DNA of 64,000 bases. Origin: Prevotella sp. ne3005. Lineage in GTDB: Bacteria > Bacteroidota > Bacteroidia > Bacteroidales > Bacteroidaceae. Every line of letters begins with the position of its first letter. Position 1 is the stretch's first letter. The stretch covers positions 1 to 64,000 of the forward strand of contig NZ_FOCK01000010.1 in the NCBI RefSeq assembly GCF_900110085.1. Reading direction: 5' to 3'. The position numbers and the translations under genes are program-made. Below are positions 1-64,000 of this stretch, piece by piece. The notes beneath the pieces are model-generated. The model searched no databases. It saw only the letters and a list, made by a program, of their open reading frames with translations, and was not told where the DNA came from.

Positions 1-91
1 ACTCGCTTCTTGTACTACTTCTGTCTATGTAAATCTTTCAAAGAACTCTTTCTTTTCTGCCTTGCGAGCTTGTCTTCTCGTTTAGCGGGTG
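1..91 (-). other. Leader of a leftward transcript, probable rRNA operon leader
   Basis: Downstream (leftward) of the promoter at 92-122 there is no open reading frame to the window edge. On the minus strand, positions 35-46 read GTTCTTTGAAAG, which resembles the boxA antitermination element of Bacteroidetes rRNA leaders. I infer that a 16S rRNA gene lies just outside the window on the minus strand. What is seen is only the promoter, the non-coding leader and the boxA-like string; the rRNA gene itself is not in view. Confidence 0.5.
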
Positions 92-122
92 CAAAGGTAC
101 GAACTTTTTCCGAACCGCCAAA
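92..122 (-). promoter_or_regulatory. Strong leftward Bacteroidetes promoter
   Basis: On the minus strand a -33 TTTG (119-122) is followed after exactly 19 bases by the -7 element TACCTTTG (92-99). This is a full match to the Bacteroidetes housekeeping sigma consensus. It drives the leader that runs off the left edge of the window. Confidence 0.75.
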
Positions 123-253
123 ACTTTTCGGGGAAAATTTTCATTTGATTAAGGGGTATTTTTACACCTCTTGACATATATCAAATACAAAACAACCGTA
201 CACCTTATTATATATAATATAGGAAAAGAATTACATTACGGCTAAGCACAGGT

Positions 254-312
254 TTTACTCCGACTAAACTACGGCTTTACTACGGCTAAACTACGGCTTT
301 ACTACGGCTAAC
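254..312. repeat. Array A: three 22-bp phased palindromic units
   Basis: Three 15-base units lie at 254-268, 276-290 and 298-312, with centres at 261, 283 and 305, each 22 bp apart. The units read TTTACTCCGACTAAA, TTTACTACGGCTAAA and a last copy ending GCTAAC. Both 7-bp linkers are CTACGGC, so the array also shows an 11-bp subperiod. It lies between the leftward promoter at 92-122 and the rightward DUF4923 gene. The same geometry recurs in five other arrays of this window. Apart from this and the two promoters I see nothing in 123-405. Confidence 0.85.
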
Positions 313-367
313 TCCAGACAAAGCGTTAATTTCTGATAAAACGATGGTTGTTGACGGAAAAAGTTAC

Positions 368-375
368 TAACTTTG
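368..375 (+). promoter_or_regulatory. -7 element of the DUF4923 gene
   Basis: TAACTTTG fits TAnnTTTG and lies 31 bases before the start codon at 406. A clear -33 TTTG at the right spacing is not visible. Confidence 0.6.
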
Positions 376-405
376 CACCCTGATTAATAAATAGGAAAGA
401 AGAAT

Positions 406-996
406 ATGAGAAAGATTAAGATTGGGATGATGGTTCTTGGCTGCCTTCTGGCTGTAAGTTGTGGAAACTTAGGAACCATGATGAGCGGTCAGGGCGTAAC
501 CAACGCCATCGCAAGTGTTATCGGCCTTGACAAGGTGAAGGCTCAGAGTCTGATTGGCGAATGGTACTATAGTGGTCCTGGTTGTGCATTCATGAGCAAG
601 AACCTCCTTGCAAAGGCGGGTGGCGAGATGGCCGCAGTCCAGATTGAGCAGAAGCTGCTGCCTTATTATCAGCAGGTGAGCATTTCGTCGAATAACACCA
701 TGATCAGTTTCAAGGAAGACGGTTCGTTCTCTGCAAAAATTGCCGGAACCCCTCTTATAGGGCAATACACGTTCGACGAACCGACTCAGAAGATTACCCT
801 TAAGACTCTGCTGTTCAGCACCAGTTGTTATGCCAAGAAGGAACTGGGTGGAATCTCCATCTTGTTTGAGGCCAACAAGCTGCTGAATGTTCTTCAGGTA
901 GCCTCAGCGCTCAGTGGGAATAAAGACCTTCAGACAATCGGAGAATTGAGCAAAAACTACGATGGTGTACGCGTAGGCTTCGACATGAGGCACTAA
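406..996 (+). CDS. DUF4923-type lipoprotein
   Basis: This is a 196-residue secreted protein of unknown function. Residues 1-19 form a lipoprotein signal with Cys19 as the probable lipidated residue, so it is expected to be anchored in the outer or inner membrane. The body carries a strand-rich segment, roughly residues 48-150 (LIGEWYYSGPGCAF, then a glycine-poor repeat of short strands), matching my memory of the Bacteroidetes DUF4923 family, whose members hold one such domain after a variable helical region. It has its own -7 element and ends just before the argR promoter, so it is probably monocistronic. Family assignment is by pattern recognition only. Confidence 0.7.
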   Translation: MRKIKIGMMVLGCLLAVSCGNLGTMMSGQGVTNAIASVIGLDKVKAQSLIGEWYYSGPGCAFMSKNLLAKAGGEMAAVQIEQKLLPYYQQVSISSNNTMISFKEDGSFSAKIAGTPLIGQYTFDEPTQKITLKTLLFSTSCYAKKELGGISILFEANKLLNVLQVASALSGNKDLQTIGELSKNYDGVRVGFDMRH

Positions 997-1019
997 TTTT
1001 GCAAAAATATGCAGAAATA

Positions 1020-1053
1020 TTTGGTCGGATGCAAAATATTATGTAATTTTGCA
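1020..1053 (+). promoter_or_regulatory. argR promoter with overlapping inverted repeat
   Basis: TTTG at 1020-1023, a 20-base spacer and TAATTTTG at 1044-1051 make a canonical promoter. An 8-bp perfect inverted repeat, TGCAAAAT (1030-1037) and ATTTTGCA (1046-1053), straddles the spacer and the -7 element, a good position for repressor binding. Autoregulation by ArgR is an inference. The promoter also shows that the TTG at 1049 cannot be the argR start. Confidence 0.65.
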
Positions 1054-1078
1054 CCCGATTCTGAATAAATATACTGCA

Positions 1079-1555
1079 ATGAAGATAAAAAACAACCGAT
1101 TAGAGGCTCTACGACTCATCATCTCGAGTCAGCAATTAGGAAGTCAGGACGAATTACTGAATGCCTTACAGAAAGAGGGTTTCAAGCTCACCCAGGCCAC
1201 ATTAAGTCGTGACCTGAAGCAGCTGAAGGTTGCTAAGGCGGCATCCATGAGTGGCAACTATGTGTATGTGCTGCCCAATGAGACGATGTACAAACGAGTC
1301 AGCACTCCGAATAGCATCCGCGAGATGATGAAGGTCCCCGGTTTTGTCAGCATCAACTTCTCTGGCAACATGGGTATCATCAAGACGCGCCCTGGCTATG
1401 CCAGTTCCATTGCCTGGAACATCGACAATAGCGACATCCCTGAGATTTTAGGGACAATTGCAGGTGATGACACCATATTCATCGTCATTAAAGAAGGTAT
1501 CAAGCATCAGGAAGTCATCAATGCCCTGAGCGACTTTGTACCAAACATGAAATAA
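1079..1555 (+). CDS. argR: Arginine repressor ArgR
   Basis: ArgR senses arginine and regulates arginine biosynthesis genes as a hexamer. The 158-residue protein has an N-terminal winged helix (residues about 1-65, with TQATLSRDLKQL as recognition region) and a C-terminal arginine-binding oligomerisation domain containing GTIAGDDTIFIVI, where the paired Asp residues bind arginine in the family. I place the start at ATG 1079, because the in-frame TTG ten codons upstream lies inside the -7 element. It heads the block of arg and pro genes and is followed after 20 bases by the GNAT gene, so it likely controls its own operon. Confidence 0.95.
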   Translation: MKIKNNRLEALRLIISSQQLGSQDELLNALQKEGFKLTQATLSRDLKQLKVAKAASMSGNYVYVLPNETMYKRVSTPNSIREMMKVPGFVSINFSGNMGIIKTRPGYASSIAWNIDNSDIPEILGTIAGDDTIFIVIKEGIKHQEVINALSDFVPNMK

Positions 1556-1575
1556 TACTTATAATCTATAAAATA

Positions 1576-2184
1576 ATGGAACAGGAGACTGAAATTGAAG
1601 TACTAGTAGCAGGACCTGAGCACGAGAAATACGTAGACACGATCCTTAACACTATAGCCGAAGCAGCAAAGGTGCGTGGCACAGGTATTGCCAAGCGAAC
1701 ACACGAGTATCTGACCAAGAAGATGATGGAGGCAAAAGCTGTCATCGCCCTCACTAAAGACGGGACTTTCGCAGGCTTCAGCTATATTGAGACATGGGAA
1801 AACCAGCAATATGTAACAACCTCCGGACTGATTGTCCACCCCGACTTCCGAGGCCATCACGTAGCCAAGCGCATCAAGGATATGACCTTCACACTGGCCC
1901 GTACCCGCTGGCCTCACGCCAAGATATTCTCACTGACAAGTGGTGCAGCTGTCATGGCGATGAACACAGCTTTAGGTTATCAGCCAGTTACCTTTGCCGA
2001 TCTTACTGACGACGAGGCGTTCTGGAAAGGGTGCGAGGGCTGCTGTAATGTAGATGTTCTCCATCGTACAGGCAGGAAATACTGTATCTGTACAGCTATG
2101 CTCTACGATCCAACGGAACATCTGCCCGCCAAGATTCCTGATGAGGTGATTGAAAGGATACGCAAGATTGACGGAAAGGAATGA
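1576..2184 (+). CDS. GNAT acyltransferase, candidate N-acylglutamate synthase
   Basis: This 202-residue GNAT protein shows the acyl-CoA binding motif A, in the form GLIVHPDFRGHHVAKRI at about residues 81-97. Its C-terminal part is Cys-rich (GCEGCC, KYCIC), which is unusual for a GNAT. It sits between argR and argG, and no classical argA or argJ occurs in the window. I infer that it performs the first step of arginine synthesis, acetylation or succinylation of glutamate; I recall that the same gene order in Bacteroides was linked to arginine prototrophy. The family match is sure, the substrate is not. Confidence 0.75.
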   Translation: MEQETEIEVLVAGPEHEKYVDTILNTIAEAAKVRGTGIAKRTHEYLTKKMMEAKAVIALTKDGTFAGFSYIETWENQQYVTTSGLIVHPDFRGHHVAKRIKDMTFTLARTRWPHAKIFSLTSGAAVMAMNTALGYQPVTFADLTDDEAFWKGCEGCCNVDVLHRTGRKYCICTAMLYDPTEHLPAKIPDEVIERIRKIDGKE

Positions 2185-2192
2185 AAGAGAGG

Positions 2193-2232
2193 AAAAAAGT
2201 AAAAAAGTAAAAAGGTAGAAAGGTAAAAAAAC
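2193..2232 (+). repeat. A-rich octamer tandem repeat before argG
   Basis: Five consecutive 8-base units follow the pattern AAAAARGT (AAAAAAGT twice, AAAAAGGT, AGAAAGGT, AAAAAAAC). They fill most of the gap between the GNAT stop and the argG start at 2242. A-rich leaders aid initiation in Bacteroidetes, so copy-number changes could alter argG translation; this is inference. Confidence 0.7.
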
Positions 2233-2241
2233 AATAAAGAT

Positions 2242-3444
2242 ATGGCAAACAAGAAAGTTGTAGTAGCCTTTTCTGGTGGGCTTGACACCAGTTACACAGT
2301 TATGAAACTGACCCAGGACGGCTGGGATGTCTATGCTGCATGCGCCAATACCGGCGGCTTCAGCGAAGAGCAGTTGAAGAAGAACGAAGAGAACGCCTAC
2401 AAGCTGGGTGCTGTACAATATGTCACTCTTGACGTGACACAGGAATACTATGCCAAGTCACTGAAGTACATGATCTTTGGCAATGTGCTGCGTAACAACT
2501 GCTACCCCATCAGTGTCAGCAGTGAGCGCATCTTCCAGGCCATCGCCATTGCCCGTTATGCCAAGGAGATTGGCGCTGATGCCATCGCTCATGGTTCAAC
2601 AGGTGCTGGTAATGACCAGATCCGCTTCGACATGACCTTCCTCGTGATGGCACCAGGCGTGGAGATTATCACCCTGACTCGTGACAAGAAGCTGACACGT
2701 AAGGAAGAGGTGGACTATCTGAACGAACATGGTTTCTTCGCAGACTTCACCAAGCTGAAATATTCATACAACGTAGGTATCTGGGGTACCAGCATCTGTG
2801 GTGGCGAATTGCTCGACCCCACACAGGGGCTTCCTGAGGATGCCTACCTGAAGCACGTGACAGCCCAAGAGAAGGAGTCGCTACTGAAGATTCAATTCGA
2901 AAAGGGTGAGATTGTTGGTGTCAACGGTGAGAAGTTCGACGACCGTATCAAGGCCATCCAGAAGATTGAGGAGATTGGTGCTTCTTATGCCATCGGGCGC
3001 GATGCCAACGTTGGCGACACCATCATCGGCATCAAGGGGCGTGTAGGCTTCGAGGCTGCAGCTCCGAAACTGATCATCGAGGCACACCGTTTACTGGAAA
3101 AATCAACGCTCTCCAAGTGGCAGCAGTACTGGAAGGACCAGGTGGCCAACTGGTACGGCATGTTCCTCCACGAAAGTCAATATCTGGAGCCCGTCATGCC
3201 CGATATCGAGGCTATGCTGACCTCCAGCCAGCGTAACGTGACGGGTACAGCTATCCTGAAGCTTCGTCCCTATGGTTTCGAGACTGTAGGTATCGACTCT
3301 GAGAACGACCTGACGAAGTCGAAGCTTGGCGAATATGGTGAGACCCAGACTGGCTGGACTGCCGACGAGGCCAAGGGCTTCATCAAGGTTAGCTCTACCC
3401 CGCTCCGCGTTTACTACGGTATCCATAAAGACGAGAAGAGGTAA
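2242..3444 (+). CDS. argG: Argininosuccinate synthase
   Basis: ArgG joins citrulline and aspartate with ATP to give argininosuccinate in the cytoplasm. The 400-residue protein has the PP-loop AFSGGLDTS near residue 9, the normal length, and downstream conserved stretches such as HGSTGAGNDQIRFD around residue 116. It is preceded by the A-rich octamer leader and is followed after one base by argC, so the two are translationally close. In Bacteroidetes the substrate citrulline arises after deacylation of N-acylcitrulline made by ArgF'. Confidence 0.96.
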   Translation: MANKKVVVAFSGGLDTSYTVMKLTQDGWDVYAACANTGGFSEEQLKKNEENAYKLGAVQYVTLDVTQEYYAKSLKYMIFGNVLRNNCYPISVSSERIFQAIAIARYAKEIGADAIAHGSTGAGNDQIRFDMTFLVMAPGVEIITLTRDKKLTRKEEVDYLNEHGFFADFTKLKYSYNVGIWGTSICGGELLDPTQGLPEDAYLKHVTAQEKESLLKIQFEKGEIVGVNGEKFDDRIKAIQKIEEIGASYAIGRDANVGDTIIGIKGRVGFEAAAPKLIIEAHRLLEKSTLSKWQQYWKDQVANWYGMFLHESQYLEPVMPDIEAMLTSSQRNVTGTAILKLRPYGFETVGIDSENDLTKSKLGEYGETQTGWTADEAKGFIKVSSTPLRVYYGIHKDEKR

Positions 3445-3445
3445 T

Positions 3446-4411
3446 ATGATTAAGATAGGAATACTTGGTGCGGCAGGTTATACGGGCGGAGAGTTGATCC
3501 GCCTGCTGCTGAACCACCCCGAGGCAGAGATCGTCTTTGCCAACTCAGAGAGTAACGCAGGCAACCTTGTCAGCGATGTCCACGAAGGACTGATTGGCGA
3601 GACTGATCTGAAGTTTACCGATGAGATGCCTTTCGACAAGGTGGATGTCATCTACTTCTGTTTCGGCCATGGCAAGAGCGAGCAGTTCCTCAAGGAGCAC
3701 ACCATCCCCGAGAATGTCAAGATCATCGATCTGGCACAGGACTTCCGCATCAAGGGCAATCACGATTATGTCTACGGCCTGCCCGAGATCAACAAGGAGG
3801 AAATCATGAAGGCTCAACATGTGGCCAACCCTGGCTGCTTTGCCACCTGTATCCAAGTAGCCTTGCTGCCCGCAGCCTACCTGAATCTGCTGAAGGAAGA
3901 TGTAGCCGTCAATGCCATTACGGGTAGTACAGGCGCTGGTCAGAAGCCTGGTGCCACCACCCATTTCTCATGGCGCAACAACAACCTGAGCATCTACAAG
4001 CCCTTCCAGCACCAGCACATCGCAGAGATCCGCCAGAGCCTGAAGCAGGTACAGGGATATCTCGATGCCGACATTGACTTCATCCCCTATCGTGGCGACT
4101 TTGCCAGAGGCATCTTCTGCACAGCCGTTGTCAAGACACCTGCCCCTGTAGAGGATGTCATCGAGGCCTATAAGGAATTCTATGCCGATGCCGCCTTCAC
4201 CCACTACAGCGACAAGCCTATCGACCTGAAGCAGGTGGTAAATACCAACAAGGCATTGGTGCATGTGGAGAAGTACGGCAACAAACTGCTGATTACCTCC
4301 TGCATCGACAATCTGCTGAAAGGTGCTGTTGGCCAGGCTGTGCAGAACATGAACCTGATGTTCGGCATTGATGAAACCGCAGGTCTCCGCCTGAAAGCAT
4401 CTGCGTTTTAG
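3446..4411 (+). CDS. argC: N-acyl-gamma-glutamyl-phosphate reductase
   Basis: ArgC reduces N-acylglutamyl phosphate to the semialdehyde with NADPH. The 321-residue protein begins MIKIGILGAAGYTGGEL, a Rossmann nucleotide-binding loop, and has the catalytic Cys in NPGCFAT at about residue 131. I choose ATG 3446, one base after the argG stop; an in-frame start 40 codons upstream would lie wholly inside argG. It is the last gene before a 603-bp gap carrying array B and an inverted-repeat element. Confidence 0.95.
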   Translation: MIKIGILGAAGYTGGELIRLLLNHPEAEIVFANSESNAGNLVSDVHEGLIGETDLKFTDEMPFDKVDVIYFCFGHGKSEQFLKEHTIPENVKIIDLAQDFRIKGNHDYVYGLPEINKEEIMKAQHVANPGCFATCIQVALLPAAYLNLLKEDVAVNAITGSTGAGQKPGATTHFSWRNNNLSIYKPFQHQHIAEIRQSLKQVQGYLDADIDFIPYRGDFARGIFCTAVVKTPAPVEDVIEAYKEFYADAAFTHYSDKPIDLKQVVNTNKALVHVEKYGNKLLITSCIDNLLKGAVGQAVQNMNLMFGIDETAGLRLKASAF

Positions 4412-4444
4412 CTTACAGATAGGAGGTTGTGTCTAAAGTGGGGG

Positions 4445-4503
4445 TTTACTCGGAGTAAACCCCCACTTTACTCCGAGTAAAGTCCCAGTTTACTCACAGT
4501 GGC
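4445..4503. repeat. Array B: three 22-bp phased palindromic units
   Basis: Units lie at 4445-4459 (TTTACTCGGAGTAAA), 4467-4481 (TTTACTCCGAGTAAA) and 4489-4503 (third copy, right half decayed). Centres are 4452, 4474 and 4496, exactly 22 bp apart. The linker before unit 1 (GTGGGGG) is the reverse complement of the one after it (CCCCCAC), which extends the first palindrome to 29 bp. It begins 34 bp after the argC stop. Confidence 0.9.
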
Positions 4504-4508
4504 GTCGC

Positions 4509-4819
4509 GATGGTACGATGGTACGATAGTACGATGGTACAATTACAATTTTTCATTATGTTGCGACACGAAGAGGAAAAAGTTACGTCAACGGAGTGAT
4601 ATGTCTTTCTCTATATATCATTATTATTATACTTATATTATATATTAATATTATATAATAAATTATATATATTATAATATATATAATTCTAAAAGAGACC
4701 TATTGACATAAAAATTTTCTCCTCCTGTCGCAATGAACTATCACAAATGCAACCTTGCACCCATCCTGAAATTAGAAAAACGTAAATGTACCATCGTACT
4801 ATCGTACCATCGTACCATC
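4509..4819. repeat. 311-bp element with 32-bp perfect terminal inverted repeats
   Basis: The arms 4509-4540 and 4788-4819 are exact reverse complements over 32 bases, including an imperfect unit (GATAGTAC among GATGGTAC copies). Each arm is four tandem 8-base GATGGTAC-like units. Inside, TTGCGACA followed by a purine-rich run (about 4560-4580) recurs inverted near 4718-4736, so the inner parts are also imperfectly inverted, with about 30 extra bases in the right arm. The centre is extremely AT-rich. There is no ORF. It resembles a MITE or an intergenic hairpin element; no clear target duplication is visible. Confidence 0.8.
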
Positions 4820-4965
4820 AAGAAAAGTACCCATGTACCGTCTCAATTATAAAAAAGACAGAGGTAGATTGCAAGAATATGATTTTTGTATGCAGGATAT
4901 CGGACTATTCTGACATTTTTATGCAAAAAGATGGGCGAAAGTGATGAGTTTTCGGATATTTGACG

Positions 4966-4973
4966 TAACTTTG
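4966..4973 (+). promoter_or_regulatory. -7 element of argD
   Basis: TAACTTTG fits TAnnTTTG and lies 41 bases before the argD start. It shows that argD and the downstream genes can be transcribed separately from argRGC. The -33 region is weak. Confidence 0.6.
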
Positions 4974-5014
4974 CAACCGATTATTATATAATAAGGTATA
5001 GAAAGGAACGCATT

Positions 5015-6163
5015 ATGAAGCTATTTGACGTATATCCGCTCTTCGACGTGAACATCGTCAAGGGTCAGGGTTGTAAGGTGTGGGACGAGAACGGACAGGA
5101 GTATCTCGACCTCTACGGCGGACACGCTGTGATCTCGATCGGTCACTCCCACCCCCACTATATAGAGAAGGTGACGGAGCAGTTGAACAAGATAGGATTC
5201 TACTCCAACTCGGTCATCAACAAGTTGCAGGTGCAGTTGGCTGAGCGACTGGGAAAGATCAGTGGCTACGACGACTACCAGCTGTTTCTTATCAACTCTG
5301 GTGCCGAGGCCAACGAGAATGCCCTGAAGCTGGCTTCGTTTAAGACGGGCAATACCAGAGTGCTTTCTTGCGAGAAGGCTTTCCATGGTCGTACGAGTCT
5401 GGCAGTGGAGGTGACGAACAACCCGAAGATCATCGCCCCCATCAACGACAACGGTCATGTGACTTATCTTCCCCTGAACGATTTGCCAGCCTGGGAGGCA
5501 GAGTTGCAGAAGGGTGGTGTGGCAGCCGTCATCTTAGAGTGCATCCAAGGTGTGGGTGGCATCAAGATGGCAACCCCAGAGTTTGCACAGGGTTTGGCCG
5601 CCGCTTGTAAGCAATACGGAGCCGTGCTGATCTGCGATGAGATTCAGTGTGGTTACGGCCGCAGCGGCAAGTTCTTCGCTCACCAGTGGCTGGGCATCAA
5701 GCCTGATATCATCACTGTGGCCAAGGGTATCGCTAACGGATTCCCGATGGGGGGCGTACTAATCAGTCCGGAGTTCAAGCCCGTCTATGGACAACTGGGC
5801 ACCACCTTTGGAGGCAATCATCTGGCTTGTGCAGCTGCACTTGCCGTGCTTGATGTCTTCGAAGAGGAGAATCTGGTGGAGAACGCACATGAGGTGGGTG
5901 AATACCTGATTGCCCAACTGAAGGAGCTACAGAAAACACAACCCCACATCGTGGATGTGAGAGGTCGTGGACTGATGATCGGTATCGATCTCGATGTTCC
6001 CCATAAGGATGTGCGCCAACCGCTCATCTACCATGAGCATTGCTTTACAGGCTGTGCAGGACAGAACATTTTGCGTTTGTTGCCACCTCTTTGCCTCACG
6101 AAGGCAGAGGCTGACGACTTTATCGAGAGACTGATAAGAGTCCTGAAGAAGATTGAAGAGTAA
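5015..6163 (+). CDS. argD: N-acylornithine aminotransferase
   Basis: This PLP enzyme converts N-acylglutamate semialdehyde to N-acylornithine. The 382-residue class III aminotransferase has the PLP lysine in TVAKGIANGFPMGG (about residues 235-248), the Asp of the pyridine contact in ICDEIQCGYGRSG, and GAEANENALK near residue 95. Length is normal for ArgD. It starts a new transcription unit after the repeat-rich gap and is followed by proC after 19 bases, linking arginine and proline synthesis. Whether it handles acetyl or succinyl intermediates cannot be read from the sequence. Confidence 0.93.
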   Translation: MKLFDVYPLFDVNIVKGQGCKVWDENGQEYLDLYGGHAVISIGHSHPHYIEKVTEQLNKIGFYSNSVINKLQVQLAERLGKISGYDDYQLFLINSGAEANENALKLASFKTGNTRVLSCEKAFHGRTSLAVEVTNNPKIIAPINDNGHVTYLPLNDLPAWEAELQKGGVAAVILECIQGVGGIKMATPEFAQGLAAACKQYGAVLICDEIQCGYGRSGKFFAHQWLGIKPDIITVAKGIANGFPMGGVLISPEFKPVYGQLGTTFGGNHLACAAALAVLDVFEEENLVENAHEVGEYLIAQLKELQKTQPHIVDVRGRGLMIGIDLDVPHKDVRQPLIYHEHCFTGCAGQNILRLLPPLCLTKAEADDFIERLIRVLKKIEE

Positions 6164-6185
6164 AAGGGTTAAAAGGTAAAAAATG
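6162..6185 (+). repeat. Short A/G-rich repeated leader before proC
   Basis: Between the argD stop and the proC start the sequence is three imperfect copies of a TAAAAGG-like unit. It resembles the octamer run before argG and may serve as an A-rich translation leader. Confidence 0.5.
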
Positions 6186-6962
6186 AAAATTTCAGTGATA
6201 GGAGCAGGAGCGATGGGAGGCTCCACAGTCGAAGGACTGATCAAAGGAAATACATTCAGAAACGAAGACATCACCGTTAGCGATCCTTCACAGGCTGTTG
6301 TGGAGAAATTCTCGAAATTGGGTGTCTCAGTGACAACGGACAACAAGCTGGCAGCAGACGTAGCAGATATCGTCTGCGTGGTGGTAAAGCCCTGGCTCGT
6401 AGAGCGTGTGCTAAAAGACATCAAGCCCGAACTCGACCCCAAGAAGCAAATCCTGATAGTGATAGCAGCAGGTGTTTCATCGGAGAGTATCAAAAACTGG
6501 TTAGGCGACTATTGCCCCCCACTCTTCCTTGCGATACCCAACATTGCCATTGCAGAGATGGCCTCGATGACCTTCATCGTTCCTGTAAACGCCTCAGAGA
6601 AGGACACCCAGACCGTGGTGAGCATCTTTGATGAGATGGGACATACCCTTATTACAGACGAGCAGCATCTGGCAGCCGGCACCACGCTGGCCTCTTGTGG
6701 CATCGCCTATGCCATGCGCTATATCCGTGCAGCCTCAGAGGGCGGTGTGGAATTAGGCTTTAAGGCTGATGATGCCAAGAAGATCGTGATGCAGACCATG
6801 AAGGGAGCAGTAGAGCTGCTCGAAGCCAGTGGTATGCACCCTGAGGCAGCCATCGACCTGGTAACCACACCAGGAGGTGTCACCATCAAAGGCCTCAACG
6901 AGATGGAGCACGCAGGCTTTACCTCTGCCGTGATTCGTGGATTGAAAGCAGGAGCCAAATGA
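6183..6962 (+). CDS. proC: Pyrroline-5-carboxylate reductase
   Basis: ProC carries out the last step of proline synthesis, reducing pyrroline-5-carboxylate with NAD(P)H. The 259-residue protein starts with the dinucleotide-binding motif VIGAGAMGGS and has the C-terminal family signature around VTTPGGVTIKGLNEME (about residues 226-241). It lies between argD and a LolA-like gene, overlapping the latter by four bases (ATGA). proB and proA follow about 3.3 kb downstream, so all three proline genes are in the block. Confidence 0.94.
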   Translation: MKISVIGAGAMGGSTVEGLIKGNTFRNEDITVSDPSQAVVEKFSKLGVSVTTDNKLAADVADIVCVVVKPWLVERVLKDIKPELDPKKQILIVIAAGVSSESIKNWLGDYCPPLFLAIPNIAIAEMASMTFIVPVNASEKDTQTVVSIFDEMGHTLITDEQHLAAGTTLASCGIAYAMRYIRAASEGGVELGFKADDAKKIVMQTMKGAVELLEASGMHPEAAIDLVTTPGGVTIKGLNEMEHAGFTSAVIRGLKAGAK

Positions 6963-7570
6963 GATACACGCTGCTGACACTCGCACTGATAAGCTGCATG
7001 GTGCTCTTGGCTCAAGAAACACCAAATAGCAGACAGGCCAAACGTGTGTTCAACACGGCATGGAACCATATCTATGGCAACGAAGGGGTGACGTTTCACT
7101 ACAAGATCAACATTCTACACCTCTATAAAGAAGAAGGGACGTCGTGGAACAAAGGCGACAAGGCCAGAAGTGAGCATAAGAACACTATCACCTATAGCGA
7201 CGGCAACCTGAAGCACATCGTGCGCACCAACAAGAAGATTGTCGAATTACATGACCCCAAAGTGAACAAGGCAGACGAAAAACTGCAGATGTTCAAGTTT
7301 GAGCCTGACAGCTACAACTACTCCATTGCGAAGGAAGGCGACGATCTGCTGGTAACACTGGTAGCCAAGCCCAAGACAAATGTGAAGATGAAGAAGATTC
7401 AAGCCCTGCTTACCCAAGGCAACTACTATCCCAAGCGCTTGCGTATCAAGGTCAGTATCTTCTGGGCCACCATTACTTTCTCCAACTTCCAGGCGGGTGA
7501 TATCGACGATGCCGTTTTCGTATACCCCAAGGAGAAATACAAAGATTATAAGGTCGTTGACCTGAGGTGA
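6959..7570 (+). CDS. LolA-like periplasmic protein
   Basis: This 203-residue protein has an N-terminal signal peptide (about residues 1-19, ending near LLAQE) and a strand-rich body resembling the LolA/LolB lipoprotein-carrier fold, for example FHYKINILHLYKEEGTSW and an acidic-lysine alternating C-terminal half. Classical LolA carries lipoproteins across the periplasm, but Bacteroidetes have several LolA-like paralogues with unknown cargo. It is translationally coupled to proC by an ATGA overlap. There is no obvious functional link to arginine or proline synthesis. Confidence 0.65.
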   Translation: MRYTLLTLALISCMVLLAQETPNSRQAKRVFNTAWNHIYGNEGVTFHYKINILHLYKEEGTSWNKGDKARSEHKNTITYSDGNLKHIVRTNKKIVELHDPKVNKADEKLQMFKFEPDSYNYSIAKEGDDLLVTLVAKPKTNVKMKKIQALLTQGNYYPKRLRIKVSIFWATITFSNFQAGDIDDAVFVYPKEKYKDYKVVDLR

Positions 7571-7640
7571 TTGAAAATTGAAAATTGAAGATTGAAAATT
7601 GAAAATTGAAGATTGAAAATTGAAGATTGAAAATTGAAAT
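7571..7640 (+). repeat. Ten-copy heptamer tandem repeat
   Basis: Ten head-to-tail 7-base units TTGAARA (mostly TTGAAAA, with TTGAAGA at copies 3, 6 and 8; the last is TTGAAAT) fill the gap between the LolA-like stop and the HTH-cupin start. The first six copies form two identical 21-bp blocks. Its copy number is likely to change by slippage. Confidence 0.9.
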
Positions 7641-7650
7641 AATAGCTTAT

Positions 7651-8208
7651 ATGGACGAACAGTTAAAACAAATTGGCGAACGTCTGCGCGGACTGCGCGA
7701 CGTGCTCGACATTCCCGTTAGCGAGATGGCTGAAACGATTGGCATCTCGTCGGAGAAGTATGAGAAAATTGAAGCGGGCGAACTTGACATCACCATCTCA
7801 AACCTGATGAAGATTGCCCACAAGTATGGTGTTTCTGCTGAGGAACTGATGTTTGCAGAGGCTCCTCACATGAAGTCGTATTTCGTGGTTCGCAAGGGCC
7901 AGGGCATGAGCGTAGAACGTACTAAGGCCTATAAGTACCAGAGTCTTGTGAGTGGTTTCGTAAACCACAAGGCCGATGTGTTCATCGTTACCGTAGAGCC
8001 CAAGCCCGAGGCGCACACCATTTATAAGAACACCCACAAAGGTCAGGAGTTCAATCTCGTGCTCGAAGGTAAGATGGAACTCTACATCGGAGGTAAGACC
8101 ATCATTCTGGAGGAGGGCGACTCCATCTATTTCGATTCCACAAAGCCCCATGGCATGCTTGCCGTTGGCGACAAGCCCGTCAGATTTTTAGCATTCACAG
8201 TAGAATAA
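7651..8208 (+). CDS. HTH-cupin transcriptional regulator
   Basis: The 185-residue protein has an N-terminal XRE-type helix-turn-helix (residues about 5-62, RLRGLRDVLDIPVSEMAETIG) and a C-terminal cupin barrel (about 110-183) with GQEFNLVLEGKMELYIGGK and YFDSTKPHGM. Such proteins sense a small ligand in the cupin and regulate a neighbouring catabolic gene. Here that is the acyl-CoA synthetase 8 bases downstream, which probably is both target and partner. I choose ATG 7651 because the earlier in-frame TTG lies inside the heptamer repeat. Confidence 0.85.
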   Translation: MDEQLKQIGERLRGLRDVLDIPVSEMAETIGISSEKYEKIEAGELDITISNLMKIAHKYGVSAEELMFAEAPHMKSYFVVRKGQGMSVERTKAYKYQSLVSGFVNHKADVFIVTVEPKPEAHTIYKNTHKGQEFNLVLEGKMELYIGGKTIILEEGDSIYFDSTKPHGMLAVGDKPVRFLAFTVE

Positions 8209-8216
8209 ACTAAACT

Positions 8217-9884
8217 ATGGTAGAAAGATTTTTAAAGCAGACAAAGTTTACGTCTGTAGAGGATTACAACAAAAACCTGGAGTTCATCATCCCTGAGAAC
8301 TTCAACTTTGCCTACGACGTGATGGATGCGTGGGCTGAGGAGGCACCTGAGAAGCTAGCCATCCTCTGGACTAACGATCAGGGTGAAGAGATTCGCACCA
8401 CTTACGGAGAGTTGAAGGAGCAGACCGATCAGGCAGCCTCATATCTGTTGACACTGGGCATTGGTAAGAATGACCCTGTGATGCTGATCTTGAAGCGTCG
8501 ATACGAGTGGTGGGTCGTCATGCTCGCCCTCTGCAAGATTGGCGCCATCGTGATTCCTGCCACTCACATGCTTACCAAGCACGATATCGTTTATCGTAAT
8601 ACCCGCGCCTCGGTAAAGGCCATTATCTGTGTAGATGATGCTTATGTGGTAAGCCAGATTCAGGCTGCTATGGCTGAGAGTCCGACAGTAAAGCAGTATA
8701 TTACCATTACCGATCATGGCAAGCCCATTCCTGAGGGATTCCACGATTGGCAGACAGAGTGGAAGCAGGCTCCCAAGTTCCAGCGTCCCGCTTTTGTCAA
8801 CACCAATGATGATACCATGCTGATGTACTTCACCAGTGGTACCAGCGGAGAACCAAAGATGGTTGCCCACGACTATCTCTATGCTATGGGACACCTGTCA
8901 ACGGGTGTATTCTGGCATAACCTCCATGAAGGCTCTCTGCATCTGACGGTAGCAGATACTGGTTGGGGTAAGGCTGTATGGGGTAAGTTCTATGGCCAGT
9001 GGTTTGCTGGAGCAACAGTCTTTGTGTTCGACCATGAGAAGTTTAATGCCGACACGCTGCTACGTCAGATAGAGAAATATAAGGTGACAAGTTTCTGCGC
9101 ACCTCCAACCATCTACCGTTTCATGATTCGCGAAGATCTGTCCAAGTACGACCTCTCGAGTCTCGAATACTGTTGTACGGCTGGTGAGGCCCTGAACCCT
9201 GCAGTGTTCGACAAGTTCTATGAAAAGACAGGCATCAAGATGATGGAAGGCTTCGGACAGACGGAGACCACCATGACCCTTGGCACCTTCCCTTGGATGG
9301 AACCAAAGCCAGGAAGCATGGGTATTCCCAATGCCCAATACGACATCGATCTGATTCGTCCAGACGGTAGTTCTTGCGAGGATGGTGAGAAAGGTGAGAT
9401 TGTGGTTCGTGTGGGTGACAAGAAGCCCATCGGTCTCTTTAAGGAGTATTATCGTGACCCAGAGCTGACCCGTGAAGCCTGGCACGACGGTCTCTATCAC
9501 ACTGGTGACATGGCCTGGCGCGATGAAGATGGCTACTACTGGTTTGAGGGTCGTATCGACGACGTCATTAAGTCATCAGGCTATCGTATCGGCCCGTTCG
9601 AGGTAGAGAGCGCCCTGATGACTCATCCCGCAGTGGTAGAGTGCGCCATAACAGGTGTACCTGATGATATCCGCGGTATGGTGGTAAAGGCTACCGTTGT
9701 CCTGGGCAAGGAGTGGAAAGACAAAGCTGGCGATGACCTTATCAAGGAGCTCCAGCAGCATGTCAAGAAAGAAACGGCACCCTATAAGTACCCCCGTATC
9801 ATCGAGTTCGTCGATGAGTTGCCAAAGACTATCTCTGGTAAGATTCGCCGCGTAGAGATTCGCAAGAAAGACGCAGAGAAGTAA
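8217..9884 (+). CDS. AMP-forming acyl-CoA synthetase
   Basis: This 555-residue ANL-superfamily enzyme activates a carboxylic acid to its CoA thioester with ATP. Visible motifs are the P-loop YFTSGTSGEPKM (about residues 202-213), GFGQTETT (about 345), YHTGDMAWRDEDGYYWF with the hinge region GRIDDVIKSSGYR (about 430-450), and the C-terminal catalytic lysine in PKTISGKIRR (about 540). The length and the lack of a long insertion suggest a short- or medium-chain acid, but the substrate cannot be read. It is paired with an HTH-cupin regulator and overlaps yraN by one base (TAATG). Confidence 0.88.
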   Translation: MVERFLKQTKFTSVEDYNKNLEFIIPENFNFAYDVMDAWAEEAPEKLAILWTNDQGEEIRTTYGELKEQTDQAASYLLTLGIGKNDPVMLILKRRYEWWVVMLALCKIGAIVIPATHMLTKHDIVYRNTRASVKAIICVDDAYVVSQIQAAMAESPTVKQYITITDHGKPIPEGFHDWQTEWKQAPKFQRPAFVNTNDDTMLMYFTSGTSGEPKMVAHDYLYAMGHLSTGVFWHNLHEGSLHLTVADTGWGKAVWGKFYGQWFAGATVFVFDHEKFNADTLLRQIEKYKVTSFCAPPTIYRFMIREDLSKYDLSSLEYCCTAGEALNPAVFDKFYEKTGIKMMEGFGQTETTMTLGTFPWMEPKPGSMGIPNAQYDIDLIRPDGSSCEDGEKGEIVVRVGDKKPIGLFKEYYRDPELTREAWHDGLYHTGDMAWRDEDGYYWFEGRIDDVIKSSGYRIGPFEVESALMTHPAVVECAITGVPDDIRGMVVKATVVLGKEWKDKAGDDLIKELQQHVKKETAPYKYPRIIEFVDELPKTISGKIRRVEIRKKDAEK

Positions 9885-10243
9885 TGGCCGCACACAACGA
9901 GCTGGGGAAGTGGGGCGAAGATATGGCTGCAGCATATCTTCTGGAGAAGGGTTATTCGATTCTCGAACGTGACTGGAAATCAGGACACCACGACCTTGAC
10001 ATTATTGCCCAAGAAGGCAATACCCTTGTAGTGGTGGAAGTGAAGACACGTCGGAACCGCCTCTTTGGCGACCCGGAAGAAGCTATCGACTACAAGAAAC
10101 GTCGTAGCTTATTGTCTGCCATCAACCACTATGTCAAGACCCACCACACCTGCCGTTCTGTGCGCTTCGATGTCATCAGTGTTGTCGGGATGATTGGCAC
10201 CACACCAGAAATAGATCATATCAAGGATGTAACATTAATATGA
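9884..10243 (+). CDS. yraN: YraN family nuclease-fold protein (UPF0102)
   Basis: This 119-residue protein belongs to UPF0102, a restriction-endonuclease-like fold. The family motifs are present: GKWGEDMAAAYLLEKGY at the N-terminus, a metal-site Asp in HDLDIIA, and VVVEVKTRR around residue 50. Its biological role is not established. It overlaps the preceding acyl-CoA synthetase by one base and proB by four bases, so it is translated as part of the same run. Confidence 0.88.
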   Translation: MAAHNELGKWGEDMAAAYLLEKGYSILERDWKSGHHDLDIIAQEGNTLVVVEVKTRRNRLFGDPEEAIDYKKRRSLLSAINHYVKTHHTCRSVRFDVISVVGMIGTTPEIDHIKDVTLI

Positions 10244-11007
10244 AAAGAAGGATTGTTATTAAAATAGGCTCTAACGTACTGACCCGTAAGGATGGTAAAT
10301 TGGATGTTACCCGCATGTCGGCTCTGGTAGACCAGGTAGCCTGGCTACGCAAACATGACATGGAGGTCATCCTTGTTTCATCGGGTGCCGTAGCCTGTGG
10401 TCGACGTGAACTCACCGTAGACCACTCACTTGATTCTGTGGAGCAACGCCAGCTGTTCTCTGCCGTTGGTCAGGTGAAACTCGTTGGTTTATATTATGAT
10501 CTGTTCCGCGAATTTGGTATCCATGTGGGACAGGTCCTTACTATGAAGGAGAATTTCCGCCCCGGTGAGCAGTACCGCAACCAACAGGCTTGTATGACAG
10601 TCATGCTTGAGAACGATGTATTACCTATCGTTAATGAGAACGACACAGTATCTGTTACTGAGTTGATGTTCACCGATAACGACGAACTATCTGGCCTCAT
10701 TGCTCAGATGATGAAAGCCGATTCGCTTATCCTATTATCTAACATCGACGGCATCTATTCAGGCCACCCCGATGATCCTTCTTCCGAACTGATTCGCACG
10801 GTTGCCCCATGCACCGACCTCTCTAAGTATATCCAAACTGAGAAGAGTGCTTTTGGGCGCGGTGGCATGCATTCTAAATACCACACAGCCAGCAACGTCC
10901 AGTCTGCTGGCATCCACGTCATTATTGCCAACGGCACCCGAGATGACATTCTTATCGATCTCATCGAGAACCCCGAATCAACGCCTCACACAGAATTCTT
11001 AACATAG
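10240..11007 (+). CDS. proB: Glutamate 5-kinase lacking the PUA domain
   Basis: ProB phosphorylates glutamate at the gamma carboxylate, the first committed and normally proline-inhibited step of proline synthesis. The 255-residue protein is a complete amino-acid kinase domain ([47 protein letters not shown]) but stops where many bacterial ProB proteins continue into a C-terminal PUA domain of about 100 residues. It overlaps yraN by four bases and is followed by proA after seven. Confidence 0.93.
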
Positions 11008-11014
11008 AAGATAC

Positions 11015-12256
11015 ATGCAACTAAAAGAGACATTTGAAAAAGTGAAGCGCGCCAGCAAGAGCCTGGCCCTGCTGAGCGACGAGCAGCGCAATGTGATTTT
11101 GAATGCCGTTGCCGATGCTATTATATCTAATAAGGTAAGAATCCTGAAAGCCAACGCCGAGGATCTGGCCAAGATGTCGAAGGAGAATCCTCTTTACGAC
11201 CGTCTGCAACTAACGGATGCCCGTTTGGAGGGCATTGCCAGTGACATGCGCAACGTGGCAACATTGCCTACCCCACTGGGACATATCACCAAACAGAAGA
11301 CACTTCCCAATGGTTTACGCCTCTGCCGTGTCAGTGTGCCTTTCGGCGTCATCGGGATGATCTACGAGGCTCGTCCCAACGTGACATTTGACGTCTTCTC
11401 CCTTTGCTTCAAGAGTGGTAACGCCTGTGTCCTGAAGGGAGGCAAGGATGCTGACGAGTCTAATCGTGAAGAGGTGGCACTCATCCATGAGATTCTAGAG
11501 AAGTATGGAGTATCGAAGGATGTGGTAGCCCTACTGCCTGCAACCCATGAGGCCACAGGTGAAATGCTGAATGCCGTGGGCTATGTAGACCTTTGCATCC
11601 CCCGTGGTGGAAGAAAGCTAATCGACTTTGTCCGTGATACCGCCCGCATCCCTGTCATTGAGACTGGTGCAGGAGTGGTAAACACCTATTTCGATAAGGA
11701 AGGTGACCTGGAGATGGGCAAAGCCATCGTTAACAATGCCAAGACGCGTCGTGTCTCTGTATGCAACGCCCTTGACTGTCTGCTGATTCATGAGGACCGC
11801 CTCAACGATCTGCCTGCACTTTGCGAGAAAATGGCAGAGAAACATGTCATCATCTATGCCGATACCCATGCCTATGCTGCACTCGATGGTAAATATTCTT
11901 ACTTGGAGCATGCCACAGAGGACAGTTTTGGTACAGAGTTCATGGACTACAAGCTCGCTATCAAGACCGTTGCCTCGCTCGAAGAGGCACTCCAGCACAT
12001 CGATGAGAATGGCTCTGGGCATAGCGAGGCTATTATAACCATGAACGAGCAGACCGCCCGAAAGTTCCAGGCTCATGTTGATGCAGCTTGCGTCTATTGG
12101 AATGCCCCCACCTCTTTTACTGATGGTGCCCAGTTCGGTCTTGGCGCCGAAATCGGCATCTCTACCCAGAAACTTGGTCCACGCGGTCCAATGGCATTGG
12201 AGGAAATCTGCACCTACAAATGGCTCATAGAGGGAGAAGGACAAACCCGCCCATAG
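11015..12256 (+). CDS. proA: Gamma-glutamyl phosphate reductase
   Basis: ProA reduces gamma-glutamyl phosphate to glutamate semialdehyde, which cyclises to pyrroline-5-carboxylate for ProC. The 413-residue protein belongs to the aldehyde dehydrogenase superfamily. [15 protein letters not shown] (about residues 109-123) and [10 protein letters not shown] are typical, and the catalytic Cys lies in [14 protein letters not shown] around residue 250. It immediately follows proB and is followed by the SpoIIE phosphatase gene after 12 bases. Confidence 0.95.
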
Positions 12257-12268
12257 AAACGTAAACGT

Positions 12269-14356
12269 GTGAAAAAGTTCAAGCCTATACAACTCACACT
12301 GTTCTTCCTGCTTTGCATGCCAATACAAATGCTGGCACAGGAGAACGCCACAACTGCCACTATCGAGCAGTTGGAAAAAGAGATGTATCGGCTTTACCCT
12401 ACACGTAACACAGACGAGTTCATGGACGTTACCGAGCGTCTGAAAGAGACTGCGCTGAAAGCTGGTGAAGAGGCTCTCTTCTATCGCGCTTGGGCTAACC
12501 AGGCTTTTTTTGTCTTTTCAAAGGTTAGTCGTCAAAAGGGCATGGAGATAGCCAAGGCCATGAACGAGCACTCCAAGCGGCACGACAGCAAACTCGGTAT
12601 CTATTACTCTTCAGTAACCAATGCCAACCAGTCCAGCTCGCTTAAGATGGAAGAAGAGGCGCTGAGACTTTATCTTAATGCCATCCAGTATAAGCAGAAG
12701 TATCTGCCCAATGTCAATGCTGCTGCAGCGTATATTGGAGCGGCAAAAATATACTGTAACAGGCGACAGAAAGAGAAGGTTCTTGAGATGGCTGACAAGG
12801 CTATGGCAGAACCTAATGTCTTAGGATCTCACATCGTTGATGCATGGAGCTATCGATGCTTAGCCGCAATGATACCAGAAGGAGAAAATCTAAAAGATGA
12901 GTATAACAAGGCCTACGAGGAATGGAAAAAAGCAAAAGAGAAATACAAATATAACACATCTCATAGTTATCTTATTGAGATATACCATGCCCAGGTAAAC
13001 GGCGACTACAAGGAAATGCTGGAATGGGCAAAACAGGTAAAGAATCCTCAAGAGAGATACCAGTTTATGTCACACGCTTATGAATGGTTGGGCGACTGGA
13101 ATAATGCACTTGATTATTTCAAGAAATACAAGCTATTGAGCGACTCTCTTAACTCTGCAGAGATACGCAAACAAACAGCAGAGCATACTCTGCAACTCGA
13201 TGTCATCCGTGCCGAGAATCAGGCAAAAGAATTACTGCTGCACAATCAATCGCTGGAACTGGCTCATGCCCAGGACGAGCTGGAGCAGCGCCGATTGGAG
13301 GAAGAAGCACTCAACCTAACCCTGAAGAACCGCGACATAGAACTGAGTAATGCCTCCATAAAAATGAAGAACGACAGTCTGGACCGCCATGCTCAGCAGT
13401 TGAAATTAAGCGAGTATCAGTCGAAGTTGGAATTGGAGGAAAGCAAGGAGAGAATCGACTTCATCATACTCTGGACAGCCATCAGCGCGGGTCTGCTTAT
13501 CATCACCTTCCTCAGCATTTACCTCTATCGTCGCAACCGTCACATGAAAGAACTGACGACGGCCTACGACAAGTTGGAAACAGCCTACGAGCAGTTAGAG
13601 CAGACCACTGCTGCCAAGGAGCGCATAGAGAGTGAACTGCGTATTGCCCGTGAGATTCAGATGTCGATGGTACCACATGAGTTCCCCAAGCGGCCTGACC
13701 TGGATATCTACGCCTCAATGACGCCTGCCAAAGAAGTAGGTGGCGACCTCTACGATTATCTGCTTGAAGACGACATCCTATATTTCTGCTTAGGCGATGT
13801 ATCAGGAAAGGGAGTGCCAGCTTCGTTATTCATGGCTCAGACCATTCGTCTATTCCGTGCCCTGGCCAAGCAGCACCTAATGCCGGCTTCCATAGCCATA
13901 CGCCTGAATGATGAACTGACAGAGAAAAACGACAATGGCATGTTTGTCACCATGTTCATTGGCCAATTGAATCTCATCACAGGACAGTTCCACTTCTGCA
14001 ATGCCGGTCACAATCCCCCTATAATTGGTGGCGATGAGCAACATGGCTCGTTTCTGGAGATGGAGCCAAATGCTCCTATTGGTCTATGGCCAGGCCTGGA
14101 ATATATCGGCGAGGAGATAGAATCCATCAAGGGGCGTCCTCTCTTCATTTATTCCGACGGATTGAATGAGGCAGAGAACATGAAACAAGAACAGTTTGGC
14201 GATGACCACATGCTCGAAATACTACGACATACGAAGTTCAAAGATGCCCGCCATGTAGTAGAACTGATGGAAGCAGAAGTAAAGAACCATCGTCATGGTG
14301 CGGAACCCAACGATGACATGACAATCATGTGCCTCAAAGCATCACATAGTAATTAA
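12269..14356 (+). CDS. Membrane SpoIIE-type PP2C phosphatase with TPR-like sensor domain
   Basis: This 695-residue protein begins at GTG 12269 with a signal peptide (about residues 1-23). It continues with a TPR-like helical periplasmic part (about 30-290), a long coiled coil (about 300-390), one transmembrane segment (about 396-418), a second short coiled coil, and a C-terminal SpoIIE phosphatase domain (about 455-692). The metal-binding motifs are intact: EVGGDLYD, GDVSGKGVPASLF, YSDGLNEAEN and NDDMTIM. Family members dephosphorylate anti-sigma antagonists or similar serine-phosphorylated partners. No such partner lies nearby. Its place between proA and argF' suggests co-expression with amino-acid synthesis. 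Confidence 0.88.
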   Translation: MKKFKPIQLTLFFLLCMPIQMLAQENATTATIEQLEKEMYRLYPTRNTDEFMDVTERLKETALKAGEEALFYRAWANQAFFVFSKVSRQKGMEIAKAMNEHSKRHDSKLGIYYSSVTNANQSSSLKMEEEALRLYLNAIQYKQKYLPNVNAAAAYIGAAKIYCNRRQKEKVLEMADKAMAEPNVLGSHIVDAWSYRCLAAMIPEGENLKDEYNKAYEEWKKAKEKYKYNTSHSYLIEIYHAQVNGDYKEMLEWAKQVKNPQERYQFMSHAYEWLGDWNNALDYFKKYKLLSDSLNSAEIRKQTAEHTLQLDVIRAENQAKELLLHNQSLELAHAQDELEQRRLEEEALNLTLKNRDIELSNASIKMKNDSLDRHAQQLKLSEYQSKLELEESKERIDFIILWTAISAGLLIITFLSIYLYRRNRHMKELTTAYDKLETAYEQLEQTTAAKERIESELRIAREIQMSMVPHEFPKRPDLDIYASMTPAKEVGGDLYDYLLEDDILYFCLGDVSGKGVPASLFMAQTIRLFRALAKQHLMPASIAIRLNDELTEKNDNGMFVTMFIGQLNLITGQFHFCNAGHNPPIIGGDEQHGSFLEMEPNAPIGLWPGLEYIGEEIESIKGRPLFIYSDGLNEAENMKQEQFGDDHMLEILRHTKFKDARHVVELMEAEVKNHRHGAEPNDDMTIMCLKASHSN

Positions 14357-14371
14357 TAATTGTTTTAAGAT

Positions 14372-15337
14372 ATGAAGAGTTTTATTAACGTTGAAGACCT
14401 CGGTCCGCTGGACAAAGCGATGGCCGAAGCATTTGAGATTAAGAACGATCGTTTCAAGTATCAGCATTTGGGCAAGAACAAGACGCTCATGATGATTTTC
14501 TTTAATAATTCGCTGCGCACCCGCCTCTCTACCCAGAAGGCCGCCATGAACCTTGGCATGAATGTCATCGTGCTCGATGTAAATGCCGGTGCCTGGAAAC
14601 TGGAGACCGAACGTGGTGTCATCATGGATGGTGACAAGAGCGAGCACCTGCTCGAGGCAATCCCCGTAATGGGTTGCTACTGCGACCTGATTGGCGTTCG
14701 AAGCTTTGCAGGACTCACCGACCGCGAGTACGACTATGCCGAGACGGTGCTCCAACAGTTCATCAAATACAGCGGTCGACCTGTATTTGCAATGGAGACA
14801 GCCACTGTGCATCCCCTACAGGCCTTTGCCGACCTCATAACCATCGAGGAGCATAAGACCGTAGAGCGTCCAAAGGTGGTCTTGACGTGGGCACCTCATT
14901 GCCGCGCATTGCCACAGGCTGTGCCCAATTCGTTTGCCCAATGGATGAATGCAGCAGAGGATGTGGATCTTGTAATCACCCACCCCGAGGGCTACGAACT
15001 TGATCCGAAGTTCGTTGGTAATGCCCGCGTGGAATATGACCAGAAAAAAGCCTTCGAGGGTGCCGACTTCATCTATGCCAAAAACTGGAGCAACCCTGGT
15101 GTGACTAATCTGGCCGACTATGGTAAGATTACCTCTAAGGATATGTCATGGACGGTAGATACGGAACACATGTCATGGACTAACAACGGTAAGTTCATGC
15201 ACTGTCTGCCCGTTCGTCGTAATCTCATCGTTACCGACGATGTCATCGAATCACCCAACAGCCTTGTAATACCCGAAGCAGCCAATCGAGAAATCAGCTG
15301 TTCGGTAGTCATTAAACGGATGCTTGAAGCCCTATAA
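14372..15337 (+). CDS. argF': N-acylornithine carbamoyltransferase
   Basis: This 321-residue enzyme transfers the carbamoyl group to N-acetyl- or N-succinylornithine, the Bacteroidetes variant of the arginine pathway. It aligns by eye over its whole length with the Bacteroides fragilis succinylornithine enzyme: FFNNSLRTRLSTQKA for carbamoyl phosphate, WKLETERGVIMDGDK, FMHCLPVRRN and EAANREIS. In the B. fragilis enzyme residue 90, after GDK, is Pro and favours the succinyl group; here it is Ser (codon AGC at about 14639-14641). It ends the arginine/proline block with a strong terminator. Confidence 0.93.
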   Translation: MKSFINVEDLGPLDKAMAEAFEIKNDRFKYQHLGKNKTLMMIFFNNSLRTRLSTQKAAMNLGMNVIVLDVNAGAWKLETERGVIMDGDKSEHLLEAIPVMGCYCDLIGVRSFAGLTDREYDYAETVLQQFIKYSGRPVFAMETATVHPLQAFADLITIEEHKTVERPKVVLTWAPHCRALPQAVPNSFAQWMNAAEDVDLVITHPEGYELDPKFVGNARVEYDQKKAFEGADFIYAKNWSNPGVTNLADYGKITSKDMSWTVDTEHMSWTNNGKFMHCLPVRRNLIVTDDVIESPNSLVIPEAANREISCSVVIKRMLEAL

Positions 15338-15342
15338 ACGCG

Positions 15343-15377
15343 AATCCCCGCCAATTGGCGGGGATTATTATTTTTTC
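15343..15377 (+). terminator. Rho-independent terminator after argF'
   Basis: The perfect palindrome CCCCGCCAATTGGCGGGG, extended by AAT/ATT, spans 15343-15366 and is followed by a T-rich run to 15377. It lies 5 bases after the argF' stop and partly overlaps the 3' end of the convergent DUF3089 gene. Confidence 0.9.
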
Positions 15378-16327
15378 TTCAAGAAGGCAGCCACACGGTC
15401 AGCCATGTTCTGTCGGATATAGGGATAGTAGAATCTCAACTCCATATGATGATAGTTGCCGGGAATACCCAGAAAGGGCATAATCGTCTCTTTCTTCCAA
15501 CCACTCACAATAAGATGTTTGCTCTCAGGATCGCACCTGACAGAAAGTGTATCATTTCTCCGACGGCCATAGTTAACGAAAGCAGAACTTACCGAGTCTG
15601 TCCGCCAGTTAACGGGATTGATACAGGCTGCTGTGCCCTCACTAAAGAAAAGCATACATTCCGGCGAGCGCAAAGAGTTGAACGCAATGGTTACTCCTGT
15701 ATCCGTAGCTCCCTCAGCCAATCTGATGTTGTCAACGCTATCAACATCTTCGGAAGCCAGCTTGAAACCTATGAAATAGGCAGCTACCATCCGCTGGTAA
15801 ACAGTATCGGGCATATTCTTTATAACCTTCAGGATGGCATCGGCTCCCTGACTGTAACCAGCTAAGATAAAGGGGCGTCCCTGGTTGAAATGCTCCAAAT
15901 AGTACTGCCAACTATTCATGACGTCACCAATCGATAAAGGAAGCCGACGAAATGCTTTCTCTGGTGTGAGCCATGAATTCATAGACACCTGCCGATAGAA
16001 TGGGGAGTAGTAATTGAAACTGCCAGAATAGAAAGAGTCAACAGCCAGCATCTCCTTGAGCATCGTCTTGCGCTGGGGCTCCAAGTAAGTGTCAGCATAA
16101 TGACACGTATCTTCACCCATCAGGTGGTCGACAGTCTCCGTGGAGATGACATAGAAAATGTCTGCCTCACCTCCCCGATAACGGATAAGCCATTGTGAAG
16201 AGTCTGCATAATCAGGCTTCTGCGGTATGGGACCAAAAATATCATCCGTGTTGCTGACCCATGAGGATATCAGCAATACTAAAAATGTTCCCACGAGTAT
16301 TAAAAAAGCAGTTTTTAACCTAATCAT
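15368..16327 (-). CDS. DUF3089 alpha/beta hydrolase, membrane-anchored
   Basis: The 319-residue protein has an N-terminal hydrophobic anchor (LKTAFLILVGTFLVLLISS, about residues 4-22) and an extracytoplasmic alpha/beta-hydrolase domain of the DUF3089 type. The nucleophile elbow is GYSQGA at about residue 168, and a His near the end (GNYHHMEL) is a candidate triad member. I start at 16327 because a leftward -7 element lies at 16355-16362, upstream of this ATG but downstream of longer in-frame starts. Substrate is unknown; lipase or esterase activity is only a family-level guess. Confidence 0.75.
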   Translation of the reverse strand: MIRLKTAFLILVGTFLVLLISSWVSNTDDIFGPIPQKPDYADSSQWLIRYRGGEADIFYVISTETVDHLMGEDTCHYADTYLEPQRKTMLKEMLAVDSFYSGSFNYYSPFYRQVSMNSWLTPEKAFRRLPLSIGDVMNSWQYYLEHFNQGRPFILAGYSQGADAILKVIKNMPDTVYQRMVAAYFIGFKLASEDVDSVDNIRLAEGATDTGVTIAFNSLRSPECMLFFSEGTAACINPVNWRTDSVSSAFVNYGRRRNDTLSVRCDPESKHLIVSGWKKETIMPFLGIPGNYHHMELRFYYPYIRQNMADRVAAFLKKK

Positions 16328-16354
16328 GGCTACGTCTGATACACAATCTGACTG

Positions 16355-16362
16355 CAAAGATA
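16355..16362 (-). promoter_or_regulatory. -7 element of the DUF3089 gene
   Basis: The minus strand reads TATCTTTG, 27 bases before the chosen start. It forms a divergent promoter pair with the aldolase promoter at 16406-16413. Confidence 0.6.
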
Positions 16363-16405
16363 CAAAATTCTTCATAATTATGCAAGAAAATCGCGAAACT
16401 TTATG

Positions 16406-16413
16406 TAATTTTG
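16406..16413 (+). promoter_or_regulatory. -7 element of the aldolase-like gene
   Basis: TAATTTTG lies 23 bases before the ATG at 16437. The surrounding string TTATGTAATTTTGCAC is nearly identical to the argR promoter core. Confidence 0.6.
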
Positions 16414-16436
16414 CACGCAAAAAGAAACAGCAAGAT

Positions 16437-17468
16437 ATGATATCATTTGAATGTGACTACAATAACGGGGCATGTCAACAGGTGCTCGACAATCTCATCA
16501 AGTACAATAGTGCCAAACCCACTCCTTATGGCTTTGACGAGTTCAGTGAACGCGCCAAGGATCGTATCCGCGAGGCCTGCGGATTGCCAGATGCACAGAT
16601 ATTCTTCCTAACGGGTGGTACCCAGACAAATGCCACTACCATCGACTCGATGCTCTATCAGTATGAGGGTGTCATCTGTGTTGGGTCTGGCCACATCAAT
16701 GTCCACGAGGCTGGTGCAGTAGAGTTCACTGAGCATAAGATTATCACCATCGGTGACACAAACGGCAAGATGGAAGCCAAGATGCTCGACAAGTATCTCG
16801 ACGACTATATGCACGACGGTAACAAGGACCATGCCGTACACCCAGGTCTAGTGTATATCACCTTTCCTACGGAGTTTGGCACACTTTATTCCGCCAAGGA
16901 GCTCGATGACCTCTATCAGGTATGTCAGCGCTACGAAATACCCCTTTATATTGACGGAGCCCGTCTTGGCTACGGTCTGATGGCTGAAAGCAATGACATT
17001 ACGCTGCCCTATCTGGCTCGCCATTGTGATGTCTTCTATATTGGCGGCACAAAGATCGGCGCTCTTTGTGGTGAGGCAGTCGTCTTCACCAACCGCAAGG
17101 CCCACAAGCATTTCTTCTCCATCCAGAAACAGCATGGAGCAGTGATTGCAAAAGGGGCACTGATCGGATTGCAGTTCGATGCACTGTTTACTGACAATCT
17201 CTACTTCAAGCTCTCAGAGCATGCCATTAAGATGGCCATGCGGATGAAGAGCCTCTTTATCCGCAAAGGATTTGAGTTCTATGTTGACTCTCCAACAAAC
17301 CAGCAGTTTATCGTTATCGATAATGAACAAGTTGAGAAACTAAGTCAGAAAGTGGAGTTCTCACATTTCGGACAGACTGACAGGCGTCACACCATCTGCC
17401 GTTTCGTAACCAGTTGGGCCACGACGGAAGAAGAGATTGACGAACTGGAGCGGATTTTATTTCCATAA
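16437..17468 (+). CDS. Low-specificity L-threonine aldolase family PLP enzyme
   Basis: This 343-residue fold-type I PLP enzyme belongs to the beta-eliminating lyase/threonine aldolase family, which cleaves threonine or related beta-hydroxy amino acids to glycine and an aldehyde. Motifs include FLTGGTQTNATTID for cofactor phosphate binding, YIDGARLGYGL, and the PLP lysine in IGGTKIGALCGEA (about residue 204). I choose ATG 16437 because the longer frame runs through the divergent promoter region. A diverged copy of its last residues (ATTEEEIDELERIL) reappears after the hip module at 19462-19505. Confidence 0.85.
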   Translation: MISFECDYNNGACQQVLDNLIKYNSAKPTPYGFDEFSERAKDRIREACGLPDAQIFFLTGGTQTNATTIDSMLYQYEGVICVGSGHINVHEAGAVEFTEHKIITIGDTNGKMEAKMLDKYLDDYMHDGNKDHAVHPGLVYITFPTEFGTLYSAKELDDLYQVCQRYEIPLYIDGARLGYGLMAESNDITLPYLARHCDVFYIGGTKIGALCGEAVVFTNRKAHKHFFSIQKQHGAVIAKGALIGLQFDALFTDNLYFKLSEHAIKMAMRMKSLFIRKGFEFYVDSPTNQQFIVIDNEQVEKLSQKVEFSHFGQTDRRHTICRFVTSWATTEEEIDELERILFP

Positions 17469-17530
17469 TATGTCATAAGCCGTCATCTACGACATAAAGA
17501 TAACATTGTTTCATTGGTGTAGTAACAATG

Positions 17531-17589
17531 GAAACAAATTGTTTCCCCTTAAGAAACAGAGTGTTTCACTAGAGGAAACAAATTGTTTC
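17531..17589. repeat. Array C: three 22-bp phased palindromes, GAAACA/TGTTTC type
   Basis: Units GAAACAnnnTGTTTC lie at 17531-17545, 17553-17567 and 17575-17589, with centres at 17538, 17560 and 17582, exactly 22 bp apart. The outer two extend to the 17-base palindrome GGAAACAAATTGTTTCC. The sequence is unrelated to arrays A, B, D and E but the 6+3+6 and 7-base linker geometry is identical. It begins 63 bp after the aldolase stop. I see nothing further in 17590-17856. Confidence 0.9.
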
Positions 17590-17856
17590 CTTATAAGATA
17601 CTGTCATGGAACAAGTTGATAAACAGCAAGTTAAGTCAAGTTTCTCTTTGAAAGAGCCTTGATTTTTCTTAAATCATGTATAGTTGCATGTATTCATTTA
17701 GTCTCTATACATTCATTAAACCATTAATATACAATGTATTACACTGAAAATGTAGGGATGAACAGTGTTTTATATTGAATAGACTCCGCTAGGGTAGCGA
17801 TAGTAATAGCTGCTATCACAAATTATTGTTGCGAAGGAGAAACATCGACATAGATA

Positions 17857-17957
17857 TATACCATTTCGGGTATAATAATGATAAAAATCATTAATTTTAT
17901 ACCCTTTGTGGTATATTATAGCGGAATTATATCTATATTTGTACCCGTTAAGGTATA
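17857..17957 (+). promoter_or_regulatory. Three hip operators and the hip promoter
   Basis: Three 18-bp palindromes TATACC-N6-GGTATA lie at 17857-17874, 17898-17915 and 17940-17957 (the last has TGTACC). Centres are 41 and 42 bp apart, about four helical turns. The -7 element TATATTTG at 17934-17941 abuts the third operator, which would cover the transcription start. The layout resembles the HipB operator of E. coli (TATCC-N8-GGATA, also 18 bp). Cooperative autorepression is inferred. Confidence 0.8.
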
Positions 17958-17960
17958 ATT

Positions 17961-18164
17961 ATGATGACTTTATCAGAATATATTAAGCAAAAACGAAAGA
18001 TAAACGGGCTTTCTCAGGTTGAATTGGCTGCGAGGGCTGGTGTTGGACTCAGGTTCGTAAGAGATCTTGAACAAGGTAAGCAGACATTGAGAATGGATAA
18101 GGTAAATGACGTACTGGCTCTGTTTGGCGACTGTCTTGCCCCCGTTAAAAATGATAGCGTATGA
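17961..18164 (+). CDS. hipB: HipB-type antitoxin/repressor
   Basis: This 67-residue protein is an XRE-type helix-turn-helix (LSEYIKQKRK, then LSQVELAARAG and FVRDLEQGKQTLRMDKV) of the size of HipB antitoxins. In the family it binds the toxin and represses the operon through palindromic operators, three of which lie directly upstream. Its stop overlaps the next start by four bases (ATGA). There are two consecutive ATG codons at the start; the first is taken. Confidence 0.85.
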   Translation: MMTLSEYIKQKRKINGLSQVELAARAGVGLRFVRDLEQGKQTLRMDKVNDVLALFGDCLAPVKNDSV

Positions 18165-18484
18165 AGCAGGCTGGTATCTACGTTAATGATTTGTATTGCG
18201 GAGTCCTTACAGAGGATGAAGAAGGATTCCATTTTGTCTATGACGAGGCGTATCTTGCTCATCCAGATGCTGCTCCTGTAAGTCCTACAATGCCTTTGAC
18301 GGCCCAACAGTATGATAAAGAAATGATGTTCCCAGTATTTGATGGGCTCATTCCAGAGGGATGGCTCCTGGATATAGCATCGTCGTCGTGGAAGATTGAC
18401 CCACGCGACAGAATGTCGCTCCTGATGGCTTGCTGCAAGGATTGTATCGGAAACATCAGCGTAAAACCGTTAGACCATGAGTAA
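18161..18484 (+). CDS. hipS: HipS-like protein (HipA N-terminal domain)
   Basis: This 107-residue protein matches only the N-terminal subdomain of HipA, ending after FPVFDGLIPEGWLLDIASS and the following helix. In tripartite HipBST modules the equivalent HipS neutralises the kinase. It overlaps hipB by four bases and hipT by eight (ATGAGTAA), so the three are translated in concert. It could in principle be the front half of a frameshifted hipA, but the next gene has its own start and its own N-terminal Cys motif, which argues for a genuine split. Confidence 0.8.
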   Translation: MKQAGIYVNDLYCGVLTEDEEGFHFVYDEAYLAHPDAAPVSPTMPLTAQQYDKEMMFPVFDGLIPEGWLLDIASSSWKIDPRDRMSLLMACCKDCIGNISVKPLDHE

Positions 18485-19427
18485 ATGTTTGTATTGTTAT
18501 AAAGAGTTGCAAGAAGGCCAGGTGGATTTTCACCCAAGCTGCGCACGCAAATTTTTCGGTAGTGAAACAGCTCCCATACTTCCATATACGCGTGATAATA
18601 TGTCGGAGCTTGCCCGACAAGTTATCCGAACCAGTGCATCCGTAACAGGCGTGCAGGCCAAGATGTCGCTCGATGTGAACCGTGGCGGGAAGAGTGAACC
18701 TGCAAAGTTTACCATTGTAGGTCTCTGGGGAAAGTATATCTTCAAGCCACAAAGCTCCATGTATCCCTGTTTGCCTGAGTTAGAAGACTTGACGATGAAG
18801 ATGGCCGAAGTGGCTCATATCCGCACAGCTCGCCATACACTCATCCGGCTCTCTGATGGTGAGCTGGGCTATCTTACCCTCAGAATGGATCGAGGGCGAC
18901 ATGGAGAAAAGATATCCATGCTTGACATGTGCCAACTTACCAATCGTCTCACCGAACATAAGTACTATGGCACCTACTTGCAGTTAGCAGAAACGATCAA
19001 GAAGTACTCATCGGCTCCCATGCTTGATGTTCAGCGATTTTGGGAGGTAGTCTTGTTTTCATGGATGACAGGGAACTCTGATATGCACTGCAAGAACTTT
19101 TCTCTGATAGATAGCGGAAACGGAGAGTATGTCCTGTCTCCAGCCTACGATTTGCTGTCCGTATTATTGGCTGATCCTCATGATACAGAAGAGATGGCAA
19201 TGACCTTCACGGTAGGTGGTAATAAGAGTGGTTTCGACCGTCATACCTTTATGGCTGCCTTTACTAAAAGTGGAATCTCTGATACAGTGGCAAACAAAAT
19301 GATAGAACGAATGAAGTCTTTCCTGCCTAAGTGGGAAACCCTCATCGATGAATCATTCCTGCCCGATAAGATGAAGGCCGACTACCACCTACTGTTGAGT
19401 AAGCGAATTGAGGTGCTAAATCAATGA
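18477..19427 (+). CDS. hipT: HipT-like serine/threonine kinase toxin
   Basis: This 316-residue protein carries the HipA C-terminal kinase core. Residues C4, C7, H19 and C22 form a possible zinc knuckle. The glycine-rich loop is S53-A-S55-VTGVQAK, with an SxS pair where HipT is known to autophosphorylate. K90 is the likely ATP lysine, D202 in GNSDMHCKN the catalytic base, N207 and D225 (PAYDLL) the metal ligands. All key residues are present, so it should be active. Known HipA and HipT phosphorylate tRNA synthetases; the target here is unknown. Confidence 0.82.
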   Translation: MSKCLYCYKELQEGQVDFHPSCARKFFGSETAPILPYTRDNMSELARQVIRTSASVTGVQAKMSLDVNRGGKSEPAKFTIVGLWGKYIFKPQSSMYPCLPELEDLTMKMAEVAHIRTARHTLIRLSDGELGYLTLRMDRGRHGEKISMLDMCQLTNRLTEHKYYGTYLQLAETIKKYSSAPMLDVQRFWEVVLFSWMTGNSDMHCKNFSLIDSGNGEYVLSPAYDLLSVLLADPHDTEEMAMTFTVGGNKSGFDRHTFMAAFTKSGISDTVANKMIERMKSFLPKWETLIDESFLPDKMKADYHLLLSKRIEVLNQ

Positions 19428-19443
19428 CTGCTAACTTTTATAG

Positions 19444-19505
19444 GTCAACTCCAATATCATAGCTACCACCGATGCCGAAATCGACGAATTAGAGAGAATC
19501 CTTAG
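19444..19505 (+). pseudogene. Remnant of a second aldolase 3' end
   Basis: The forward frame including GCT at 19462 reads ATTDAEIDELERIL, matching 12 of 14 residues of the C-terminus of the aldolase at 16437-17468 (ATTEEEIDELERIL). Many codons differ synonymously, so it is an old or horizontally diverged copy rather than a recent duplication. A stop lies at 19441-19443 and no start is available. It shows that the hip module sits between an intact aldolase gene and a homologous tail. Confidence 0.65.
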
Positions 19506-19520
19506 CGCACGGAGAAGTCC

Positions 19521-21002
19521 TTACCTCATTTTAGTTTCTGTTCTTTCGTCGCTCTCAATTTCCCGGTAAGTAGCAGCTTTATCGATGTTTACACTTCTGT
19601 CGGTGAAGTCTGGGGTATTATACGAGTACATCAGTCGGCGGTAATATTCCTTGGGATTGCGTTGCGGCAGCATGAAAGGCTTGGTTATTTTACCATTGCC
19701 ATCGATCGAGGCCAAATAAATACGAGTATAGAGTCCATCGTCGCGTCGACTGGTGAAGAGAAACCAACGACTGTTTTTGCTCCAGTTATGAAAACTTTCT
19801 GCACGTGTACTGTTTACTTCGTCCATAGCGCGTGATTCTCCCGTTTTTAGATCGAGCAACCATAGGTCGGCCTCGGGGTGCCATATTGAGAAATAGCCAT
19901 AGTCAATCTGTGTATACATGAGATATCGTCCGTTGTACGACGGGCGTGGCCAGGTCACACTCTTGCCGGTCTTGTTGGCACAAATGAGCGTATCGACATA
20001 AGTGCCGATCTTACCTGATGTTTCATCGAAACTAACTCGGCAAAGGCTGTATTTCTCCTTGTCATAGTCAGTAGGGTATATTTGTCTGAGAGCAGTGGTA
20101 AAATAGAGCCATTTTCCATCCGGTGAGAAAGAAGGTGTATTCTCAGCCCAATACTTTTTCATTATAAGTGTGTCGCAAAGAATGTTTTGTGTCTCCGTAT
20201 CATAGACAAAGACATCAGACTGTGAATCATATACCTCAATGCGCTTTGCAGGATTTGCAGTATGGAACATTTGCGAGGTCTTATTTGTGGAGAAAGCACA
20301 GTAACGCCCATTCGGATGCCAGTAAGGATAAACCATCGTGATGCCTAATGTGTCATTTGTTGCCTTGAGCTTTTCGATATCATGGCTGCGGTTCATCACA
20401 GTAGCCCCATGCTTGCCTCGTATATGAAACACATACATATCAGGATTCGTACGATTCGCAGTATGGCAGTTAATACATTGGCCATTCAACTGCCCATTGT
20501 CCAACAGGGCCGTTTCTTCAAATGTACTTAGCTCGCGCTGATAGATGCCCATATGGCCATAGAACTCATAGCCAGGGGCTATCCGGCGGTAGGTGATGCC
20601 CCATTCGCCGAGACTATCATTGCTCACATAGATAGGGAAATCCTGATATTTTTTCCATTTGCCATTGCGTTCGGCACAGACCGTTACCGTCAGCACACCA
20701 CCCTTATTCTGCTCTAGCAACTCATGCCAAACGTCGATTTCAAAGTCGGCATAGATGCCATTAGTATGTAGCGAACCACCCAAAGAGCCCTTCACCTCAA
20801 CGTCAATGGTCGTGACGCTGTCATCGGCCATGGTGAAGTCTAGTGGGGCGATGCCTGTGGGGATGGTCACACCGATGTAGTCTGGATAGATAGCAGGCTG
20901 TTCGTCGACGTGGGTCACATCCTTCGGCAGTGATGTACAGGCTACAAACAGACAGATTCCTAACAAACAACTACATAAAGAACTGGTCTTCGCCTTTCTC
21001 AT
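19521..21002 (-). CDS. Beta-propeller (PD40/TolB-like) lipoprotein with CXXCH motif
   Basis: This 493-residue protein has a lipoprotein signal with Cys22 as the lipidation site. Several TolB/PD40-type blade signatures follow in the C-terminal 300 residues (YPYWHPNGRYCAFSTN, PSFSPDGKWLYFTT, WPRPSYNGRYLMYTQ, HNWSKNSRWFLFTSR). Between the N-terminal strand region and the propeller lies C176-I-N-C179-H180, a c-type haem attachment motif. It is the last gene of the SusC/SusD unit and overlaps the preceding gene by 32 bases. The role is unknown; binding or sensing an imported compound at the cell surface is possible. Confidence 0.75.
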   Translation of the reverse strand: MRKAKTSSLCSCLLGICLFVACTSLPKDVTHVDEQPAIYPDYIGVTIPTGIAPLDFTMADDSVTTIDVEVKGSLGGSLHTNGIYADFEIDVWHELLEQNKGGVLTVTVCAERNGKWKKYQDFPIYVSNDSLGEWGITYRRIAPGYEFYGHMGIYQRELSTFEETALLDNGQLNGQCINCHTANRTNPDMYVFHIRGKHGATVMNRSHDIEKLKATNDTLGITMVYPYWHPNGRYCAFSTNKTSQMFHTANPAKRIEVYDSQSDVFVYDTETQNILCDTLIMKKYWAENTPSFSPDGKWLYFTTALRQIYPTDYDKEKYSLCRVSFDETSGKIGTYVDTLICANKTGKSVTWPRPSYNGRYLMYTQIDYGYFSIWHPEADLWLLDLKTGESRAMDEVNSTRAESFHNWSKNSRWFLFTSRRDDGLYTRIYLASIDGNGKITKPFMLPQRNPKEYYRRLMYSYNTPDFTDRSVNIDKAATYREIESDERTETKMR

Positions 21003-21579
21003 ATTGCTCTTGTAAACTCTTAAAAGTAGGGTTCTGCAGAATAGTCTCAGGATGCTCTACCATCGGTTTCATCGTCTTCAGCCACTGACGATTCACACCA
21101 TTCTCTTCCAATATGGCAATGTATTTCCTTGCCACGTCGTATTGCCGGGTGATGATGGCCGTCTCAGTGAGTCGCTGCAGGGCTCGTCGTTTCATTTTGT
21201 CGTTATTGGCCATCACCATGGCCTCAAAGGCAGCACGTTGAGCCAGTGCAGCAAATCCCAGCTGCATATATACGTCGCTCATCATCATGGCTCCCATCAC
21301 ACTCGTCAGTGCCTCTTTTGTGTTCGTTAGACATTCTAAAACGGCATTCTGATCAATCTGCTTCAGACGGAATTGTGCCAACCTGAATACTTTACGACAA
21401 GCCAACGACTTCACGGGGGTCTTCTCGGCTTCAGCGATGATGCCCTCCCAGTCTCCGTCAAGTTGCATGATATCGTAGCGGCATTCCTCCTCCGTACCGA
21501 AATTAGCCTCACGCTGCTCATGGCTACATGCCAAACACGTGAGTGCCACTAAAATCATATAGAAGAACTTGCCATTCAT
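20971..21579 (-). CDS. TPR-like lipoprotein of the SusC/D locus
   Basis: This 202-residue protein has a lipoprotein signal (VALTCLACS, Cys18) and a wholly helical body with repeat-like helix pairs, for example SDVYMQLGFAALAQRAAFEAM and RLTETAIITRQYDVARKYI. I do not recognise the family with certainty; it recalls the helical tail of Bacteroidetes DUF6057 proteins. It overlaps the following beta-propeller gene by 32 bases, which suggests the two products act together. Confidence 0.6.
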   Translation of the reverse strand: MNGKFFYMILVALTCLACSHEQREANFGTEEECRYDIMQLDGDWEGIIAEAEKTPVKSLACRKVFRLAQFRLKQIDQNAVLECLTNTKEALTSVMGAMMMSDVYMQLGFAALAQRAAFEAMVMANNDKMKRRALQRLTETAIITRQYDVARKYIAILEENGVNRQWLKTMKPMVEHPETILQNPTFKSLQEQYEKGEDQFFM

Positions 21580-21600
21580 AACAAAAACGATTAAAATAGA

Positions 21601-21630
21601 TATCCCCCACCGCTATGGCGGCGGGGGATA
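21601..21630 (-). terminator. Hairpin between susD and downstream lipoprotein genes
   Basis: TATCCCCC pairs with GGGGGATA, then after one mismatch CCGC pairs with GCGG around a 4-base loop. On the minus strand a weak T-rich stretch follows. It probably ends or attenuates the susCD transcript before the two lipoprotein genes. Confidence 0.65.
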
Positions 21631-21652
21631 ACACTGCTTCATGATTATTTGA

Positions 21653-23536
21653 TTAATAACCAGGATTCTGTTTAAGAAGCGTGTTCTTCAACAGCTCTCC
21701 TGCTGGGATAGGCATATCCATCTTGTTGATGTCAAAATCGAATGAACGCTTTGACCAAGGATAGTTAGCGTAGTCAGAACCGCCATCATCCTTGGGATAA
21801 TTATAGTCGATGTGATCCTCCATATAACCAGACCTGATCATGTCTGGGCAGAGACACCACTCAGAGTTGAACTCCTTACGACGCTCCTCGTTGACAGCCA
21901 CCTTCCAAGCCTCTGACTTATGAGTGTAACCTACGCGGTTAGGAGTAGCCTGCAGTTTCGTGTAGTATTCCTTAGCAGAAGGAACGGTAACGGCCTGAGT
22001 CAGTACACCGATAGGATATTCTGTCATGGTCGTATTCTTACCATTGCCAGTATAGACCGTGTTGAAGTGAGCAAAATACTTGCTGTAGTCCTGACCAATG
22101 GTCAAGTTACCCCATGCACGATTGCGGAGGATATCAAGCTGAGCCCAACCCGTAGTCTCGTCACCAGTGCGGAAGCAGCACTCTGCATAGTCAAGCAGAA
22201 CGTTAGCGTAGCGCTTGCCATAGATAATGGTTGGAGACCACATCTGAGTACCCCAAGAGTTACCATCAGCAAATGCATTTCGCCAAATCTTGGTTGTCCA
22301 GATAGCAGGTGCAAACTCACCATTTGTGAAATGGAACTGCATAGTCTTGGTTCCAGAAACAACACCCTCAGCATTGATGAAAGGCTTCACAACCTGACCA
22401 TTATCATTTTTGATACCGAGAGAGTCCTTCAGATAGGGATGGAATCCATAAACAACCTTAGACTTCTCGATACCATACTTAGCCAGCTGATCCTCAGGAA
22501 TTGCACCTGTAACGCAAGAAGCATCACGACGGGTGTCGCCTGGCTCGTAGCAAGAGTACCATTCCCAAGAGAGGTACTGGGAGCCCCATCCGCCGTTCTC
22601 AGGACAAGCTGTGAACCACTTGAACATGTTTGGATTGCAGAAAGTGACAACACGGTCACCACCCCAGCTGCTCCACTCATTACCTTCGTCTGAGCACATT
22701 GCCCAAATACACTCTTCATTCCAAAAACCTGCAGGATCCCAGTTTGTGGCAAAGTTGGTGGCGAGCTTGTATGTGCCACTGTCGATAATGCTCTTCAGCT
22801 CTGCCTTTGCCTTATTGTAACAATCGCTTGCCTGGTCAGGACAACGGAAAGCTTTCCACATATAAGCATCTGCGAGGTAAGCCTTGGCCATACCCTTGGT
22901 GCAGCGGCCATACTGGTTCTCGTATGGAGTCCAATTCAGGAGTTCTGCTGCCTTTGAGAAGTCTTCGATAATGAAGTCCCACATCTCTTCGTAGGTATCA
23001 GCGGCAGCCTTGTTAGGCGTGTTGCTGAAGTCCTCTCCTGTGGCAAGCATAGGCACACGACCGAACGTTGTAGCCAGCCATGTATAGAAATAGCCACGCA
23101 GAGCGCGAGCTTCCCCCTCGCATAGATTCTTTGCCTCAGGGCTGACATTCTCAGCGGTCTCCAGACCTGACAGATAGAGGTTTGCACGGCAGATAGCTGC
23201 GTATGCGTGAGCCCAACCTTCACCGAGTTCGCCAACGTTGGCATCCCAGGTCTGATCGAGGAACTTTACGTCCCAACCTGTACACTGGGTATCCATTGTC
23301 GGGTGGCTACCGGTAAACAAATTCGGTTTGTAACCCCAGCTGTTGTCCTGCTTGCTGACATTATTGTAGGCATAGATTCCATTTAAGCCAAGGCGGGCGT
23401 TATCATCACCCTCATATTGTGACGAGATGTCAAGTATGTCATATTTTGGTACGTCAAGGTAATCTTCGTTGTTGCAAGAAGACAGAGCAACTAGTCCCAG
23501 ACCTGCCATTGCAAAATATTTAAATATCTTTTTCAT
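21653..23536 (-). CDS. SusD/RagB family lipoprotein
   Basis: SusD-type proteins form the surface lid of a SusC transporter and bind the nutrient. The 627-residue protein has a lipoprotein signal (ALSSCNNEDYLDVPKYD), the typical N-terminal TPR-like region with Gly/Asn/Ala motifs, and a C-terminal NPGY end usual for the family. It follows susC after 17 bases and belongs to the same transcript. No glycoside hydrolase or protease is adjacent, so the substrate, glycan or otherwise, cannot be inferred. Confidence 0.92.
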   Translation of the reverse strand: MKKIFKYFAMAGLGLVALSSCNNEDYLDVPKYDILDISSQYEGDDNARLGLNGIYAYNNVSKQDNSWGYKPNLFTGSHPTMDTQCTGWDVKFLDQTWDANVGELGEGWAHAYAAICRANLYLSGLETAENVSPEAKNLCEGEARALRGYFYTWLATTFGRVPMLATGEDFSNTPNKAAADTYEEMWDFIIEDFSKAAELLNWTPYENQYGRCTKGMAKAYLADAYMWKAFRCPDQASDCYNKAKAELKSIIDSGTYKLATNFATNWDPAGFWNEECIWAMCSDEGNEWSSWGGDRVVTFCNPNMFKWFTACPENGGWGSQYLSWEWYSCYEPGDTRRDASCVTGAIPEDQLAKYGIEKSKVVYGFHPYLKDSLGIKNDNGQVVKPFINAEGVVSGTKTMQFHFTNGEFAPAIWTTKIWRNAFADGNSWGTQMWSPTIIYGKRYANVLLDYAECCFRTGDETTGWAQLDILRNRAWGNLTIGQDYSKYFAHFNTVYTGNGKNTTMTEYPIGVLTQAVTVPSAKEYYTKLQATPNRVGYTHKSEAWKVAVNEERRKEFNSEWCLCPDMIRSGYMEDHIDYNYPKDDGGSDYANYPWSKRSFDFDINKMDMPIPAGELLKNTLLKQNPGY

Positions 23537-23553
23537 AATGATTTTTTTTTAAA

Positions 23554-26500
23554 TTAGAACGTGAGATTTACACCAAACTGGAATGTGCGAGGAGTAGCAT
23601 AACGGCCAGTATCAAGACCGGTGTAGATGACATTACCCATACCAACCTCAGGATCGCCATATTTGTTATAAGGAGAAATGCAGAGGAGGTTCTGAACTGC
23701 CAGATAGATACGGGCGTTCTGAATCATCAGTTTGTTGACGATTTCGCGAGGAACTGTGTAACCAACTTGGATATTGCTGATCTTCAGGAAGTCACCATTC
23801 TCGATCCAAGCATCACTGATACGGCTGTTCTTGTTGTTGTCAAGGCGGGTCATACGAGGAAGCGAACCATTGGGATTGTCTGTACTCCACATAGCCTTGT
23901 AGCTGTCCTTCAGAAGTGCTGGCGTCCAAGAGTCATCAGAGGGGTTCATGATGCTGAAACGCATCTTAGAGTATGAAAGGATGTCCATACCAAGAACGCC
24001 ATGAGAATAAATGCTAAAGTCCCAATTCTTGTAGGCGGCACTGAGGTTTAGACCGAAGTTCATTGCAGGCAGACCATTGCCGAGAATCACGCGGTCATTG
24101 TCATCCAATGTGCCGTTTCCATCAACGTCCTCGAATAGGAAGTCACCCATCTCTGCATTCTGACCTTGAGCAAGAGCTTTGTCCAACATAGCCTGATCCT
24201 TAATGACACCCGAAACTCTATAACCATAGTATGAACCTACGGCCTCGCCCTCGCGGCAGATAGAGTGGTCGTTCCATACGAAACCGGTACCGCTGATAGC
24301 ACCAATCTGGGAACCATCTTCATTATCAGCAGAGTAAGTGCTATTGCCACCACTACAAGTAGAGGTGTAGTCAACACCCATTTTTTTAATTTTGTTCTTC
24401 AGTGTAGAACCGTTGAATGCAACATTGATAGACCAGTCCTTGTTAAGACGCTTGTTATAGTTGATAGAAAACTCAAAACCAGTATTGTCAATCTGGCCGA
24501 AGTTGGTGTAGATAGACGTGTTTCCGGCTGACGGACGAATCTGACGCTCAATCAGAAGATCCTTGGTCTTACGGGTGAAGTAATCCAAAGTGATGGTCAA
24601 GTCATTGTTGAGGAAACCGAGATCAACACCGAAGTTCAGCTGCTCGTTGGTCTCCCACTTCAGATTGGTATCTACCAGAGGTGCGTAGAATCCTACTTGT
24701 TTGTTGGATCCATCAGTAGAACCTGTAGTACCACCGCCCTGTCCGAAAGTATAGAACTTTACCTTAGTGTCGGCAGAAGAAAGTGCGTATGTAGAGCGTC
24801 CTGCGATACCACCGGCATTACCAGTCTGACCCCAACCAACGCGAATCTTGGCGTTGCTGATAGGCTTGAAATCCTTCAGGAACGATTCTTCCTTGATACG
24901 CCATGCTACGGCTGCCGATGGGAATGTTCCCCAACGATTACCTTCAGAGAAGTTTGAAGAACCGTCACGGCGGATGGTTGCTGTCACAATATAACGGTCT
25001 AAAAGGCTGTAAACCAAACGGCCATAGTAAGAAATCGTACGCGTCTTGGCATTAAAACCGCCAGAACCCTGCTTAGAGTCATCATCAGTAGCAAGAGAGG
25101 TCAGGCGGTTGTCCTTTGAAAGGAATGTGTGTGCGCTGGCACTTACCCATGCACCCTCGTAGTCGCTGACAGAGTTACCGGCCATCAAGGTCAGGTTGTT
25201 GAAGTCAGTATTCCAGTTATAGGTGATATAGGTTTCAATTCCCTTAGAAAGACCCTTGCTTTGGCCAAGACCAAAGTTGTAGTATTCCTTGTCACGTCCT
25301 TCGTAGTTTACCTTGGTCATCTTACCGCCAATCATGTTGTAGCGTTCATACAAACCGGAGAACTCGTCATTGTCAGAGTTTGTCTGAGTCCAAGATGCAA
25401 TCGAGTGAACGTTCAAGGTGTGCTGTTTTAGCTTGAGGAGTGTGATGTCAATATATGGGTTGATGGAAATACGTGAACTGCGAGTTGTACGGCCAATTTC
25501 CATCTGAGATGCGTAGGGGTTCTGTGCACCGGCTGTCATACCTTCCCAGCCATCAGGTGTTGGAGCCTTACTTCCGCCGTATGTACCATCGGGGTTCACA
25601 ACATTCACCTTTACGTGCTCACCGGTTACATCGTCAATATAATCGAGCGACGGTGCCATTTGGGCAATATCACGCTGTGAAGACAGGTTTGCATTGTTAC
25701 CAAGACCAATGTTATTACCCTTGGCTGTTGAATACATATAGTTCATGTCGCCACCGAACTCGATGTAGTCGTTCACCTTAGACTTTACGCTTGCGCGCGA
25801 GGTTAGACGATCATAATTGGTATTGACAATTATTCCCTTGTTGTTGAGATAACCGATAGAGAAGTTATACTGAGTCTTGTCAGTACCACCACTTGCAGAA
25901 ATGCCGTACTGTTGCTTGAGACCAGTCTGATACATCTGGTCCTGCCAGTCTATCAGATTACGCTTGCCGTCGTATGCCTCCGACCAAATCTGGTTGTTCA
26001 ACGTAGCGCCATCGTTGGCCTTTGACTCACGGATACTGCGTGCGTAGTCGTCCCCTTTGAGAGTGTTGAGTTTATAAGGAAGTGTTTGGAGACCTAGGTC
26101 AGCGGTAATATTGATGTTCATCTTACCCTTCTGACCGTGTTTGGTGGTCACCATGATAACACCGTTAGCACCTGCTGAACCGTAAATAGCAGTTGCAGAG
26201 GCGTCCTTCAGAATCTCAATGCTCTCAATGTCGGCAGGATTCACAAAGTCAGCGTTAGTTCCAACCTGAACACCGTCAACCACGTAAAGAGGCTGGGCGT
26301 CACCATTGATAGTACCGATACCACGGATTCGGATGGCAGACTTTGAACCAGGAGCACCGTCCTGATTGGTTACCATCACACCGGCAGCAGCACCTTGAAG
26401 GGCATCTGCAATGTTTACGGGCACCTTACGCTCCATCTGTTCCTTGTTGATGGTAGCAACAGAACCAGAGATGTCGCTCTTCTTCATCGTACCATAACCG

Positions 26501-26835
26501 ATGACTACCACGTCGTTCAGTATCTGTGCGTCTTCCTTCAGGACTATGGTGATGTTGTTTTTGCCGGCAACCTTTACCTTCTGGGAAACGTAACCAACGT
26601 AGGAGACTTCGAGGGTGGCGTTTGAAGCTGCCTCGACGGAGAACTTACCGTCAAAATCGGTAATGGAACCCTTTTGGGTACCCTGTACTTTCACAGTCGC
26701 ACCGATAATCGGCTCGCCTGCTTCATCATTCACTGTTCCCTTTACAACGTTCTGAGCCAGCGCTCCCATGGGGAACAAACAGAGCAGGAACAGAGTTACT
26801 AATGGCTTTTGCAGCGATTTAAGAATTCGATTCAT
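23554..26835 (-). CDS. SusC/RagA family TonB-dependent transporter
   Basis: This 1093-residue outer-membrane protein imports a nutrient with TonB energy. It shows a signal peptide (to about residue 27), a carboxypeptidase-regulatory-like domain (VVKGTVNDEAGEPIIGATVKV, about 29-110), a plug with DALQGAAAGVMV and IRIRGIGTING, and a 22-strand barrel ending in FQFGVNLTF. No STN domain is seen at the N-terminus, and no sigma/anti-sigma pair or hybrid sensor lies beside it. It heads the unit containing susD and, past a hairpin, two lipoproteins. Confidence 0.93.
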   Translation of the reverse strand: MNRILKSLQKPLVTLFLLCLFPMGALAQNVVKGTVNDEAGEPIIGATVKVQGTQKGSITDFDGKFSVEAASNATLEVSYVGYVSQKVKVAGKNNITIVLKEDAQILNDVVVIGYGTMKKSDISGSVATINKEQMERKVPVNIADALQGAAAGVMVTNQDGAPGSKSAIRIRGIGTINGDAQPLYVVDGVQVGTNADFVNPADIESIEILKDASATAIYGSAGANGVIMVTTKHGQKGKMNINITADLGLQTLPYKLNTLKGDDYARSIRESKANDGATLNNQIWSEAYDGKRNLIDWQDQMYQTGLKQQYGISASGGTDKTQYNFSIGYLNNKGIIVNTNYDRLTSRASVKSKVNDYIEFGGDMNYMYSTAKGNNIGLGNNANLSSQRDIAQMAPSLDYIDDVTGEHVKVNVVNPDGTYGGSKAPTPDGWEGMTAGAQNPYASQMEIGRTTRSSRISINPYIDITLLKLKQHTLNVHSIASWTQTNSDNDEFSGLYERYNMIGGKMTKVNYEGRDKEYYNFGLGQSKGLSKGIETYITYNWNTDFNNLTLMAGNSVSDYEGAWVSASAHTFLSKDNRLTSLATDDDSKQGSGGFNAKTRTISYYGRLVYSLLDRYIVTATIRRDGSSNFSEGNRWGTFPSAAVAWRIKEESFLKDFKPISNAKIRVGWGQTGNAGGIAGRSTYALSSADTKVKFYTFGQGGGTTGSTDGSNKQVGFYAPLVDTNLKWETNEQLNFGVDLGFLNNDLTITLDYFTRKTKDLLIERQIRPSAGNTSIYTNFGQIDNTGFEFSINYNKRLNKDWSINVAFNGSTLKNKIKKMGVDYTSTCSGGNSTYSADNEDGSQIGAISGTGFVWNDHSICREGEAVGSYYGYRVSGVIKDQAMLDKALAQGQNAEMGDFLFEDVDGNGTLDDNDRVILGNGLPAMNFGLNLSAAYKNWDFSIYSHGVLGMDILSYSKMRFSIMNPSDDSWTPALLKDSYKAMWSTDNPNGSLPRMTRLDNNKNSRISDAWIENGDFLKISNIQVGYTVPREIVNKLMIQNARIYLAVQNLLCISPYNKYGDPEVGMGNVIYTGLDTGRYATPRTFQFGVNLTF

Positions 26836-27316
26836 ACTTTAAATGAGGTTTAAATGTTCATACTTAAGTATTTACTATAGATTAAATTGGTTTATAATAA
26901 TCATCCCTGGTTTTGTGGAGTACAAGCACCCCAAGAGCCTGACCTATATTATAATAAGGTACGCGAGCTCCCTAGTTAGTCAAGAAGAGTTGTTCACATT
27001 CATACGTTTTGGTTTTAATATAAGTTATAAGTTATTAAATGAATAGTTTCTTCAAATTACACCGAATCGTTTGCAAAATTAAACAATATTTTCGAAAAAT
27101 AATAATTTTAAGGTCCGAAAATGCAGAAAATATTAAGAATGTTACAAAAAACAAAGGATTTGTTACATTTTACTAATAAAACTGCCTGCAAGGACAAGGG
27201 AAAAGCAGAATCAGAAGGTGATAATAAGGGGATATTAATGATAATGTCCCCTAAATAGTATAAATTATCCACCCAGGAAAGGGTATTTTGGTGGTTTCCT
27301 TGCTGCGGATTAACAG
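26836..27316. other. Upstream region and long leader of the susC unit
   Basis: This gap has no gene I can support. On the minus strand CAAAATTA at 27074-27081 reads TAATTTTG, a -7 element about 240 bases before the susC start, so the transcript would carry a long leader. The -33 region is a poor match, which fits an activator- or leader-regulated gene. Beyond a few short AT-rich dyads I see no recognisable riboswitch. Confidence 0.45.
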
Positions 27317-27375
27317 TTCCCATGCTGGGAATAAGTTGTTCCCGCCGTGGGAATAATTTGTTCCCATGCTGGGAA
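27317..27375. repeat. Array F: three 22-bp phased palindromes, TTCCCA/TGGGAA type
   Basis: Units TTCCCATGCTGGGAA, TTCCCGCCGTGGGAA and TTCCCATGCTGGGAA lie at 27317-27331, 27339-27353 and 27361-27375. Centres are 27324, 27346 and 27368, exactly 22 bp apart, with similar 7-base linkers TAAGTTG and TAATTTG. The array starts 33 bases after the NigD-like stop (minus strand). Sequence differs from the other arrays; geometry is the same. Confidence 0.9.
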
Positions 27376-27407
27376 CTATCAGAAAGTCGTAAGGGGACAC
27401 TTCCTCA

Positions 27408-28103
27408 TTAGTGCTGCAAAGGTATAACCTTTTCTTGTTTGCCAGAATAGGTATTGATGATTATATGGGCGGAATCAGCATCAAGCTGGGAAGTCGGGAT
27501 ACTGACGTATGCTTTAGTGGAATAATATTCAGGAACATGGTTCTGGTCGTGATGGAGCAACAGATGACGAGTACGCATGCCATTGGGATAAGTCAAAAGC
27601 GTATCCGTTAGGAATGCCAGTTGATGGACAGCAGACGTGTCTTCAGTCACTCCTGTCTTCAGATGAAGATAGAGATTCAGGTATTTCCCAGACTTGCTCA
27701 ACCAAATGCTCTCGAACTTAACAGGATCGGTACGGAATTCCTTATCAAAATCTGACAAAGGCTTAATAGTCACACAAGGGACCTGTCCCATCGACAAGAC
27801 CTCAGCAGCATACTGGCCCTGATGTTGTTCCACCTTATTATAATATAGCATACAACGGTAAATGGTATCAGCAGTCGTTATCCATTTGGCGCTGTATGGT
27901 TTCACCAACGGCAAGAGATCACCATCATCGGTTGTCATAGAAACAACTTGTTTGTTGGCATCAGTCCTTGCCTCTACAAAGTCACCCCGCATCAAGGAAT
28001 ACTTACCCTCACCTTTCTCATAAGTATCCTGAGTGCAGGAAGAAGTGAGAAACGTGAGGCAGCAAATGATGAGGAATGGCAGAATACTGAAGAGTCTTTT
28101 CAT
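27408..28103 (-). CDS. NigD-like lipoprotein
   Basis: This 231-residue protein has a lipoprotein signal (TFLTSSC, Cys23) and a strand-rich body with MRGDFVEARTD, TTDDGDLLPLVKPYSAKW and DTIYRCMLYYN, the pattern of the Bacteroidetes NigD-like family. Function is unknown. It overlaps the upstream acyltransferase gene by four bases (ATGA) and ends the envelope operon that starts at 31982. Confidence 0.7.
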   Translation of the reverse strand: MKRLFSILPFLIICCLTFLTSSCTQDTYEKGEGKYSLMRGDFVEARTDANKQVVSMTTDDGDLLPLVKPYSAKWITTADTIYRCMLYYNKVEQHQGQYAAEVLSMGQVPCVTIKPLSDFDKEFRTDPVKFESIWLSKSGKYLNLYLHLKTGVTEDTSAVHQLAFLTDTLLTYPNGMRTRHLLLHHDQNHVPEYYSTKAYVSIPTSQLDADSAHIIINTYSGKQEKVIPLQH

Positions 28104-29251
28104 TGGGCTGCAAATTGGTTTTTGACAGGATTGGCATACATCGTCAACATACGCTCACGAAGGAAAGCCTCATCCTTGTCGGGTAGTTGAATCTTAGCCA
28201 TCTGCCCAGCAAGATAGTCCTCGAAGCGCCGCTTATCAGCATCGTTGTAATGGTCAGCATGCGCAGTGTTACCATTCAGTTCGTCCAAGGCGATATAGTT
28301 GCATGGATAAAGGTGGTAACCACGATGGATTTCCTTGTCCATCCGCTCCGCAAGAGCTTTATAGAAGTCAGACTTAGGGAGGTCTGCCAGTTCGCCAATC
28401 CAAGTATTAATGGGGGCTGCGGGACTGTAAACGACTCGTCCCTTATAACCGAAGATGCCAATCTTCATATTGTCAAGGTCATCTTGACGGGACTTCTTAA
28501 AGGCAGGATTATCACGCTTTTGCTGGAACTCCTGGGCCTTGAGATAATCGCAGGGATCAAACTCATAGCTGATAGTCAATGGAACGATATTCAGTTCTTT
28601 CAGGTCACCACCCATGGCAAGCATCTTCAGAACTGCATCCTGAGTACGGTCATTAGAATCCTTCGCCCTACCTTCACGCTGGGATATCCAAATGTTTTCT
28701 TTCTTCTGTGTAACGGCAAAATGGATATAGCGGCTCATCAACTGAGATGCGGAGAGTGTCTCGCGGAGGGAAAGGCCACGGCGCACAGTGAATGCCTTGT
28801 TCATACGTACCAGCCGCTTAATCCAAGGATAGATGAGCAGGTTGTCCCCAATACCAATCTCCACCGTCGTTGGATAGCCTGCGTCCACAAGCAAAACATC
28901 AAGGAAAGCGGAATCGAGCACAATGTCTCGGTGATTGCTGACAAAAGTGTAACGACACTCTGGGGAGGCAGCACCTTTGAGTATACCATCGTTGAAGACA
29001 CAACCATCAGTGTGTTTACGCATGATATACTTCACGATGGGTTTCATGAAGCGTTTCTGGAAATCGAGCGGTGTCTTGACACCAATAAAAGCCAAGCGCA
29101 ACAGGCCATTGCGTACCGACTTGGGTAGCCAGGGTACGAAGCCCTTTAATATGACATTAAGCTGACGATCATTCAGCAAATCGTCGAACGCCTGCCGCAT
29201 CTCTTCCGGCTCATATGGCCGAATCTCGCTAAACTCCTCAGGAACCTTCAT
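28100..29251 (-). CDS. PlsC/PlsB-like glycerolipid acyltransferase
   Basis: This 383-residue cytoplasmic-membrane enzyme probably acylates a glycerophospholipid precursor or a related lipid. The signature SNHRDIVLDSAF at about residues 111-122 replaces the usual H-X4-D by H-R-D-I-V-L-D, and ISQREGRAKDSNDRT (about 214-228) is the family block that binds the phosphate. It is larger than ordinary PlsC because of N- and C-terminal helical extensions. It lies between ddl and the NigD-like gene in a leftward envelope operon. Confidence 0.75.
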   Translation of the reverse strand: MKVPEEFSEIRPYEPEEMRQAFDDLLNDRQLNVILKGFVPWLPKSVRNGLLRLAFIGVKTPLDFQKRFMKPIVKYIMRKHTDGCVFNDGILKGAASPECRYTFVSNHRDIVLDSAFLDVLLVDAGYPTTVEIGIGDNLLIYPWIKRLVRMNKAFTVRRGLSLRETLSASQLMSRYIHFAVTQKKENIWISQREGRAKDSNDRTQDAVLKMLAMGGDLKELNIVPLTISYEFDPCDYLKAQEFQQKRDNPAFKKSRQDDLDNMKIGIFGYKGRVVYSPAAPINTWIGELADLPKSDFYKALAERMDKEIHRGYHLYPCNYIALDELNGNTAHADHYNDADKRRFEDYLAGQMAKIQLPDKDEAFLRERMLTMYANPVKNQFAAQ

Positions 29252-29263
29252 CTTCTAACACAA

Positions 29264-30256
29264 TTACACAAACTGATTCTCAACAATATCTGCCAGCACA
29301 TCTTTCATCTCTAATCCTGCAGCACGCACCTGCTGTGGGATAAAGCTGGTGGCAGTCATACCTGGCGTGGTGTTCACCTCCAACATGGAGATCTTACCTT
29401 CCTTTGAAATAATATAGTCAATGCGGATAATGCCATTGCAGTGCAGGATGTCGTAGATATGAGAGGTGATCTGGCGAACACGCTCGGTTACATCCTCAGG
29501 CAAACGGGCAGGAGTAATCTCCTGAACCTGACCGTTGTACTTGGCATCGTAATCAAAGAACTCGTTGGTGGTAACAACCTCGGTAGCAGGCAGTACAACC
29601 GACTTATCCTTGGTCTTATAGACACCGATAGAGATCTCCGTTCCCTCGAGAAAGCTCTCAACCATAATTTCTGGGCTCTCCATCATCGCCTTACGGATGG
29701 CAGGAGCCAACTGGTCCTTGTTCTTAACCTTAGAAACACCGAACGAAGAACCGTCGGCAGCAGGCTTCACAAAGCAGGGCATACCGATACGTTCCTCAAT
29801 TTCATCGTCGGACACCAGTTCCTCATAGCCTTTGCGGATCAAAAGTGAATCAGCCACACTGACTCCATAACCACGCAGATACTGGTTAAGCACGAACTTA
29901 TCGAAGGTCATTGCCTCAACCAATACACTACTCGTGCTATAGGGCAGACCTATCAAGTCGAAATATCCCTGCAGGAGACCATTCTCACCTGGTGTGCCAT
30001 GAATGGTGATATAGGCATAGTCGAAAAGTTGGGCTTTTCCATCTTCCACAAACGAGAAATCATTACGGTCAATGGGCGCTGTCGTGCCGTCAGGCAATTC
30101 TACATGCCAGTCCTGACCCTTAATGTCGACAATATACACATTGTAACGTTCCTTATCAAAGAAGGAATATAGTCCCTGTGCCGAGCGCAGTGATACATCG
30201 TGTTCCGATGAGTCGCCACCACAAACGATGGCAATGGTTCTCTTTAAATTTTTCAT
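29264..30256 (-). CDS. ddl: D-alanine--D-alanine ligase
   Basis: Ddl makes the D-Ala-D-Ala dipeptide for peptidoglycan. The 330-residue ATP-grasp protein begins with IAIVCGGDSSEHDVSLRSA, where the Glu contacts substrate. It has FVKPAADGSSFGVSKV and ends with RIDYIISKEGKISMLEVNTTPGMT, holding the Mg-binding residues. Length and motifs are normal. It is the third gene of the PASTA, pseudouridine synthase, ddl, acyltransferase operon. Confidence 0.95.
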   Translation of the reverse strand: MKNLKRTIAIVCGGDSSEHDVSLRSAQGLYSFFDKERYNVYIVDIKGQDWHVELPDGTTAPIDRNDFSFVEDGKAQLFDYAYITIHGTPGENGLLQGYFDLIGLPYSTSSVLVEAMTFDKFVLNQYLRGYGVSVADSLLIRKGYEELVSDDEIEERIGMPCFVKPAADGSSFGVSKVKNKDQLAPAIRKAMMESPEIMVESFLEGTEISIGVYKTKDKSVVLPATEVVTTNEFFDYDAKYNGQVQEITPARLPEDVTERVRQITSHIYDILHCNGIIRIDYIISKEGKISMLEVNTTPGMTATSFIPQQVRAAGLEMKDVLADIVENQFV

Positions 30257-30267
30257 ATATTATCTAT

Positions 30268-31341
30268 TTAACTTTTTACTCTTACATAGCTTCTCCACTT
30301 GTCGATAAGCGTCGTCATATCTTCGGGCCACTCCGATGTAAAGTCCATTTGCTGTCCTGTTGTCGGATGAACGAAACCCAGCGTCTTAGCATGAAGCACC
30401 TGACGGGGACACAGTTTGAAGCAGTTTTGGATATAAGCCTTATAACTGGCCGTACGTTCACCCCGCAGGATATCTGTTCCACCATAGCGTTCATCAGCAA
30501 ACAGCGGGTGTCCGATATGCTTCATGTGAGCCCTGATCTGGTGGGTACGACCAGTCTCCAGGACACATTCCACCAACGTCGTATAGCCATAGCGCTCCAT
30601 CACTTTATAATGAGTGACTGCAGGCTTCCCAATCTCTGAGTCTGGTGGGAACACCTCCATCCGCAACCGATCTTTCGGATCTCGCCCGATGTTGCCTTCT
30701 ATCCTACCCTTTTCTTCTACAAAGTTCCCCCACACCAAGGCATTATAGCTGCGGTGAGTAGTTTTGTTGAAGAACTGCTTGCCTAGTGATGTCTTGGCAT
30801 CGGGTGTTTTAGCCACGACAAGCAGACCACTGGTATCCTTATCGATACGATGGACCAGTCCTACTTCCGGATCATTCGGGTCGTATGACTCCAGATCCTT
30901 TAGATGCCAGGCAATGGCATTGACCAGCGTTCCACTGAAGTTACCACAGCCAGGATGCACCACCATGCCTGCCGGTTTATTGATGACCATCAGGTCGTCA
31001 TCTTCATAGACCACATCCAGAGGGATGTCCTCTGGTTCGATCGTTGTATCATAGTGTGGACGGTCAAGCATCAAAGTAATGACATCCCCCGCGCGTACCT
31101 TATAATTACTTTTTACTGGAGAACCATTTACCTGAATAAAACCAGCTTCTGCTGCTTTCTGAACCCTGTTACGACTGGAATGAGGTTGATGCTCGGAGAT
31201 ATACTTATCTATTCGGACAGGCACCTGTCCCTTGTCCACCTCCATCCGGAAGTGTTCATATAACTGGCCGTCACCTCCCGCTTCTACGGGAATGTCTTCA
31301 GTCAGCAAATCAATATCCTCCAGCTCTTCGTCTCTGATCAT
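30268..31341 (-). CDS. RluA-family 23S rRNA pseudouridine synthase (RluD-like)
   Basis: The enzyme isomerises uridines in RNA. The 357-residue protein has an N-terminal S4 RNA-binding domain (about residues 33-95, VRIDKYISEHQPHSSRNRVQKA begins it) and a catalytic domain with the Asp in GLVHRIDKDTSGLLVVAK at about residue 163. The S4-plus-catalytic layout fits RluD rather than RluA or RluC. It overlaps the PASTA gene by four bases. Confidence 0.9.
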   Translation of the reverse strand: MIRDEELEDIDLLTEDIPVEAGGDGQLYEHFRMEVDKGQVPVRIDKYISEHQPHSSRNRVQKAAEAGFIQVNGSPVKSNYKVRAGDVITLMLDRPHYDTTIEPEDIPLDVVYEDDDLMVINKPAGMVVHPGCGNFSGTLVNAIAWHLKDLESYDPNDPEVGLVHRIDKDTSGLLVVAKTPDAKTSLGKQFFNKTTHRSYNALVWGNFVEEKGRIEGNIGRDPKDRLRMEVFPPDSEIGKPAVTHYKVMERYGYTTLVECVLETGRTHQIRAHMKHIGHPLFADERYGGTDILRGERTASYKAYIQNCFKLCPRQVLHAKTLGFVHPTTGQQMDFTSEWPEDMTTLIDKWRSYVRVKS

Positions 31342-31982
31342 TCTACCAATTCCTCAAAATCGTCCACTTCGCCACTTTGCATCATTTTATATTCAGGCTC
31401 TATATAGTCAATATTCTCCCCCGCATCATATTGTCCACTGCCAATCATCAGCGTCAGCGGACTATCAATCGATACATGATCTCCCGTAGCGACCCGACGT
31501 CCCTGACAAAGGATACCATAGACCCAGTCCTTCTCACCATCTACCAACTTTGGAGGGAGCAACTTAAAACCTAAAGCCATCAACTTGGCCTCGGCCTCAC
31601 GATAGCTACTATTGTCCACTACATCGGGGATAGCAAAGCTCGGCGATGAAGGAGAGTTCACGGATACATATACAGTATGCCCAGCCTTCACCATTGTTCC
31701 AGGACCTGGATTCTGAGAGAGAATACAGTCGGCAGGAAGGCGTTTGTTATAGCCAGAATCACTGATGATAATATTCAGTCCTTCTGCCGTTATCTTATTA
31801 TATGCTTCCGAATAGAGTATTCCCTCCACCTTGGGTACTTTTATCCCTTCCCCATGATGTGTATACCAGTCCAGTCCATACTTAACGCTGAACATCAGGG
31901 CAATCACCACCAACAACATAGCCAGCAGGTTACCTATCAGGAACTTACTGCAAAACTTGCCAAAGAAATCCTTTGCTTTCAT
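31338..31982 (-). CDS. Membrane-anchored PASTA-domain protein
   Basis: This 214-residue protein has a short cytoplasmic start, one transmembrane segment (about residues 17-34, IGNLLAMLLVVIALMFSV) and two or more extracytoplasmic PASTA repeats (IKVPKVEGILYSEAYNKI, IPDVVDNSSYREAEAKLMALG). PASTA domains bind peptidoglycan fragments in Gram-positives, but here there is no kinase or transpeptidase domain attached. Its operon with ddl supports a cell-wall role. The acidic C-terminal tail (DDFEELVE) is unusual. Confidence 0.85.
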   Translation of the reverse strand: MKAKDFFGKFCSKFLIGNLLAMLLVVIALMFSVKYGLDWYTHHGEGIKVPKVEGILYSEAYNKITAEGLNIIISDSGYNKRLPADCILSQNPGPGTMVKAGHTVYVSVNSPSSPSFAIPDVVDNSSYREAEAKLMALGFKLLPPKLVDGEKDWVYGILCQGRRVATGDHVSIDSPLTLMIGSGQYDAGENIDYIEPEYKMMQSGEVDDFEELVE

Positions 31983-32005
31983 CTTTATTATTCTAAGTTT
32001 GGATG

Positions 32006-32013
32006 CAAAGGTA
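32006..32013 (-). promoter_or_regulatory. -7 element of the PASTA-ddl operon
   Basis: The minus strand reads TACCTTTG, 23 bases before the PASTA gene start. It is the only clear promoter found for the five-gene leftward operon. Confidence 0.6.
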
Positions 32014-32090
32014 CAAAAAAAACAGAAAGAAGCAAAGATTCTTCCCTACTTCTTTCTATTTTAACCTAATTTTCTTCTTTGAACCAGACT

Positions 32091-32246
32091 TTACTTTCCG
32101 TGATTCTCGTCAGAAACTGTTAACTTCTTGCGACCCTTTGCACGACGTGCAGCCAGTACGCGACGACCATTCTTGGTGGCCATTCTCTCACGGAAGCCGT
32201 GCTTGTTCACGCGACGGCGATTGTGGGGTTGAAATGTTCTTTTCAT
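32091..32246 (-). CDS. rpmH: Ribosomal protein L34
   Basis: The minus strand encodes a 51-residue basic protein starting [18 protein letters not shown], then [20 protein letters not shown], the L34 signature. It is a structural protein of the large ribosomal subunit. The gene stands alone between the PASTA operon and efp, with its own -7 element at 32293-32300, not in the usual dnaA-rpmH-rnpA context. It has a slightly extended C-terminus ([12 protein letters not shown]) compared with the 44-46 residues usual in other phyla. Confidence 0.95.
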
Positions 32247-32292
32247 TGTTTTATACTTATTTTATTTTGATGTTATTTACCGATTTGGGGTG

Positions 32293-32300
32293 CAAAAGTA
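32293..32300 (-). promoter_or_regulatory. -7 element of rpmH
   Basis: TACTTTTG on the minus strand, 46 bases before the rpmH start. It is divergent to the efp promoter. Confidence 0.6.
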
Positions 32301-32349
32301 CTCATTTCTTTTGAATTACGCAAGTTTTATGCGAAATTTAGTTCAACTT

Positions 32350-32382
32350 TTTGCGTTTTTTTCCAAAAAAGCAGTACCTTTG
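32350..32382 (+). promoter_or_regulatory. efp promoter
   Basis: TTTG at 32350-32353, a 21-base spacer and TACCTTTG at 32375-32382 form a full promoter 38 bases before the efp start. Its position rules out the longer in-frame start at 32351. Confidence 0.7.
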
Positions 32383-32419
32383 CACCCGAAAACGATACAA
32401 AAGTAACATTTTAAGGTAT

Positions 32420-32986
32420 ATGATTAATTCACAAGACATTAAAAAAGGCACCGCAATCCGCATGGATGGTGGAATCTGGGTGTGCATCGATTTCCAGCAC
32501 CGCAAGCCAGGTAAGGGTAACACAATTATGATCATCAAGGTAAAGAACGTTTCTGACGGACGTGTGCTGGAGCGCCGTTTCAATATCGGAGAGAAACTGG
32601 AAGATGTTGTCATCGAGCGCCGTCCTTACCAGTATCTCTATGAGGACCAGTCTGGTCGCATCTTCATGAACCAGGAGACTTTTGAGCAGATTCCCATCGA
32701 CAACGAACTCGTGATCGGTCATGAGTACATGAAGGAAAGCGATATCGTAGAAGTTGTTTCTGATACTACTGACGGAACCATCCTGTATGCCGAGATGCCT
32801 GTTAAGACCGTGCTCCGCGTGACACACTCTGAACCAGGTATCAAGGGTGATACTGCAACAAACACTTTGAAGCCTGCTACTCTGGAGACCGGCGTTGAGG
32901 TGCGCGTCCCCCTGTTCATCAACGAGGGCGATCTCATTCAAGTCGACACCCGTGACGGCAGCTATCTGCAGCGCGTAAAGGAATAA
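32420..32986 (+). CDS. efp: Translation elongation factor P
   Basis: EF-P relieves ribosome stalling at polyproline stretches. The 188-residue protein has the three-barrel layout with the tip loop KPGKGNTIM, whose lysine corresponds to the residue that is post-translationally modified in other bacteria. No EpmA, EarP or other modification gene is in the window. I use ATG 32420, downstream of the promoter. Its stop overlaps the glycosyltransferase start by one base (TAATG). Confidence 0.95.
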   Translation: MINSQDIKKGTAIRMDGGIWVCIDFQHRKPGKGNTIMIIKVKNVSDGRVLERRFNIGEKLEDVVIERRPYQYLYEDQSGRIFMNQETFEQIPIDNELVIGHEYMKESDIVEVVSDTTDGTILYAEMPVKTVLRVTHSEPGIKGDTATNTLKPATLETGVEVRVPLFINEGDLIQVDTRDGSYLQRVKE

Positions 32987-34023
32987 TGAAATACTCCATT
33001 ATCGTTCCTGTCTATAATCGTCCAGACGAAGTGGACGAATTACTCGAAAGCTTATCTAATCAAACACAGAAGGATTTCGAGGTCATCATTGTGGAAGACG
33101 GATCGGTAAAAACCTGCAAGGATGTTTGCGACAAATACGCAGACATCCTTGTTTTGCATTACTATGCCAAAAAGAACAGCGGACCTGGTCAGAGTCGCAA
33201 TTATGGGGCCGAGCGTGCCATTGGTGAGTATCTTTTGATTCTCGATTCTGACGTTGTACTACCAACAGACTATATAGAGTCCATCAGCCAGTCCTTGGAA
33301 GCCAATCCCACGGAAGCCTTTGGAGGACCCGACGCTGCACATCCCTCATTCACCCCAGTACAAAAAGCTATCAGTTATTCGATGACCTCTTTTTTTACTA
33401 CTGGTGGCATTCGAGGTGGAAAGGCAAAACTCGACAAATTCTATCCTCGTTCCTTCAACATGGGTATACGTCGCGATGTCTACCTTAAGCTTAGCGGATT
33501 CTCAAAGATGCGTTTTGGCGAAGATATCGACTTTTCTTATCGTATTGTGGAGGCTGGCTACCACCCGCAATTGTTTCCAAAGGCTTGGGTATGGCACAAG
33601 CGTCGCACGGACTTCCGCAAATTTTTCCGGCAAGTATATAACAGTGGCATCGCTCGCATCAACTTAGAGAAACGCCATCCCGGCACAATGAAGCTTGTCC
33701 ATCTATTACCTGCAGTCTTCACCATCGGCGTGATTGGACTCATTCTCATTTCTGCCGTCGGAAGGGCTCTAATGCATTACATTGACCGCGACCAGTTCTA
33801 TTGGATGTGTTTCGCCCCATGGATACCTATTATATTATATAGCCTGCTGATTTGTGTCGATTCGACTATTAAGAATTACAGTATGAAGGTTGGCTTACTC
33901 AGCGTCCCTGCAGCCTTCGTCCAATTGATGGGCTACGGGTTTGGGTTCATTGAGTCATGGTGGAAGCGATGCGTCCTCAAACAAGACGAATTTCAAGCAT
34001 TTGAGAAAACATTCTACAAATAA
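32986..34023 (+). CDS. Family 2 glycosyltransferase with membrane C-terminus
   Basis: This 345-residue protein has a GT-A domain (YSIIVPVYNRPDEVDELLESL at the start, nucleotide-binding Asp in LILDSDVV near residue 85, acceptor-site FGEDIDFSYRI near 178) and two hydrophobic spans near residues 235-290. It probably transfers a sugar to a lipid or cell-surface glycan at the inner membrane. It is translationally coupled to efp by TAATG. The sugar is unknown. Confidence 0.85.
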   Translation: MKYSIIVPVYNRPDEVDELLESLSNQTQKDFEVIIVEDGSVKTCKDVCDKYADILVLHYYAKKNSGPGQSRNYGAERAIGEYLLILDSDVVLPTDYIESISQSLEANPTEAFGGPDAAHPSFTPVQKAISYSMTSFFTTGGIRGGKAKLDKFYPRSFNMGIRRDVYLKLSGFSKMRFGEDIDFSYRIVEAGYHPQLFPKAWVWHKRRTDFRKFFRQVYNSGIARINLEKRHPGTMKLVHLLPAVFTIGVIGLILISAVGRALMHYIDRDQFYWMCFAPWIPIILYSLLICVDSTIKNYSMKVGLLSVPAAFVQLMGYGFGFIESWWKRCVLKQDEFQAFEKTFYK

Positions 34024-34052
34024 ATAACCCGTTAAAACTAAAAATAAACACT

Positions 34053-34739
34053 ATGGAAAAACTCAACATCAATCAATGGGCAGAAGAAGATCGCCCACGT
34101 GAGAAAATGGCAAATCTTGGAGCTGAGGCATTAAGCGATGCCGAACTATTAGCCATCCTTATCGGCAAAGGATCTCCAAAGGAAGATGCCGTAACACTAA
34201 TGAAACGAGTTCTGGCAGATTGCAACAACAACCTGAACACACTAGGAAAGATGTCTATCCACGAACTTTGCCACTATAACGGTATCGGCGAGGCCAAGGC
34301 CATCAGTATCCTGGCTGCTTGCGAACTAGGCAAGCGCCGTCAATCAGGAAGTCCTGAGGAACGGCCAGACCTTGGTACTGCCACTCGCATCTACAACCAC
34401 ATGCACCCCAAGATGCAGGACCTTGGTGTTGAGGAGTTTTGGGTTTTGCTGATGAACCAACACCACCGACTCATCAAGAAGGTACGCATCTCGCATGGTG
34501 GCATCACAGAGACAGCCGCGGATATTCGCGTCATCATGCGGGAGGCCGTCCTTGTTAACTGCACCATCTTAGCCGTCTGCCATAACCATCCGTCGGGTAA
34601 CATTTCTCCCAGCAAGCAAGACTATGAACTGACCAAAGCCATCCAGCGGGCCTGTGACTTCATGCGAATTAACTTTCTAGATCATGTCATCATCACCGAC
34701 GGACAATACTATTCCTTCCACGAGCAAGGACAGTGCTGA
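34053..34739 (+). CDS. radC: RadC family JAMM protein
   Basis: This 228-residue protein has an N-terminal helix-hairpin-helix-like part (about residues 20-90) and a C-terminal JAB/MPN metalloprotease-like domain with the zinc motif AVCHNHPSGNISPSKQD near residue 180. Despite the name, a repair role is not established. It follows the glycosyltransferase after 29 bases. Confidence 0.9.
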   Translation: MEKLNINQWAEEDRPREKMANLGAEALSDAELLAILIGKGSPKEDAVTLMKRVLADCNNNLNTLGKMSIHELCHYNGIGEAKAISILAACELGKRRQSGSPEERPDLGTATRIYNHMHPKMQDLGVEEFWVLLMNQHHRLIKKVRISHGGITETAADIRVIMREAVLVNCTILAVCHNHPSGNISPSKQDYELTKAIQRACDFMRINFLDHVIITDGQYYSFHEQGQC

Positions 34740-34790
34740 TAGGATAAGGTTCGAAACTCTTGAAGAAATCATAATTAATCGCCATTTCCC

Positions 34791-34821
34791 TTTGTGGTTT
34801 CATCTCTTTTTCCTATCTTTG
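34791..34821 (+). promoter_or_regulatory. Promoter of the DUF59-lpxH unit
   Basis: TTTG at 34791-34794, a 19-base spacer and TATCTTTG at 34814-34821 match the consensus exactly, 10 bases before the start at 34832. Confidence 0.75.
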
Positions 34822-34831
34822 CACTCAGATT

Positions 34832-35152
34832 ATGACACAGGAAGAGAAAACAAAGATAGAAGAGCGGATTGTGGACGTACTGAAGACCGTCTATGATCCA
34901 GAGATTCCCGTCAACATCTATGACTTGGGAATGATTTACAAGATTGACGTACAGGACGATTCCTCCGTAGAATTGGATATGACCTTTACCGCTCCGAACT
35001 GCCCTGCTGCAGATTTTATCCTGGAAGATGTGCGCACGAAAGTGGAAAGTGTCGAGGGGGTAAAAGGCGCTAACGTCAACCTCGTCTTCGAGCCCGCATG
35101 GGATCAGAGTATGATGAGCGAAGAAGCCAGAGTAGAATTGGGATTTGATTAA
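34832..35152 (+). CDS. DUF59/MIP18 iron-sulfur assembly protein (SufT-like)
   Basis: This 106-residue protein is a single DUF59 domain with DPEIPVNIYDLGMIYKIDV and the conserved Cys in MTFTAPNCPAADFI near residue 60. Such proteins help mature iron-sulfur proteins. Size and lack of fusion fit the SufT type. It lies 19 bases before lpxH and starts a transcription unit with its own consensus promoter; no suf genes are adjacent. Confidence 0.85.
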   Translation: MTQEEKTKIEERIVDVLKTVYDPEIPVNIYDLGMIYKIDVQDDSSVELDMTFTAPNCPAADFILEDVRTKVESVEGVKGANVNLVFEPAWDQSMMSEEARVELGFD

Positions 35153-35171
35153 AGTTCTTTGAGCAATAGCG

Positions 35172-35936
35172 ATGAAACCCATATATTTCCTTTCCGATGC
35201 CCATCTCGGGTCGCTTGCCATCCCGCACAGAAGGATGCAAGAACGACGGTTGGTCCGCTTTCTTGACTCCATCAAGGAGAAAGCTGCCGCCATCTACCTG
35301 TTAGGTGACATGTTCGACTTCTGGTACGAATACAAATACGTGGTGCCTAAAGGTTTTACCCGTTTCTTAGGGAAACTCTCTGAATTAACGGACATGGGTG
35401 TAGAAGTACATTACTTCACAGGCAACCATGACATTTGGGCCTACGACTATCTGGAAAAAGAATGTGGGGTCATCCTTCACAAGCAACCAGAAACGACCGA
35501 GATTTATGGTAAGATGTTCTTCCTAGCCCATGGCGACGGATTGGGTGACCCGGACAAGAAATTCAAGTTGATTCGTGCCATTTTCCATTCCAAGTTATGC
35601 CAATGGGCCTTTTCCAATCTTCACCCGCGTTGGGCAATGTGGTTTGGTTTGAACTGGGCCAAACATTCCCGTATGAAGCGTCCCAACGGTGAGGAACCCG
35701 CCTATATGGGTGAGGAACGCGAACATTTGGTATTGTTTACGAAAAAGTATATCCAATACCATTCTAATGTGGATTATTTCATCTATGGACACCGTCATAT
35801 CGAGGTTGATCTGCAACTGACAAAGAAGGCACGTATGATAATCCTTGGTGATTGGATTAGCCAATTCAGCTACGTTGTCTATGACGGAGACCATCTGCTA
35901 ATGTCACAATATATCGAAGGCGAGAGCCAGCTATAA
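35172..35936 (+). CDS. lpxH: UDP-2,3-diacylglucosamine diphosphatase
   Basis: LpxH removes UMP from UDP-2,3-diacylglucosamine to give lipid X, the fourth step of lipid A synthesis. The 254-residue metallophosphoesterase shows SDAHLGS, LGDMFDFW, FTGNHD, LAHGDGLG and YGHRHIE, which hold all the metal ligands. It overlaps the following kinase gene by one base. Confidence 0.92.
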   Translation: MKPIYFLSDAHLGSLAIPHRRMQERRLVRFLDSIKEKAAAIYLLGDMFDFWYEYKYVVPKGFTRFLGKLSELTDMGVEVHYFTGNHDIWAYDYLEKECGVILHKQPETTEIYGKMFFLAHGDGLGDPDKKFKLIRAIFHSKLCQWAFSNLHPRWAMWFGLNWAKHSRMKRPNGEEPAYMGEEREHLVLFTKKYIQYHSNVDYFIYGHRHIEVDLQLTKKARMIILGDWISQFSYVVYDGDHLLMSQYIEGESQL

Positions 35937-36985
35937 TGAATCTATCACAAAAACAGTATATGAACAGACATAAGATTGTAACTTTCGGAGAACTCCTTCT
36001 CAGATTCTCCAAACCTGGCCACCTTCGTCTGACACAAGGTGACATGTTCACCAGCAAATATGGTGGTAGCGAAGCCAATGTGGCCGTCTCTTTGGCCACA
36101 CAAGGAGATGAAGTAACTTATATCACCCGCCTACCAGACACCCCCGTTGGACGTGCCGGAGCAATGAACCTGGCAGAGTTAGGAGTAGACACTAGTGAGA
36201 TCCTTTACGGAGGACAACGTATAGGCACCTACTATTTTGAGCCACCTGCAGGGATGAGGGCGGCAAAAGTTTTTTACGATCGTGCAAACTCCGCATACTC
36301 GGATTTGAAGCCAGGCATGATTAACTGGCGTGAGATCCTAAAAGATTGCGCTTTCTTTCATGTATCAGGTATTACAGCTGCCATATCTCAACAAGCAGCC
36401 GAGGCGACTTTCGAGGCACTTGACATCGCCGATGAGATGGGAGTTACCATTTGCTTCGACATAAACTATCGCAAGAACCTATGGCGCTATGATGGTGCCA
36501 ATCCACGTGAGACACTTAGCCATATGCTGGCCCATTGTGACATGATGTTCGGTGATGCTATTGAATTTGAATGGTTGAGTCAGCATCCTCAGCCCCCATT
36601 TACAGCCATTGACTCCAACTTCAAGATGCAGATGAAAGAATACAGAGAATGGTTTGACGAGCTACACGAGCAGTTTCCACGCCTGAAGAATTGGATGATG
36701 GGCATGCGCAACATTGTCAGTTCGAAACACCACACCCTAACAGGACTTCTTTGGACAGAGGGGCATCTGTTGAAGGCCCCTATCGTCGACATTCCCGATG
36801 TGGTGGATCCTGTCGGTGTAGGCGATGCATTTATGGGCGGCTGGCTTCACGCGCTTAAACTCTACCCTGACGATAAGCAAATGCAGCTGAACTACTCTTT
36901 GGCAGCAGCTGCATTAAAAAATACCATTCCAGGCGACTTCAATCTGTCAACCGAAGAGGAGATTTTGGATGCGGTAACTTTCTAA
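35936..36985 (+). CDS. PfkB family sugar kinase, KdgK-like
   Basis: This 349-residue ribokinase-fold enzyme probably phosphorylates 2-keto-3-deoxygluconate or a similar sugar acid. Motifs are VTFGELLLRFS at the start, YGGSEANVAVSLA, FDINYRKNLW, and the catalytic loop DPVGVGDAFMGGW near residue 288, in which Asp is kept although the usual GAGD reads GVGD. The ATG at 35936 overlaps the lpxH stop (TAATG); ATG 35960 is an alternative giving 341 residues. No uronate pathway gene is adjacent. Confidence 0.8.
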   Translation: MNLSQKQYMNRHKIVTFGELLLRFSKPGHLRLTQGDMFTSKYGGSEANVAVSLATQGDEVTYITRLPDTPVGRAGAMNLAELGVDTSEILYGGQRIGTYYFEPPAGMRAAKVFYDRANSAYSDLKPGMINWREILKDCAFFHVSGITAAISQQAAEATFEALDIADEMGVTICFDINYRKNLWRYDGANPRETLSHMLAHCDMMFGDAIEFEWLSQHPQPPFTAIDSNFKMQMKEYREWFDELHEQFPRLKNWMMGMRNIVSSKHHTLTGLLWTEGHLLKAPIVDIPDVVDPVGVGDAFMGGWLHALKLYPDDKQMQLNYSLAAAALKNTIPGDFNLSTEEEILDAVTF

Positions 36986-36997
36986 GTTTACCGCATC
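36968..36997 (+). terminator. Terminator overlapping the kinase stop codon
   Basis: GATGCGGTAA (36968-36977) pairs perfectly with TTACCGCATC (36988-36997), followed by ACATTTTT. The left arm encodes the last residues of the kinase, the loop contains its stop, and the right arm includes part of the stop codon of the convergent CotH gene. Confidence 0.75.
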
Positions 36998-38657
36998 ACA
37001 TTTTTGCATATTGGGCCTTTAGCCATTCCATACGATTCTTCAACCATTCCTTGACCGACTGCACCTCATTCTGATAGGCACCCCATATCTCAACATTGGG
37101 CGCAACATAATTATAGAAAGCATGCCACCTATTTTCATTTGCAGCTGCTGAATATTTCAGATACTGTTGCGTGGCATCAATTTCACGCATGATGTCGGGC
37201 ATTCGCTCGTAGAAATAGTCAAAACGTTCCTTCACTCTCTTTACGAAAACAGGATCATCGAATAGTCTGTCAAACCAATCCGAATTCTTAACCCAAAAGC
37301 CTTCCGGACCACGCGCCCAATAATCTGTATTACCAAAGGCAAGATCAAAGTCCCACAATGGACCCATCTTCAGCTTTCCGCCTCGCTTCAAACTCATGAA
37401 GCAACTGGTAAACATCTGTGCGTCAGTATTATGAGCAATCTCGTTTATCAGATACCAATCTACGAAAGAATCCATATCCATATAGGCTTTCCATCCCTTA
37501 TCTGGATCAGTAAAATTGTAACCATACAAGGCGACATCAACTTTATTGAGATAATCCTCAATATAATTAAAGTTTGCATCGCCGTACTGAGTCTCTGGTT
37601 CTTTAATATTGACAGGATTATCCAGACTATAGACATAGAAATATCGTGAATCACTCTCTTCCGGTGCACGAGTGTCAACTTCAAGGAGGAACCCATCATC
37701 CCCGACAGCCACTCTATGGTTGGAAATCTTTATCTTCTCGCACACTTCATAGGTGCCGTCATACCTGCCATTCAAGAACAATTCAACAAAATGAGAACTT
37801 GAGGTATATTCCAGATTACTAATCTTACCCATATAGAAAGCCACATGGTTGCGAATAGCAGATTTATCAGCGAAGTTTGCCAATAGGACCCATGACCTAT
37901 CCTTGTGTTCACCTAAAAGCGATACCTTCTCGTTAAACTTCAGACGATATGGTTTCTTGGGCCAAGTAGACACTCCCCAAGTAGAATTTCCACGTCCCTT
38001 TATCTGTAAGTCAGCCTCCAGCACATCGCCAGCCCCACGGGTTTTAACATCCTCAGTCAACTTCATATGGGCATTGACATACGTTACCTTCGAATTGATG
38101 AAATTCCCTGTTTCCGTATCAATTCTCATGACAGGCAATCCTGTATATGAGTATACATAGACGGTATACTCCTTTGTTCCTTTAGAAGTCATAACCGTCA
38201 GAGGAATAGGCTGAGAGAAATCAACGGCTGTAGAACCACTTGTCACTTCCTGAGACCCAATCATCACCAAGGTTCCATCAAAGGTAAATCTCGGAATTAA
38301 AGTCTTTGAATCATCCAATTCTGGAAGCCAGCAGTTCACTATCCCTGTGGAAGAATAGACATCACAAACCACATCTTTACTCAGACCCGTATTGTCAGAA
38401 CGCTTAAACTCCATCGTCAACAAGACGGGATCAGAAACCATACCACTTTTGACACGTTCAAGCTCCTCGAGCCTCTGCTTCAGCCTTTCTTGCTCTGCTT
38501 TTCTCTTTTTGAGTTCCTCCTGCTCCTTTGCTATTTGAGTCTGAAGTGCCTGATTATTCTGCTCTAGCGCATCTCTCTGCTGCTTATATTCCGAGGTATC
38601 CTCCGAACAAGCTGACAACACAAATAATGCGAATAATATGTATACAAATTTCTTCAT
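36996..38657 (-). CDS. CotH-type kinase lipoprotein, apparently active
   Basis: This 553-residue protein has a lipoprotein signal (LFVLSACS, Cys17), a charged coiled coil (about residues 22-72), a beta domain (about 75-175) and a CotH-like kinase domain (about 195-545). The kinase keeps GRGNSTW, PYRLKF, the Glu of YEVCEKI and the metal-binding MGPLWDFDLAFGN. CotH kinases phosphorylate extracytoplasmic proteins in spore formers; in Bacteroidetes the substrate is unknown. It follows a paralogue with the same layout after 20 bases. Confidence 0.82.
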   Translation of the reverse strand: MKKFVYILFALFVLSACSEDTSEYKQQRDALEQNNQALQTQIAKEQEELKKRKAEQERLKQRLEELERVKSGMVSDPVLLTMEFKRSDNTGLSKDVVCDVYSSTGIVNCWLPELDDSKTLIPRFTFDGTLVMIGSQEVTSGSTAVDFSQPIPLTVMTSKGTKEYTVYVYSYTGLPVMRIDTETGNFINSKVTYVNAHMKLTEDVKTRGAGDVLEADLQIKGRGNSTWGVSTWPKKPYRLKFNEKVSLLGEHKDRSWVLLANFADKSAIRNHVAFYMGKISNLEYTSSSHFVELFLNGRYDGTYEVCEKIKISNHRVAVGDDGFLLEVDTRAPEESDSRYFYVYSLDNPVNIKEPETQYGDANFNYIEDYLNKVDVALYGYNFTDPDKGWKAYMDMDSFVDWYLINEIAHNTDAQMFTSCFMSLKRGGKLKMGPLWDFDLAFGNTDYWARGPEGFWVKNSDWFDRLFDDPVFVKRVKERFDYFYERMPDIMREIDATQQYLKYSAAANENRWHAFYNYVAPNVEIWGAYQNEVQSVKEWLKNRMEWLKAQYAKM

Positions 38658-38677
38658 TTTTTATGCACCTCGTTAAA

Positions 38678-40315
38678 TTACAGTTTGCTTATTTCATCAT
38701 TCAGCCATTCCATGCGTTTCTCTATCCATGACTTCATGGTTGTCACTTCCTTCTGATATTTTTTGCGAACGTCATCTGCAGATGATCCACTAAACACCTC
38801 CCACTTGTTGTTATTCTCCGGAATGGCATTCCTCAGATAACTAACGTCTGCATCAATCTCCTTGAGGATGTCATTCTTATGGTTATAGAAATAAGTAAAG
38901 CGCTCTTTGACCTTTGCTACGAATGCTGGATCCTGAAAAAGACGATTATACCATTTAACATTTTTGATGACGAAATCACTAGTGCTCGAGTCGCCATAAC
39001 CAAACGATCTCTCCATTTTCCACAACGGTCCCATTCTGAGTTTGCCATCTCGTTTCATATTCATGTAGCATTCAGCACCGAAATCACCATCCAGGTTCTT
39101 TGCAATCTCATTAATCAGATACCAATCAACAAATGAGTCCATATCAAGATATCTCTGCCAGCCTTCTGTTGCATCCGTAAAATTGGATCCGAACAAAGCA
39201 GATTCTGCTGACCTCACATAATTAGATATAAACTGATAGTCCTCATCACCAGAGAATACCGTAGGACTGACAATCGTCACAGGCTGTTCGAGATTATCTG
39301 TCTTAAAATACGTCCTACCATTTGAAGCGTCAATCTTCACAATAAAGCCATTACTCTCAACTCCGGTACGATTGTTGGTGTAGTCAATGGATTCGCCTAA
39401 CAAATATGTTCCAAAATAGCGCTCATTAAGCATAAGATCAGCAAAATGGAAATGGGGCGTAAAATGCAAGTTACTGATCTTGCCCAGATGAAATCCTGTC
39501 TGGGTATGAAGCATGGTGGCATCTTTGGCATTCGATAGCAACTCCCAAGTGGTATTCATAGGATCGTCAAGCACAGAATAGGCTGCATTAATTGTAAAGC
39601 GATAGTTATTTTTTCCCATCTGCGACGAACCGTCCAACTTTGAGCTAACCCATGACAAAGGACCTATCGCCTTTAATCTAGCATTCGCTTCGATTACATC
39701 ACCAGCGCCACGCGTCCTGGCGTTCTCCACAATCTTCAACTTCGCCTCATAAACCAAATCACTAACAGAGATGTCTTCCCTATTGTTTGTCGTCAACCAA
39801 ACCATAGGAAGACCTGTATAGGAATAGACATAGACGGTATAGTCTTTTGACAATAGGTCTGATGTCACTGTCAATTTCTGGGGTTTGCCAAAATCAATAG
39901 AGGTTACACCACTCTCTACAGCCTTTCCACCAATTGTCAAGCTCTTCCCCTGATAACTAAATTGCGGTATCAGAACCTTATTAGGCATAATGTTGGGCAC
40001 CCAACACACAACGCTATCACCGGCAATCTCACACTTGACATCCTCAACAAGTTGATAAGGATTATCTGCATGTAAAAACTCAAAATATGCCAACGTCACC
40101 TTATTAATGTCCTGAAGCGCCTGATCAATCTGACCCTGAGTATTATCAATGTCATTTTGAGTCTTATCATTAGCATTCTGCAAGCTATCTTTAGTATGCG
40201 TTAATTTCCGACTCGCATCTTCCAGGCCTGCAATTTCCTTCTTAAGATCATCAATCTCAGAGCTACAAGCCAGCAGACTACATAATACTATTACAGAAAA
40301 CAAAAACTTTTTCAT
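38678..40315 (-). CDS. CotH-like lipoprotein, probable pseudokinase
   Basis: This 545-residue paralogue of the next gene has the same layout: lipoprotein signal (CSLLACS), coiled coil (about residues 20-70), beta domain and CotH-like domain. But the catalytic motifs are gone: GRGNSTW is AIGPLSW, PYRLKF is NYRFTI, and MGPLWDFDLAFGN is MGPLWKMERSFG, which removes the metal-binding acidic pair. Structural motifs such as GTYLLGE and the DMDSFVDWYLINEIA stretch are kept. It is probably a non-catalytic partner or regulator of its neighbour. Confidence 0.8.
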   Translation of the reverse strand: MKKFLFSVIVLCSLLACSSEIDDLKKEIAGLEDASRKLTHTKDSLQNANDKTQNDIDNTQGQIDQALQDINKVTLAYFEFLHADNPYQLVEDVKCEIAGDSVVCWVPNIMPNKVLIPQFSYQGKSLTIGGKAVESGVTSIDFGKPQKLTVTSDLLSKDYTVYVYSYTGLPMVWLTTNNREDISVSDLVYEAKLKIVENARTRGAGDVIEANARLKAIGPLSWVSSKLDGSSQMGKNNYRFTINAAYSVLDDPMNTTWELLSNAKDATMLHTQTGFHLGKISNLHFTPHFHFADLMLNERYFGTYLLGESIDYTNNRTGVESNGFIVKIDASNGRTYFKTDNLEQPVTIVSPTVFSGDEDYQFISNYVRSAESALFGSNFTDATEGWQRYLDMDSFVDWYLINEIAKNLDGDFGAECYMNMKRDGKLRMGPLWKMERSFGYGDSSTSDFVIKNVKWYNRLFQDPAFVAKVKERFTYFYNHKNDILKEIDADVSYLRNAIPENNNKWEVFSGSSADDVRKKYQKEVTTMKSWIEKRMEWLNDEISKL

Positions 40316-40357
40316 TCTTTTCTATAAAATGTCTTGATATAAATACATAATTCGTTG

Positions 40358-40365
40358 CAAAAATA
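40358..40365 (-). promoter_or_regulatory. -7 element of the cotH pair
   Basis: TATTTTTG on the minus strand, 43 bases before the first cotH-like gene. Confidence 0.5.
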
Positions 40366-40439
40366 ATACTTTTTTTGCAAATTGATGCACCTTTTACCGT
40401 TTTTTTGCATCTTTTCAGTCGTTTTTCCTATCAGCCAAA

Positions 40440-40477
40440 CAACAAAATAAAAGGCGGCCTTTTATTAGGCCGCCTTA
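40440..40477 (-). terminator. Terminator of pta-ackA
   Basis: AAGGCGGCC (40451-40459) pairs with GGCCGCCTT (40468-40476) around an 8-base loop, and on the minus strand a T-rich run follows to 40440. It lies 20 bases after the ackA stop. Confidence 0.9.
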
Positions 40478-40496
40478 AAACGATATACTATTCCTA

Positions 40497-41687
40497 TTAC
40501 AGCAGATTCATCGTGTCAGTAGCAATCATCAACTCCTCGTCGGTAGGAATGACAACCACCTTAACCTTGGAGTCATCAGCAGAAATGACAGCCTCTTCGC
40601 CACGAACATTGTTCTTAACCTCATCAAACTTGATGCCGAGGAACTCCATATCCTTGCAAACAGCAGAACGCATGCCAATCTGGTTTTCACCAACACCAGC
40701 AGTGAAGACAACAACATCAAGGCCTCCCATAGCGGCAGCGTAAGCACCAATATACTTCTTGATACGATAGAAGTACATGTCCTGAGCCAGCTGAGCGCGC
40801 TCATTGCCCTCCTTGGCAGCATTCTCCACATCACGCATATCGCTGGAACCACCCGTAATACCGGCAACACCACTCTTCTTGTTAAGCAAGTTGGACATAC
40901 CGTCAGCATCGAGACCAAGTTTCTTCTCAATGAAAGTAACAGCACCGCCATCGATATCACCAGCTCGAGTACCCATCACAAGCCCCTCCAAAGGAGTGAG
41001 GCCCATTGAGGTATCGATACACTTGCCATCAACAACTGCTGCGATAGAACCACCATTACCAACGTGGCAGGTTACCATCTTCGTACCCTCTGCAGGAATC
41101 CCGAGGAACTCACAAGCACGAGCGCTAACATAACGGTGAGATGTTCCGTGGAAGCCATAGCGGCGAATGCCGTATTTCTCGTAAAGTTCATAAGGAATAG
41201 CATACATGAAAGCCTTTGGAGGCATAGTCTGATGGAAGGCTGTATCGAATACACCTACCTGAGGAAGACCAGGCATCAACTCCTTCACTGCATTAACACC
41301 CTTGAGATTTGCAGGGTTGTGCAGAGGAGCCAGATCTGAACACTCCTCAAAAACCTTCAGCACCTCATCGGTAAGCACCACAGACTTATTGAACTTTTCA
41401 CCACCATGTACCATACGATGGCCCACTGCATCAATCTCATCAAGGCTCTTGATGACACCTATTTCTGGATCAGTGAGCAGAGAGAAGATGAACTTCACGC
41501 CCTCCGTATGCTCGGGGATATCGTGCATAATCTGCTTTTTTTCGCCATTGGCCAACTTCACCTTTACAAAGGCTCCATCAAGCCCCACACGCTCAGCACC
41601 ACCACTGGTCATCACGCTCTTGTCATCCATATTATACAGAGCGTACTTGATTGACGAAGAGCCACAATTTAATACTAATATTTTCAT
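40497..41687 (-). CDS. ackA: Acetate kinase
   Basis: AckA converts acetyl phosphate and ADP to acetate and ATP, the energy-yielding end of fermentation. The 396-residue protein starts MKILVLNCGSSSIKYAL, has HRMVHGG and GFHGTSHRYV, and ends with the family signature around FTAGVGEN. ATG 41687 is chosen over an upstream in-frame start six codons earlier. It follows pta after 27 bases in one unit. Confidence 0.96.
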   Translation of the reverse strand: MKILVLNCGSSSIKYALYNMDDKSVMTSGGAERVGLDGAFVKVKLANGEKKQIMHDIPEHTEGVKFIFSLLTDPEIGVIKSLDEIDAVGHRMVHGGEKFNKSVVLTDEVLKVFEECSDLAPLHNPANLKGVNAVKELMPGLPQVGVFDTAFHQTMPPKAFMYAIPYELYEKYGIRRYGFHGTSHRYVSARACEFLGIPAEGTKMVTCHVGNGGSIAAVVDGKCIDTSMGLTPLEGLVMGTRAGDIDGGAVTFIEKKLGLDADGMSNLLNKKSGVAGITGGSSDMRDVENAAKEGNERAQLAQDMYFYRIKKYIGAYAAAMGGLDVVVFTAGVGENQIGMRSAVCKDMEFLGIKFDEVKNNVRGEEAVISADDSKVKVVVIPTDEELMIATDTMNLL

Positions 41688-41714
41688 TGTTTTCCCTTTT
41701 TGCAATTTAACCTT

Positions 41715-42725
41715 TTATTTTTTTGCATCCATAGCCTGACAAGCTGTAATGGCAATCATATAATAGATATCATCCACAGAACAGCCACGAGAGAGGTCGT
41801 TTACTGGGCGAGCGATACCCTGCAGCACGGGACCAATAGCGATTGCATCACCCAGACGCTGTACCATCTTATAGCCGATGTTACCAACTTCGAGATTGGG
41901 GAATACAAGCACGTTTGCTTTACCAGCAATATCAGAACCAGGAGCCTTCTTGGCACCTACGCTGGGAACCAGAGCCGCATCAGCCTGCAGCTCACCGTCA
42001 ATCTTCAGCGTTGGGTCAAGTTCCTTAGCCAGACGGGTAGCCTCAATCACCTTGTCACAAACCTCGTGCTTGGCAGAACCCTTCGCCGAGAAGCTCAGCA
42101 TAGCCACACGGGGATCCTTGAAACCTGCCACAGCCTTAGCCATCTGGGCAGTGCAGACAGCTATCTGCGAGAGTTGATTAGCATCAGGCATCGGGGTAAC
42201 GGCCACATCAGCCACTACGAGGACGCCATCTTCACCATACTGCTTCTGCTTCGAGATAAGCAACAGACCACCGCTGACACAGGTAATACCAGGCTGGCAC
42301 TTGATAATCTGAAGAGCAGGACGCAAGGTATCTCCTGTAGTAGACAATGCACCAGAGATCTGGCCATCAGCGCCCTCAGTCTTAATGATCATACATCCAA
42401 GATACAGAGGGTTCTTGATAAGCTTACGAGCCTCTTCGATAGTCATACCCTTACTTTTGCGAATCTCTGCCAGCTTCTCAGCCAGTTCCTCGCTCTTTTC
42501 GTAGTTCTCCGGATCAATAAGGGTTGCCTTACCAATGTTTGTCAGACCCTTCTCCTTAGCCAAAGCCTCAACCTTGGCAGGATTACCAATCAGAATGATG
42601 TCAGCAATGTCATCAGCCAAGGCTTTGTCTGCTGCACAAAGAGTACGTTCTTCCTCTGCTTCTGGGAGCACAATGCGCTGCTTATTGCTCTTAGCACGCG
42701 CTACAATTTGACTTAATAAATCCAT
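41715..42725 (-). CDS. pta: Phosphate acetyltransferase
   Basis: Pta exchanges CoA for phosphate on acetyl-CoA, feeding acetyl phosphate to AckA. The 336-residue protein is the bare catalytic PTA domain, without the N-terminal regulatory domain of long Pta proteins. Conserved stretches include ISGALSTTGDTLRPALQII and the C-terminal GPVLQGIARPVNDLSRGCS. The -7 element TACTTTTG lies at 42780-42787 on the minus strand. Confidence 0.95.
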   Translation of the reverse strand: MDLLSQIVARAKSNKQRIVLPEAEEERTLCAADKALADDIADIILIGNPAKVEALAKEKGLTNIGKATLIDPENYEKSEELAEKLAEIRKSKGMTIEEARKLIKNPLYLGCMIIKTEGADGQISGALSTTGDTLRPALQIIKCQPGITCVSGGLLLISKQKQYGEDGVLVVADVAVTPMPDANQLSQIAVCTAQMAKAVAGFKDPRVAMLSFSAKGSAKHEVCDKVIEATRLAKELDPTLKIDGELQADAALVPSVGAKKAPGSDIAGKANVLVFPNLEVGNIGYKMVQRLGDAIAIGPVLQGIARPVNDLSRGCSVDDIYYMIAITACQAMDAKK

Positions 42726-42779
42726 AGTTTGCTTTTATATTAAATGTTCTTAGATTGCCCTTTTGTAAAATTGAGATTG

Positions 42780-42787
42780 CAAAAGTA
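42780..42787 (-). promoter_or_regulatory. -7 element of pta-ackA
   Basis: TACTTTTG on the minus strand, 54 bases before the pta start. Confidence 0.6.
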
Positions 42788-42855
42788 CTAAAAAAAAACG
42801 AATACCATGCAGATTTCATTATATTTTTCAGAAATTTAAATGTAAACCTTTACGG

Positions 42856-43635
42856 TCACGCCAATTCCTTCGATAAGAAGCTCTCCAGTTCCTCGGCTGT
42901 CATCCGTAAACGGAACTTCCCTCCCATAGCAATAGAGATACCTCCTGTTTCCTCTGAAACTATAACTGAGATGGAATCACTCTCCTGAGAAACGCCTAAA
43001 GCTGCCCTATGGCGAAGACCAAGTTCTTTCGGAATATTCAGGTCATGACTGACGGGCAAGATACATCCTGCAGCCCTGATACGCCGTTTTGATATCACCA
43101 TCGCACCATCGTGCAGCGGAGCATTCTTAAAAAAAATGTTTTCTATCAGCTGCTGGTTGACATTGGAGTCTATCAGAGAACCCGTCTGAACAATATCATC
43201 AAGACGGATATGGCGCTCTATGACAATCAAGGCTCCCACCTTGCCACGACTCATATTCTGTGTAGCCATAACCACAGGAATAATACAACCCATCATTTCC
43301 ATTGTAGCCTCCCGTTCGTCCTTATCCTTTATGAAGAATTTCTTCAAGGCACGGACGCGCTGATGGGCACCTAGATTATAAAGGAACTTACGGATTTCAT
43401 CCTGGAAAATCACAATCAGCACAATGAGACCTACCGAAGCCAGTCTATCCATAATTGAGCCTAACAAACGCATCTCTATTACCTGCGACACAAAAATCCA
43501 GACGACAAGAATCACCATGATGCCGATAAACACATTCAGCGAACGCGACTCACGCATAAGCCGATATATGTAATACAACATCGTAGCGACCAGGAAGATG
43601 TCAATGATATCCTTTATTCCAAAATCGAAAAACAT
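42856..43635 (-). CDS. cdaA: Membrane diadenylate cyclase (c-di-AMP synthase)
   Basis: This 259-residue protein makes cyclic di-AMP from two ATP. Three N-terminal transmembrane helices (within about residues 8-85) precede a DAC domain with both active-site motifs intact, LHDGAMVI near residue 174 and GLRHRAALG near 206. It follows folP after 7 bases, so the two are co-transcribed. No CdaR-like partner or GlmM is adjacent, unlike the Firmicutes operon. Confidence 0.92.
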   Translation of the reverse strand: MFFDFGIKDIIDIFLVATMLYYIYRLMRESRSLNVFIGIMVILVVWIFVSQVIEMRLLGSIMDRLASVGLIVLIVIFQDEIRKFLYNLGAHQRVRALKKFFIKDKDEREATMEMMGCIIPVVMATQNMSRGKVGALIVIERHIRLDDIVQTGSLIDSNVNQQLIENIFFKNAPLHDGAMVISKRRIRAAGCILPVSHDLNIPKELGLRHRAALGVSQESDSISVIVSEETGGISIAMGGKFRLRMTAEELESFLSKELA

Positions 43636-43642
43636 GAGGTCT

Positions 43643-44434
43643 TTATTTTTGATTGATTTGACTCACTATCCTACAACATTCCACAGCCTCCTTCACATCA
43701 TGGACACGAAGAATGGAAGCCCCTTTCATCAGGGAGATGGTGTTCAAGGCTGACGTACCGTTGAGTGCCTCAGCAGCCGTACAGCCGAACAATTTATATA
43801 TCATAGATTTACGAGATACGCCTACGAGCAAGGGCAGTTCCATAATTGACAAATTCTCTAGTTCACCCATGATCTCATAATTCTGCTCCAATGTCTTCCC
43901 AAAGCCAAAGCCAGGATCAAGTATAATGTCCTTTACCCCAAAATCTCTCAACTGCTGCACCTGTGATGCAAAAGACAGCAGCATCTTCTTCAGCGTGGGT
44001 TGTTGGGACATTAATATATAAGGTACGCGAAGACGGGATACCATTCGATACATATCCTCACCACCTTCACTGATATCATTAATAATGTCAACGCCAAACT
44101 CTTCCACTGCCATCCGGGCCACATCTGGCCGGAACGTGTCAACAGAGATCAAGGCAGAGGGGCACTCACGACGGACAATGGCAAGTCCGAAACGCAAGCG
44201 TTCCATCTCCTCAGGCTCAGACACTTCCATAGCACCAGGACGAGTGGAATAGCCGCCAACGTCTATCATATTGCCGCCTTCCTCAATAATCTGATGGGTA
44301 CGGGCAACAATCTCCTGTTCCGTCTGCATCCTACTTCCTGCATAGAAAGAGTCTGGCGTTACATTCAAGATACCCATCACCTGAGGTTGCGAAATATCCG
44401 TTAATCGTCCATGTAAATTCAGCGTATAATCCAT
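43643..44434 (-). CDS. folP: Dihydropteroate synthase
   Basis: FolP condenses p-aminobenzoate with the pterin diphosphate in folate synthesis and is the sulfonamide target. The 263-residue TIM barrel shows MGILNVTPDSFYAGSR, DVGGYSTRPGA, DIINDISEG and LLVGVSRKSMI, all normal. The start is ATG 44434; the earlier TTG overlaps the -7 element. It shares a divergent promoter region with murF and precedes cdaA. Confidence 0.95.
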   Translation of the reverse strand: MDYTLNLHGRLTDISQPQVMGILNVTPDSFYAGSRMQTEQEIVARTHQIIEEGGNMIDVGGYSTRPGAMEVSEPEEMERLRFGLAIVRRECPSALISVDTFRPDVARMAVEEFGVDIINDISEGGEDMYRMVSRLRVPYILMSQQPTLKKMLLSFASQVQQLRDFGVKDIILDPGFGFGKTLEQNYEIMGELENLSIMELPLLVGVSRKSMIYKLFGCTAAEALNGTSALNTISLMKGASILRVHDVKEAVECCRIVSQINQK

Positions 44435-44443
44435 ATTCGCCCA

Positions 44444-44451
44444 CAAAGATA
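44444..44451 (-). promoter_or_regulatory. -7 element of folP-cdaA
   Basis: TATCTTTG on the minus strand, 10 bases before the folP ATG. Confidence 0.65.
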
Positions 44452-44458
44452 CAACATT

Positions 44459-44486
44459 TTTACGATTTACGATTTACGATTTACGT
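44459..44486. repeat. Heptamer repeat between divergent folP and murF promoters
   Basis: Three TTTACGA units and one TTTACGT lie head to tail, exactly in the space between the two -7 elements and therefore under the -33 regions of both promoters. Copy-number change would alter spacing or -33 sequence of folP and murF. Confidence 0.85.
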
Positions 44487-44494
44487 TTTTTTTG

Positions 44495-44502
44495 TATCTT
44501 TG
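44495..44502 (+). promoter_or_regulatory. -7 element of murF
   Basis: TATCTTTG, 21 bases before the chosen murF start. Confidence 0.65.
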
Positions 44503-44522
44503 CAGCAAAAATAGTGAAGATT

Positions 44523-45863
44523 ATGGAAATAAAGGAACTCTATAGGCTGTATCAGCAACATCCCTGCATCACGACAGACAGTCGTGACTGTCCAGAAGGA
44601 AGCATTTTTCTTGCCTTAAAAGGTGAGTCGTTCGATGGTAACAAGTTTGCCAAGTCTGCCATTGAAAAAGGATGTGCCTTTGCCATTGTGGATGACCAAT
44701 CTGCTATTCCTGCTGGGGATGACAGGTATATCATTGTCGAGAACTGCTTACAGACCTTCAAGGACTTGGCCCGTGAACATCGTCGTCAGTTCAATATTCC
44801 TGTTATTGGCATCACTGGTACCAATGGCAAAACTACTACCAAAGAGCTTATTGCTGCTGTATTATCACAAAAGTTCAATGTGCTCTACACTCAAGGCAAC
44901 TTCAATAACGACGTAGGTGTTCCCAAAACATTGTTCCGACTGACAAGCGAGCATGAGATAGCTGTCATCGAGATGGGGGCCAGTCATCCTGGCGACATCA
45001 AGACACTGGCAGAAACGGCAGAGCCCACCTGTGGTCTGATTACCAATGTAGGCAGGGCCCATCTGCAGGGCTTTGGTTCTTTTGAAGGCGTTATCAAGAC
45101 CAAATGCGAACTCTACGATTTCCTTCGTACACAGGAAGAAGGTCTCATTTTCATCAATGCAGACAACGAATACCTCATGGATCAGATTGGGGACGATGAA
45201 GAAATATGGATTACTCCCTACTCCACTGACCCTGACAACTGGTACAGCTGTATCTCTGGAGAGGTCATCGAATGCAACCCCTTCCTGAAGTTCCGTTGGC
45301 GAGAGCCACTGATGACCCTTGAAGAGGAAGGTCGCAGCACCAAGTGGCATAAGGTTCAGACACAGCTTATTGGAGCCTACAACATCGACAACCTTCTTGC
45401 TGCCATCGCCGTTGGTATCAACTTTGGCGTGGATCGAAAGAAAATCTGTGCAGCTTTAGAAGAATATGTCCCCACAAACAACCGCTCGCAGATGATTGTC
45501 ACCCAAAAGAACCACCTCATTGTCGATGCCTACAATGCCAACCCCACCTCCATGCATGCCGCCCTCGACAATTTCAGCCTCATTCAGGCTGACCACAAGA
45601 TGGCAATCCTTGGACAAATGGGAGAATTAGGCGAGGAGAGCGACAAGGAGCATCGTTTATTAGTCGAACGCTTGGAGTCATCCGGCTATGACGAGATATG
45701 GCTCGTGGGCGATAACTTCAGCGACATTCCTTGTCCCTTCCGCAAGTTCCACGACGTCGAGGAAGTGAAGACCGCCATTGCCAACAACTGTCCTGAGGGC
45801 TACTATATCCTCATCAAGGGCAGCAACAGCAACAAACTCTTCCAATTGCCAGAACTGCTTTAA
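44523..45863 (+). CDS. murF: UDP-MurNAc-tripeptide--D-Ala-D-Ala ligase
   Basis: MurF adds the D-Ala-D-Ala dipeptide (made by Ddl, also in this window) to the peptidoglycan precursor. The 446-residue Mur ligase has the ATP loop ITGTNGKTTTKELI (about residues 99-112), GNFNNDVGVP, EMGASHPGDI and DAYNANPTSM. ATG 44523 is preferred to GTG 44514, which would leave almost no leader after the promoter. It starts a rightward unit with two secreted-protein genes. Confidence 0.94.
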   Translation: MEIKELYRLYQQHPCITTDSRDCPEGSIFLALKGESFDGNKFAKSAIEKGCAFAIVDDQSAIPAGDDRYIIVENCLQTFKDLAREHRRQFNIPVIGITGTNGKTTTKELIAAVLSQKFNVLYTQGNFNNDVGVPKTLFRLTSEHEIAVIEMGASHPGDIKTLAETAEPTCGLITNVGRAHLQGFGSFEGVIKTKCELYDFLRTQEEGLIFINADNEYLMDQIGDDEEIWITPYSTDPDNWYSCISGEVIECNPFLKFRWREPLMTLEEEGRSTKWHKVQTQLIGAYNIDNLLAAIAVGINFGVDRKKICAALEEYVPTNNRSQMIVTQKNHLIVDAYNANPTSMHAALDNFSLIQADHKMAILGQMGELGEESDKEHRLLVERLESSGYDEIWLVGDNFSDIPCPFRKFHDVEEVKTAIANNCPEGYYILIKGSNSNKLFQLPELL

Positions 45864-45873
45864 CTATTAGGAA

Positions 45874-46749
45874 TTGAGAAGCAAGAGATTTCCATTGGAG
45901 TTTTGTCTGCTAATAAGTCTCCTTTGCATAGGATGCAGTCAACAGAAGCAGAGAGAGTTACCCGAGGGTAACGCTGTCTATTTCTGGCGTACTGACCTCA
46001 GACTCGATTCCACCGAAAAGGCGTTCTTACAACAATACCATATTAATAAGGTGTATTGCCGCTATTTCGATGTCGTGATGAACGATGATGGTACTGAGCC
46101 CAAGCCCAACGCCACCATCTCGTTCTCAGAAACGCTGCCAGCAGACATTGAGATCATACCTACCGTCTATATCACAGAGGACTGTATGCACCAGAAACAT
46201 GTTGGGCTGGCTGAGAAGATCGTGAAGCGCATCCAGCAGATGAATGAGACAAATGACATTTCCGAAGTTCGCGAGATACAGATTGATTACGACTATACCT
46301 CAAAAAGCCGTAGCACCTATTACGACTTTCTGAAGGAGGTCAGACAAGCCTGGGGGAAGACAGTCTCTACCACCATCCGCCTACATCAGCTATCGATGGC
46401 GACACCGCCTGCAGACTATGGCGTACTGATGATCTACAATACTGGTGACCCACGCAAGTGGGAGGACCGCAACCCCATCCTCGACTACAGGGATGTCTAC
46501 CCTTACTTGGAGCACCTCGATAACTACCAACTGTCTCTTGCTGCCGCCTATCCTGTCTACCTGTGGGTCAGGAATATCCAAGGCGTCAGAGTGGAGCATA
46601 CCGTCGAAGCGGCAGAGATACTCAAAGTGAAGAAGGCGATGGAGAAAGAGCGCCCTGACCTAAGCCGTGCCATCATCACCTATCATCTTGACAAAGACAA
46701 TATTAACAGATATAAACCCCAAACCTATGAAGAGATTTATCATCATTAG
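45874..46749 (+). CDS. Lipoprotein, possible TIM-barrel, function unknown
   Basis: This 291-residue protein begins at TTG 45874 and has a lipoprotein signal (LLCIGCS, Cys21). The body starts VYFWRTDLRLDSTEKAFL and contains EIQIDYDYTSKSRSTYYDFL and YNTGDPRKWEDRNP, alternating strand and helix stretches reminiscent of glycosidase-like barrels such as DUF3142. I cannot assign it firmly. It follows murF after 10 bases and overlaps the next gene by 23 bases. Confidence 0.65.
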   Translation: MRSKRFPLEFCLLISLLCIGCSQQKQRELPEGNAVYFWRTDLRLDSTEKAFLQQYHINKVYCRYFDVVMNDDGTEPKPNATISFSETLPADIEIIPTVYITEDCMHQKHVGLAEKIVKRIQQMNETNDISEVREIQIDYDYTSKSRSTYYDFLKEVRQAWGKTVSTTIRLHQLSMATPPADYGVLMIYNTGDPRKWEDRNPILDYRDVYPYLEHLDNYQLSLAAAYPVYLWVRNIQGVRVEHTVEAAEILKVKKAMEKERPDLSRAIITYHLDKDNINRYKPQTYEEIYHH

Positions 46750-48790
46750 CCTTCTGTCGGCTATCACCTTGCCTATCTTGGCCTGTGCATGGATTGACAA
46801 CCACAACTATTATCTGTTCAGCATGTATGCCAAGGACGATTTCAGAGATCGTGTAGAAAGAATCTGCAACGACAACTGGAAAGCCTATCTCGGCTCTACG
46901 AATGAGTACTTCTGGTTTGATGCAGAAGAAGTGATCAAGGCTGCCCAGCAAAAAGGCGACGCCCTGATGGTCAGCTACGTGCAGAACCTGCAGAAGTACC
47001 TTGACTGCGTCGACATTGAACAACGGAAACAATACGAGTGGAACTACCCCACCAAGGAAGATCTTGCTGCCCAGAAGCGCAACCTCGAGGCAGTCAATGC
47101 CTATGCCTTCAGCAAGCTCAAGACAAAGCTCCGCTCACAGCATGCGCTGCTCTACATGCGCTGTAATATGATGCAGGGCCGTCACCATGCAAATATCACC
47201 TTCTGGGAGCAAACAGCCAGTCAGTACATCGAGACTGTCTATAAGGACATGATGAAGAATATCTATGCAGGAGCCCTCTATAAGACAGGGCGCGAGGCTG
47301 AGGCTGGCGAACTGTTTGCTGAGATGGGCGACTACACGAGTCTGATGACCCAGTTCTACAAGAAACGTTCCTATCTCGCCATCAGCCAGCATTACAAGCA
47401 GAACCCCAATTCGAAAGCATTGCCCTTCCTGCTTCAGGACTTTGTAAACAATGCCCAAGAGGCTGAAGACCTGAAGAACGGTACCTTCGGAGGCAAGCTC
47501 TTCATTCGAGACATCAACCAGCAGGAATCCTGGCAGATGCAGCAGTTCTGCGAGTTAGTGGTGCGCGAAGGCAAGACTGAGACGCCCATCATGTGGAAGA
47601 GCGCCAAGGCCTGGTTAGAGTATCTGTCTGGCAAGAAAAAAGATGCCCTCAAGGACATCAATGCAGCCATGAAGATGGAAGGAACAGAGCGCATGAAGGA
47701 CAATGCCCGCATACTGAAGTTCTACATCTCCGCAGCCCAGGCCAAACACGATGACGATTTTGACAACTACGTCGCAGAAGAACTGAAATGGCTCAAGGCA
47801 AAACAAGAAGAAGGATTCGATTTATCCTATCACGCCATGGACCGTCTCTCACACCAGATCATCATCCCCCTCTATCAAGATAAGCCCGAGCAGCAGCTCG
47901 CCCTGATGCTCATCACTGGTAATGAAGAATATGCCAACCGTATCGACACCATGCGAGTAGATCGTCTGGAGAAGTTTCTTTTCTACACCAACACCCCTGC
48001 CAAGAGCTCCTTCGACAAATATCTAAAGGCCAATATCCATGTCAACGACTCAGACCTCATAGAACTCATCGGAACGAAGTATATGCGACTGGCTCAGTGG
48101 GACAAGGCCATCCAATGGCTGAAAGATATTCCCATCGACTACTACAACCAGAACCGCACCAAGCCATACCTTTACTATTCTGTAGTCCGCCAGTGGAATG
48201 TAGAGCCCTGGACAAAGCGCCAATGGGTGAAAGATAGCGAAATCTACGATCATGATGTCAAATGGTGGAAACACCGCAAACTCGACTTCTGTAAGGAGAT
48301 GCAGATGATGGAAGGTTCTCTGAATGTCCTTAAAGGCAAGGCCCTCGAGCAGCGCTACTACAATCTCGCCACATACTATGCACAAGCCAATATCAAGGGC
48401 GACTGCTGGTGGCTGCTTTGCAACGCCAAGAGCGTCTACGACACCATTCGCGTCAATGAGGTCGACTTTGGAGCCAAAGCCGTAGAGTATCTCCAGAAAG
48501 CTGCCACAACCAGTGACACAGAACTGAAAATGAAGGCTCTCTTCGCCATGGGCTATCGTGAACTCTACACCGCTTCGCCCAATGCAGATGCCAAACTCTG
48601 GTTTGAGACGAGGTGGAGTTCAAATCCTGATGACGACGGCTATGTGACTATATACCATCGCCAGGCCCCCCAATTCCGCGCCTACCAAAGTCTCTTCAGC
48701 CTTGTCGAGAACAAGAGGGAGACGCCCCAGTATATCAGCAGATGCGACGATTTCCTGCAATTCCGCAAATACTATCGCACCCATAAGTAG
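46727..48790 (+). CDS. Large secreted helical-repeat protein, function unknown
   Basis: The 687-residue protein has a signal peptide (about residues 1-20, ending near LACAW) and an almost entirely helical body with TPR-like pairs, for example GALYKTGREAEAGELFAEMGDY and YMRLAQWDKAIQWLKDIP. A conserved CWW stretch near residue 564 and a Tyr/Trp-rich C-terminus are visible. I do not recognise a named family. ATG 46727 is chosen because it opens directly into the signal peptide. The overlap with the previous lipoprotein gene suggests joint function. Confidence 0.7.
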   Translation: MKRFIIISLLSAITLPILACAWIDNHNYYLFSMYAKDDFRDRVERICNDNWKAYLGSTNEYFWFDAEEVIKAAQQKGDALMVSYVQNLQKYLDCVDIEQRKQYEWNYPTKEDLAAQKRNLEAVNAYAFSKLKTKLRSQHALLYMRCNMMQGRHHANITFWEQTASQYIETVYKDMMKNIYAGALYKTGREAEAGELFAEMGDYTSLMTQFYKKRSYLAISQHYKQNPNSKALPFLLQDFVNNAQEAEDLKNGTFGGKLFIRDINQQESWQMQQFCELVVREGKTETPIMWKSAKAWLEYLSGKKKDALKDINAAMKMEGTERMKDNARILKFYISAAQAKHDDDFDNYVAEELKWLKAKQEEGFDLSYHAMDRLSHQIIIPLYQDKPEQQLALMLITGNEEYANRIDTMRVDRLEKFLFYTNTPAKSSFDKYLKANIHVNDSDLIELIGTKYMRLAQWDKAIQWLKDIPIDYYNQNRTKPYLYYSVVRQWNVEPWTKRQWVKDSEIYDHDVKWWKHRKLDFCKEMQMMEGSLNVLKGKALEQRYYNLATYYAQANIKGDCWWLLCNAKSVYDTIRVNEVDFGAKAVEYLQKAATTSDTELKMKALFAMGYRELYTASPNADAKLWFETRWSSNPDDDGYVTIYHRQAPQFRAYQSLFSLVENKRETPQYISRCDDFLQFRKYYRTHK

Positions 48791-48835
48791 GTCTTCGATA
48801 CGCCAATGCTGCATGGGTCTGACAAAAACTCTCAC

Positions 48836-48894
48836 TTTACTCGGAGTAAACCAGGACTTTACCCGGAGTAAAGTGAGGGTTTACTCCGGGTAAA
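48836..48894. repeat. Array D: three 22-bp phased palindromic units
   Basis: Units TTTACTCGGAGTAAA, TTTACCCGGAGTAAA and TTTACTCCGGGTAAA lie at 48836-48850, 48858-48872 and 48880-48894. Centres are 48843, 48865 and 48887, exactly 22 bp apart. The linker before unit 1 (CTCTCAC) is complementary at 6 of 7 positions to the linker after unit 2 (GTGAGGG), so a longer hairpin spanning two units is possible. It starts 46 bp after the preceding stop. Confidence 0.92.
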
Positions 48895-49006
48895 CCCGTA
48901 ACTGCAGCAACTCGTTATAGGTCAGCAGGAAAGGAACGAAACAACCTATTTTCAAGGTTTTCGAAAAAAATATCCCTTTTTCTGCACGTATTTCAAATTT
49001 TTGCAG

Positions 49007-49014
49007 TACCTTTG
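49007..49014 (+). promoter_or_regulatory. -7 element of the tRNA-Pro gene
   Basis: TACCTTTG lies 12 bases before the first tRNA base. Confidence 0.6.
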
Positions 49015-49026
49015 CACCCGCAAAAT

Positions 49027-49099
49027 CGGGATGTAGCGCAGTTGGTAGCGCACTACGTTCGGGACGTAGGGGTCGGGCGTTCGAGTCGCCTCATCCCGA
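49027..49099 (+). tRNA. tRNA-Pro (CGG anticodon)
   Basis: A complete cloverleaf is visible. The acceptor stem CGGGATG pairs with CATCCCG, the D stem is GCGC/GCGC, and the anticodon stem CTACG/CGTAG encloses the loop TTCGGGA with anticodon CGG. The T arm is GGGCG-TTCGAGT-CGCCT. The discriminator base is A and the CCA end is not encoded. It has its own -7 element and terminator. Confidence 0.95.
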
Positions 49100-49123
49100 C
49101 TTTTGAGACTTTACAGCATGATA

Positions 49124-49157
49124 AAAGTGGTTGCCTGAGCAACCACTTTCTATTTTT
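49124..49157. terminator. Bidirectional terminator between tRNA-Pro and the reductase gene
   Basis: AAAGTGGTTGC (49124-49134) pairs perfectly with GCAACCACTTT (49139-49149) around a CTGA loop. T-rich stretches lie on both sides, so it can end the rightward tRNA transcript and the leftward Tat operon. Confidence 0.88.
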
Positions 49158-49170
49158 AATCCACAAACAT

Positions 49171-50574
49171 TCAAGCCACACCGTCAGGATTACGCTTCAG
49201 ACTCTCGATCATCTCGTCAATCTTACGGAGTTCGCGAGGGATGTGGATGCTTTGCGGACAGTGGGGTTCGCACTGACCACACTGGATGCAATGATCTGGC
49301 TGTCGTTCACGAGGCACCACCCGCTCCAGCGAAATCAGATACTGTCGACGATGCTTGCGGTATTCCGAATCGCCCACACCCATTGGCAGAGAGCCCTCGT
49401 TCTTACACTTATTATAATGGACGAAGATGGCTGGGATATCAATACCATAGGGACAAGGCATGCAGTATTTACAATCGTTGCAAGGGATATTTTCCAAGCC
49501 CACAATCTTCTGGGCTATCTCATCGTCAAGATACCGCATCTCTTGTTCTGAAAGGGGCTTCAAAGGACAATAAGAAAGCAGGTTATCCCTCAAATGCTCC
49601 ATATAGGTCATACCACTCAAAACAGTGAGTACGCCCTCAGGAGTACCTGCATATCGGAAGGCCCAAGAAGCCACACTTCGTTCCGGATCGTGACTCTTCA
49701 ACTCTGTCATCAGATATTGAGGCAGATTGGCTAATCGTCCTCCCAGCAATGGCTCCATAATCACAGCAGGAATGCCCCGTTTCTGAAGCTCTGCATAGAG
49801 ATAGCTGGCATCAACATTGTTTTTACTAATCTCGTTGGCGTAATCCCAATCGAGGTAATTCAATTCTATCTGGACAAAGTCCCAATGATACTTATCGTGC
49901 AAGGCTATCACCTCATCGAACACCGATTTTTTACCATGGAACGAAAAGCCGAGGTTGCGGATACGACCTGCCTCACGCTCTTTCAGCAGATAGTCCATCA
50001 TGCCATTATCCACATAGCGGCCATTAAACTCCTCCATTGAACCACCAACTGCATGCAACAGATAGTAGTCGAGATAATCCACCTGAAGCTCTTTCAAAGA
50101 GTTATGGTACATCTCCTTGGCCTTATCAAAAGCCCAGTAGTCGCGGTTGAAATTCGAGAGTTTCGTGGCGATAAAGTATTCGCTACGCTTATGGCGGCTA
50201 AGGGCGATGCCTGTGCAGCGCTCCGACTGTCCCTGACAATATACTGGAGACGTATCAATATAGTTCAGGCCATGCTCCATGGCATAGTCTATCTGCTTGT
50301 TGATCATATCCTGATCAAACTCGCTGTCACTATCAGGCTTCATAGGCAAGCGCATCATACCATAACCCAGAATCGACACTTTCTCTTTTGTCTTGGGATT
50401 TTCGCGGTAAGTCATCTGACCTACGGGTGGCTCTACCTGATTCTTATATTCGTTGGCAGCCTGTTGTTCCGCCTTATTTCCTTTCTTGCAACCAGCCAAC
50501 GTAGCGGCTGTAGCAACAGTTCCCGCTCCAAACAACTTCAGGAACGAACGTCGTGATATTTTTTTCTTTGCCAT
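49171..50574 (-). CDS. Tat-exported aldo/keto reductase with ferredoxin domain
   Basis: This 467-residue protein has a twin-arginine signal (SRRSFLKLFGAGTVATAA, about residues 8-25) with a Cys soon after (LAGC) that may be lipidated. The aldo/keto reductase domain has the catalytic Asp and Tyr in YIDTSPVYCQG, the Lys in FIATKLSN and the His in YYLLHAVGG. Two [4Fe-4S] clusters follow in CNDCKYCMPCPYG and CIQCGQCEPHCPQS. It is the last gene after tatA, tatC and a membrane ferredoxin, and probably works in the periplasm using electrons from the latter. Substrate unknown. Confidence 0.85.
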   Translation of the reverse strand: MAKKKISRRSFLKLFGAGTVATAATLAGCKKGNKAEQQAANEYKNQVEPPVGQMTYRENPKTKEKVSILGYGMMRLPMKPDSDSEFDQDMINKQIDYAMEHGLNYIDTSPVYCQGQSERCTGIALSRHKRSEYFIATKLSNFNRDYWAFDKAKEMYHNSLKELQVDYLDYYLLHAVGGSMEEFNGRYVDNGMMDYLLKEREAGRIRNLGFSFHGKKSVFDEVIALHDKYHWDFVQIELNYLDWDYANEISKNNVDASYLYAELQKRGIPAVIMEPLLGGRLANLPQYLMTELKSHDPERSVASWAFRYAGTPEGVLTVLSGMTYMEHLRDNLLSYCPLKPLSEQEMRYLDDEIAQKIVGLENIPCNDCKYCMPCPYGIDIPAIFVHYNKCKNEGSLPMGVGDSEYRKHRRQYLISLERVVPRERQPDHCIQCGQCEPHCPQSIHIPRELRKIDEMIESLKRNPDGVA

Positions 50575-50603
50575 AAATTGTCTAATTGAAAATTACCAAA
50601 TCA

Positions 50604-52070
50604 TCAAATCTTACGGTGTACCTCATGGCCCTCGACAAATATTGCCGAGAACGGACGTGACGGACAAACATACTCACAGGCACCACAGCCTATGCAGGCA
50701 GCCTCGTTGATGGCAGGAACCATGGGTGATTCCTCGTTATTCTCATCAAGCGGCACCATCTCGATAGCCCCAGAGGGACAATGGCGTGCGCAGTTGCCAC
50801 ACTCCACCTCATCTGTCAACACTACGCAGTTCTTCTTGATCCATACAGCATGGCCTATCTGTATCGAGGATTTCTCAACATCATCGAGGGGTTTGATAGC
50901 CCCAGCAGGACAAACCTCCGAACAACGCGTACATTCTGGACGACAATAGCCACGCTCATATGACATCGTGGGAAGCATCAGATGCATCAGGTCGTTAGAG
51001 GGACGAAGCACATGATTGGGACATTCTGATACACAGAGTTGGCAACCCGTACAACGCTTAGCCATATTATCATAGGAAAGTGAGCCTGGAGGCGTTAGAG
51101 GTGTCTGACGCTCTGGAGCCACCTTCTCCTCCAATTCTGCTATTCCGCCATCCATCAGCTTTTCCTTCTTCTGGGCCATCGCTGCTGTAGACACAAGGGC
51201 CGAAGCCAAGAGGAAACTGCGTTTGGAGGCATCGACAGCCTTATCCTTCTTCGATGAAGTCGAGAAAGAGTATGACAAGGCTCCAAACTTACATTTGTCG
51301 ATACAATTACCACAAGTCACACAACGGCTATAGTCCACAGTATGCGTCTTATAGTCAATACAGGCCGCTTTACAGTTTTTCGAACACATGGAGCAGTTCT
51401 TGCACTTCTCCACGTTGAAGCGAATCTTCAGGAAGGAGAAGCGTGCAAAGAACGAGAGCAACGTTCCCACAGGACAGATGGTATTGCAATAGGTTCTTCC
51501 ATTACGCACAGCCAATATCACCAGAGCAATGAAGGTAACAACAGCAATAATCAGCACCACCCCAAAAGTAGCGATTTGCTCCACATGGTAGAAGAGATAG
51601 CTGTCAGAGTGTTCTGCTATCGAGGCCAACACATTATTCCCAGCCTTCCATATAGGTTGGAACATAGTTGTGGCGATACGTCCATAGGCACTATATGGAG
51701 CCAGCAACTGGAACACTGAGCCCACACCAGCCACCAGAGCTACCACCATCACGCCCAGCATCGTATAGCGCAACCAAGACAAGGCCTTCGAATAGCTATA
51801 CTTATTCTTCCTGCGATTGAATCGTGCAATGACATCCTGCAGTATGCCCAGCGGACAGATGACAGAACAGTAGACTCGTCCAAAGATTAGCGTACCTACC
51901 ACCAGAATGGCAATAGCCACCACATTAACAGCCAGAATAGCCTCAAGCAGCTGTATCTTTGGCATCCATGAGAACCATTGGTAGGCCGTTCCTGTAAAAT
52001 CTACAAATAGCCATGTGATGCACACAAACATCACAACAGCTAAAATAGTACGGATTCTTTTAAGCGTCAT
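50604..52070 (-). CDS. Membrane ferredoxin, NapH/NapG-like fusion
   Basis: This 488-residue protein has about four N-terminal transmembrane helices (within residues 8-190) of the NapH type with CSVICPLGILQD and CNTICPVGTLL. A cluster-binding domain follows (CKNCSMC, CVTCGNCIDKC). At about residue 283 comes a second hydrophobic segment preceded by KRSF, which looks like a decayed Tat signal, and then a NapG-like domain with further clusters (CTGCQLC, CTRCSEVC, CGNCARHC, CIGCGACEYVC). It probably oxidises quinol and passes electrons to periplasmic partners such as the adjacent reductase. Confidence 0.8.
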   Translation of the reverse strand: MTLKRIRTILAVVMFVCITWLFVDFTGTAYQWFSWMPKIQLLEAILAVNVVAIAILVVGTLIFGRVYCSVICPLGILQDVIARFNRRKNKYSYSKALSWLRYTMLGVMVVALVAGVGSVFQLLAPYSAYGRIATTMFQPIWKAGNNVLASIAEHSDSYLFYHVEQIATFGVVLIIAVVTFIALVILAVRNGRTYCNTICPVGTLLSFFARFSFLKIRFNVEKCKNCSMCSKNCKAACIDYKTHTVDYSRCVTCGNCIDKCKFGALSYSFSTSSKKDKAVDASKRSFLLASALVSTAAMAQKKEKLMDGGIAELEEKVAPERQTPLTPPGSLSYDNMAKRCTGCQLCVSECPNHVLRPSNDLMHLMLPTMSYERGYCRPECTRCSEVCPAGAIKPLDDVEKSSIQIGHAVWIKKNCVVLTDEVECGNCARHCPSGAIEMVPLDENNEESPMVPAINEAACIGCGACEYVCPSRPFSAIFVEGHEVHRKI

Positions 52071-52085
52071 AAAGTATTCATTTAG

Positions 52086-52838
52086 TTATTTGTTTCTTGT
52101 CATTCTGACTATCCAGATGCTCACCTCGTAGAGCAGCCATATAGGCAGAGCCACCACGAAGAGCGTAAAAGCATCTGTTGTTGGCGTGATAATGGCCGAG
52201 ACCACAAATATCGCCACCACGGCATGCTTGCGCCACGTCTGCATCATCGGGGCATTAATCAGTCCCATCTTTCCCAAAAGCCAACACACAACAGGCAGTT
52301 CAAAGACGATGCCCATCACGAGACTCATCATCAGCAACGTGTCCATGTACGACTGCAGCGTCAGCATGTTTGCCACATCTTCACTTACCTGATACGTTCC
52401 CAAGAACTTCACAGTCAGAGGGAAGATTAGAAAGTAATTGAGCAATGTACCCAGCATAAACATCAGGTACCCGCTCGACACCAATGCTGTGGCATATTTT
52501 CGTTCATTGTCATAGAGCGCAGGTGAGACAAAGCGGAATAGCAGATATATCACATAGGGGGAAGCCATCAGAAAGCCTGCATAGAAAGACGTCTTCATGT
52601 GAATCATGAACTGCTCCGTCAGTCCTGTATTCATCAGGTGGATGGAAAAAGGCTCCACTCCCATCAGACGGTAAGTGATAAAATCACTCGAGCGAGGTGC
52701 CAACACAATGGCAAAGAGCTCATCTTTCAGGCAAAATGCCGCAACGGCTGCCACCGCCGTGATGACAAGGATTCGGATAATCACCGAGCGCAGCTCATCC
52801 AGATGATCCCAAAACGTCATCGTCGGTGACTCACTCAT
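52086..52838 (-). CDS. tatC: Twin-arginine translocase subunit TatC
   Basis: TatC recognises twin-arginine signals and, with TatA, exports folded proteins. The 250-residue protein has six transmembrane helices, the N-terminal [17 protein letters not shown] with the conserved Glu and Arg, and the [15 protein letters not shown] region near residue 167. It overlaps tatA by eight bases and precedes a ferredoxin and a Tat substrate, which supports a dedicated export locus. Confidence 0.94.
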
Positions 52839-53016
52839 CCTTCTTCTCGGCCTTGTCTTCGTCCTTGGTGATGTCCGTCACCTCATTCATTCCTTCCTTA
52901 AAGCTTTTTACGCCTTTGCCAAGGCCACGCATCAGTTCCGGAATCTTCTTGCCGCCAAAGAACAGCAATACTATCAGGGCGAGAATGAGTATCTCTTGCA
53001 TACCTAATCCAAACAT
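52831..53016 (-). CDS. tatA: Twin-arginine translocase subunit TatA
   Basis: The 61-residue protein has one N-terminal membrane helix ([21 protein letters not shown]), then the amphipathic helix [17 protein letters not shown] and a charged tail, the TatA pattern. ATG 53016 is used in preference to the GTG two codons earlier. No separate tatB is present; Bacteroidetes often work with a single TatA-type protein. A -7 element TATATTTG lies at 53043-53050. Confidence 0.93.
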
Positions 53017-53042
53017 TTTCACTAAGTTTTAAGTTTATTCTG

Positions 53043-53050
53043 CAAATATA
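53043..53050 (-). promoter_or_regulatory. -7 element of the tat operon
   Basis: TATATTTG on the minus strand, 27 bases before the tatA start. Confidence 0.6.
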
Positions 53051-53097
53051 CGAAGATTATACGATAAGTCAAGCATTTTCTATGATTTATTAACAAA

Positions 53098-53979
53098 TCA
53101 GTACGCAACATAAGGCAACAACCGCTCAATGGTCTCTGGAGGGAAATCCTTTGAGAGACGGAGATCCTGAAGGCTCTTGATAGGTCCATGTAGCCGACGA
53201 TAATCTGTGATCGCCTTGGCCTGGAAGAAGTTGATGTAGGGGTGACGTTTCAGTTCGTCGAGCGAGAGTTTATTGACATTAAGCTTATGAGGATGAGAAC
53301 CCTCTACCACAAAATAGTGCTTGGACTCCTGAGGGAAGTTCTCTATCTCATCCAGTTGGTCAATGTTGACATAGCCACCCAGACGTTGTCCATACTGCAC
53401 AATCCTTCTGGCAAAATAAGAGCCTATGCCAGGTACCGTCTTCAGGGCTGTCGTATCAGCCGTGTTCAGCACCACATGCTCCGTCTCACGAATCTTCACA
53501 GGATAGTAATGTTGGACAGAATCCCTGACCTCACTTTGTGACTTTGGCTCTTGCCTCACCAAGGTTGAGGCTGGCAGATAATCACTCGAGATGCGAATAT
53601 AAGGTTCCAACTCCCGATACTGCTTAACGGTCAGACCATAAAGTTTGGCAAAGTCCTCTGGCTTACGATAGATGCCACCCGCAGCCCTGTATTTATAAAT
53701 GTTGCGCACCTGCCATGGTTGCAAGCCAAGCCTCAGCAGTTGGGTGCTGTCGGCGGTATTGGGGTCAAAAGCAAAGCGCTCCACATGCTTAGGAGCGACA
53801 TAATAATAGGACTTGCCCTTATCAGCAGATTTCTGGGTAAGACTGTCGCCCGTAGCTGCCTCGCTCTTCTGTTCTCCACCCGTCAAGAAAATAATCCCCA
53901 TAGCCACAACGATGACGCCTAGCAAGGTCAAAATCACCTTACGGTCAGACTTCTGGAGATAGAAGAAATCACGGATCAT
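53098..53979 (-). CDS. Helix-hairpin-helix (ComEA-like) membrane protein
   Basis: This 293-residue protein has a basic N-terminus, one transmembrane helix (about residues 15-33, VILTLLGVIVVAMGIIFL) and three helix-hairpin-helix segments in the extracytoplasmic part (FDPNTADSTQLLRLGLQPW, LNTADTTALKTVPGIGSYFARRI, LNVNKLSLDELKRHPYINFFQA). ComEA proteins bind DNA during uptake; a role in DNA binding is plausible but not shown. ATG 53979 overlaps the stop of the upstream transporter (ATGA), so I reject the longer in-frame start. Confidence 0.8.
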   Translation of the reverse strand: MIRDFFYLQKSDRKVILTLLGVIVVAMGIIFLTGGEQKSEAATGDSLTQKSADKGKSYYYVAPKHVERFAFDPNTADSTQLLRLGLQPWQVRNIYKYRAAGGIYRKPEDFAKLYGLTVKQYRELEPYIRISSDYLPASTLVRQEPKSQSEVRDSVQHYYPVKIRETEHVVLNTADTTALKTVPGIGSYFARRIVQYGQRLGGYVNIDQLDEIENFPQESKHYFVVEGSHPHKLNVNKLSLDELKRHPYINFFQAKAITDYRRLHGPIKSLQDLRLSKDFPPETIERLLPYVAY

Positions 53980-55328
53980 AGTATACCGAACTGATGAAGG
54001 AAGATCAGGACGATACACAACGGCACGATGTATCTGACGGAGAAGAGCCAAGTCCTGAAGAAGGTCTCGCGAAGGGTTCCACCATTGGTAAACTCATCCT
54101 TCACCAACTGGCGGTTAGCAACCCACCCCATCAGGATACTCGTCAAGAAAGCGCCAGTAGGCAGCATCAGCTGGGCCGTCAAGAAGTCGCAGAAATCGAG
54201 CAGCGACATGCCAAACAGCTGCAGATTGCTATAAGCACCCACAGACAAGGAGCAGAAAACGGCAATCACGGAACAAATCACCGTCAGTATCCAGGCTGCA
54301 CGATGACGCGTCAGTTTCAGTTCCTCATGAAAGAAGACTGTACCAATCTCATGCATGGAAATGGTGGAGGTGAGGGCAGCAAAGACCAGCAGGGCATAGA
54401 ACAAGATGGAGATGACATAACCCACCACAGGCATAGCACTGAAAGCCTCACGAAACACATTGGGCAGGGTGATGAATATCAGTGAAGGGCCGCTATCTGG
54501 CTGTACACCCACGGAAAAGGCTGCAGGGAAAATCATCAGACCAGCCAAGATAGCGATGAAAGAATCCAATAATGCTATTTGAGTGGCAGACTTCAACAAG
54601 TTGGTGTCACGCTTGAAATAAGAAGCATAGGTACAGAGGCAGGCCGTGCCAAGACTCAGGGAGAAGAATGCCTGCCCTAAGGCCTCAAGGAACACTTTAC
54701 TACTCACTTTCGAGAAGTCAGGCTTCAGCAGGAACTCGACACCCTTGACGGCTCCAGGCAACATACATGAGGCCACCACCAGTATCAGCAAAAGCACCAA
54801 CAACAATGGCATCAAGAGTTTCGAAGCCCTCTCAATACCTTTCTCTACACCTTGAGACACCACAACATGGGTAATCAGCACAAAACCCACACCCCAGAGG
54901 CAGGGTTTGACAGGGTCGGATGAAAACGTTTTGAAATACGTCACCACATAAGTGGGATCGCCATCCAATTGTCCTGCTATCGAGGCAAAAAGATATTGCA
55001 GGCACCAGCCAGCCACGACAGCATAGAATCCGAGGATGATAGTTGAAGTGAGGATGCCTAGGTAGCCTATAACCCTCCAACCTCTTCCGCCAATCTGACC
55101 ATAGGCACGTGCAGCATTCGTCTGGGCATGACGGCCAACAAGAAACTCATTAACCATGCCAGGAATACCTAAAAGGAACACGCAAGCAAAATAGATGAGG
55201 ATAAAGGCAGCACCACCGTTCTGGCCTGTCATAAACGGGAAACGCCATATATTTCCTAATCCTACAGCCGATCCTGCCGTTGCTAGGACTATCGCCAGCT
55301 TGCTGCCAAACGTACCCCTGTTGCTCAT
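53976..55328 (-). CDS. Sodium-dependent SNF-family transporter (second of a pair)
   Basis: This 450-residue LeuT-fold protein imports a small molecule, often an amino acid, with sodium. The start FGSKLAIVLATAGSAVGLGNIWRFPFM holds the sodium-binding unwound helix 1. About 11-12 membrane helices follow. It is a close paralogue of the upstream gene, one base away, and is translationally coupled to the HhH gene. Substrate unknown. Confidence 0.88.
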   Translation of the reverse strand: MSNRGTFGSKLAIVLATAGSAVGLGNIWRFPFMTGQNGGAAFILIYFACVFLLGIPGMVNEFLVGRHAQTNAARAYGQIGGRGWRVIGYLGILTSTIILGFYAVVAGWCLQYLFASIAGQLDGDPTYVVTYFKTFSSDPVKPCLWGVGFVLITHVVVSQGVEKGIERASKLLMPLLLVLLLILVVASCMLPGAVKGVEFLLKPDFSKVSSKVFLEALGQAFFSLSLGTACLCTYASYFKRDTNLLKSATQIALLDSFIAILAGLMIFPAAFSVGVQPDSGPSLIFITLPNVFREAFSAMPVVGYVISILFYALLVFAALTSTISMHEIGTVFFHEELKLTRHRAAWILTVICSVIAVFCSLSVGAYSNLQLFGMSLLDFCDFLTAQLMLPTGAFLTSILMGWVANRQLVKDEFTNGGTLRETFFRTWLFSVRYIVPLCIVLIFLHQFGIL

Positions 55329-55329
55329 G

Positions 55330-56691
55330 TTATATCAGTCCGAATTGATGCAGGAAGATGAAAAGGATGCAGATAGGACATACATACTTCACTAGAAGAA
55401 GATAAAAATGGAAAAGTGTCCCGTTGCGCAATGTTCCCATATTCGTAAACTCATCTTTCACAATCTTATGCGGCACAAACCAGCCAAGGAAGATACAAGT
55501 CAGGAAGCCCACCAATGGCAGGAACAGCTGTCCCGTCACGAAGTCGAAAGTGTCGAAGATGGTCATGCCAAACAACTTGACGTTGCTCCAGGCGCCCATC
55601 GAAAGGGAGCAAACGACACCTATTACCATACAAGCCACCGTTACCCCTATGGCTGCACGCTTACGAGTAGTACCTATCTCCTCCTGCAAGAATGCCGTAC
55701 TCACCTCATGCAATGAGATCAGCGAGGTCAAGGCTGCCATCGATAGCAGGATATAGAACAATACGGAAACAATATAACCCAGCGTCGGATCGCCAAAGGC
55801 ATTCTGGAACACATTCGGCAACGTGATGAATATCAGCGAGGGGCCACTGTCTGGATTCACGCCCACGGAGAAGGCTGCAGGGAAGATGAGCAATCCTGCC
55901 AACAACGCCACGAAGAAGTCGATAACACCAATCTGCATGGCCGAATTAGGCAGGTTTGTACTCTTGGAGAAATAGCTAGCATAAGTGCAGATACAACCCA
56001 TGGCGATACTCATCGAATAGAACGACTGTCCCAAAGCACTCAGGAACACATCACCATTTACTTTCGATATATCGGGCTTGAAAAGGAATTCCAGACCCTT
56101 TTCAGCTTCAGGCAGCATGCACGATGCCCCTACAATCACCAGCAATAATATGAACAAGGTGGGCATCATCAGTTTCGAGGCCCGCTCGATACCGTCGCGC
56201 ACACCATTCTCAATAATCAAATATGTGGCCAGCAGGATGATAAGAGTCCAGAAAGCTGGCTTCACAGGATCCTGCGAGAAAGTGACGAAATAAGTCTTGA
56301 TATACTCCGGATCACCATGCAGATGGCCTAAAAACGAAGCCCATACATACTCTAGACACCAACCAGAAACTACAGCATAATAGCAGGAGATGAGGAATCC
56401 TGTCAACACCCCCATATAGCCTATGAGCGACCAAACGGTTCCTCCCGACATGATACGGAAAGCCCTGGCGGTATTGGATTGCCCATGACGCCCGATGATA
56501 AACTCGCTGATCATACAAGGTATGCCAAGCAACAATACACAAAAGATGTAAATCACAATGAATACGGCACCACCATTCTGACCCGTCATATATGGAAAAC
56601 GCCAGATATTGCCCAAGCCCACAGCTGAGCCTGCAGTTGCCAGAATCACACCAAGTTTGCTTCCAAAACTTGCTCTCTCCAGTTTTGACAT
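55330..56691 (-). CDS. Sodium-dependent SNF-family transporter (first of a pair)
   Basis: This 453-residue LeuT-fold transporter is a tandem paralogue of the next gene. FGSKLGVILATAGSAVGLGNIWRFPYM marks helix 1. The region VNPDSGPSLIFITLPNVF near residue 285 is shared almost exactly with the paralogue (VQPDSGPSLIFITLPNVF), which points to a duplication. I choose ATG 56691 because the earlier ATG lies about four bases from the likely transcription start. It is divergent to the VanZ-like gene. Confidence 0.87.
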   Translation of the reverse strand: MSKLERASFGSKLGVILATAGSAVGLGNIWRFPYMTGQNGGAVFIVIYIFCVLLLGIPCMISEFIIGRHGQSNTARAFRIMSGGTVWSLIGYMGVLTGFLISCYYAVVSGWCLEYVWASFLGHLHGDPEYIKTYFVTFSQDPVKPAFWTLIILLATYLIIENGVRDGIERASKLMMPTLFILLLVIVGASCMLPEAEKGLEFLFKPDISKVNGDVFLSALGQSFYSMSIAMGCICTYASYFSKSTNLPNSAMQIGVIDFFVALLAGLLIFPAAFSVGVNPDSGPSLIFITLPNVFQNAFGDPTLGYIVSVLFYILLSMAALTSLISLHEVSTAFLQEEIGTTRKRAAIGVTVACMVIGVVCSLSMGAWSNVKLFGMTIFDTFDFVTGQLFLPLVGFLTCIFLGWFVPHKIVKDEFTNMGTLRNGTLFHFYLLLVKYVCPICILFIFLHQFGLI

Positions 56692-56716
56692 ATATACTTT
56701 TCTCATGTTTCGCTTG

Positions 56717-56744
56717 CAAAATTATAATTTTTTTCTTAATTTTG
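56717..56744. promoter_or_regulatory. Interlocked divergent promoters
   Basis: The minus-strand -7 TAATTTTG (56717-56724) drives the transporters, and the plus-strand -7 TAATTTTG (56737-56744) drives the VanZ-like gene. They form a perfect 10-base inverted repeat with a 12-base centre, so the -33 region of each promoter lies on or near the -7 of the other. Confidence 0.65.
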
Positions 56745-56764
56745 CACCAAAATTGCTAGTAAAT

Positions 56765-57160
56765 ATGAGTTTTTTGTTTCATTTGTTCAAGAAATACCCT
56801 TTTTCGGATGTCTGTATCCTACTTATTTGGATACTCTCCCTCGTTCCATTTTTCCCAGAGACCCCACTCGACAACGTTGAATTCATCGACAAGTGGGTAC
56901 ACATCGTGATGTATGGTGGGACGTTTCTCGTACTTTGGATTGAATATACCGTCAAGCACCTCAGTCCTGACTACGAGAAATTGTTTTTCTGGGGATGGCT
57001 GATGCCTATTATCATGGGTGGCGTCATCGAATTGTTGCAGGAGTACTGCACAGGGGGCCATCGTAGTGGCGACTGGCTCGACTTCGCAGCCGATGCCACA
57101 GGCGTCACGCTGGCAGCCGTTATCGGACTGCTGATTCTCCGTCTTTCGGCCAAGTGCTGA
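56765..57160 (+). CDS. VanZ-like small membrane protein
   Basis: This 131-residue protein has four predicted membrane helices and the VanZ-like pattern (FIDKWVHIVMYGGTFLVLW, VIELLQEYCTGGHRSGDWLDFAADATG), with conserved acidic and aromatic residues near the end. VanZ is linked to teicoplanin resistance but most homologues have no known role. Its 3' end overlaps the convergent CYTH gene by 41 bases. Confidence 0.82.
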   Translation: MSFLFHLFKKYPFSDVCILLIWILSLVPFFPETPLDNVEFIDKWVHIVMYGGTFLVLWIEYTVKHLSPDYEKLFFWGWLMPIIMGGVIELLQEYCTGGHRSGDWLDFAADATGVTLAAVIGLLILRLSAKC

Positions 57161-57647
57161 AAGGGTGCTTCAGAAGCTGCGAGTTGTAGTACTTGCGATC
57201 ACCCGTCACCTCGTCTTCCTTATTTATAAAGTCAGGCAACAGATAATCCTCATCTTCTGACTGCAGCTCCACCTCTGCGACCACCAGTCCCTCATTCTCT
57301 CCATGAAACTCATCCACCTCAAAGGTGTGGCGCCCACTCTTCACAAGATAACGGGTCTTGTCGATCATGAGGGGCTTTCCTGTCCCCTCCGACTTCTCAC
57401 AGAGTTTCATCAGTTCCTGAGCCTCATCGGGATCAATCTCCTTCTCAAACTCATAGCGCGACAAGCCGTTGTCGCTCGAAGGGCCCTTAATAGTCAAATA
57501 TCCGCGGTCATCACGGATACGTACCCTGACAGTACGTCCGCGATCACTGCAGATATAACCTTGCTGGATGTGACTTTGACCAGAATTCTGGGTCTGATAG
57601 CTGTGATTACGAACCAGGAACTTTTTCTCTATTTCCAGTCCGCTCAT
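57120..57647 (-). CDS. CYTH-domain triphosphatase-like protein
   Basis: This 175-residue protein has the CYTH signature EIEKKFLV at residues 5-12, then VRVRIRDDRGYLTIKG, RYEFEKEID and EVDEFHGENEGLVVAEVEL, the metal- and triphosphate-binding strands of a tunnel barrel. Small bacterial CYTH proteins are usually inorganic triphosphatases, not adenylate cyclases. ATG 57647 overlaps the stop of a 52-residue membrane protein gene by one base (TAATG), so I reject a longer start. It overlaps VanZ at the 3' end. Confidence 0.85.
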   Translation of the reverse strand: MSGLEIEKKFLVRNHSYQTQNSGQSHIQQGYICSDRGRTVRVRIRDDRGYLTIKGPSSDNGLSRYEFEKEIDPDEAQELMKLCEKSEGTGKPLMIDKTRYLVKSGRHTFEVDEFHGENEGLVVAEVELQSEDEDYLLPDFINKEDEVTGDRKYYNSQLLKHPFSTWPKDGESAVR

Positions 57648-57805
57648 TAGGCCACCACAAAGATAGAGTAGACCACAAACAGGATGGCGAGAGCCACCAG
57701 TACGCCAAAGATCCACTCCAGAACCTTCTTACCACCTTCTTCCTGTTTCTTCTGATAAGCCTCCTTTTTAGCGGTCGACTTCGATGCTTTTGCAATCTGT
57801 GCCAT
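57647..57805 (-). CDS. 52-residue membrane protein
   Basis: The minus-strand frame starts MAQIAKASKSTAKKEAYQ and encodes 52 residues: a lysine-rich cytoplasmic N-terminus (about residues 1-28), then one membrane helix (WIFGVLVALAILFVVYSIF) and a short end. Its stop overlaps the CYTH start (TAATG), so both are probably translated together. Codon use and composition are ordinary for the neighbourhood, which argues that it is real. I know no function. Confidence 0.75.
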   Translation of the reverse strand: MAQIAKASKSTAKKEAYQKKQEEGGKKVLEWIFGVLVALAILFVVYSIFVVA

Positions 57806-57835
57806 AATCTTAATCGTTTTGATTGTTATTATTCA

Positions 57836-58960
57836 TTATTGTTCTTCGTCGTTTACTGGGAACTCCATCAGGTAGGCCTTGATGAAGTCATCAATCTTAC
57901 CGTTCATCACGGCATCGACATCAGTTGTCTGATAGTTGGTGCGATGGTCCTTCACACGACGGTCGTCAAACACATAGCTTCGTATCTGACTGCCCCATTC
58001 TATCTTCTTCTTGCCAGCCTCGATCTTCGCCTGGGCCTCCAAGCGTTTCTTCATGGCGCGATCATAGAGTTGTGAGCGCAACAGCGTCAGGGCGCGCTCC
58101 TTATTCTTTGGCTGGTCACGTGTCTCTGTATTCTCGATGAGGATTTCCTCTTCCTCGCCCGTATCAGGATCCGTATACCAATAGCGCAGACGGACACCCG
58201 ATTCCACCTTGTTCACGTTCTGACCACCAGCGCCTGAGCTACGGAAGGTGTCCCACGACAGCTTGGCAGGGTCTACGTATACCTCAATGGTATCATCCAC
58301 CAAGGGCGATACGAATACGGAGGCAAACGAGGTCATACGCTTACCTTGGGCATTGAAGGGTGATACGCGCACCAGACGATGCACGCCATTCTCACTCTTC
58401 AGGTAGCCATAGGCATAGTCGCCACCCTCTATCTGCATCGTCACACTCTTGATACCGGCCTCATCGCCATCGAGCAGGTTGGAGATGGTCACCTTATAAC
58501 CATGAGCCTCAGCCCAGCGCATATACATACGCATCAGCATCGAGGCCCAGTCCTGAGCTTCCGTACCACCAGCACCCGAGTTGATTTTCAACACTGCCTC
58601 CATCGGATCCTCCTTCTGGCGCAGCATGTTCTTCAACTCCAGATCCTCGATGGCCTGAATGGCTTTGGCGTAGGTGTCGTCCACCTCCTCCTCTGTTACC
58701 ATCTCGTCCTTGAAGAAATCGAAAGCCAGCTGCAGTTCATCAGCGAGGGTGCGCACTTCCTTGTAGCCGTCGAGCCACTTCTTAATGCCCTTCACCTTTT
58801 TCATCTGCTCCTCAGCACGCTTACGATCCTCCCAAAAGTCAGGAGCCTGAGTACGAAGATCTTCTTCCTCGTACTCAATCTTCTTCTTATCTATTTCAAG
58901 ATAGCGGTGCAACGCATCTGCCCGCTCCAAAACATCTTTTAACTGGTCTTGCGTAATCAT
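57836..58960 (-). CDS. prfB: Peptide chain release factor 2, without programmed frameshift
   Basis: RF2 terminates translation at UAA and UGA. The 374-residue protein has the stop-recognition tripeptide in RVSPFNAQG (about residues 203-211) and the catalytic GGQ in SGAGGQNVNK (about 247-256). The reading frame is continuous through the region (HRYLEIDKK, about residues 21-29) where many bacteria have an in-frame UGA and a +1 shift. The start ATG 58960 is only five bases from the -7 element, so the mRNA is nearly or fully leaderless. Confidence 0.94.
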   Translation of the reverse strand: MITQDQLKDVLERADALHRYLEIDKKKIEYEEEDLRTQAPDFWEDRKRAEEQMKKVKGIKKWLDGYKEVRTLADELQLAFDFFKDEMVTEEEVDDTYAKAIQAIEDLELKNMLRQKEDPMEAVLKINSGAGGTEAQDWASMLMRMYMRWAEAHGYKVTISNLLDGDEAGIKSVTMQIEGGDYAYGYLKSENGVHRLVRVSPFNAQGKRMTSFASVFVSPLVDDTIEVYVDPAKLSWDTFRSSGAGGQNVNKVESGVRLRYWYTDPDTGEEEEILIENTETRDQPKNKERALTLLRSQLYDRAMKKRLEAQAKIEAGKKKIEWGSQIRSYVFDDRRVKDHRTNYQTTDVDAVMNGKIDDFIKAYLMEFPVNDEEQ

Positions 58961-58965
58961 GGGTG

Positions 58966-58997
58966 CAAAGGTACGAATAAGTATGCAGATAACCAAA
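58966..58997 (-). promoter_or_regulatory. prfB promoter
   Basis: On the minus strand TTTG (58994-58997), a 20-base spacer and TACCTTTG (58966-58973) match the consensus exactly. Only CACCC separates it from the prfB ATG. Confidence 0.75.
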
Positions 58998-59012
58998 TTT
59001 AGGGTCTTTTAT

Positions 59013-59043
59013 TTTGCATTTCACATATTTATTTATACCTTTG
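59013..59043 (+). promoter_or_regulatory. Promoter of the 49-residue membrane protein gene
   Basis: TTTG at 59013-59016, a 19-base spacer and TACCTTTG at 59036-59043 match the consensus exactly, 21 bases before the ATG at 59065. Confidence 0.72.
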
Positions 59044-59064
59044 CAACCATAAATCAGACAGGGT

Positions 59065-59214
59065 ATGGATTTTATCAGAACGCTCATCATCGGATTTAAG
59101 CAAGGAGCCATCGCTGCTTGGTACGACATGAAATGGTACATCATTATCATGAGTATCATCCTCATCCTTGCCATAGGCTACAAAGCCCTCAAAACCTTGT
59201 TCCGACGGAAATAA
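59065..59214 (+). CDS. 49-residue membrane protein with its own promoter
   Basis: The frame from ATG 59065 encodes MDFIRTLIIGFKQGAIAAWY, then a membrane helix rich in Ile (WYIIIMSIILILAIGY) and the basic end LKTLFRRK. A perfect consensus promoter precedes it and array E follows 11 bases after the stop, so it looks like a complete monocistronic gene. The short conserved-looking amphipathic start and positive-inside tail suit an inner-membrane small protein. Function unknown. Confidence 0.72.
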   Translation: MDFIRTLIIGFKQGAIAAWYDMKWYIIIMSIILILAIGYKALKTLFRRK

Positions 59215-59224
59215 GGCCTTGGAC

Positions 59225-59283
59225 TTTAGTCGGAGTAAAGTCAGACTTTACCCGGAGTAAACTCCCACTTTAGTCGGAGTAAA
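59225..59283. repeat. Array E: three 22-bp phased palindromic units
   Basis: Units TTTAGTCGGAGTAAA, TTTACCCGGAGTAAA and TTTAGTCGGAGTAAA lie at 59225-59239, 59247-59261 and 59269-59283. Centres are 59232, 59254 and 59276, exactly 22 bp apart. Outer flanks CCTTGGA and TCCAAGG are complementary. A degenerate fourth unit in phase (59291-59305, 9 of 12 stem bases) overlaps the stop codon of the convergent acyl-CoA synthetase gene. Confidence 0.92.
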
Positions 59284-59291
59284 CTCCAAGG

Positions 59292-61100
59292 TTACTCCTC
59301 GTACATCTTATCGATCTCCTTGCGGTAGTTCTCGTTGAGGACGCGACGCTTGATCTTCAGCGTGTTGGTAAGCTCGCCACGCTCGATGGAGAAGTGATGG
59401 GGCAGCAGGGTGAATCGCTTCACCTGTTCGTAGTGGGCCAGCTGCTGCTGAAGGGTGTCGATACGCTCCTTCATCATCTCATAGATCTGCGGATTGGCAC
59501 AAAGCTGCTCGCGAGTCTCAAACGGGATACGATGCTCGCGGGCATATTCCTCCAACAAGGGATAAACGGGGATGATAAGGGCCGAGACAAACTTTCGCTG
59601 ATCGGCAATGATGGCTATCTGATCGACGTACTTGTCGACGAGCAGCTTCGACTCAATCATCTGAGGTGCGATATACTTGCCATTGGAAGTCTTGAAGAGG
59701 TCCTTGATGCGCTCTTTGAGGAACAGCTCACCACCCTCGAGGTAGCCAGAGTCACCAGTACGGAAGAAGCCATCTTCAGTAAAGGCGGCCTTGGTGAGGT
59801 CATCACGATTGTAGTAGCCCTTCGTGATGGTGGGGCCTTTCAACAGCACTTCGCCCTCTTCGCTGATACGGATCTCGATACCCTCGATGGGGATACCTAC
59901 GCCACCAACGGTATAAGGCTCGCCCAGATGGTTACAGCTTACTGTAGCAAGACTCTCAGTAAGGCCATAGCCCACGATCATGTTGATGCCGATGGCGTGG
60001 ACGAACTCCTCAACCTTGGGATTGACCGTAGCACCAGCCGTGGGGAAGAAGTGGGCATTCTCAAGGCCCAGTTCCTTGCGGACGAGTGAGAAGACGGTCT
60101 TATTGAGCATCTCATACTCCATGTGGAGGGCCAGCGGTGGGCGCTTGCCTTTCGAGAGATAGTCGATATTATGGCGCTTGCCCACATTCAGGGCATGCTG
60201 GAAGAGTTTACGCTTGGCGGTATTGGCCTTCTCTATCTGCTCCTGCACGCCCATGAACACCTTTTCCCAGAAACGGGGAACGCTTGACATACACGTGGGA
60301 TGAGTCTGTTTCATCGACTGCTGCACCTCTTGCGGATAGGTGTTGACAATGAGGCGCGCCCCTTCCGTAATACACAGGATCTTCCATCCTTTCTCAAAGA
60401 TATGGGTGAAGGGCAGGAAATTGAGCACCCGATCATTTTCGCCTACGGGCACACACTTGTTGTTGGCCTCCATGGCTGCATGATACTGGCCACAGGTAAG
60501 TATCACGCCCTTGGAGTCGCCCGTTGTGCCTGAGGTATAGAGGACATTGGCAATATCGTCCATCGAAGCCTGACTCTGGAGGGCCTCCACTTCCGTCTGA
60601 CGGGGCAGGTTCTCACCCAGTTTCAGAAAATCGTCGAAGTACATGGCGTTGGAGTCGTTCTCGGAGAGGCGCACATTCTGATCGAAAACGATGATGCGCT
60701 CGAGGGTCTTGCAGGTGGAGGCCACGCGACGGGCCTTGTCATACTGCTCCTGTTCGCCTACAAACAGAAAACGGATCTGGGCATCGCCAACCATGAACTG
60801 TATCTGCTGCTCACTGCTCGTGGCATAGAAAGGGATGGTGACGGCACGGATGCCCCATGCGCCAAAGTCGCAGAAGAGATACTGCACGGAGTTTTGTGAG
60901 AACACGCCCACATTCTCCTGCACCTTGACACCCAGATTGAGCATGGCATTAGAGACTTGTTTCACCGTTGCGGAAAACTGATTCCACGACATCGACTTCC
61001 ACTCGGAACCACCGAAATCCTTGTAGATCAGCTCTTCACGATCGCCGTATTTTGCGGCCTGATCGTGAATCAATCGCGATAAATGACTGTTTGTCTGCAT
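59292..61100 (-). CDS. Long-chain fatty acid--CoA ligase
   Basis: This 602-residue ANL enzyme activates long-chain fatty acids with ATP and CoA. Motifs are VLYTSGTTGDSKGV (about residue 183), VGYGLTESLATV, GDSGYLEGGELFLKERIKD (about 450-470) and a C-terminal catalytic Lys near ELTNTLKIKRR. The size and the hydrophobic insert fit the FadD15-like bacterial group. ATG 61100 is chosen; a start two codons upstream is possible. A -7 element TACATTTG lies at 61122-61129. Confidence 0.88.
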   Translation of the reverse strand: MQTNSHLSRLIHDQAAKYGDREELIYKDFGGSEWKSMSWNQFSATVKQVSNAMLNLGVKVQENVGVFSQNSVQYLFCDFGAWGIRAVTIPFYATSSEQQIQFMVGDAQIRFLFVGEQEQYDKARRVASTCKTLERIIVFDQNVRLSENDSNAMYFDDFLKLGENLPRQTEVEALQSQASMDDIANVLYTSGTTGDSKGVILTCGQYHAAMEANNKCVPVGENDRVLNFLPFTHIFEKGWKILCITEGARLIVNTYPQEVQQSMKQTHPTCMSSVPRFWEKVFMGVQEQIEKANTAKRKLFQHALNVGKRHNIDYLSKGKRPPLALHMEYEMLNKTVFSLVRKELGLENAHFFPTAGATVNPKVEEFVHAIGINMIVGYGLTESLATVSCNHLGEPYTVGGVGIPIEGIEIRISEEGEVLLKGPTITKGYYNRDDLTKAAFTEDGFFRTGDSGYLEGGELFLKERIKDLFKTSNGKYIAPQMIESKLLVDKYVDQIAIIADQRKFVSALIIPVYPLLEEYAREHRIPFETREQLCANPQIYEMMKERIDTLQQQLAHYEQVKRFTLLPHHFSIERGELTNTLKIKRRVLNENYRKEIDKMYEE

Positions 61101-61121
61101 AAGCAATTATATAATCCGCTG

Positions 61122-61129
61122 CAAATGTA
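61122..61129 (-). promoter_or_regulatory. -7 element of the long-chain acyl-CoA ligase gene
   Basis: TACATTTG on the minus strand, 22 bases before the start. Confidence 0.55.
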
Positions 61130-61171
61130 CGCAAAAAATCTCAAAAAACCAAGAAAATGCGTTAAAATGAA

Positions 61172-61204
61172 CAAAAAACCCCGAATCGCTTGAGCGACCC
61201 GGGG
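61172..61204 (-). terminator. Terminator of the fucose isomerase-family gene
   Basis: On the minus strand CCCCG...TCGCT-CA-AGCGA...CGGGG forms a hairpin (61179-61204) followed by TTTTTTG. It lies 22 bases after the stop at 61227. Confidence 0.88.
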
Positions 61205-61226
61205 CCAAAGTTATGCAGGCATGTGA

Positions 61227-62723
61227 TTATGCGAACGGATTCTCTGTGGGATAGAAGTTACCCTTCGGGAAGTTGTAGTCGATCTCGTCCACGGGGATAC
61301 CCATGTACTTGAGAACCTCCCAGAGATACTTACCCTGATGGCCGAACATAACGGCGCAGTGGTGAGGATAGTGCTTCTCGATGAGGACGTGACGATAGAA
61401 GCGGCTCATGTTCTTGATACCGAAGATACCGATAGAACCGAATGAGCGGGTAGCTACTGGGATAACCTCACCCTGAGCGATGTAAGCGCGGAGCTTGGTG
61501 TCAGCAGTTGACTGCAGACGATAAACAGTGGCCAGACCTGGCTGGATGTCACCCTCAAGTGTACCGTTAGTAACCTCAACAGGCAGAGCGCGGGCCATGA
61601 TACGCTGGAAGCACATCTGGCAGTTGCACACCTTAGAAGAAGCGGTATTACCACAGTGGAAGCCCATGAAGATCTCCTTGTCGGTATAAGTGTCGCAAGC
61701 GAACTTCTTGCCCTTGATGCTCTCCTCGTACATATCGTTAGGAACGGTGTTGTTGATGTCGAGCAGGGTAACGGCATCCTGAGTGATGCAGGTTCCGATG
61801 TACTCTGACAGAGCACCATAGATATCAACCTCGCAAGCTACGGGGATACCACGACCAGTGAGACGGCTGTTTACGTAGCAAGGCACGAAACCGAACATGG
61901 TCTGGAATGCAGGCCAGCACTTGTTGGCCATAGCCACGAACTGGCGTGAGCCCTTGTGAGCCTCGATCCAGTCTGTCAGTGTCAGCTCATACTGAGCGAG
62001 CTTAGGCAGCACTGAAGGAATCTTATTGCCTGTGCCGAGCTCAGCAGCCATATCCTTCACTACATCGTCGATGCGAGGATCGCCCTGGTGCTTCTGGAAA
62101 GCCTCGAGCAGGTCGAGCTCTGAGTTCTCCTCGATCTCAACGTCGAGATCATAGAGGGCACGGATAGGAGCGTTACAAGCCAGGAAGTTGTTAGGACGGG
62201 GACCGAAGCTGATGATCTTCAAGTTCTGCAGACCTACGATAGCGCGGGCGATAGGCAGGAACTCGTGAATCATCTCTGCACACTGACCAGCGTCGCCTAC
62301 GGGCTCCTCAGGAATGTAAGCGCGAGTCTTGCGCAGACTCAGAGCCTGACTGGCATTCAGCATACCACAGTAAGCATCGCCACGACCATCGATCAGATCT
62401 TTCTGAGACTCCTCTGCGGCTGCACAGAACATAGTCGGGCCCTGGAACCAGTCGGCAATCATCGTCTCAGAGATCTCAGGACCGAAGTTGCCCAGATAAA
62501 CGCAGAGTGCGTTACAGCCAGCCTTCTTCACATCCTCAAGAGCCTGCTGAGCGTGGATCTCACTCTCAACGATGGTGATGGGGCACTCATAGATGCCATC
62601 CTTACCGAATTTCTTTTCATACTCAGCAATAACGGCCTTACGGCGGTTAACTGCCAATGACTCGGGGAAACAGTCGCGAGATACAGCGACGATTCCAATC
62701 TTAATTTTAGGTACGTTGTTCAT
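61227..62723 (-). CDS. L-fucose/L-arabinose isomerase family protein
   Basis: This 498-residue protein belongs to the fucose isomerase family, which interconverts aldoses and ketoses with a divalent metal. Conserved stretches include ACEVDIYGALSEYI (about residues 295-308) with the likely metal-binding Glu and Asp, LLDINNTVPND, GFHCGNTASS and the C-terminal HHCAVMFGHQGKYLWEVL. It is monocistronic, with its own promoter and terminator, and no fucose kinase or aldolase is adjacent. The exact sugar cannot be read. Confidence 0.85.
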   Translation of the reverse strand: MNNVPKIKIGIVAVSRDCFPESLAVNRRKAVIAEYEKKFGKDGIYECPITIVESEIHAQQALEDVKKAGCNALCVYLGNFGPEISETMIADWFQGPTMFCAAAEESQKDLIDGRGDAYCGMLNASQALSLRKTRAYIPEEPVGDAGQCAEMIHEFLPIARAIVGLQNLKIISFGPRPNNFLACNAPIRALYDLDVEIEENSELDLLEAFQKHQGDPRIDDVVKDMAAELGTGNKIPSVLPKLAQYELTLTDWIEAHKGSRQFVAMANKCWPAFQTMFGFVPCYVNSRLTGRGIPVACEVDIYGALSEYIGTCITQDAVTLLDINNTVPNDMYEESIKGKKFACDTYTDKEIFMGFHCGNTASSKVCNCQMCFQRIMARALPVEVTNGTLEGDIQPGLATVYRLQSTADTKLRAYIAQGEVIPVATRSFGSIGIFGIKNMSRFYRHVLIEKHYPHHCAVMFGHQGKYLWEVLKYMGIPVDEIDYNFPKGNFYPTENPFA

Positions 62724-62770
62724 TTGTTAATGAGTTTATTAAATAAGTAATGCTTAGTCCGATTAGGCTG

Positions 62771-62778
62771 CAAAGATA
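62771..62778 (-). promoter_or_regulatory. -7 element of the isomerase gene
   Basis: TATCTTTG on the minus strand, 48 bases before the start. It abuts the terminator of the upstream gene. Confidence 0.6.
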
Positions 62779-62816
62779 TAAAAAAAAACCGAAAACAATC
62801 ATTTGTTTCCGGTTTT
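62779..62816 (-). terminator. Terminator of the PnuC-type gene
   Basis: On the minus strand AAAACCGGAAACAA pairs with TTGTTTTCGGTTTT (one mismatch) around a 4-base loop, followed by T residues. It lies 15 bases after the stop at 62831. Confidence 0.8.
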
Positions 62817-62830
62817 TATATTTTTTTATA

Positions 62831-63403
62831 TCATCTTGGCATCATCTTCCGCCATTTAAAGAAGCCAAAAATGGCTATAACGACATATAAAGCGTATAGA
62901 GAGGCCTTAAAGGGGATGTCTTTATAGAAATAGAGTCCACAGGTGAACACATCGACAACAATCCATATAAACCACTGCTCAAGATACTTGTGAGCAAGAG
63001 CCCAGATGCCAACGATGGAGAGAGCCGTGGTGAAGCTGTCGATCATTGGCACGGTGGAGTCGGTAAAGGTTTTGAGAAACCAGAACATGATGCCCCAGAC
63101 ACCCAGAATCAGGAGTGTCCAAGGGAGCACTAACCTACTGGGGAAATGACGGATGGGCAAAGCCTCCTTAGAAGCCGCTCCACGCACCCAGCGCCAATAA
63201 CCATAGACGGTCATCGACAGGTAATAGAACTCCATGCCACAGTCGGCATAAAGGCCCTTCTGGTAATATAGGACGATGCCCAGTGCCTGCATAAAGAACC
63301 CTACAAGCCACATCCAGATGCTAGCCTTATACTCTAGCAGGATATACGCCAGTCCTAAGACTGTTGTCACAATATCCAGCCAATGCTCTTCCAAGAACTC
63401 CAT
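62831..63403 (-). CDS. pnuC: PnuC-family vitamin transporter, possibly PnuT (thiamine)
   Basis: This 190-residue inner-membrane protein has about seven helices and the family features WLVGFFMQALGIVLYYQKGLY and YYLSMTVYGYWRW. PnuC imports nicotinamide riboside; the related PnuT imports thiamine. In Bacteroidetes PnuT is often encoded next to a TonB-dependent receptor, and here one lies 16 bases upstream in the same orientation. I therefore favour thiamine, but the substrate is inferred. Confidence 0.85.
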   Translation of the reverse strand: MEFLEEHWLDIVTTVLGLAYILLEYKASIWMWLVGFFMQALGIVLYYQKGLYADCGMEFYYLSMTVYGYWRWVRGAASKEALPIRHFPSRLVLPWTLLILGVWGIMFWFLKTFTDSTVPMIDSFTTALSIVGIWALAHKYLEQWFIWIVVDVFTCGLYFYKDIPFKASLYALYVVIAIFGFFKWRKMMPR

Positions 63404-63419
63404 CTCTCTTAATTCTTAA

Positions 63420-64000
63420 TTAAAACCTTAGCGTCACGCTTCCCATCATCGTGAATCCTGCCATAGGAATGAAACCTATCTGATAGTAACGGTTGTCATT
63501 GCCATGTCCTCCACTCTCATAGATGGCAGAATATACCCAGCCACTGGCTGCATAACGACGATTAAATACATTATTGAAATTCAGTCCAAAGATAGCTTCC
63601 TTCATCACTTTCTTTGGCTTCAACGAATAGCTCAGACTGATATTTGAAACAGAATAGCAGGGTAACGAACGATCGTTATTCTCCGTATTGTCGAGATACT
63701 GGCGCGAAACAAAGTTCGTATGCCATACAGCCTGCAAACCTTTGTGGTGCAGAGTGACAAAACCATTTAAGATAGTAGAGGGACTGAAGGACAGCGTAGA
63801 GTTGTCATAGTGGATGGTCTGCTGGCCATTGTCCCAGTCTTCCACCACCTCGTCGAAGTCCTTAATCTTGTTCTTGCTCAGTGATGCATTACCTTCAATG
63901 GTGAGCCAAGATGTAGGATCAACTCCCGCCTGAAGCTCAATACCTGTGCGATAGGAATCCTTGATATTCGTGGTCAGATTCTCACCGATATCACTCACAG
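63420..64000 (-). CDS. TonB-dependent receptor, C-terminal part
   Basis: The frame is open to the window edge, so only the last 193 or so residues are present. It shows barrel strands typical of TonB-dependent receptors (GIELQAGVDPTSWLTIEGNASLS, FGLNFNNVFNRRYAASGW) and ends in MGSVTLRF with the terminal Phe needed for outer-membrane insertion. It is not of the SusC size class as far as can be seen. Coupling to the PnuC-type gene suggests uptake of a vitamin. Confidence 0.85.
   Translation of the reverse strand, partial: VSDIGENLTTNIKDSYRTGIELQAGVDPTSWLTIEGNASLSKNKIKDFDEVVEDWDNGQQTIHYDNSTLSFSPSTILNGFVTLHHKGLQAVWHTNFVSRQYLDNTENNDRSLPCYSVSNISLSYSLKPKKVMKEAIFGLNFNNVFNRRYAASGWVYSAIYESGGHGNDNRYYQIGFIPMAGFTMMGSVTLRF

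Follow-up and report, generated by a model that had tools for sequence, protein, structure and literature searches.

Intergenic arrays of alternating 4-bp words at an exact 22-bp period in Prevotella genomes

Six arrays in a 64-kb window

The stretch of DNA analysed here, hereafter the window, comprises 64,000 nucleotides of one contig (G000:C16:1-64000) of the source genome, G000 (3.57 Mb, 21 contigs). The window contains six intergenic arrays (Table 1). The core of each is a 4-bp word that alternates with its reverse complement at a step of 11 bp, so that palindromes recur every 22 bp. Every word-to-word step in the six arrays is 11 bp, and the dyad centres are 22 bp apart. At 10.5 bp per turn, 22 bp is not exactly two helical turns.

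Table 1. Arrays and neighbouring genes in the window
Feature	Coordinates	Strand	Words	Remarks
Array 1	237..311		TTTA/TAAA, 5 exact words (254-301)	7-mers CTCCGAC, CTACGGC x3
argC-like gene	3326..4411	+		upstream of array 2
Array 2	4434..4492		TTTA/TAAA (6)	22 bp past stop of argC-like gene
Array 3	17531..17589		GAAA/TTTC (6)	three perfect 15-bp palindromes; 62 bp past a stop
Array 4	27317..27375		TTCC/GGAA (6)	32 bp past stop of minus-strand NigD-like lipoprotein gene
NigD1/NigD2-like lipoprotein gene	27408..28103	-		adjoins array 4
Array 5	48836..48894		TTTA/TAAA (6)	45 bp past a stop, upstream of tRNA-Pro
tRNA-Pro	49027..49100	+		downstream of array 5
49-residue ORF with hydrophobic stretch	59065..59214	+		converges on array 6
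Array 6	59225..59283		TTTA/TAAA (6)	flanked by convergent stops at 8 and 10 bp
Acyl-CoA ligase-like gene	59292..61106	-		end adjoins array 6

A search for chains of at least four words (a 4-bp word, then its reverse complement after 11 bp, then the word again) found six in the window at the step pair (11,11); the next-best step pair gave four, which belong to these arrays too, and no chain turned up in any of 30 first-order Markov controls. These counts confirm the six exactly spaced arrays of the preliminary description. Tandem Repeats Finder picked up five of these arrays at period 22 and missed the one at 48836. The same description had the units as invariant palindromes of two 6-base arms around a 3-base centre. 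The word and the spacing are indeed fixed, but perfect 6+3+6 palindromes are a minority (8 of 18 units, with three units counted per array): array 1 has arms of only 4 bp, and array 2 consists of two full units with broken ends. The fixed part is thus the 4-bp word, its reverse complement and the 7-bp gaps, whereas the 7-mers filling the gaps vary. Likewise, the reported split into four arrays with TTTACT/AGTAAA arms and two with unrelated arms holds as four, one and one, with the words corrected to TTTA, GAAA and TTCC, respectively. Five arrays do follow a stop codon, at 8-62 rather than 11-63 bp (array 1, at the window edge, was excluded).

Other repeats also occur in the window. The 7-bp direct repeat ATTGAAA is present ten times at 7570-7639, beginning at an ORF end; 14 bp is also a frequent period of non-coding tandem repeats in related loci. 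Behind array 2, the 8-bp tandem repeats CGATGGTA and GTACCATC lie at 4508-4540 and 4788-4819, with an AT-rich stretch between them.

Copies and gene context in the source genome

Across G000, the pattern TTTA-N7-TAAA-N7-TTTA-N7-TAAA has 49 forward matches and, when read backward, none; the TTCC form has 22 matches and the GAAA form 4. From these genome-wide searches, 33 non-redundant TTTA arrays were recovered, mostly of five or six words. In about 480 kb of G000 sequence unselected for arrays, where a pair is followed by another word within 6-20 bp, this word is 11 bp away in 21 of 22 and in 15 of 18 cases; loss of the period in other copies, which the preliminary description had named as grounds for refuting it, was not observed.

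With a crude gene caller that misses small genes, 34 G000 arrays were assigned to tandem (19), convergent (6) and divergent (7) contexts, one being within a called ORF and one at an edge, so that 32 of the 34 lie between called genes; random intergenic placement would give fractions of 0.63, 0.10 and 0.28 for the three contexts. Of the seven arrays called 'divergent', at least two actually follow a DUF4248 gene overlooked by the caller. A location solely behind genes is not supported, with 7 of 34 arrays between divergent genes by this crude calling. Among tandem-context arrays from several sets, 26 of 36 are nearer the upstream stop than the next start.

The G000 arrays share little beyond the array itself, with a median reach outside of 3 bp for pairs with a match. 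Several pairs have homologous flanks besides the HU-HIG duplicates described below: L008 resembles L010 and L151 at 71-81 percent over 106-211 bp, and the flanks of L008, L010, L151, L153 and L004 are homologous over 66-211 bp despite different neighbour genes.

G000 contains a multi-copy HU-HIG subfamily with a divergent DUF4248 gene (L315-L320) and a TTTA array at a similar distance in six copies. There are 20 HU-HIG matches in this genome, and the six, all of one subfamily, carry the array some 505-621 bp before the start, in two cases in degenerate form; a seventh locus, L307, carries a four-word TAAA chain and another triple. Because the flanks are homologous where compared, the six loci are taken as duplicates of one locus. 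Among 30 HU-HIG loci from other genomes, a TTTA chain is present in two (L336, L345), another chain or triple in L340, L342 and L353, a four-word chain within GC-rich repeats in L339, and lenient AT-rich triples in L330 and L348. Matches to the G000 HU-HIG protein number 22 in G018, 15 in G136 and 8 in G032, all rich in TTTA arrays like G000, and 0 in G120 and 1 in G030, though both have many TTTA arrays. HU-HIG was considered as a partner of the arrays and set aside, with the six linked arrays read as duplicates and no conclusion drawn from the genome counts.

Word families in the genus and the order

Among 150 same-genus genomes (G000 included), the TTTA form is found in 22, 14 of them with at least three matches (up to 63) and eight with one; the TTCC form in 42, including 37 with at least two matches (up to 72); and the GAAA form in 39, including 26 with at least two (up to 62). 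The patterns read backward matched in 10 genomes for TTTA (108 matches in G006, otherwise 1 or 2), 2 for TTCC and 9 for GAAA (1-5 matches); therefore, single matches can be background. The backward control is not neutral because it is also a legal word: G006 has an AAAT family, with 108 matches. Other words are found as well in G032, G072 and G094, several per genome. The word families are patchy among species, a genome having many copies of one word, and the 7-mers under one word differ by species; for example, STCSGAS lies inside the TTTA..TAAA unit in G000 and in the linker in G018. At L218 and L226, arrays with different words are within about 180 bp of each other.

An order-wide search of 295 genomes (G000 included) found the TTTA form in 33, none with more than three matches except G000, and the backward pattern at a similar level, except for AAAT in G226 and G330. 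These genomes, from another family of the order, have 21 and 16 matches, respectively, to AAAT-N7-ATTT-N7-AAAT-N7-ATTT, perhaps another array family or AT-rich background. The array at 48836-48894 has no match in plasmid and phage collections. Seven contigs of a viral collection (L297-L303) carry exact arrays, two of them three-unit TTCCCA arrays and five six-word TTTA arrays.

Word-blind scans and tandem repeats

A strict scan for triple palindromes with 6-bp arms, regardless of the word, was run on 80 named Prevotella loci fetched by one transporter gene (1.46 Mb). At period 22, it detected 20 arrays, of which 2 are even-centred and 18 odd-centred; a single orthologous site accounts for 8 of the latter. 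Other periods, with both centres summed, gave 6 (period 33), 4 (44), 3 (18), 2 (27) and 0-1 for the rest. The words in these arrays are unrelated (TTCCCA, AAAATG, AAGTAA, AAAACA, CTATCACTG). A lenient scan of the same loci gave 31 at period 22, 26 and 13 at multiples of 11 and at most 7 elsewhere. The claim that geometry is conserved while sequence is not is supported: unrelated words have the geometry in common, in G000 and in many genomes of the genus.

In the window, the strict and the lenient scans alike give four arrays at period 22. In the 400-kb contig C8 of G000, the strict scan gives none and the lenient scan 3 at period 22 and 0-2 at other periods. For 20 other Prevotella genomes (365 kb), the counts at period 22 are 1 strict and 3 lenient, with 4 lenient at period 15, which is no clear excess, and 20 genomes outside the genus (269 kb) are at background level only (strict 0; lenient 1, AT-rich). 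Therefore, the density of arrays varies greatly within the genus.

Non-coding tandem repeats show the same preference. In the named loci, 47 have period 22, compared with 1, 18, 3 and 2 at periods 20, 21, 23 and 24, and 22 is the commonest period in the range 9-49 both in this set and in the G000 set (14 repeats); the 20 other Prevotella genomes have 7 such repeats and the outside-genus sample 2. Among 45 consensus units from the named set, an inverted 4-bp word is found at offsets 9/13 in 24, 7/15 in 20 and 11 in 18; the counts at even offsets are 4-6. After shuffling of the units, the frequencies at offsets 9, 13 and 11 are about 9, 9 and 4.5 percent. In 12 of the 45 units, there is no inverted 4-bp word at any tried offset.

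Turnover at orthologous sites

Arrays can be compared across species at one site, which lies between the end of a gene (...EARMGLR or a similar ending) and a TPP riboswitch. This gene end is seen in 13 of the 80 named loci, and Rfam matches the riboswitch in all three such loci scanned. Eight of the 13 carry a TTCC array, L020 a TTTC/GAAA array and L034 both words mixed; L021 and L023 have, as judged by eye, an ordinary intrinsic terminator, and L049 neither array nor terminator. Arrays at this site keep their position and geometry even where the word differs. Compared with L020, L034 shows, by eye, two paired changes and one G.U-type change, which would fit a hairpin. In the eight TTCC arrays, the words are identical at 672/672 positions over 28 pairs, a partly selected identity given that these arrays were grouped by having the TTCC word, and the 7-mers at 751/980 (0.77); the ungapped 20-bp flanks are 0.47 and 0.56 identical.

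Two arrays of the window are missing from the relatives compared. The nearest named relative, L016, lacks array 5 at the corresponding position, and array 6 was not found past the ligase stop in 24 examined loci of 50 with the ligase. When 149 relatives were searched at the DNA level, the ligase-end matches, among those listed, stop before array 6 except in G000. A segment of about 300 bp that contains array 6 and the small convergent ORF is absent from relatives that have the same pair of genes.

In G030 and G006, the array is part of a longer repeated element, and the G006 copies share flanks. The G030 repeat (L167-L179) is roughly 105 bp long and has a central TTTA array and a terminal T-run on one side, and several copies are at contig ends; by eye, the copies share 76-171 bp with TTGAAAT...ATTTCAA ends. 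In G018, two arrays (L139, L140) end beside the palindrome TTCTCTAGAGAA.

Base pairing and constraint

Selection for pairing of the arms would be expected to make the inner bases of both halves match. In counts that relatedness among units could bias, the halves within units pair as by chance in G000 (188/282 positions, expected 183; 47 matches) and G006 (103/132, expected 105) and below chance in G018 (19/138, expected 49) and G120 (74/282, expected 105). The linkers, under the same caveat, pair below chance in G000 (34/141, expected 59), G006 (22/66, expected 33; on distinct units, too few, n=7) and G120 (45/141, expected 70) and as by chance in G018 (45/69, expected 46). A reading of the whole array as a single long hairpin, visible by eye in some cases (L020, L030), was rejected: in G000, the corresponding complementarity is not above chance (207/329, expected 199, P 0.09). 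A pooled TTCC set, which mixes genomes, exceeds shuffles for inverted and direct similarity alike. Within arrays, 350 cells are unchanged, 178 changed on one side, 23 on both sides complementarily and 25 on both sides non-complementarily; about 11 complementary changes are expected, in a count blurred by array edges.

Four paralogous arrays beside HU-HIG/DUF4248 genes agree at 128/144 word positions (0.89) and 125/210 7-mer positions (0.60), and the sole pair fetched without a word pattern at 19/24 versus 23/35. The stronger constraint on words than on 7-mers that these values suggest is apparently in part real and in part a selection effect.

Several features of RNA elements were also assessed. 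The combination of a hairpin with a sense-strand T-run that marks intrinsic terminators is not seen in the arrays except, by eye, in G030. TTTT downstream shows no excess over AAAA upstream of tandem-context arrays in G000 (2 vs 2 of 19), the named loci (4 vs 3 of 12), G006 (3 vs 3 of 5) or the TTCC loci (1 vs 2 of 13). Sense-strand wobble in 43 arrays comes to 81 G.T versus 55 A.C (P 0.03) and, with seven of the eight TPP orthologues dropped, in 36 arrays to 64 versus 50 (P 0.22). Arrays at most 120 bp from a stop show no G.U bias (20 versus 25), and those farther away show 44 versus 25 (P 0.03), for which we offer no explanation. Rfam, run on the window and six loci at the gathering threshold, gave no match over an array, its hits being confined to tRNAs and TPP riboswitches, and some arrays stand behind a separate terminator-like hairpin (by eye). 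The suggestion that the arrays form RNA 3'-end structures is thus not supported as a general function by either T-runs or near-stop wobble, nor do the halves co-vary in the TTTA and AAAT sets. Given the independent halves, the mostly non-self-complementary linkers and the lack of a T-run or G.U signal, half-sites for DNA-binding dimers would fit better than RNA hairpins; on these sequence comparisons, the evidence moderately favours half-sites over base pairing.

Possible nature of the arrays

The geometry, the word families, the distribution and the independence of the halves in the tested sets are direct observations. Tentatively, we read the arrays as tandem dyads that act at the DNA level as binding platforms for dimeric proteins. 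A half-site would consist of one 4-bp word and some inner bases; a dimeric protein, or related dimers with different words, would bind cooperatively to several adjacent dyads, and the 7-bp gaps would be only loosely constrained. The bound stretch of intergenic DNA, more often on the stop-codon side, might serve as a roadblock, an insulator or a local organiser of the nucleoid or of supercoils. The protein, its cooperativity and the function of the arrays are all parts of the model that we infer. The period of 22 across unrelated words, the preference for odd-centred dyads and the 11-bp step in unselected sequence argue for such a platform. The paired changes between L034 and L020 argue against it, as do the complementary changes within arrays (23 versus about 11 expected, in the count blurred by array edges), a period that is not exactly two helical turns, the stop-side bias, which a pure DNA platform does not require, the lack of a strict array in the 400 kb of C8 and the lack of a clear excess in the 20 other Prevotella genomes. 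A protein platform had been among the earlier suggestions, and it is the best fit to the data, but no binding protein for the arrays was found, and to our knowledge, none is known for arrays of this kind. Several words per genome (TTTA, TTCC and GAAA in G000) would call for several proteins or a sequence-blind reader. This multiplicity of words is the strongest objection to the dimer model and also what makes the finding interesting.

The main rival to the dimer platform, possible if somewhat doubtful, is that the arrays are mobile, selfish REP/BIME-like repeats, with the 22-bp layout fixed by the recognition of an enzyme, the words representing lineages and a host function that is absent or incidental. 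Such repeats would account for the many copies of a single word in a genome and its patchiness among species, for the absence of arrays 5 (L016) and 6 (24 loci examined) at the same place in relatives and for the listed ligase-end matches in 149 relatives that stop short of array 6 except in G000, as well as for the defined ends of the G030 copies and the flanks shared in G006 and by some G000 arrays. They are harder to reconcile with the lack of matches to the Y1/RAYT family in G000, while 5 of 14 control genomes match, with the 3-bp median reach outside the array in G000 pairs with a match, with the fact that no common ends were seen and with a geometry common to unrelated words. Functionless expansion of palindromes in 22-nt steps, through slippage or template switching, is an improbable origin: the excess of period-22 non-coding repeats in the named loci (47 vs 1, 18, 3 and 2) and the 12 of 45 units lacking an inverted word are what such a mutational by-product would leave, but inverted words cluster at odd offsets, arrays stay in place from species to species at the TPP site, and we know of no slippage mechanism that yields exactly 22. 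Quite improbable, too, is an RNA element, that is, tandem hairpins at mRNA 3' ends that would terminate or stabilise the transcript. The stop-side position of 26/36 tandem-context arrays, the arrays that take the place of the intrinsic terminators of L021 and L023 at the TPP site (by eye), the paired changes in L034 and the terminal T-run of the G030 copies are all compatible with this role, which is contradicted by the lack of a T-run excess, near-stop wobble of 20 G.T versus 25 A.C, halves that are independent or anti-complementary, the lack of an Rfam match and the arrays that stand behind a separate terminator-like hairpin (by eye) or between divergent genes.

A bolder reading, likewise possible if somewhat doubtful, is an element defined by geometry only, a 22-bp ruler that would place dyads on one face of the DNA throughout Prevotella intergenic DNA, with either a letter-blind reader or writer or paralogous dimers whose words diverged while one quaternary layout was retained. 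Bacterial repeat families are normally recognised by sequence, and sequence-based repeat finding would not group these arrays because they share spacing and symmetry but not letters; the constant spacing despite differing letters points to machinery that reads or makes the 22-bp interval. If found, a reader or writer of this spacing would represent a new family of nucleoid or insulator proteins in an abundant gut and rumen genus; alternatively, a writer would be a new way of making repeats.

Comparison with known repeats and binding sites

The preliminary description knew of no such element, and our search of the literature, most subscription papers being outside its reach, likewise found no description of such 22-bp arrays; the accessible parts of PMC3733652 and PMC5771137 contain no matching description. 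PINSR, the repeat of the Prevotella intermedia group, is also intergenic and amplified in a Prevotella lineage; according to the accessible text of PMC4755523, it is a conserved 188-bp sequence without terminal inverted repeats, whereas G000 array copies mostly share little outside the array (a comparison by description only). The dRS3 elements (NIME) of Neisseria similarly form intergenic arrays of short inverted repeats, and their sequence, ATTCCC-N8-GGGAAT, 20 bp in length (PMC3898611, accessible part), resembles the TTCC family. However, the Prevotella arrays have N5 in place of N8, a 22-bp period and other words too, and the commonest TTCC form is TTCCCA-N3-TGGGAA.

Among protein-binding sites, the extended site of the LysR-type regulator OxyR resembles the arrays in layout. 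That site has an inverted 4-N7-4 layout. Its 4-bp elements are about one turn apart and are contacted on one face (PMC3953959, accessible part). The arrays, too, have at least four 4-bp elements about one helical turn apart. Unlike the OxyR site, with four elements of the word ATAG at promoters, they contain 4-11 words of other letters (TTTA, TTCC, GAAA, AAAT and others) and are mostly not at promoters.

The closest likeness overall is to BIMEs, the assemblies of REP units, for which binding of gyrase, IHF and Pol I and Rho-dependent termination are reported in the accessible text of PMC2817692. Like BIMEs, the arrays are intergenic, occur in many copies and consist of regularly spaced palindromic units in alternating orientation, with words every 11 bp and 32 of 34 G000 arrays between genes. 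REP families differ in having a shared sequence, a GTAG-type head and a RAYT gene, whereas the Prevotella arrays have differing words at exact 22-bp spacing. Membership in the REP/RAYT family was rejected: the Y1 (RAYT) transposase domain PF01797, matched in 5 of 14 control genomes, has 0 matches in G000, and the tags within 15 bp outside either end of 31 G000 TTTA arrays, on either strand (GTAG at 5/31, CGTC at 8/31), are near the roughly estimated chance value of about 6, with no consistent tag. We call the arrays, whose mechanism we can only model, BIME-like extragenic palindromic arrays of a previously undescribed variant.
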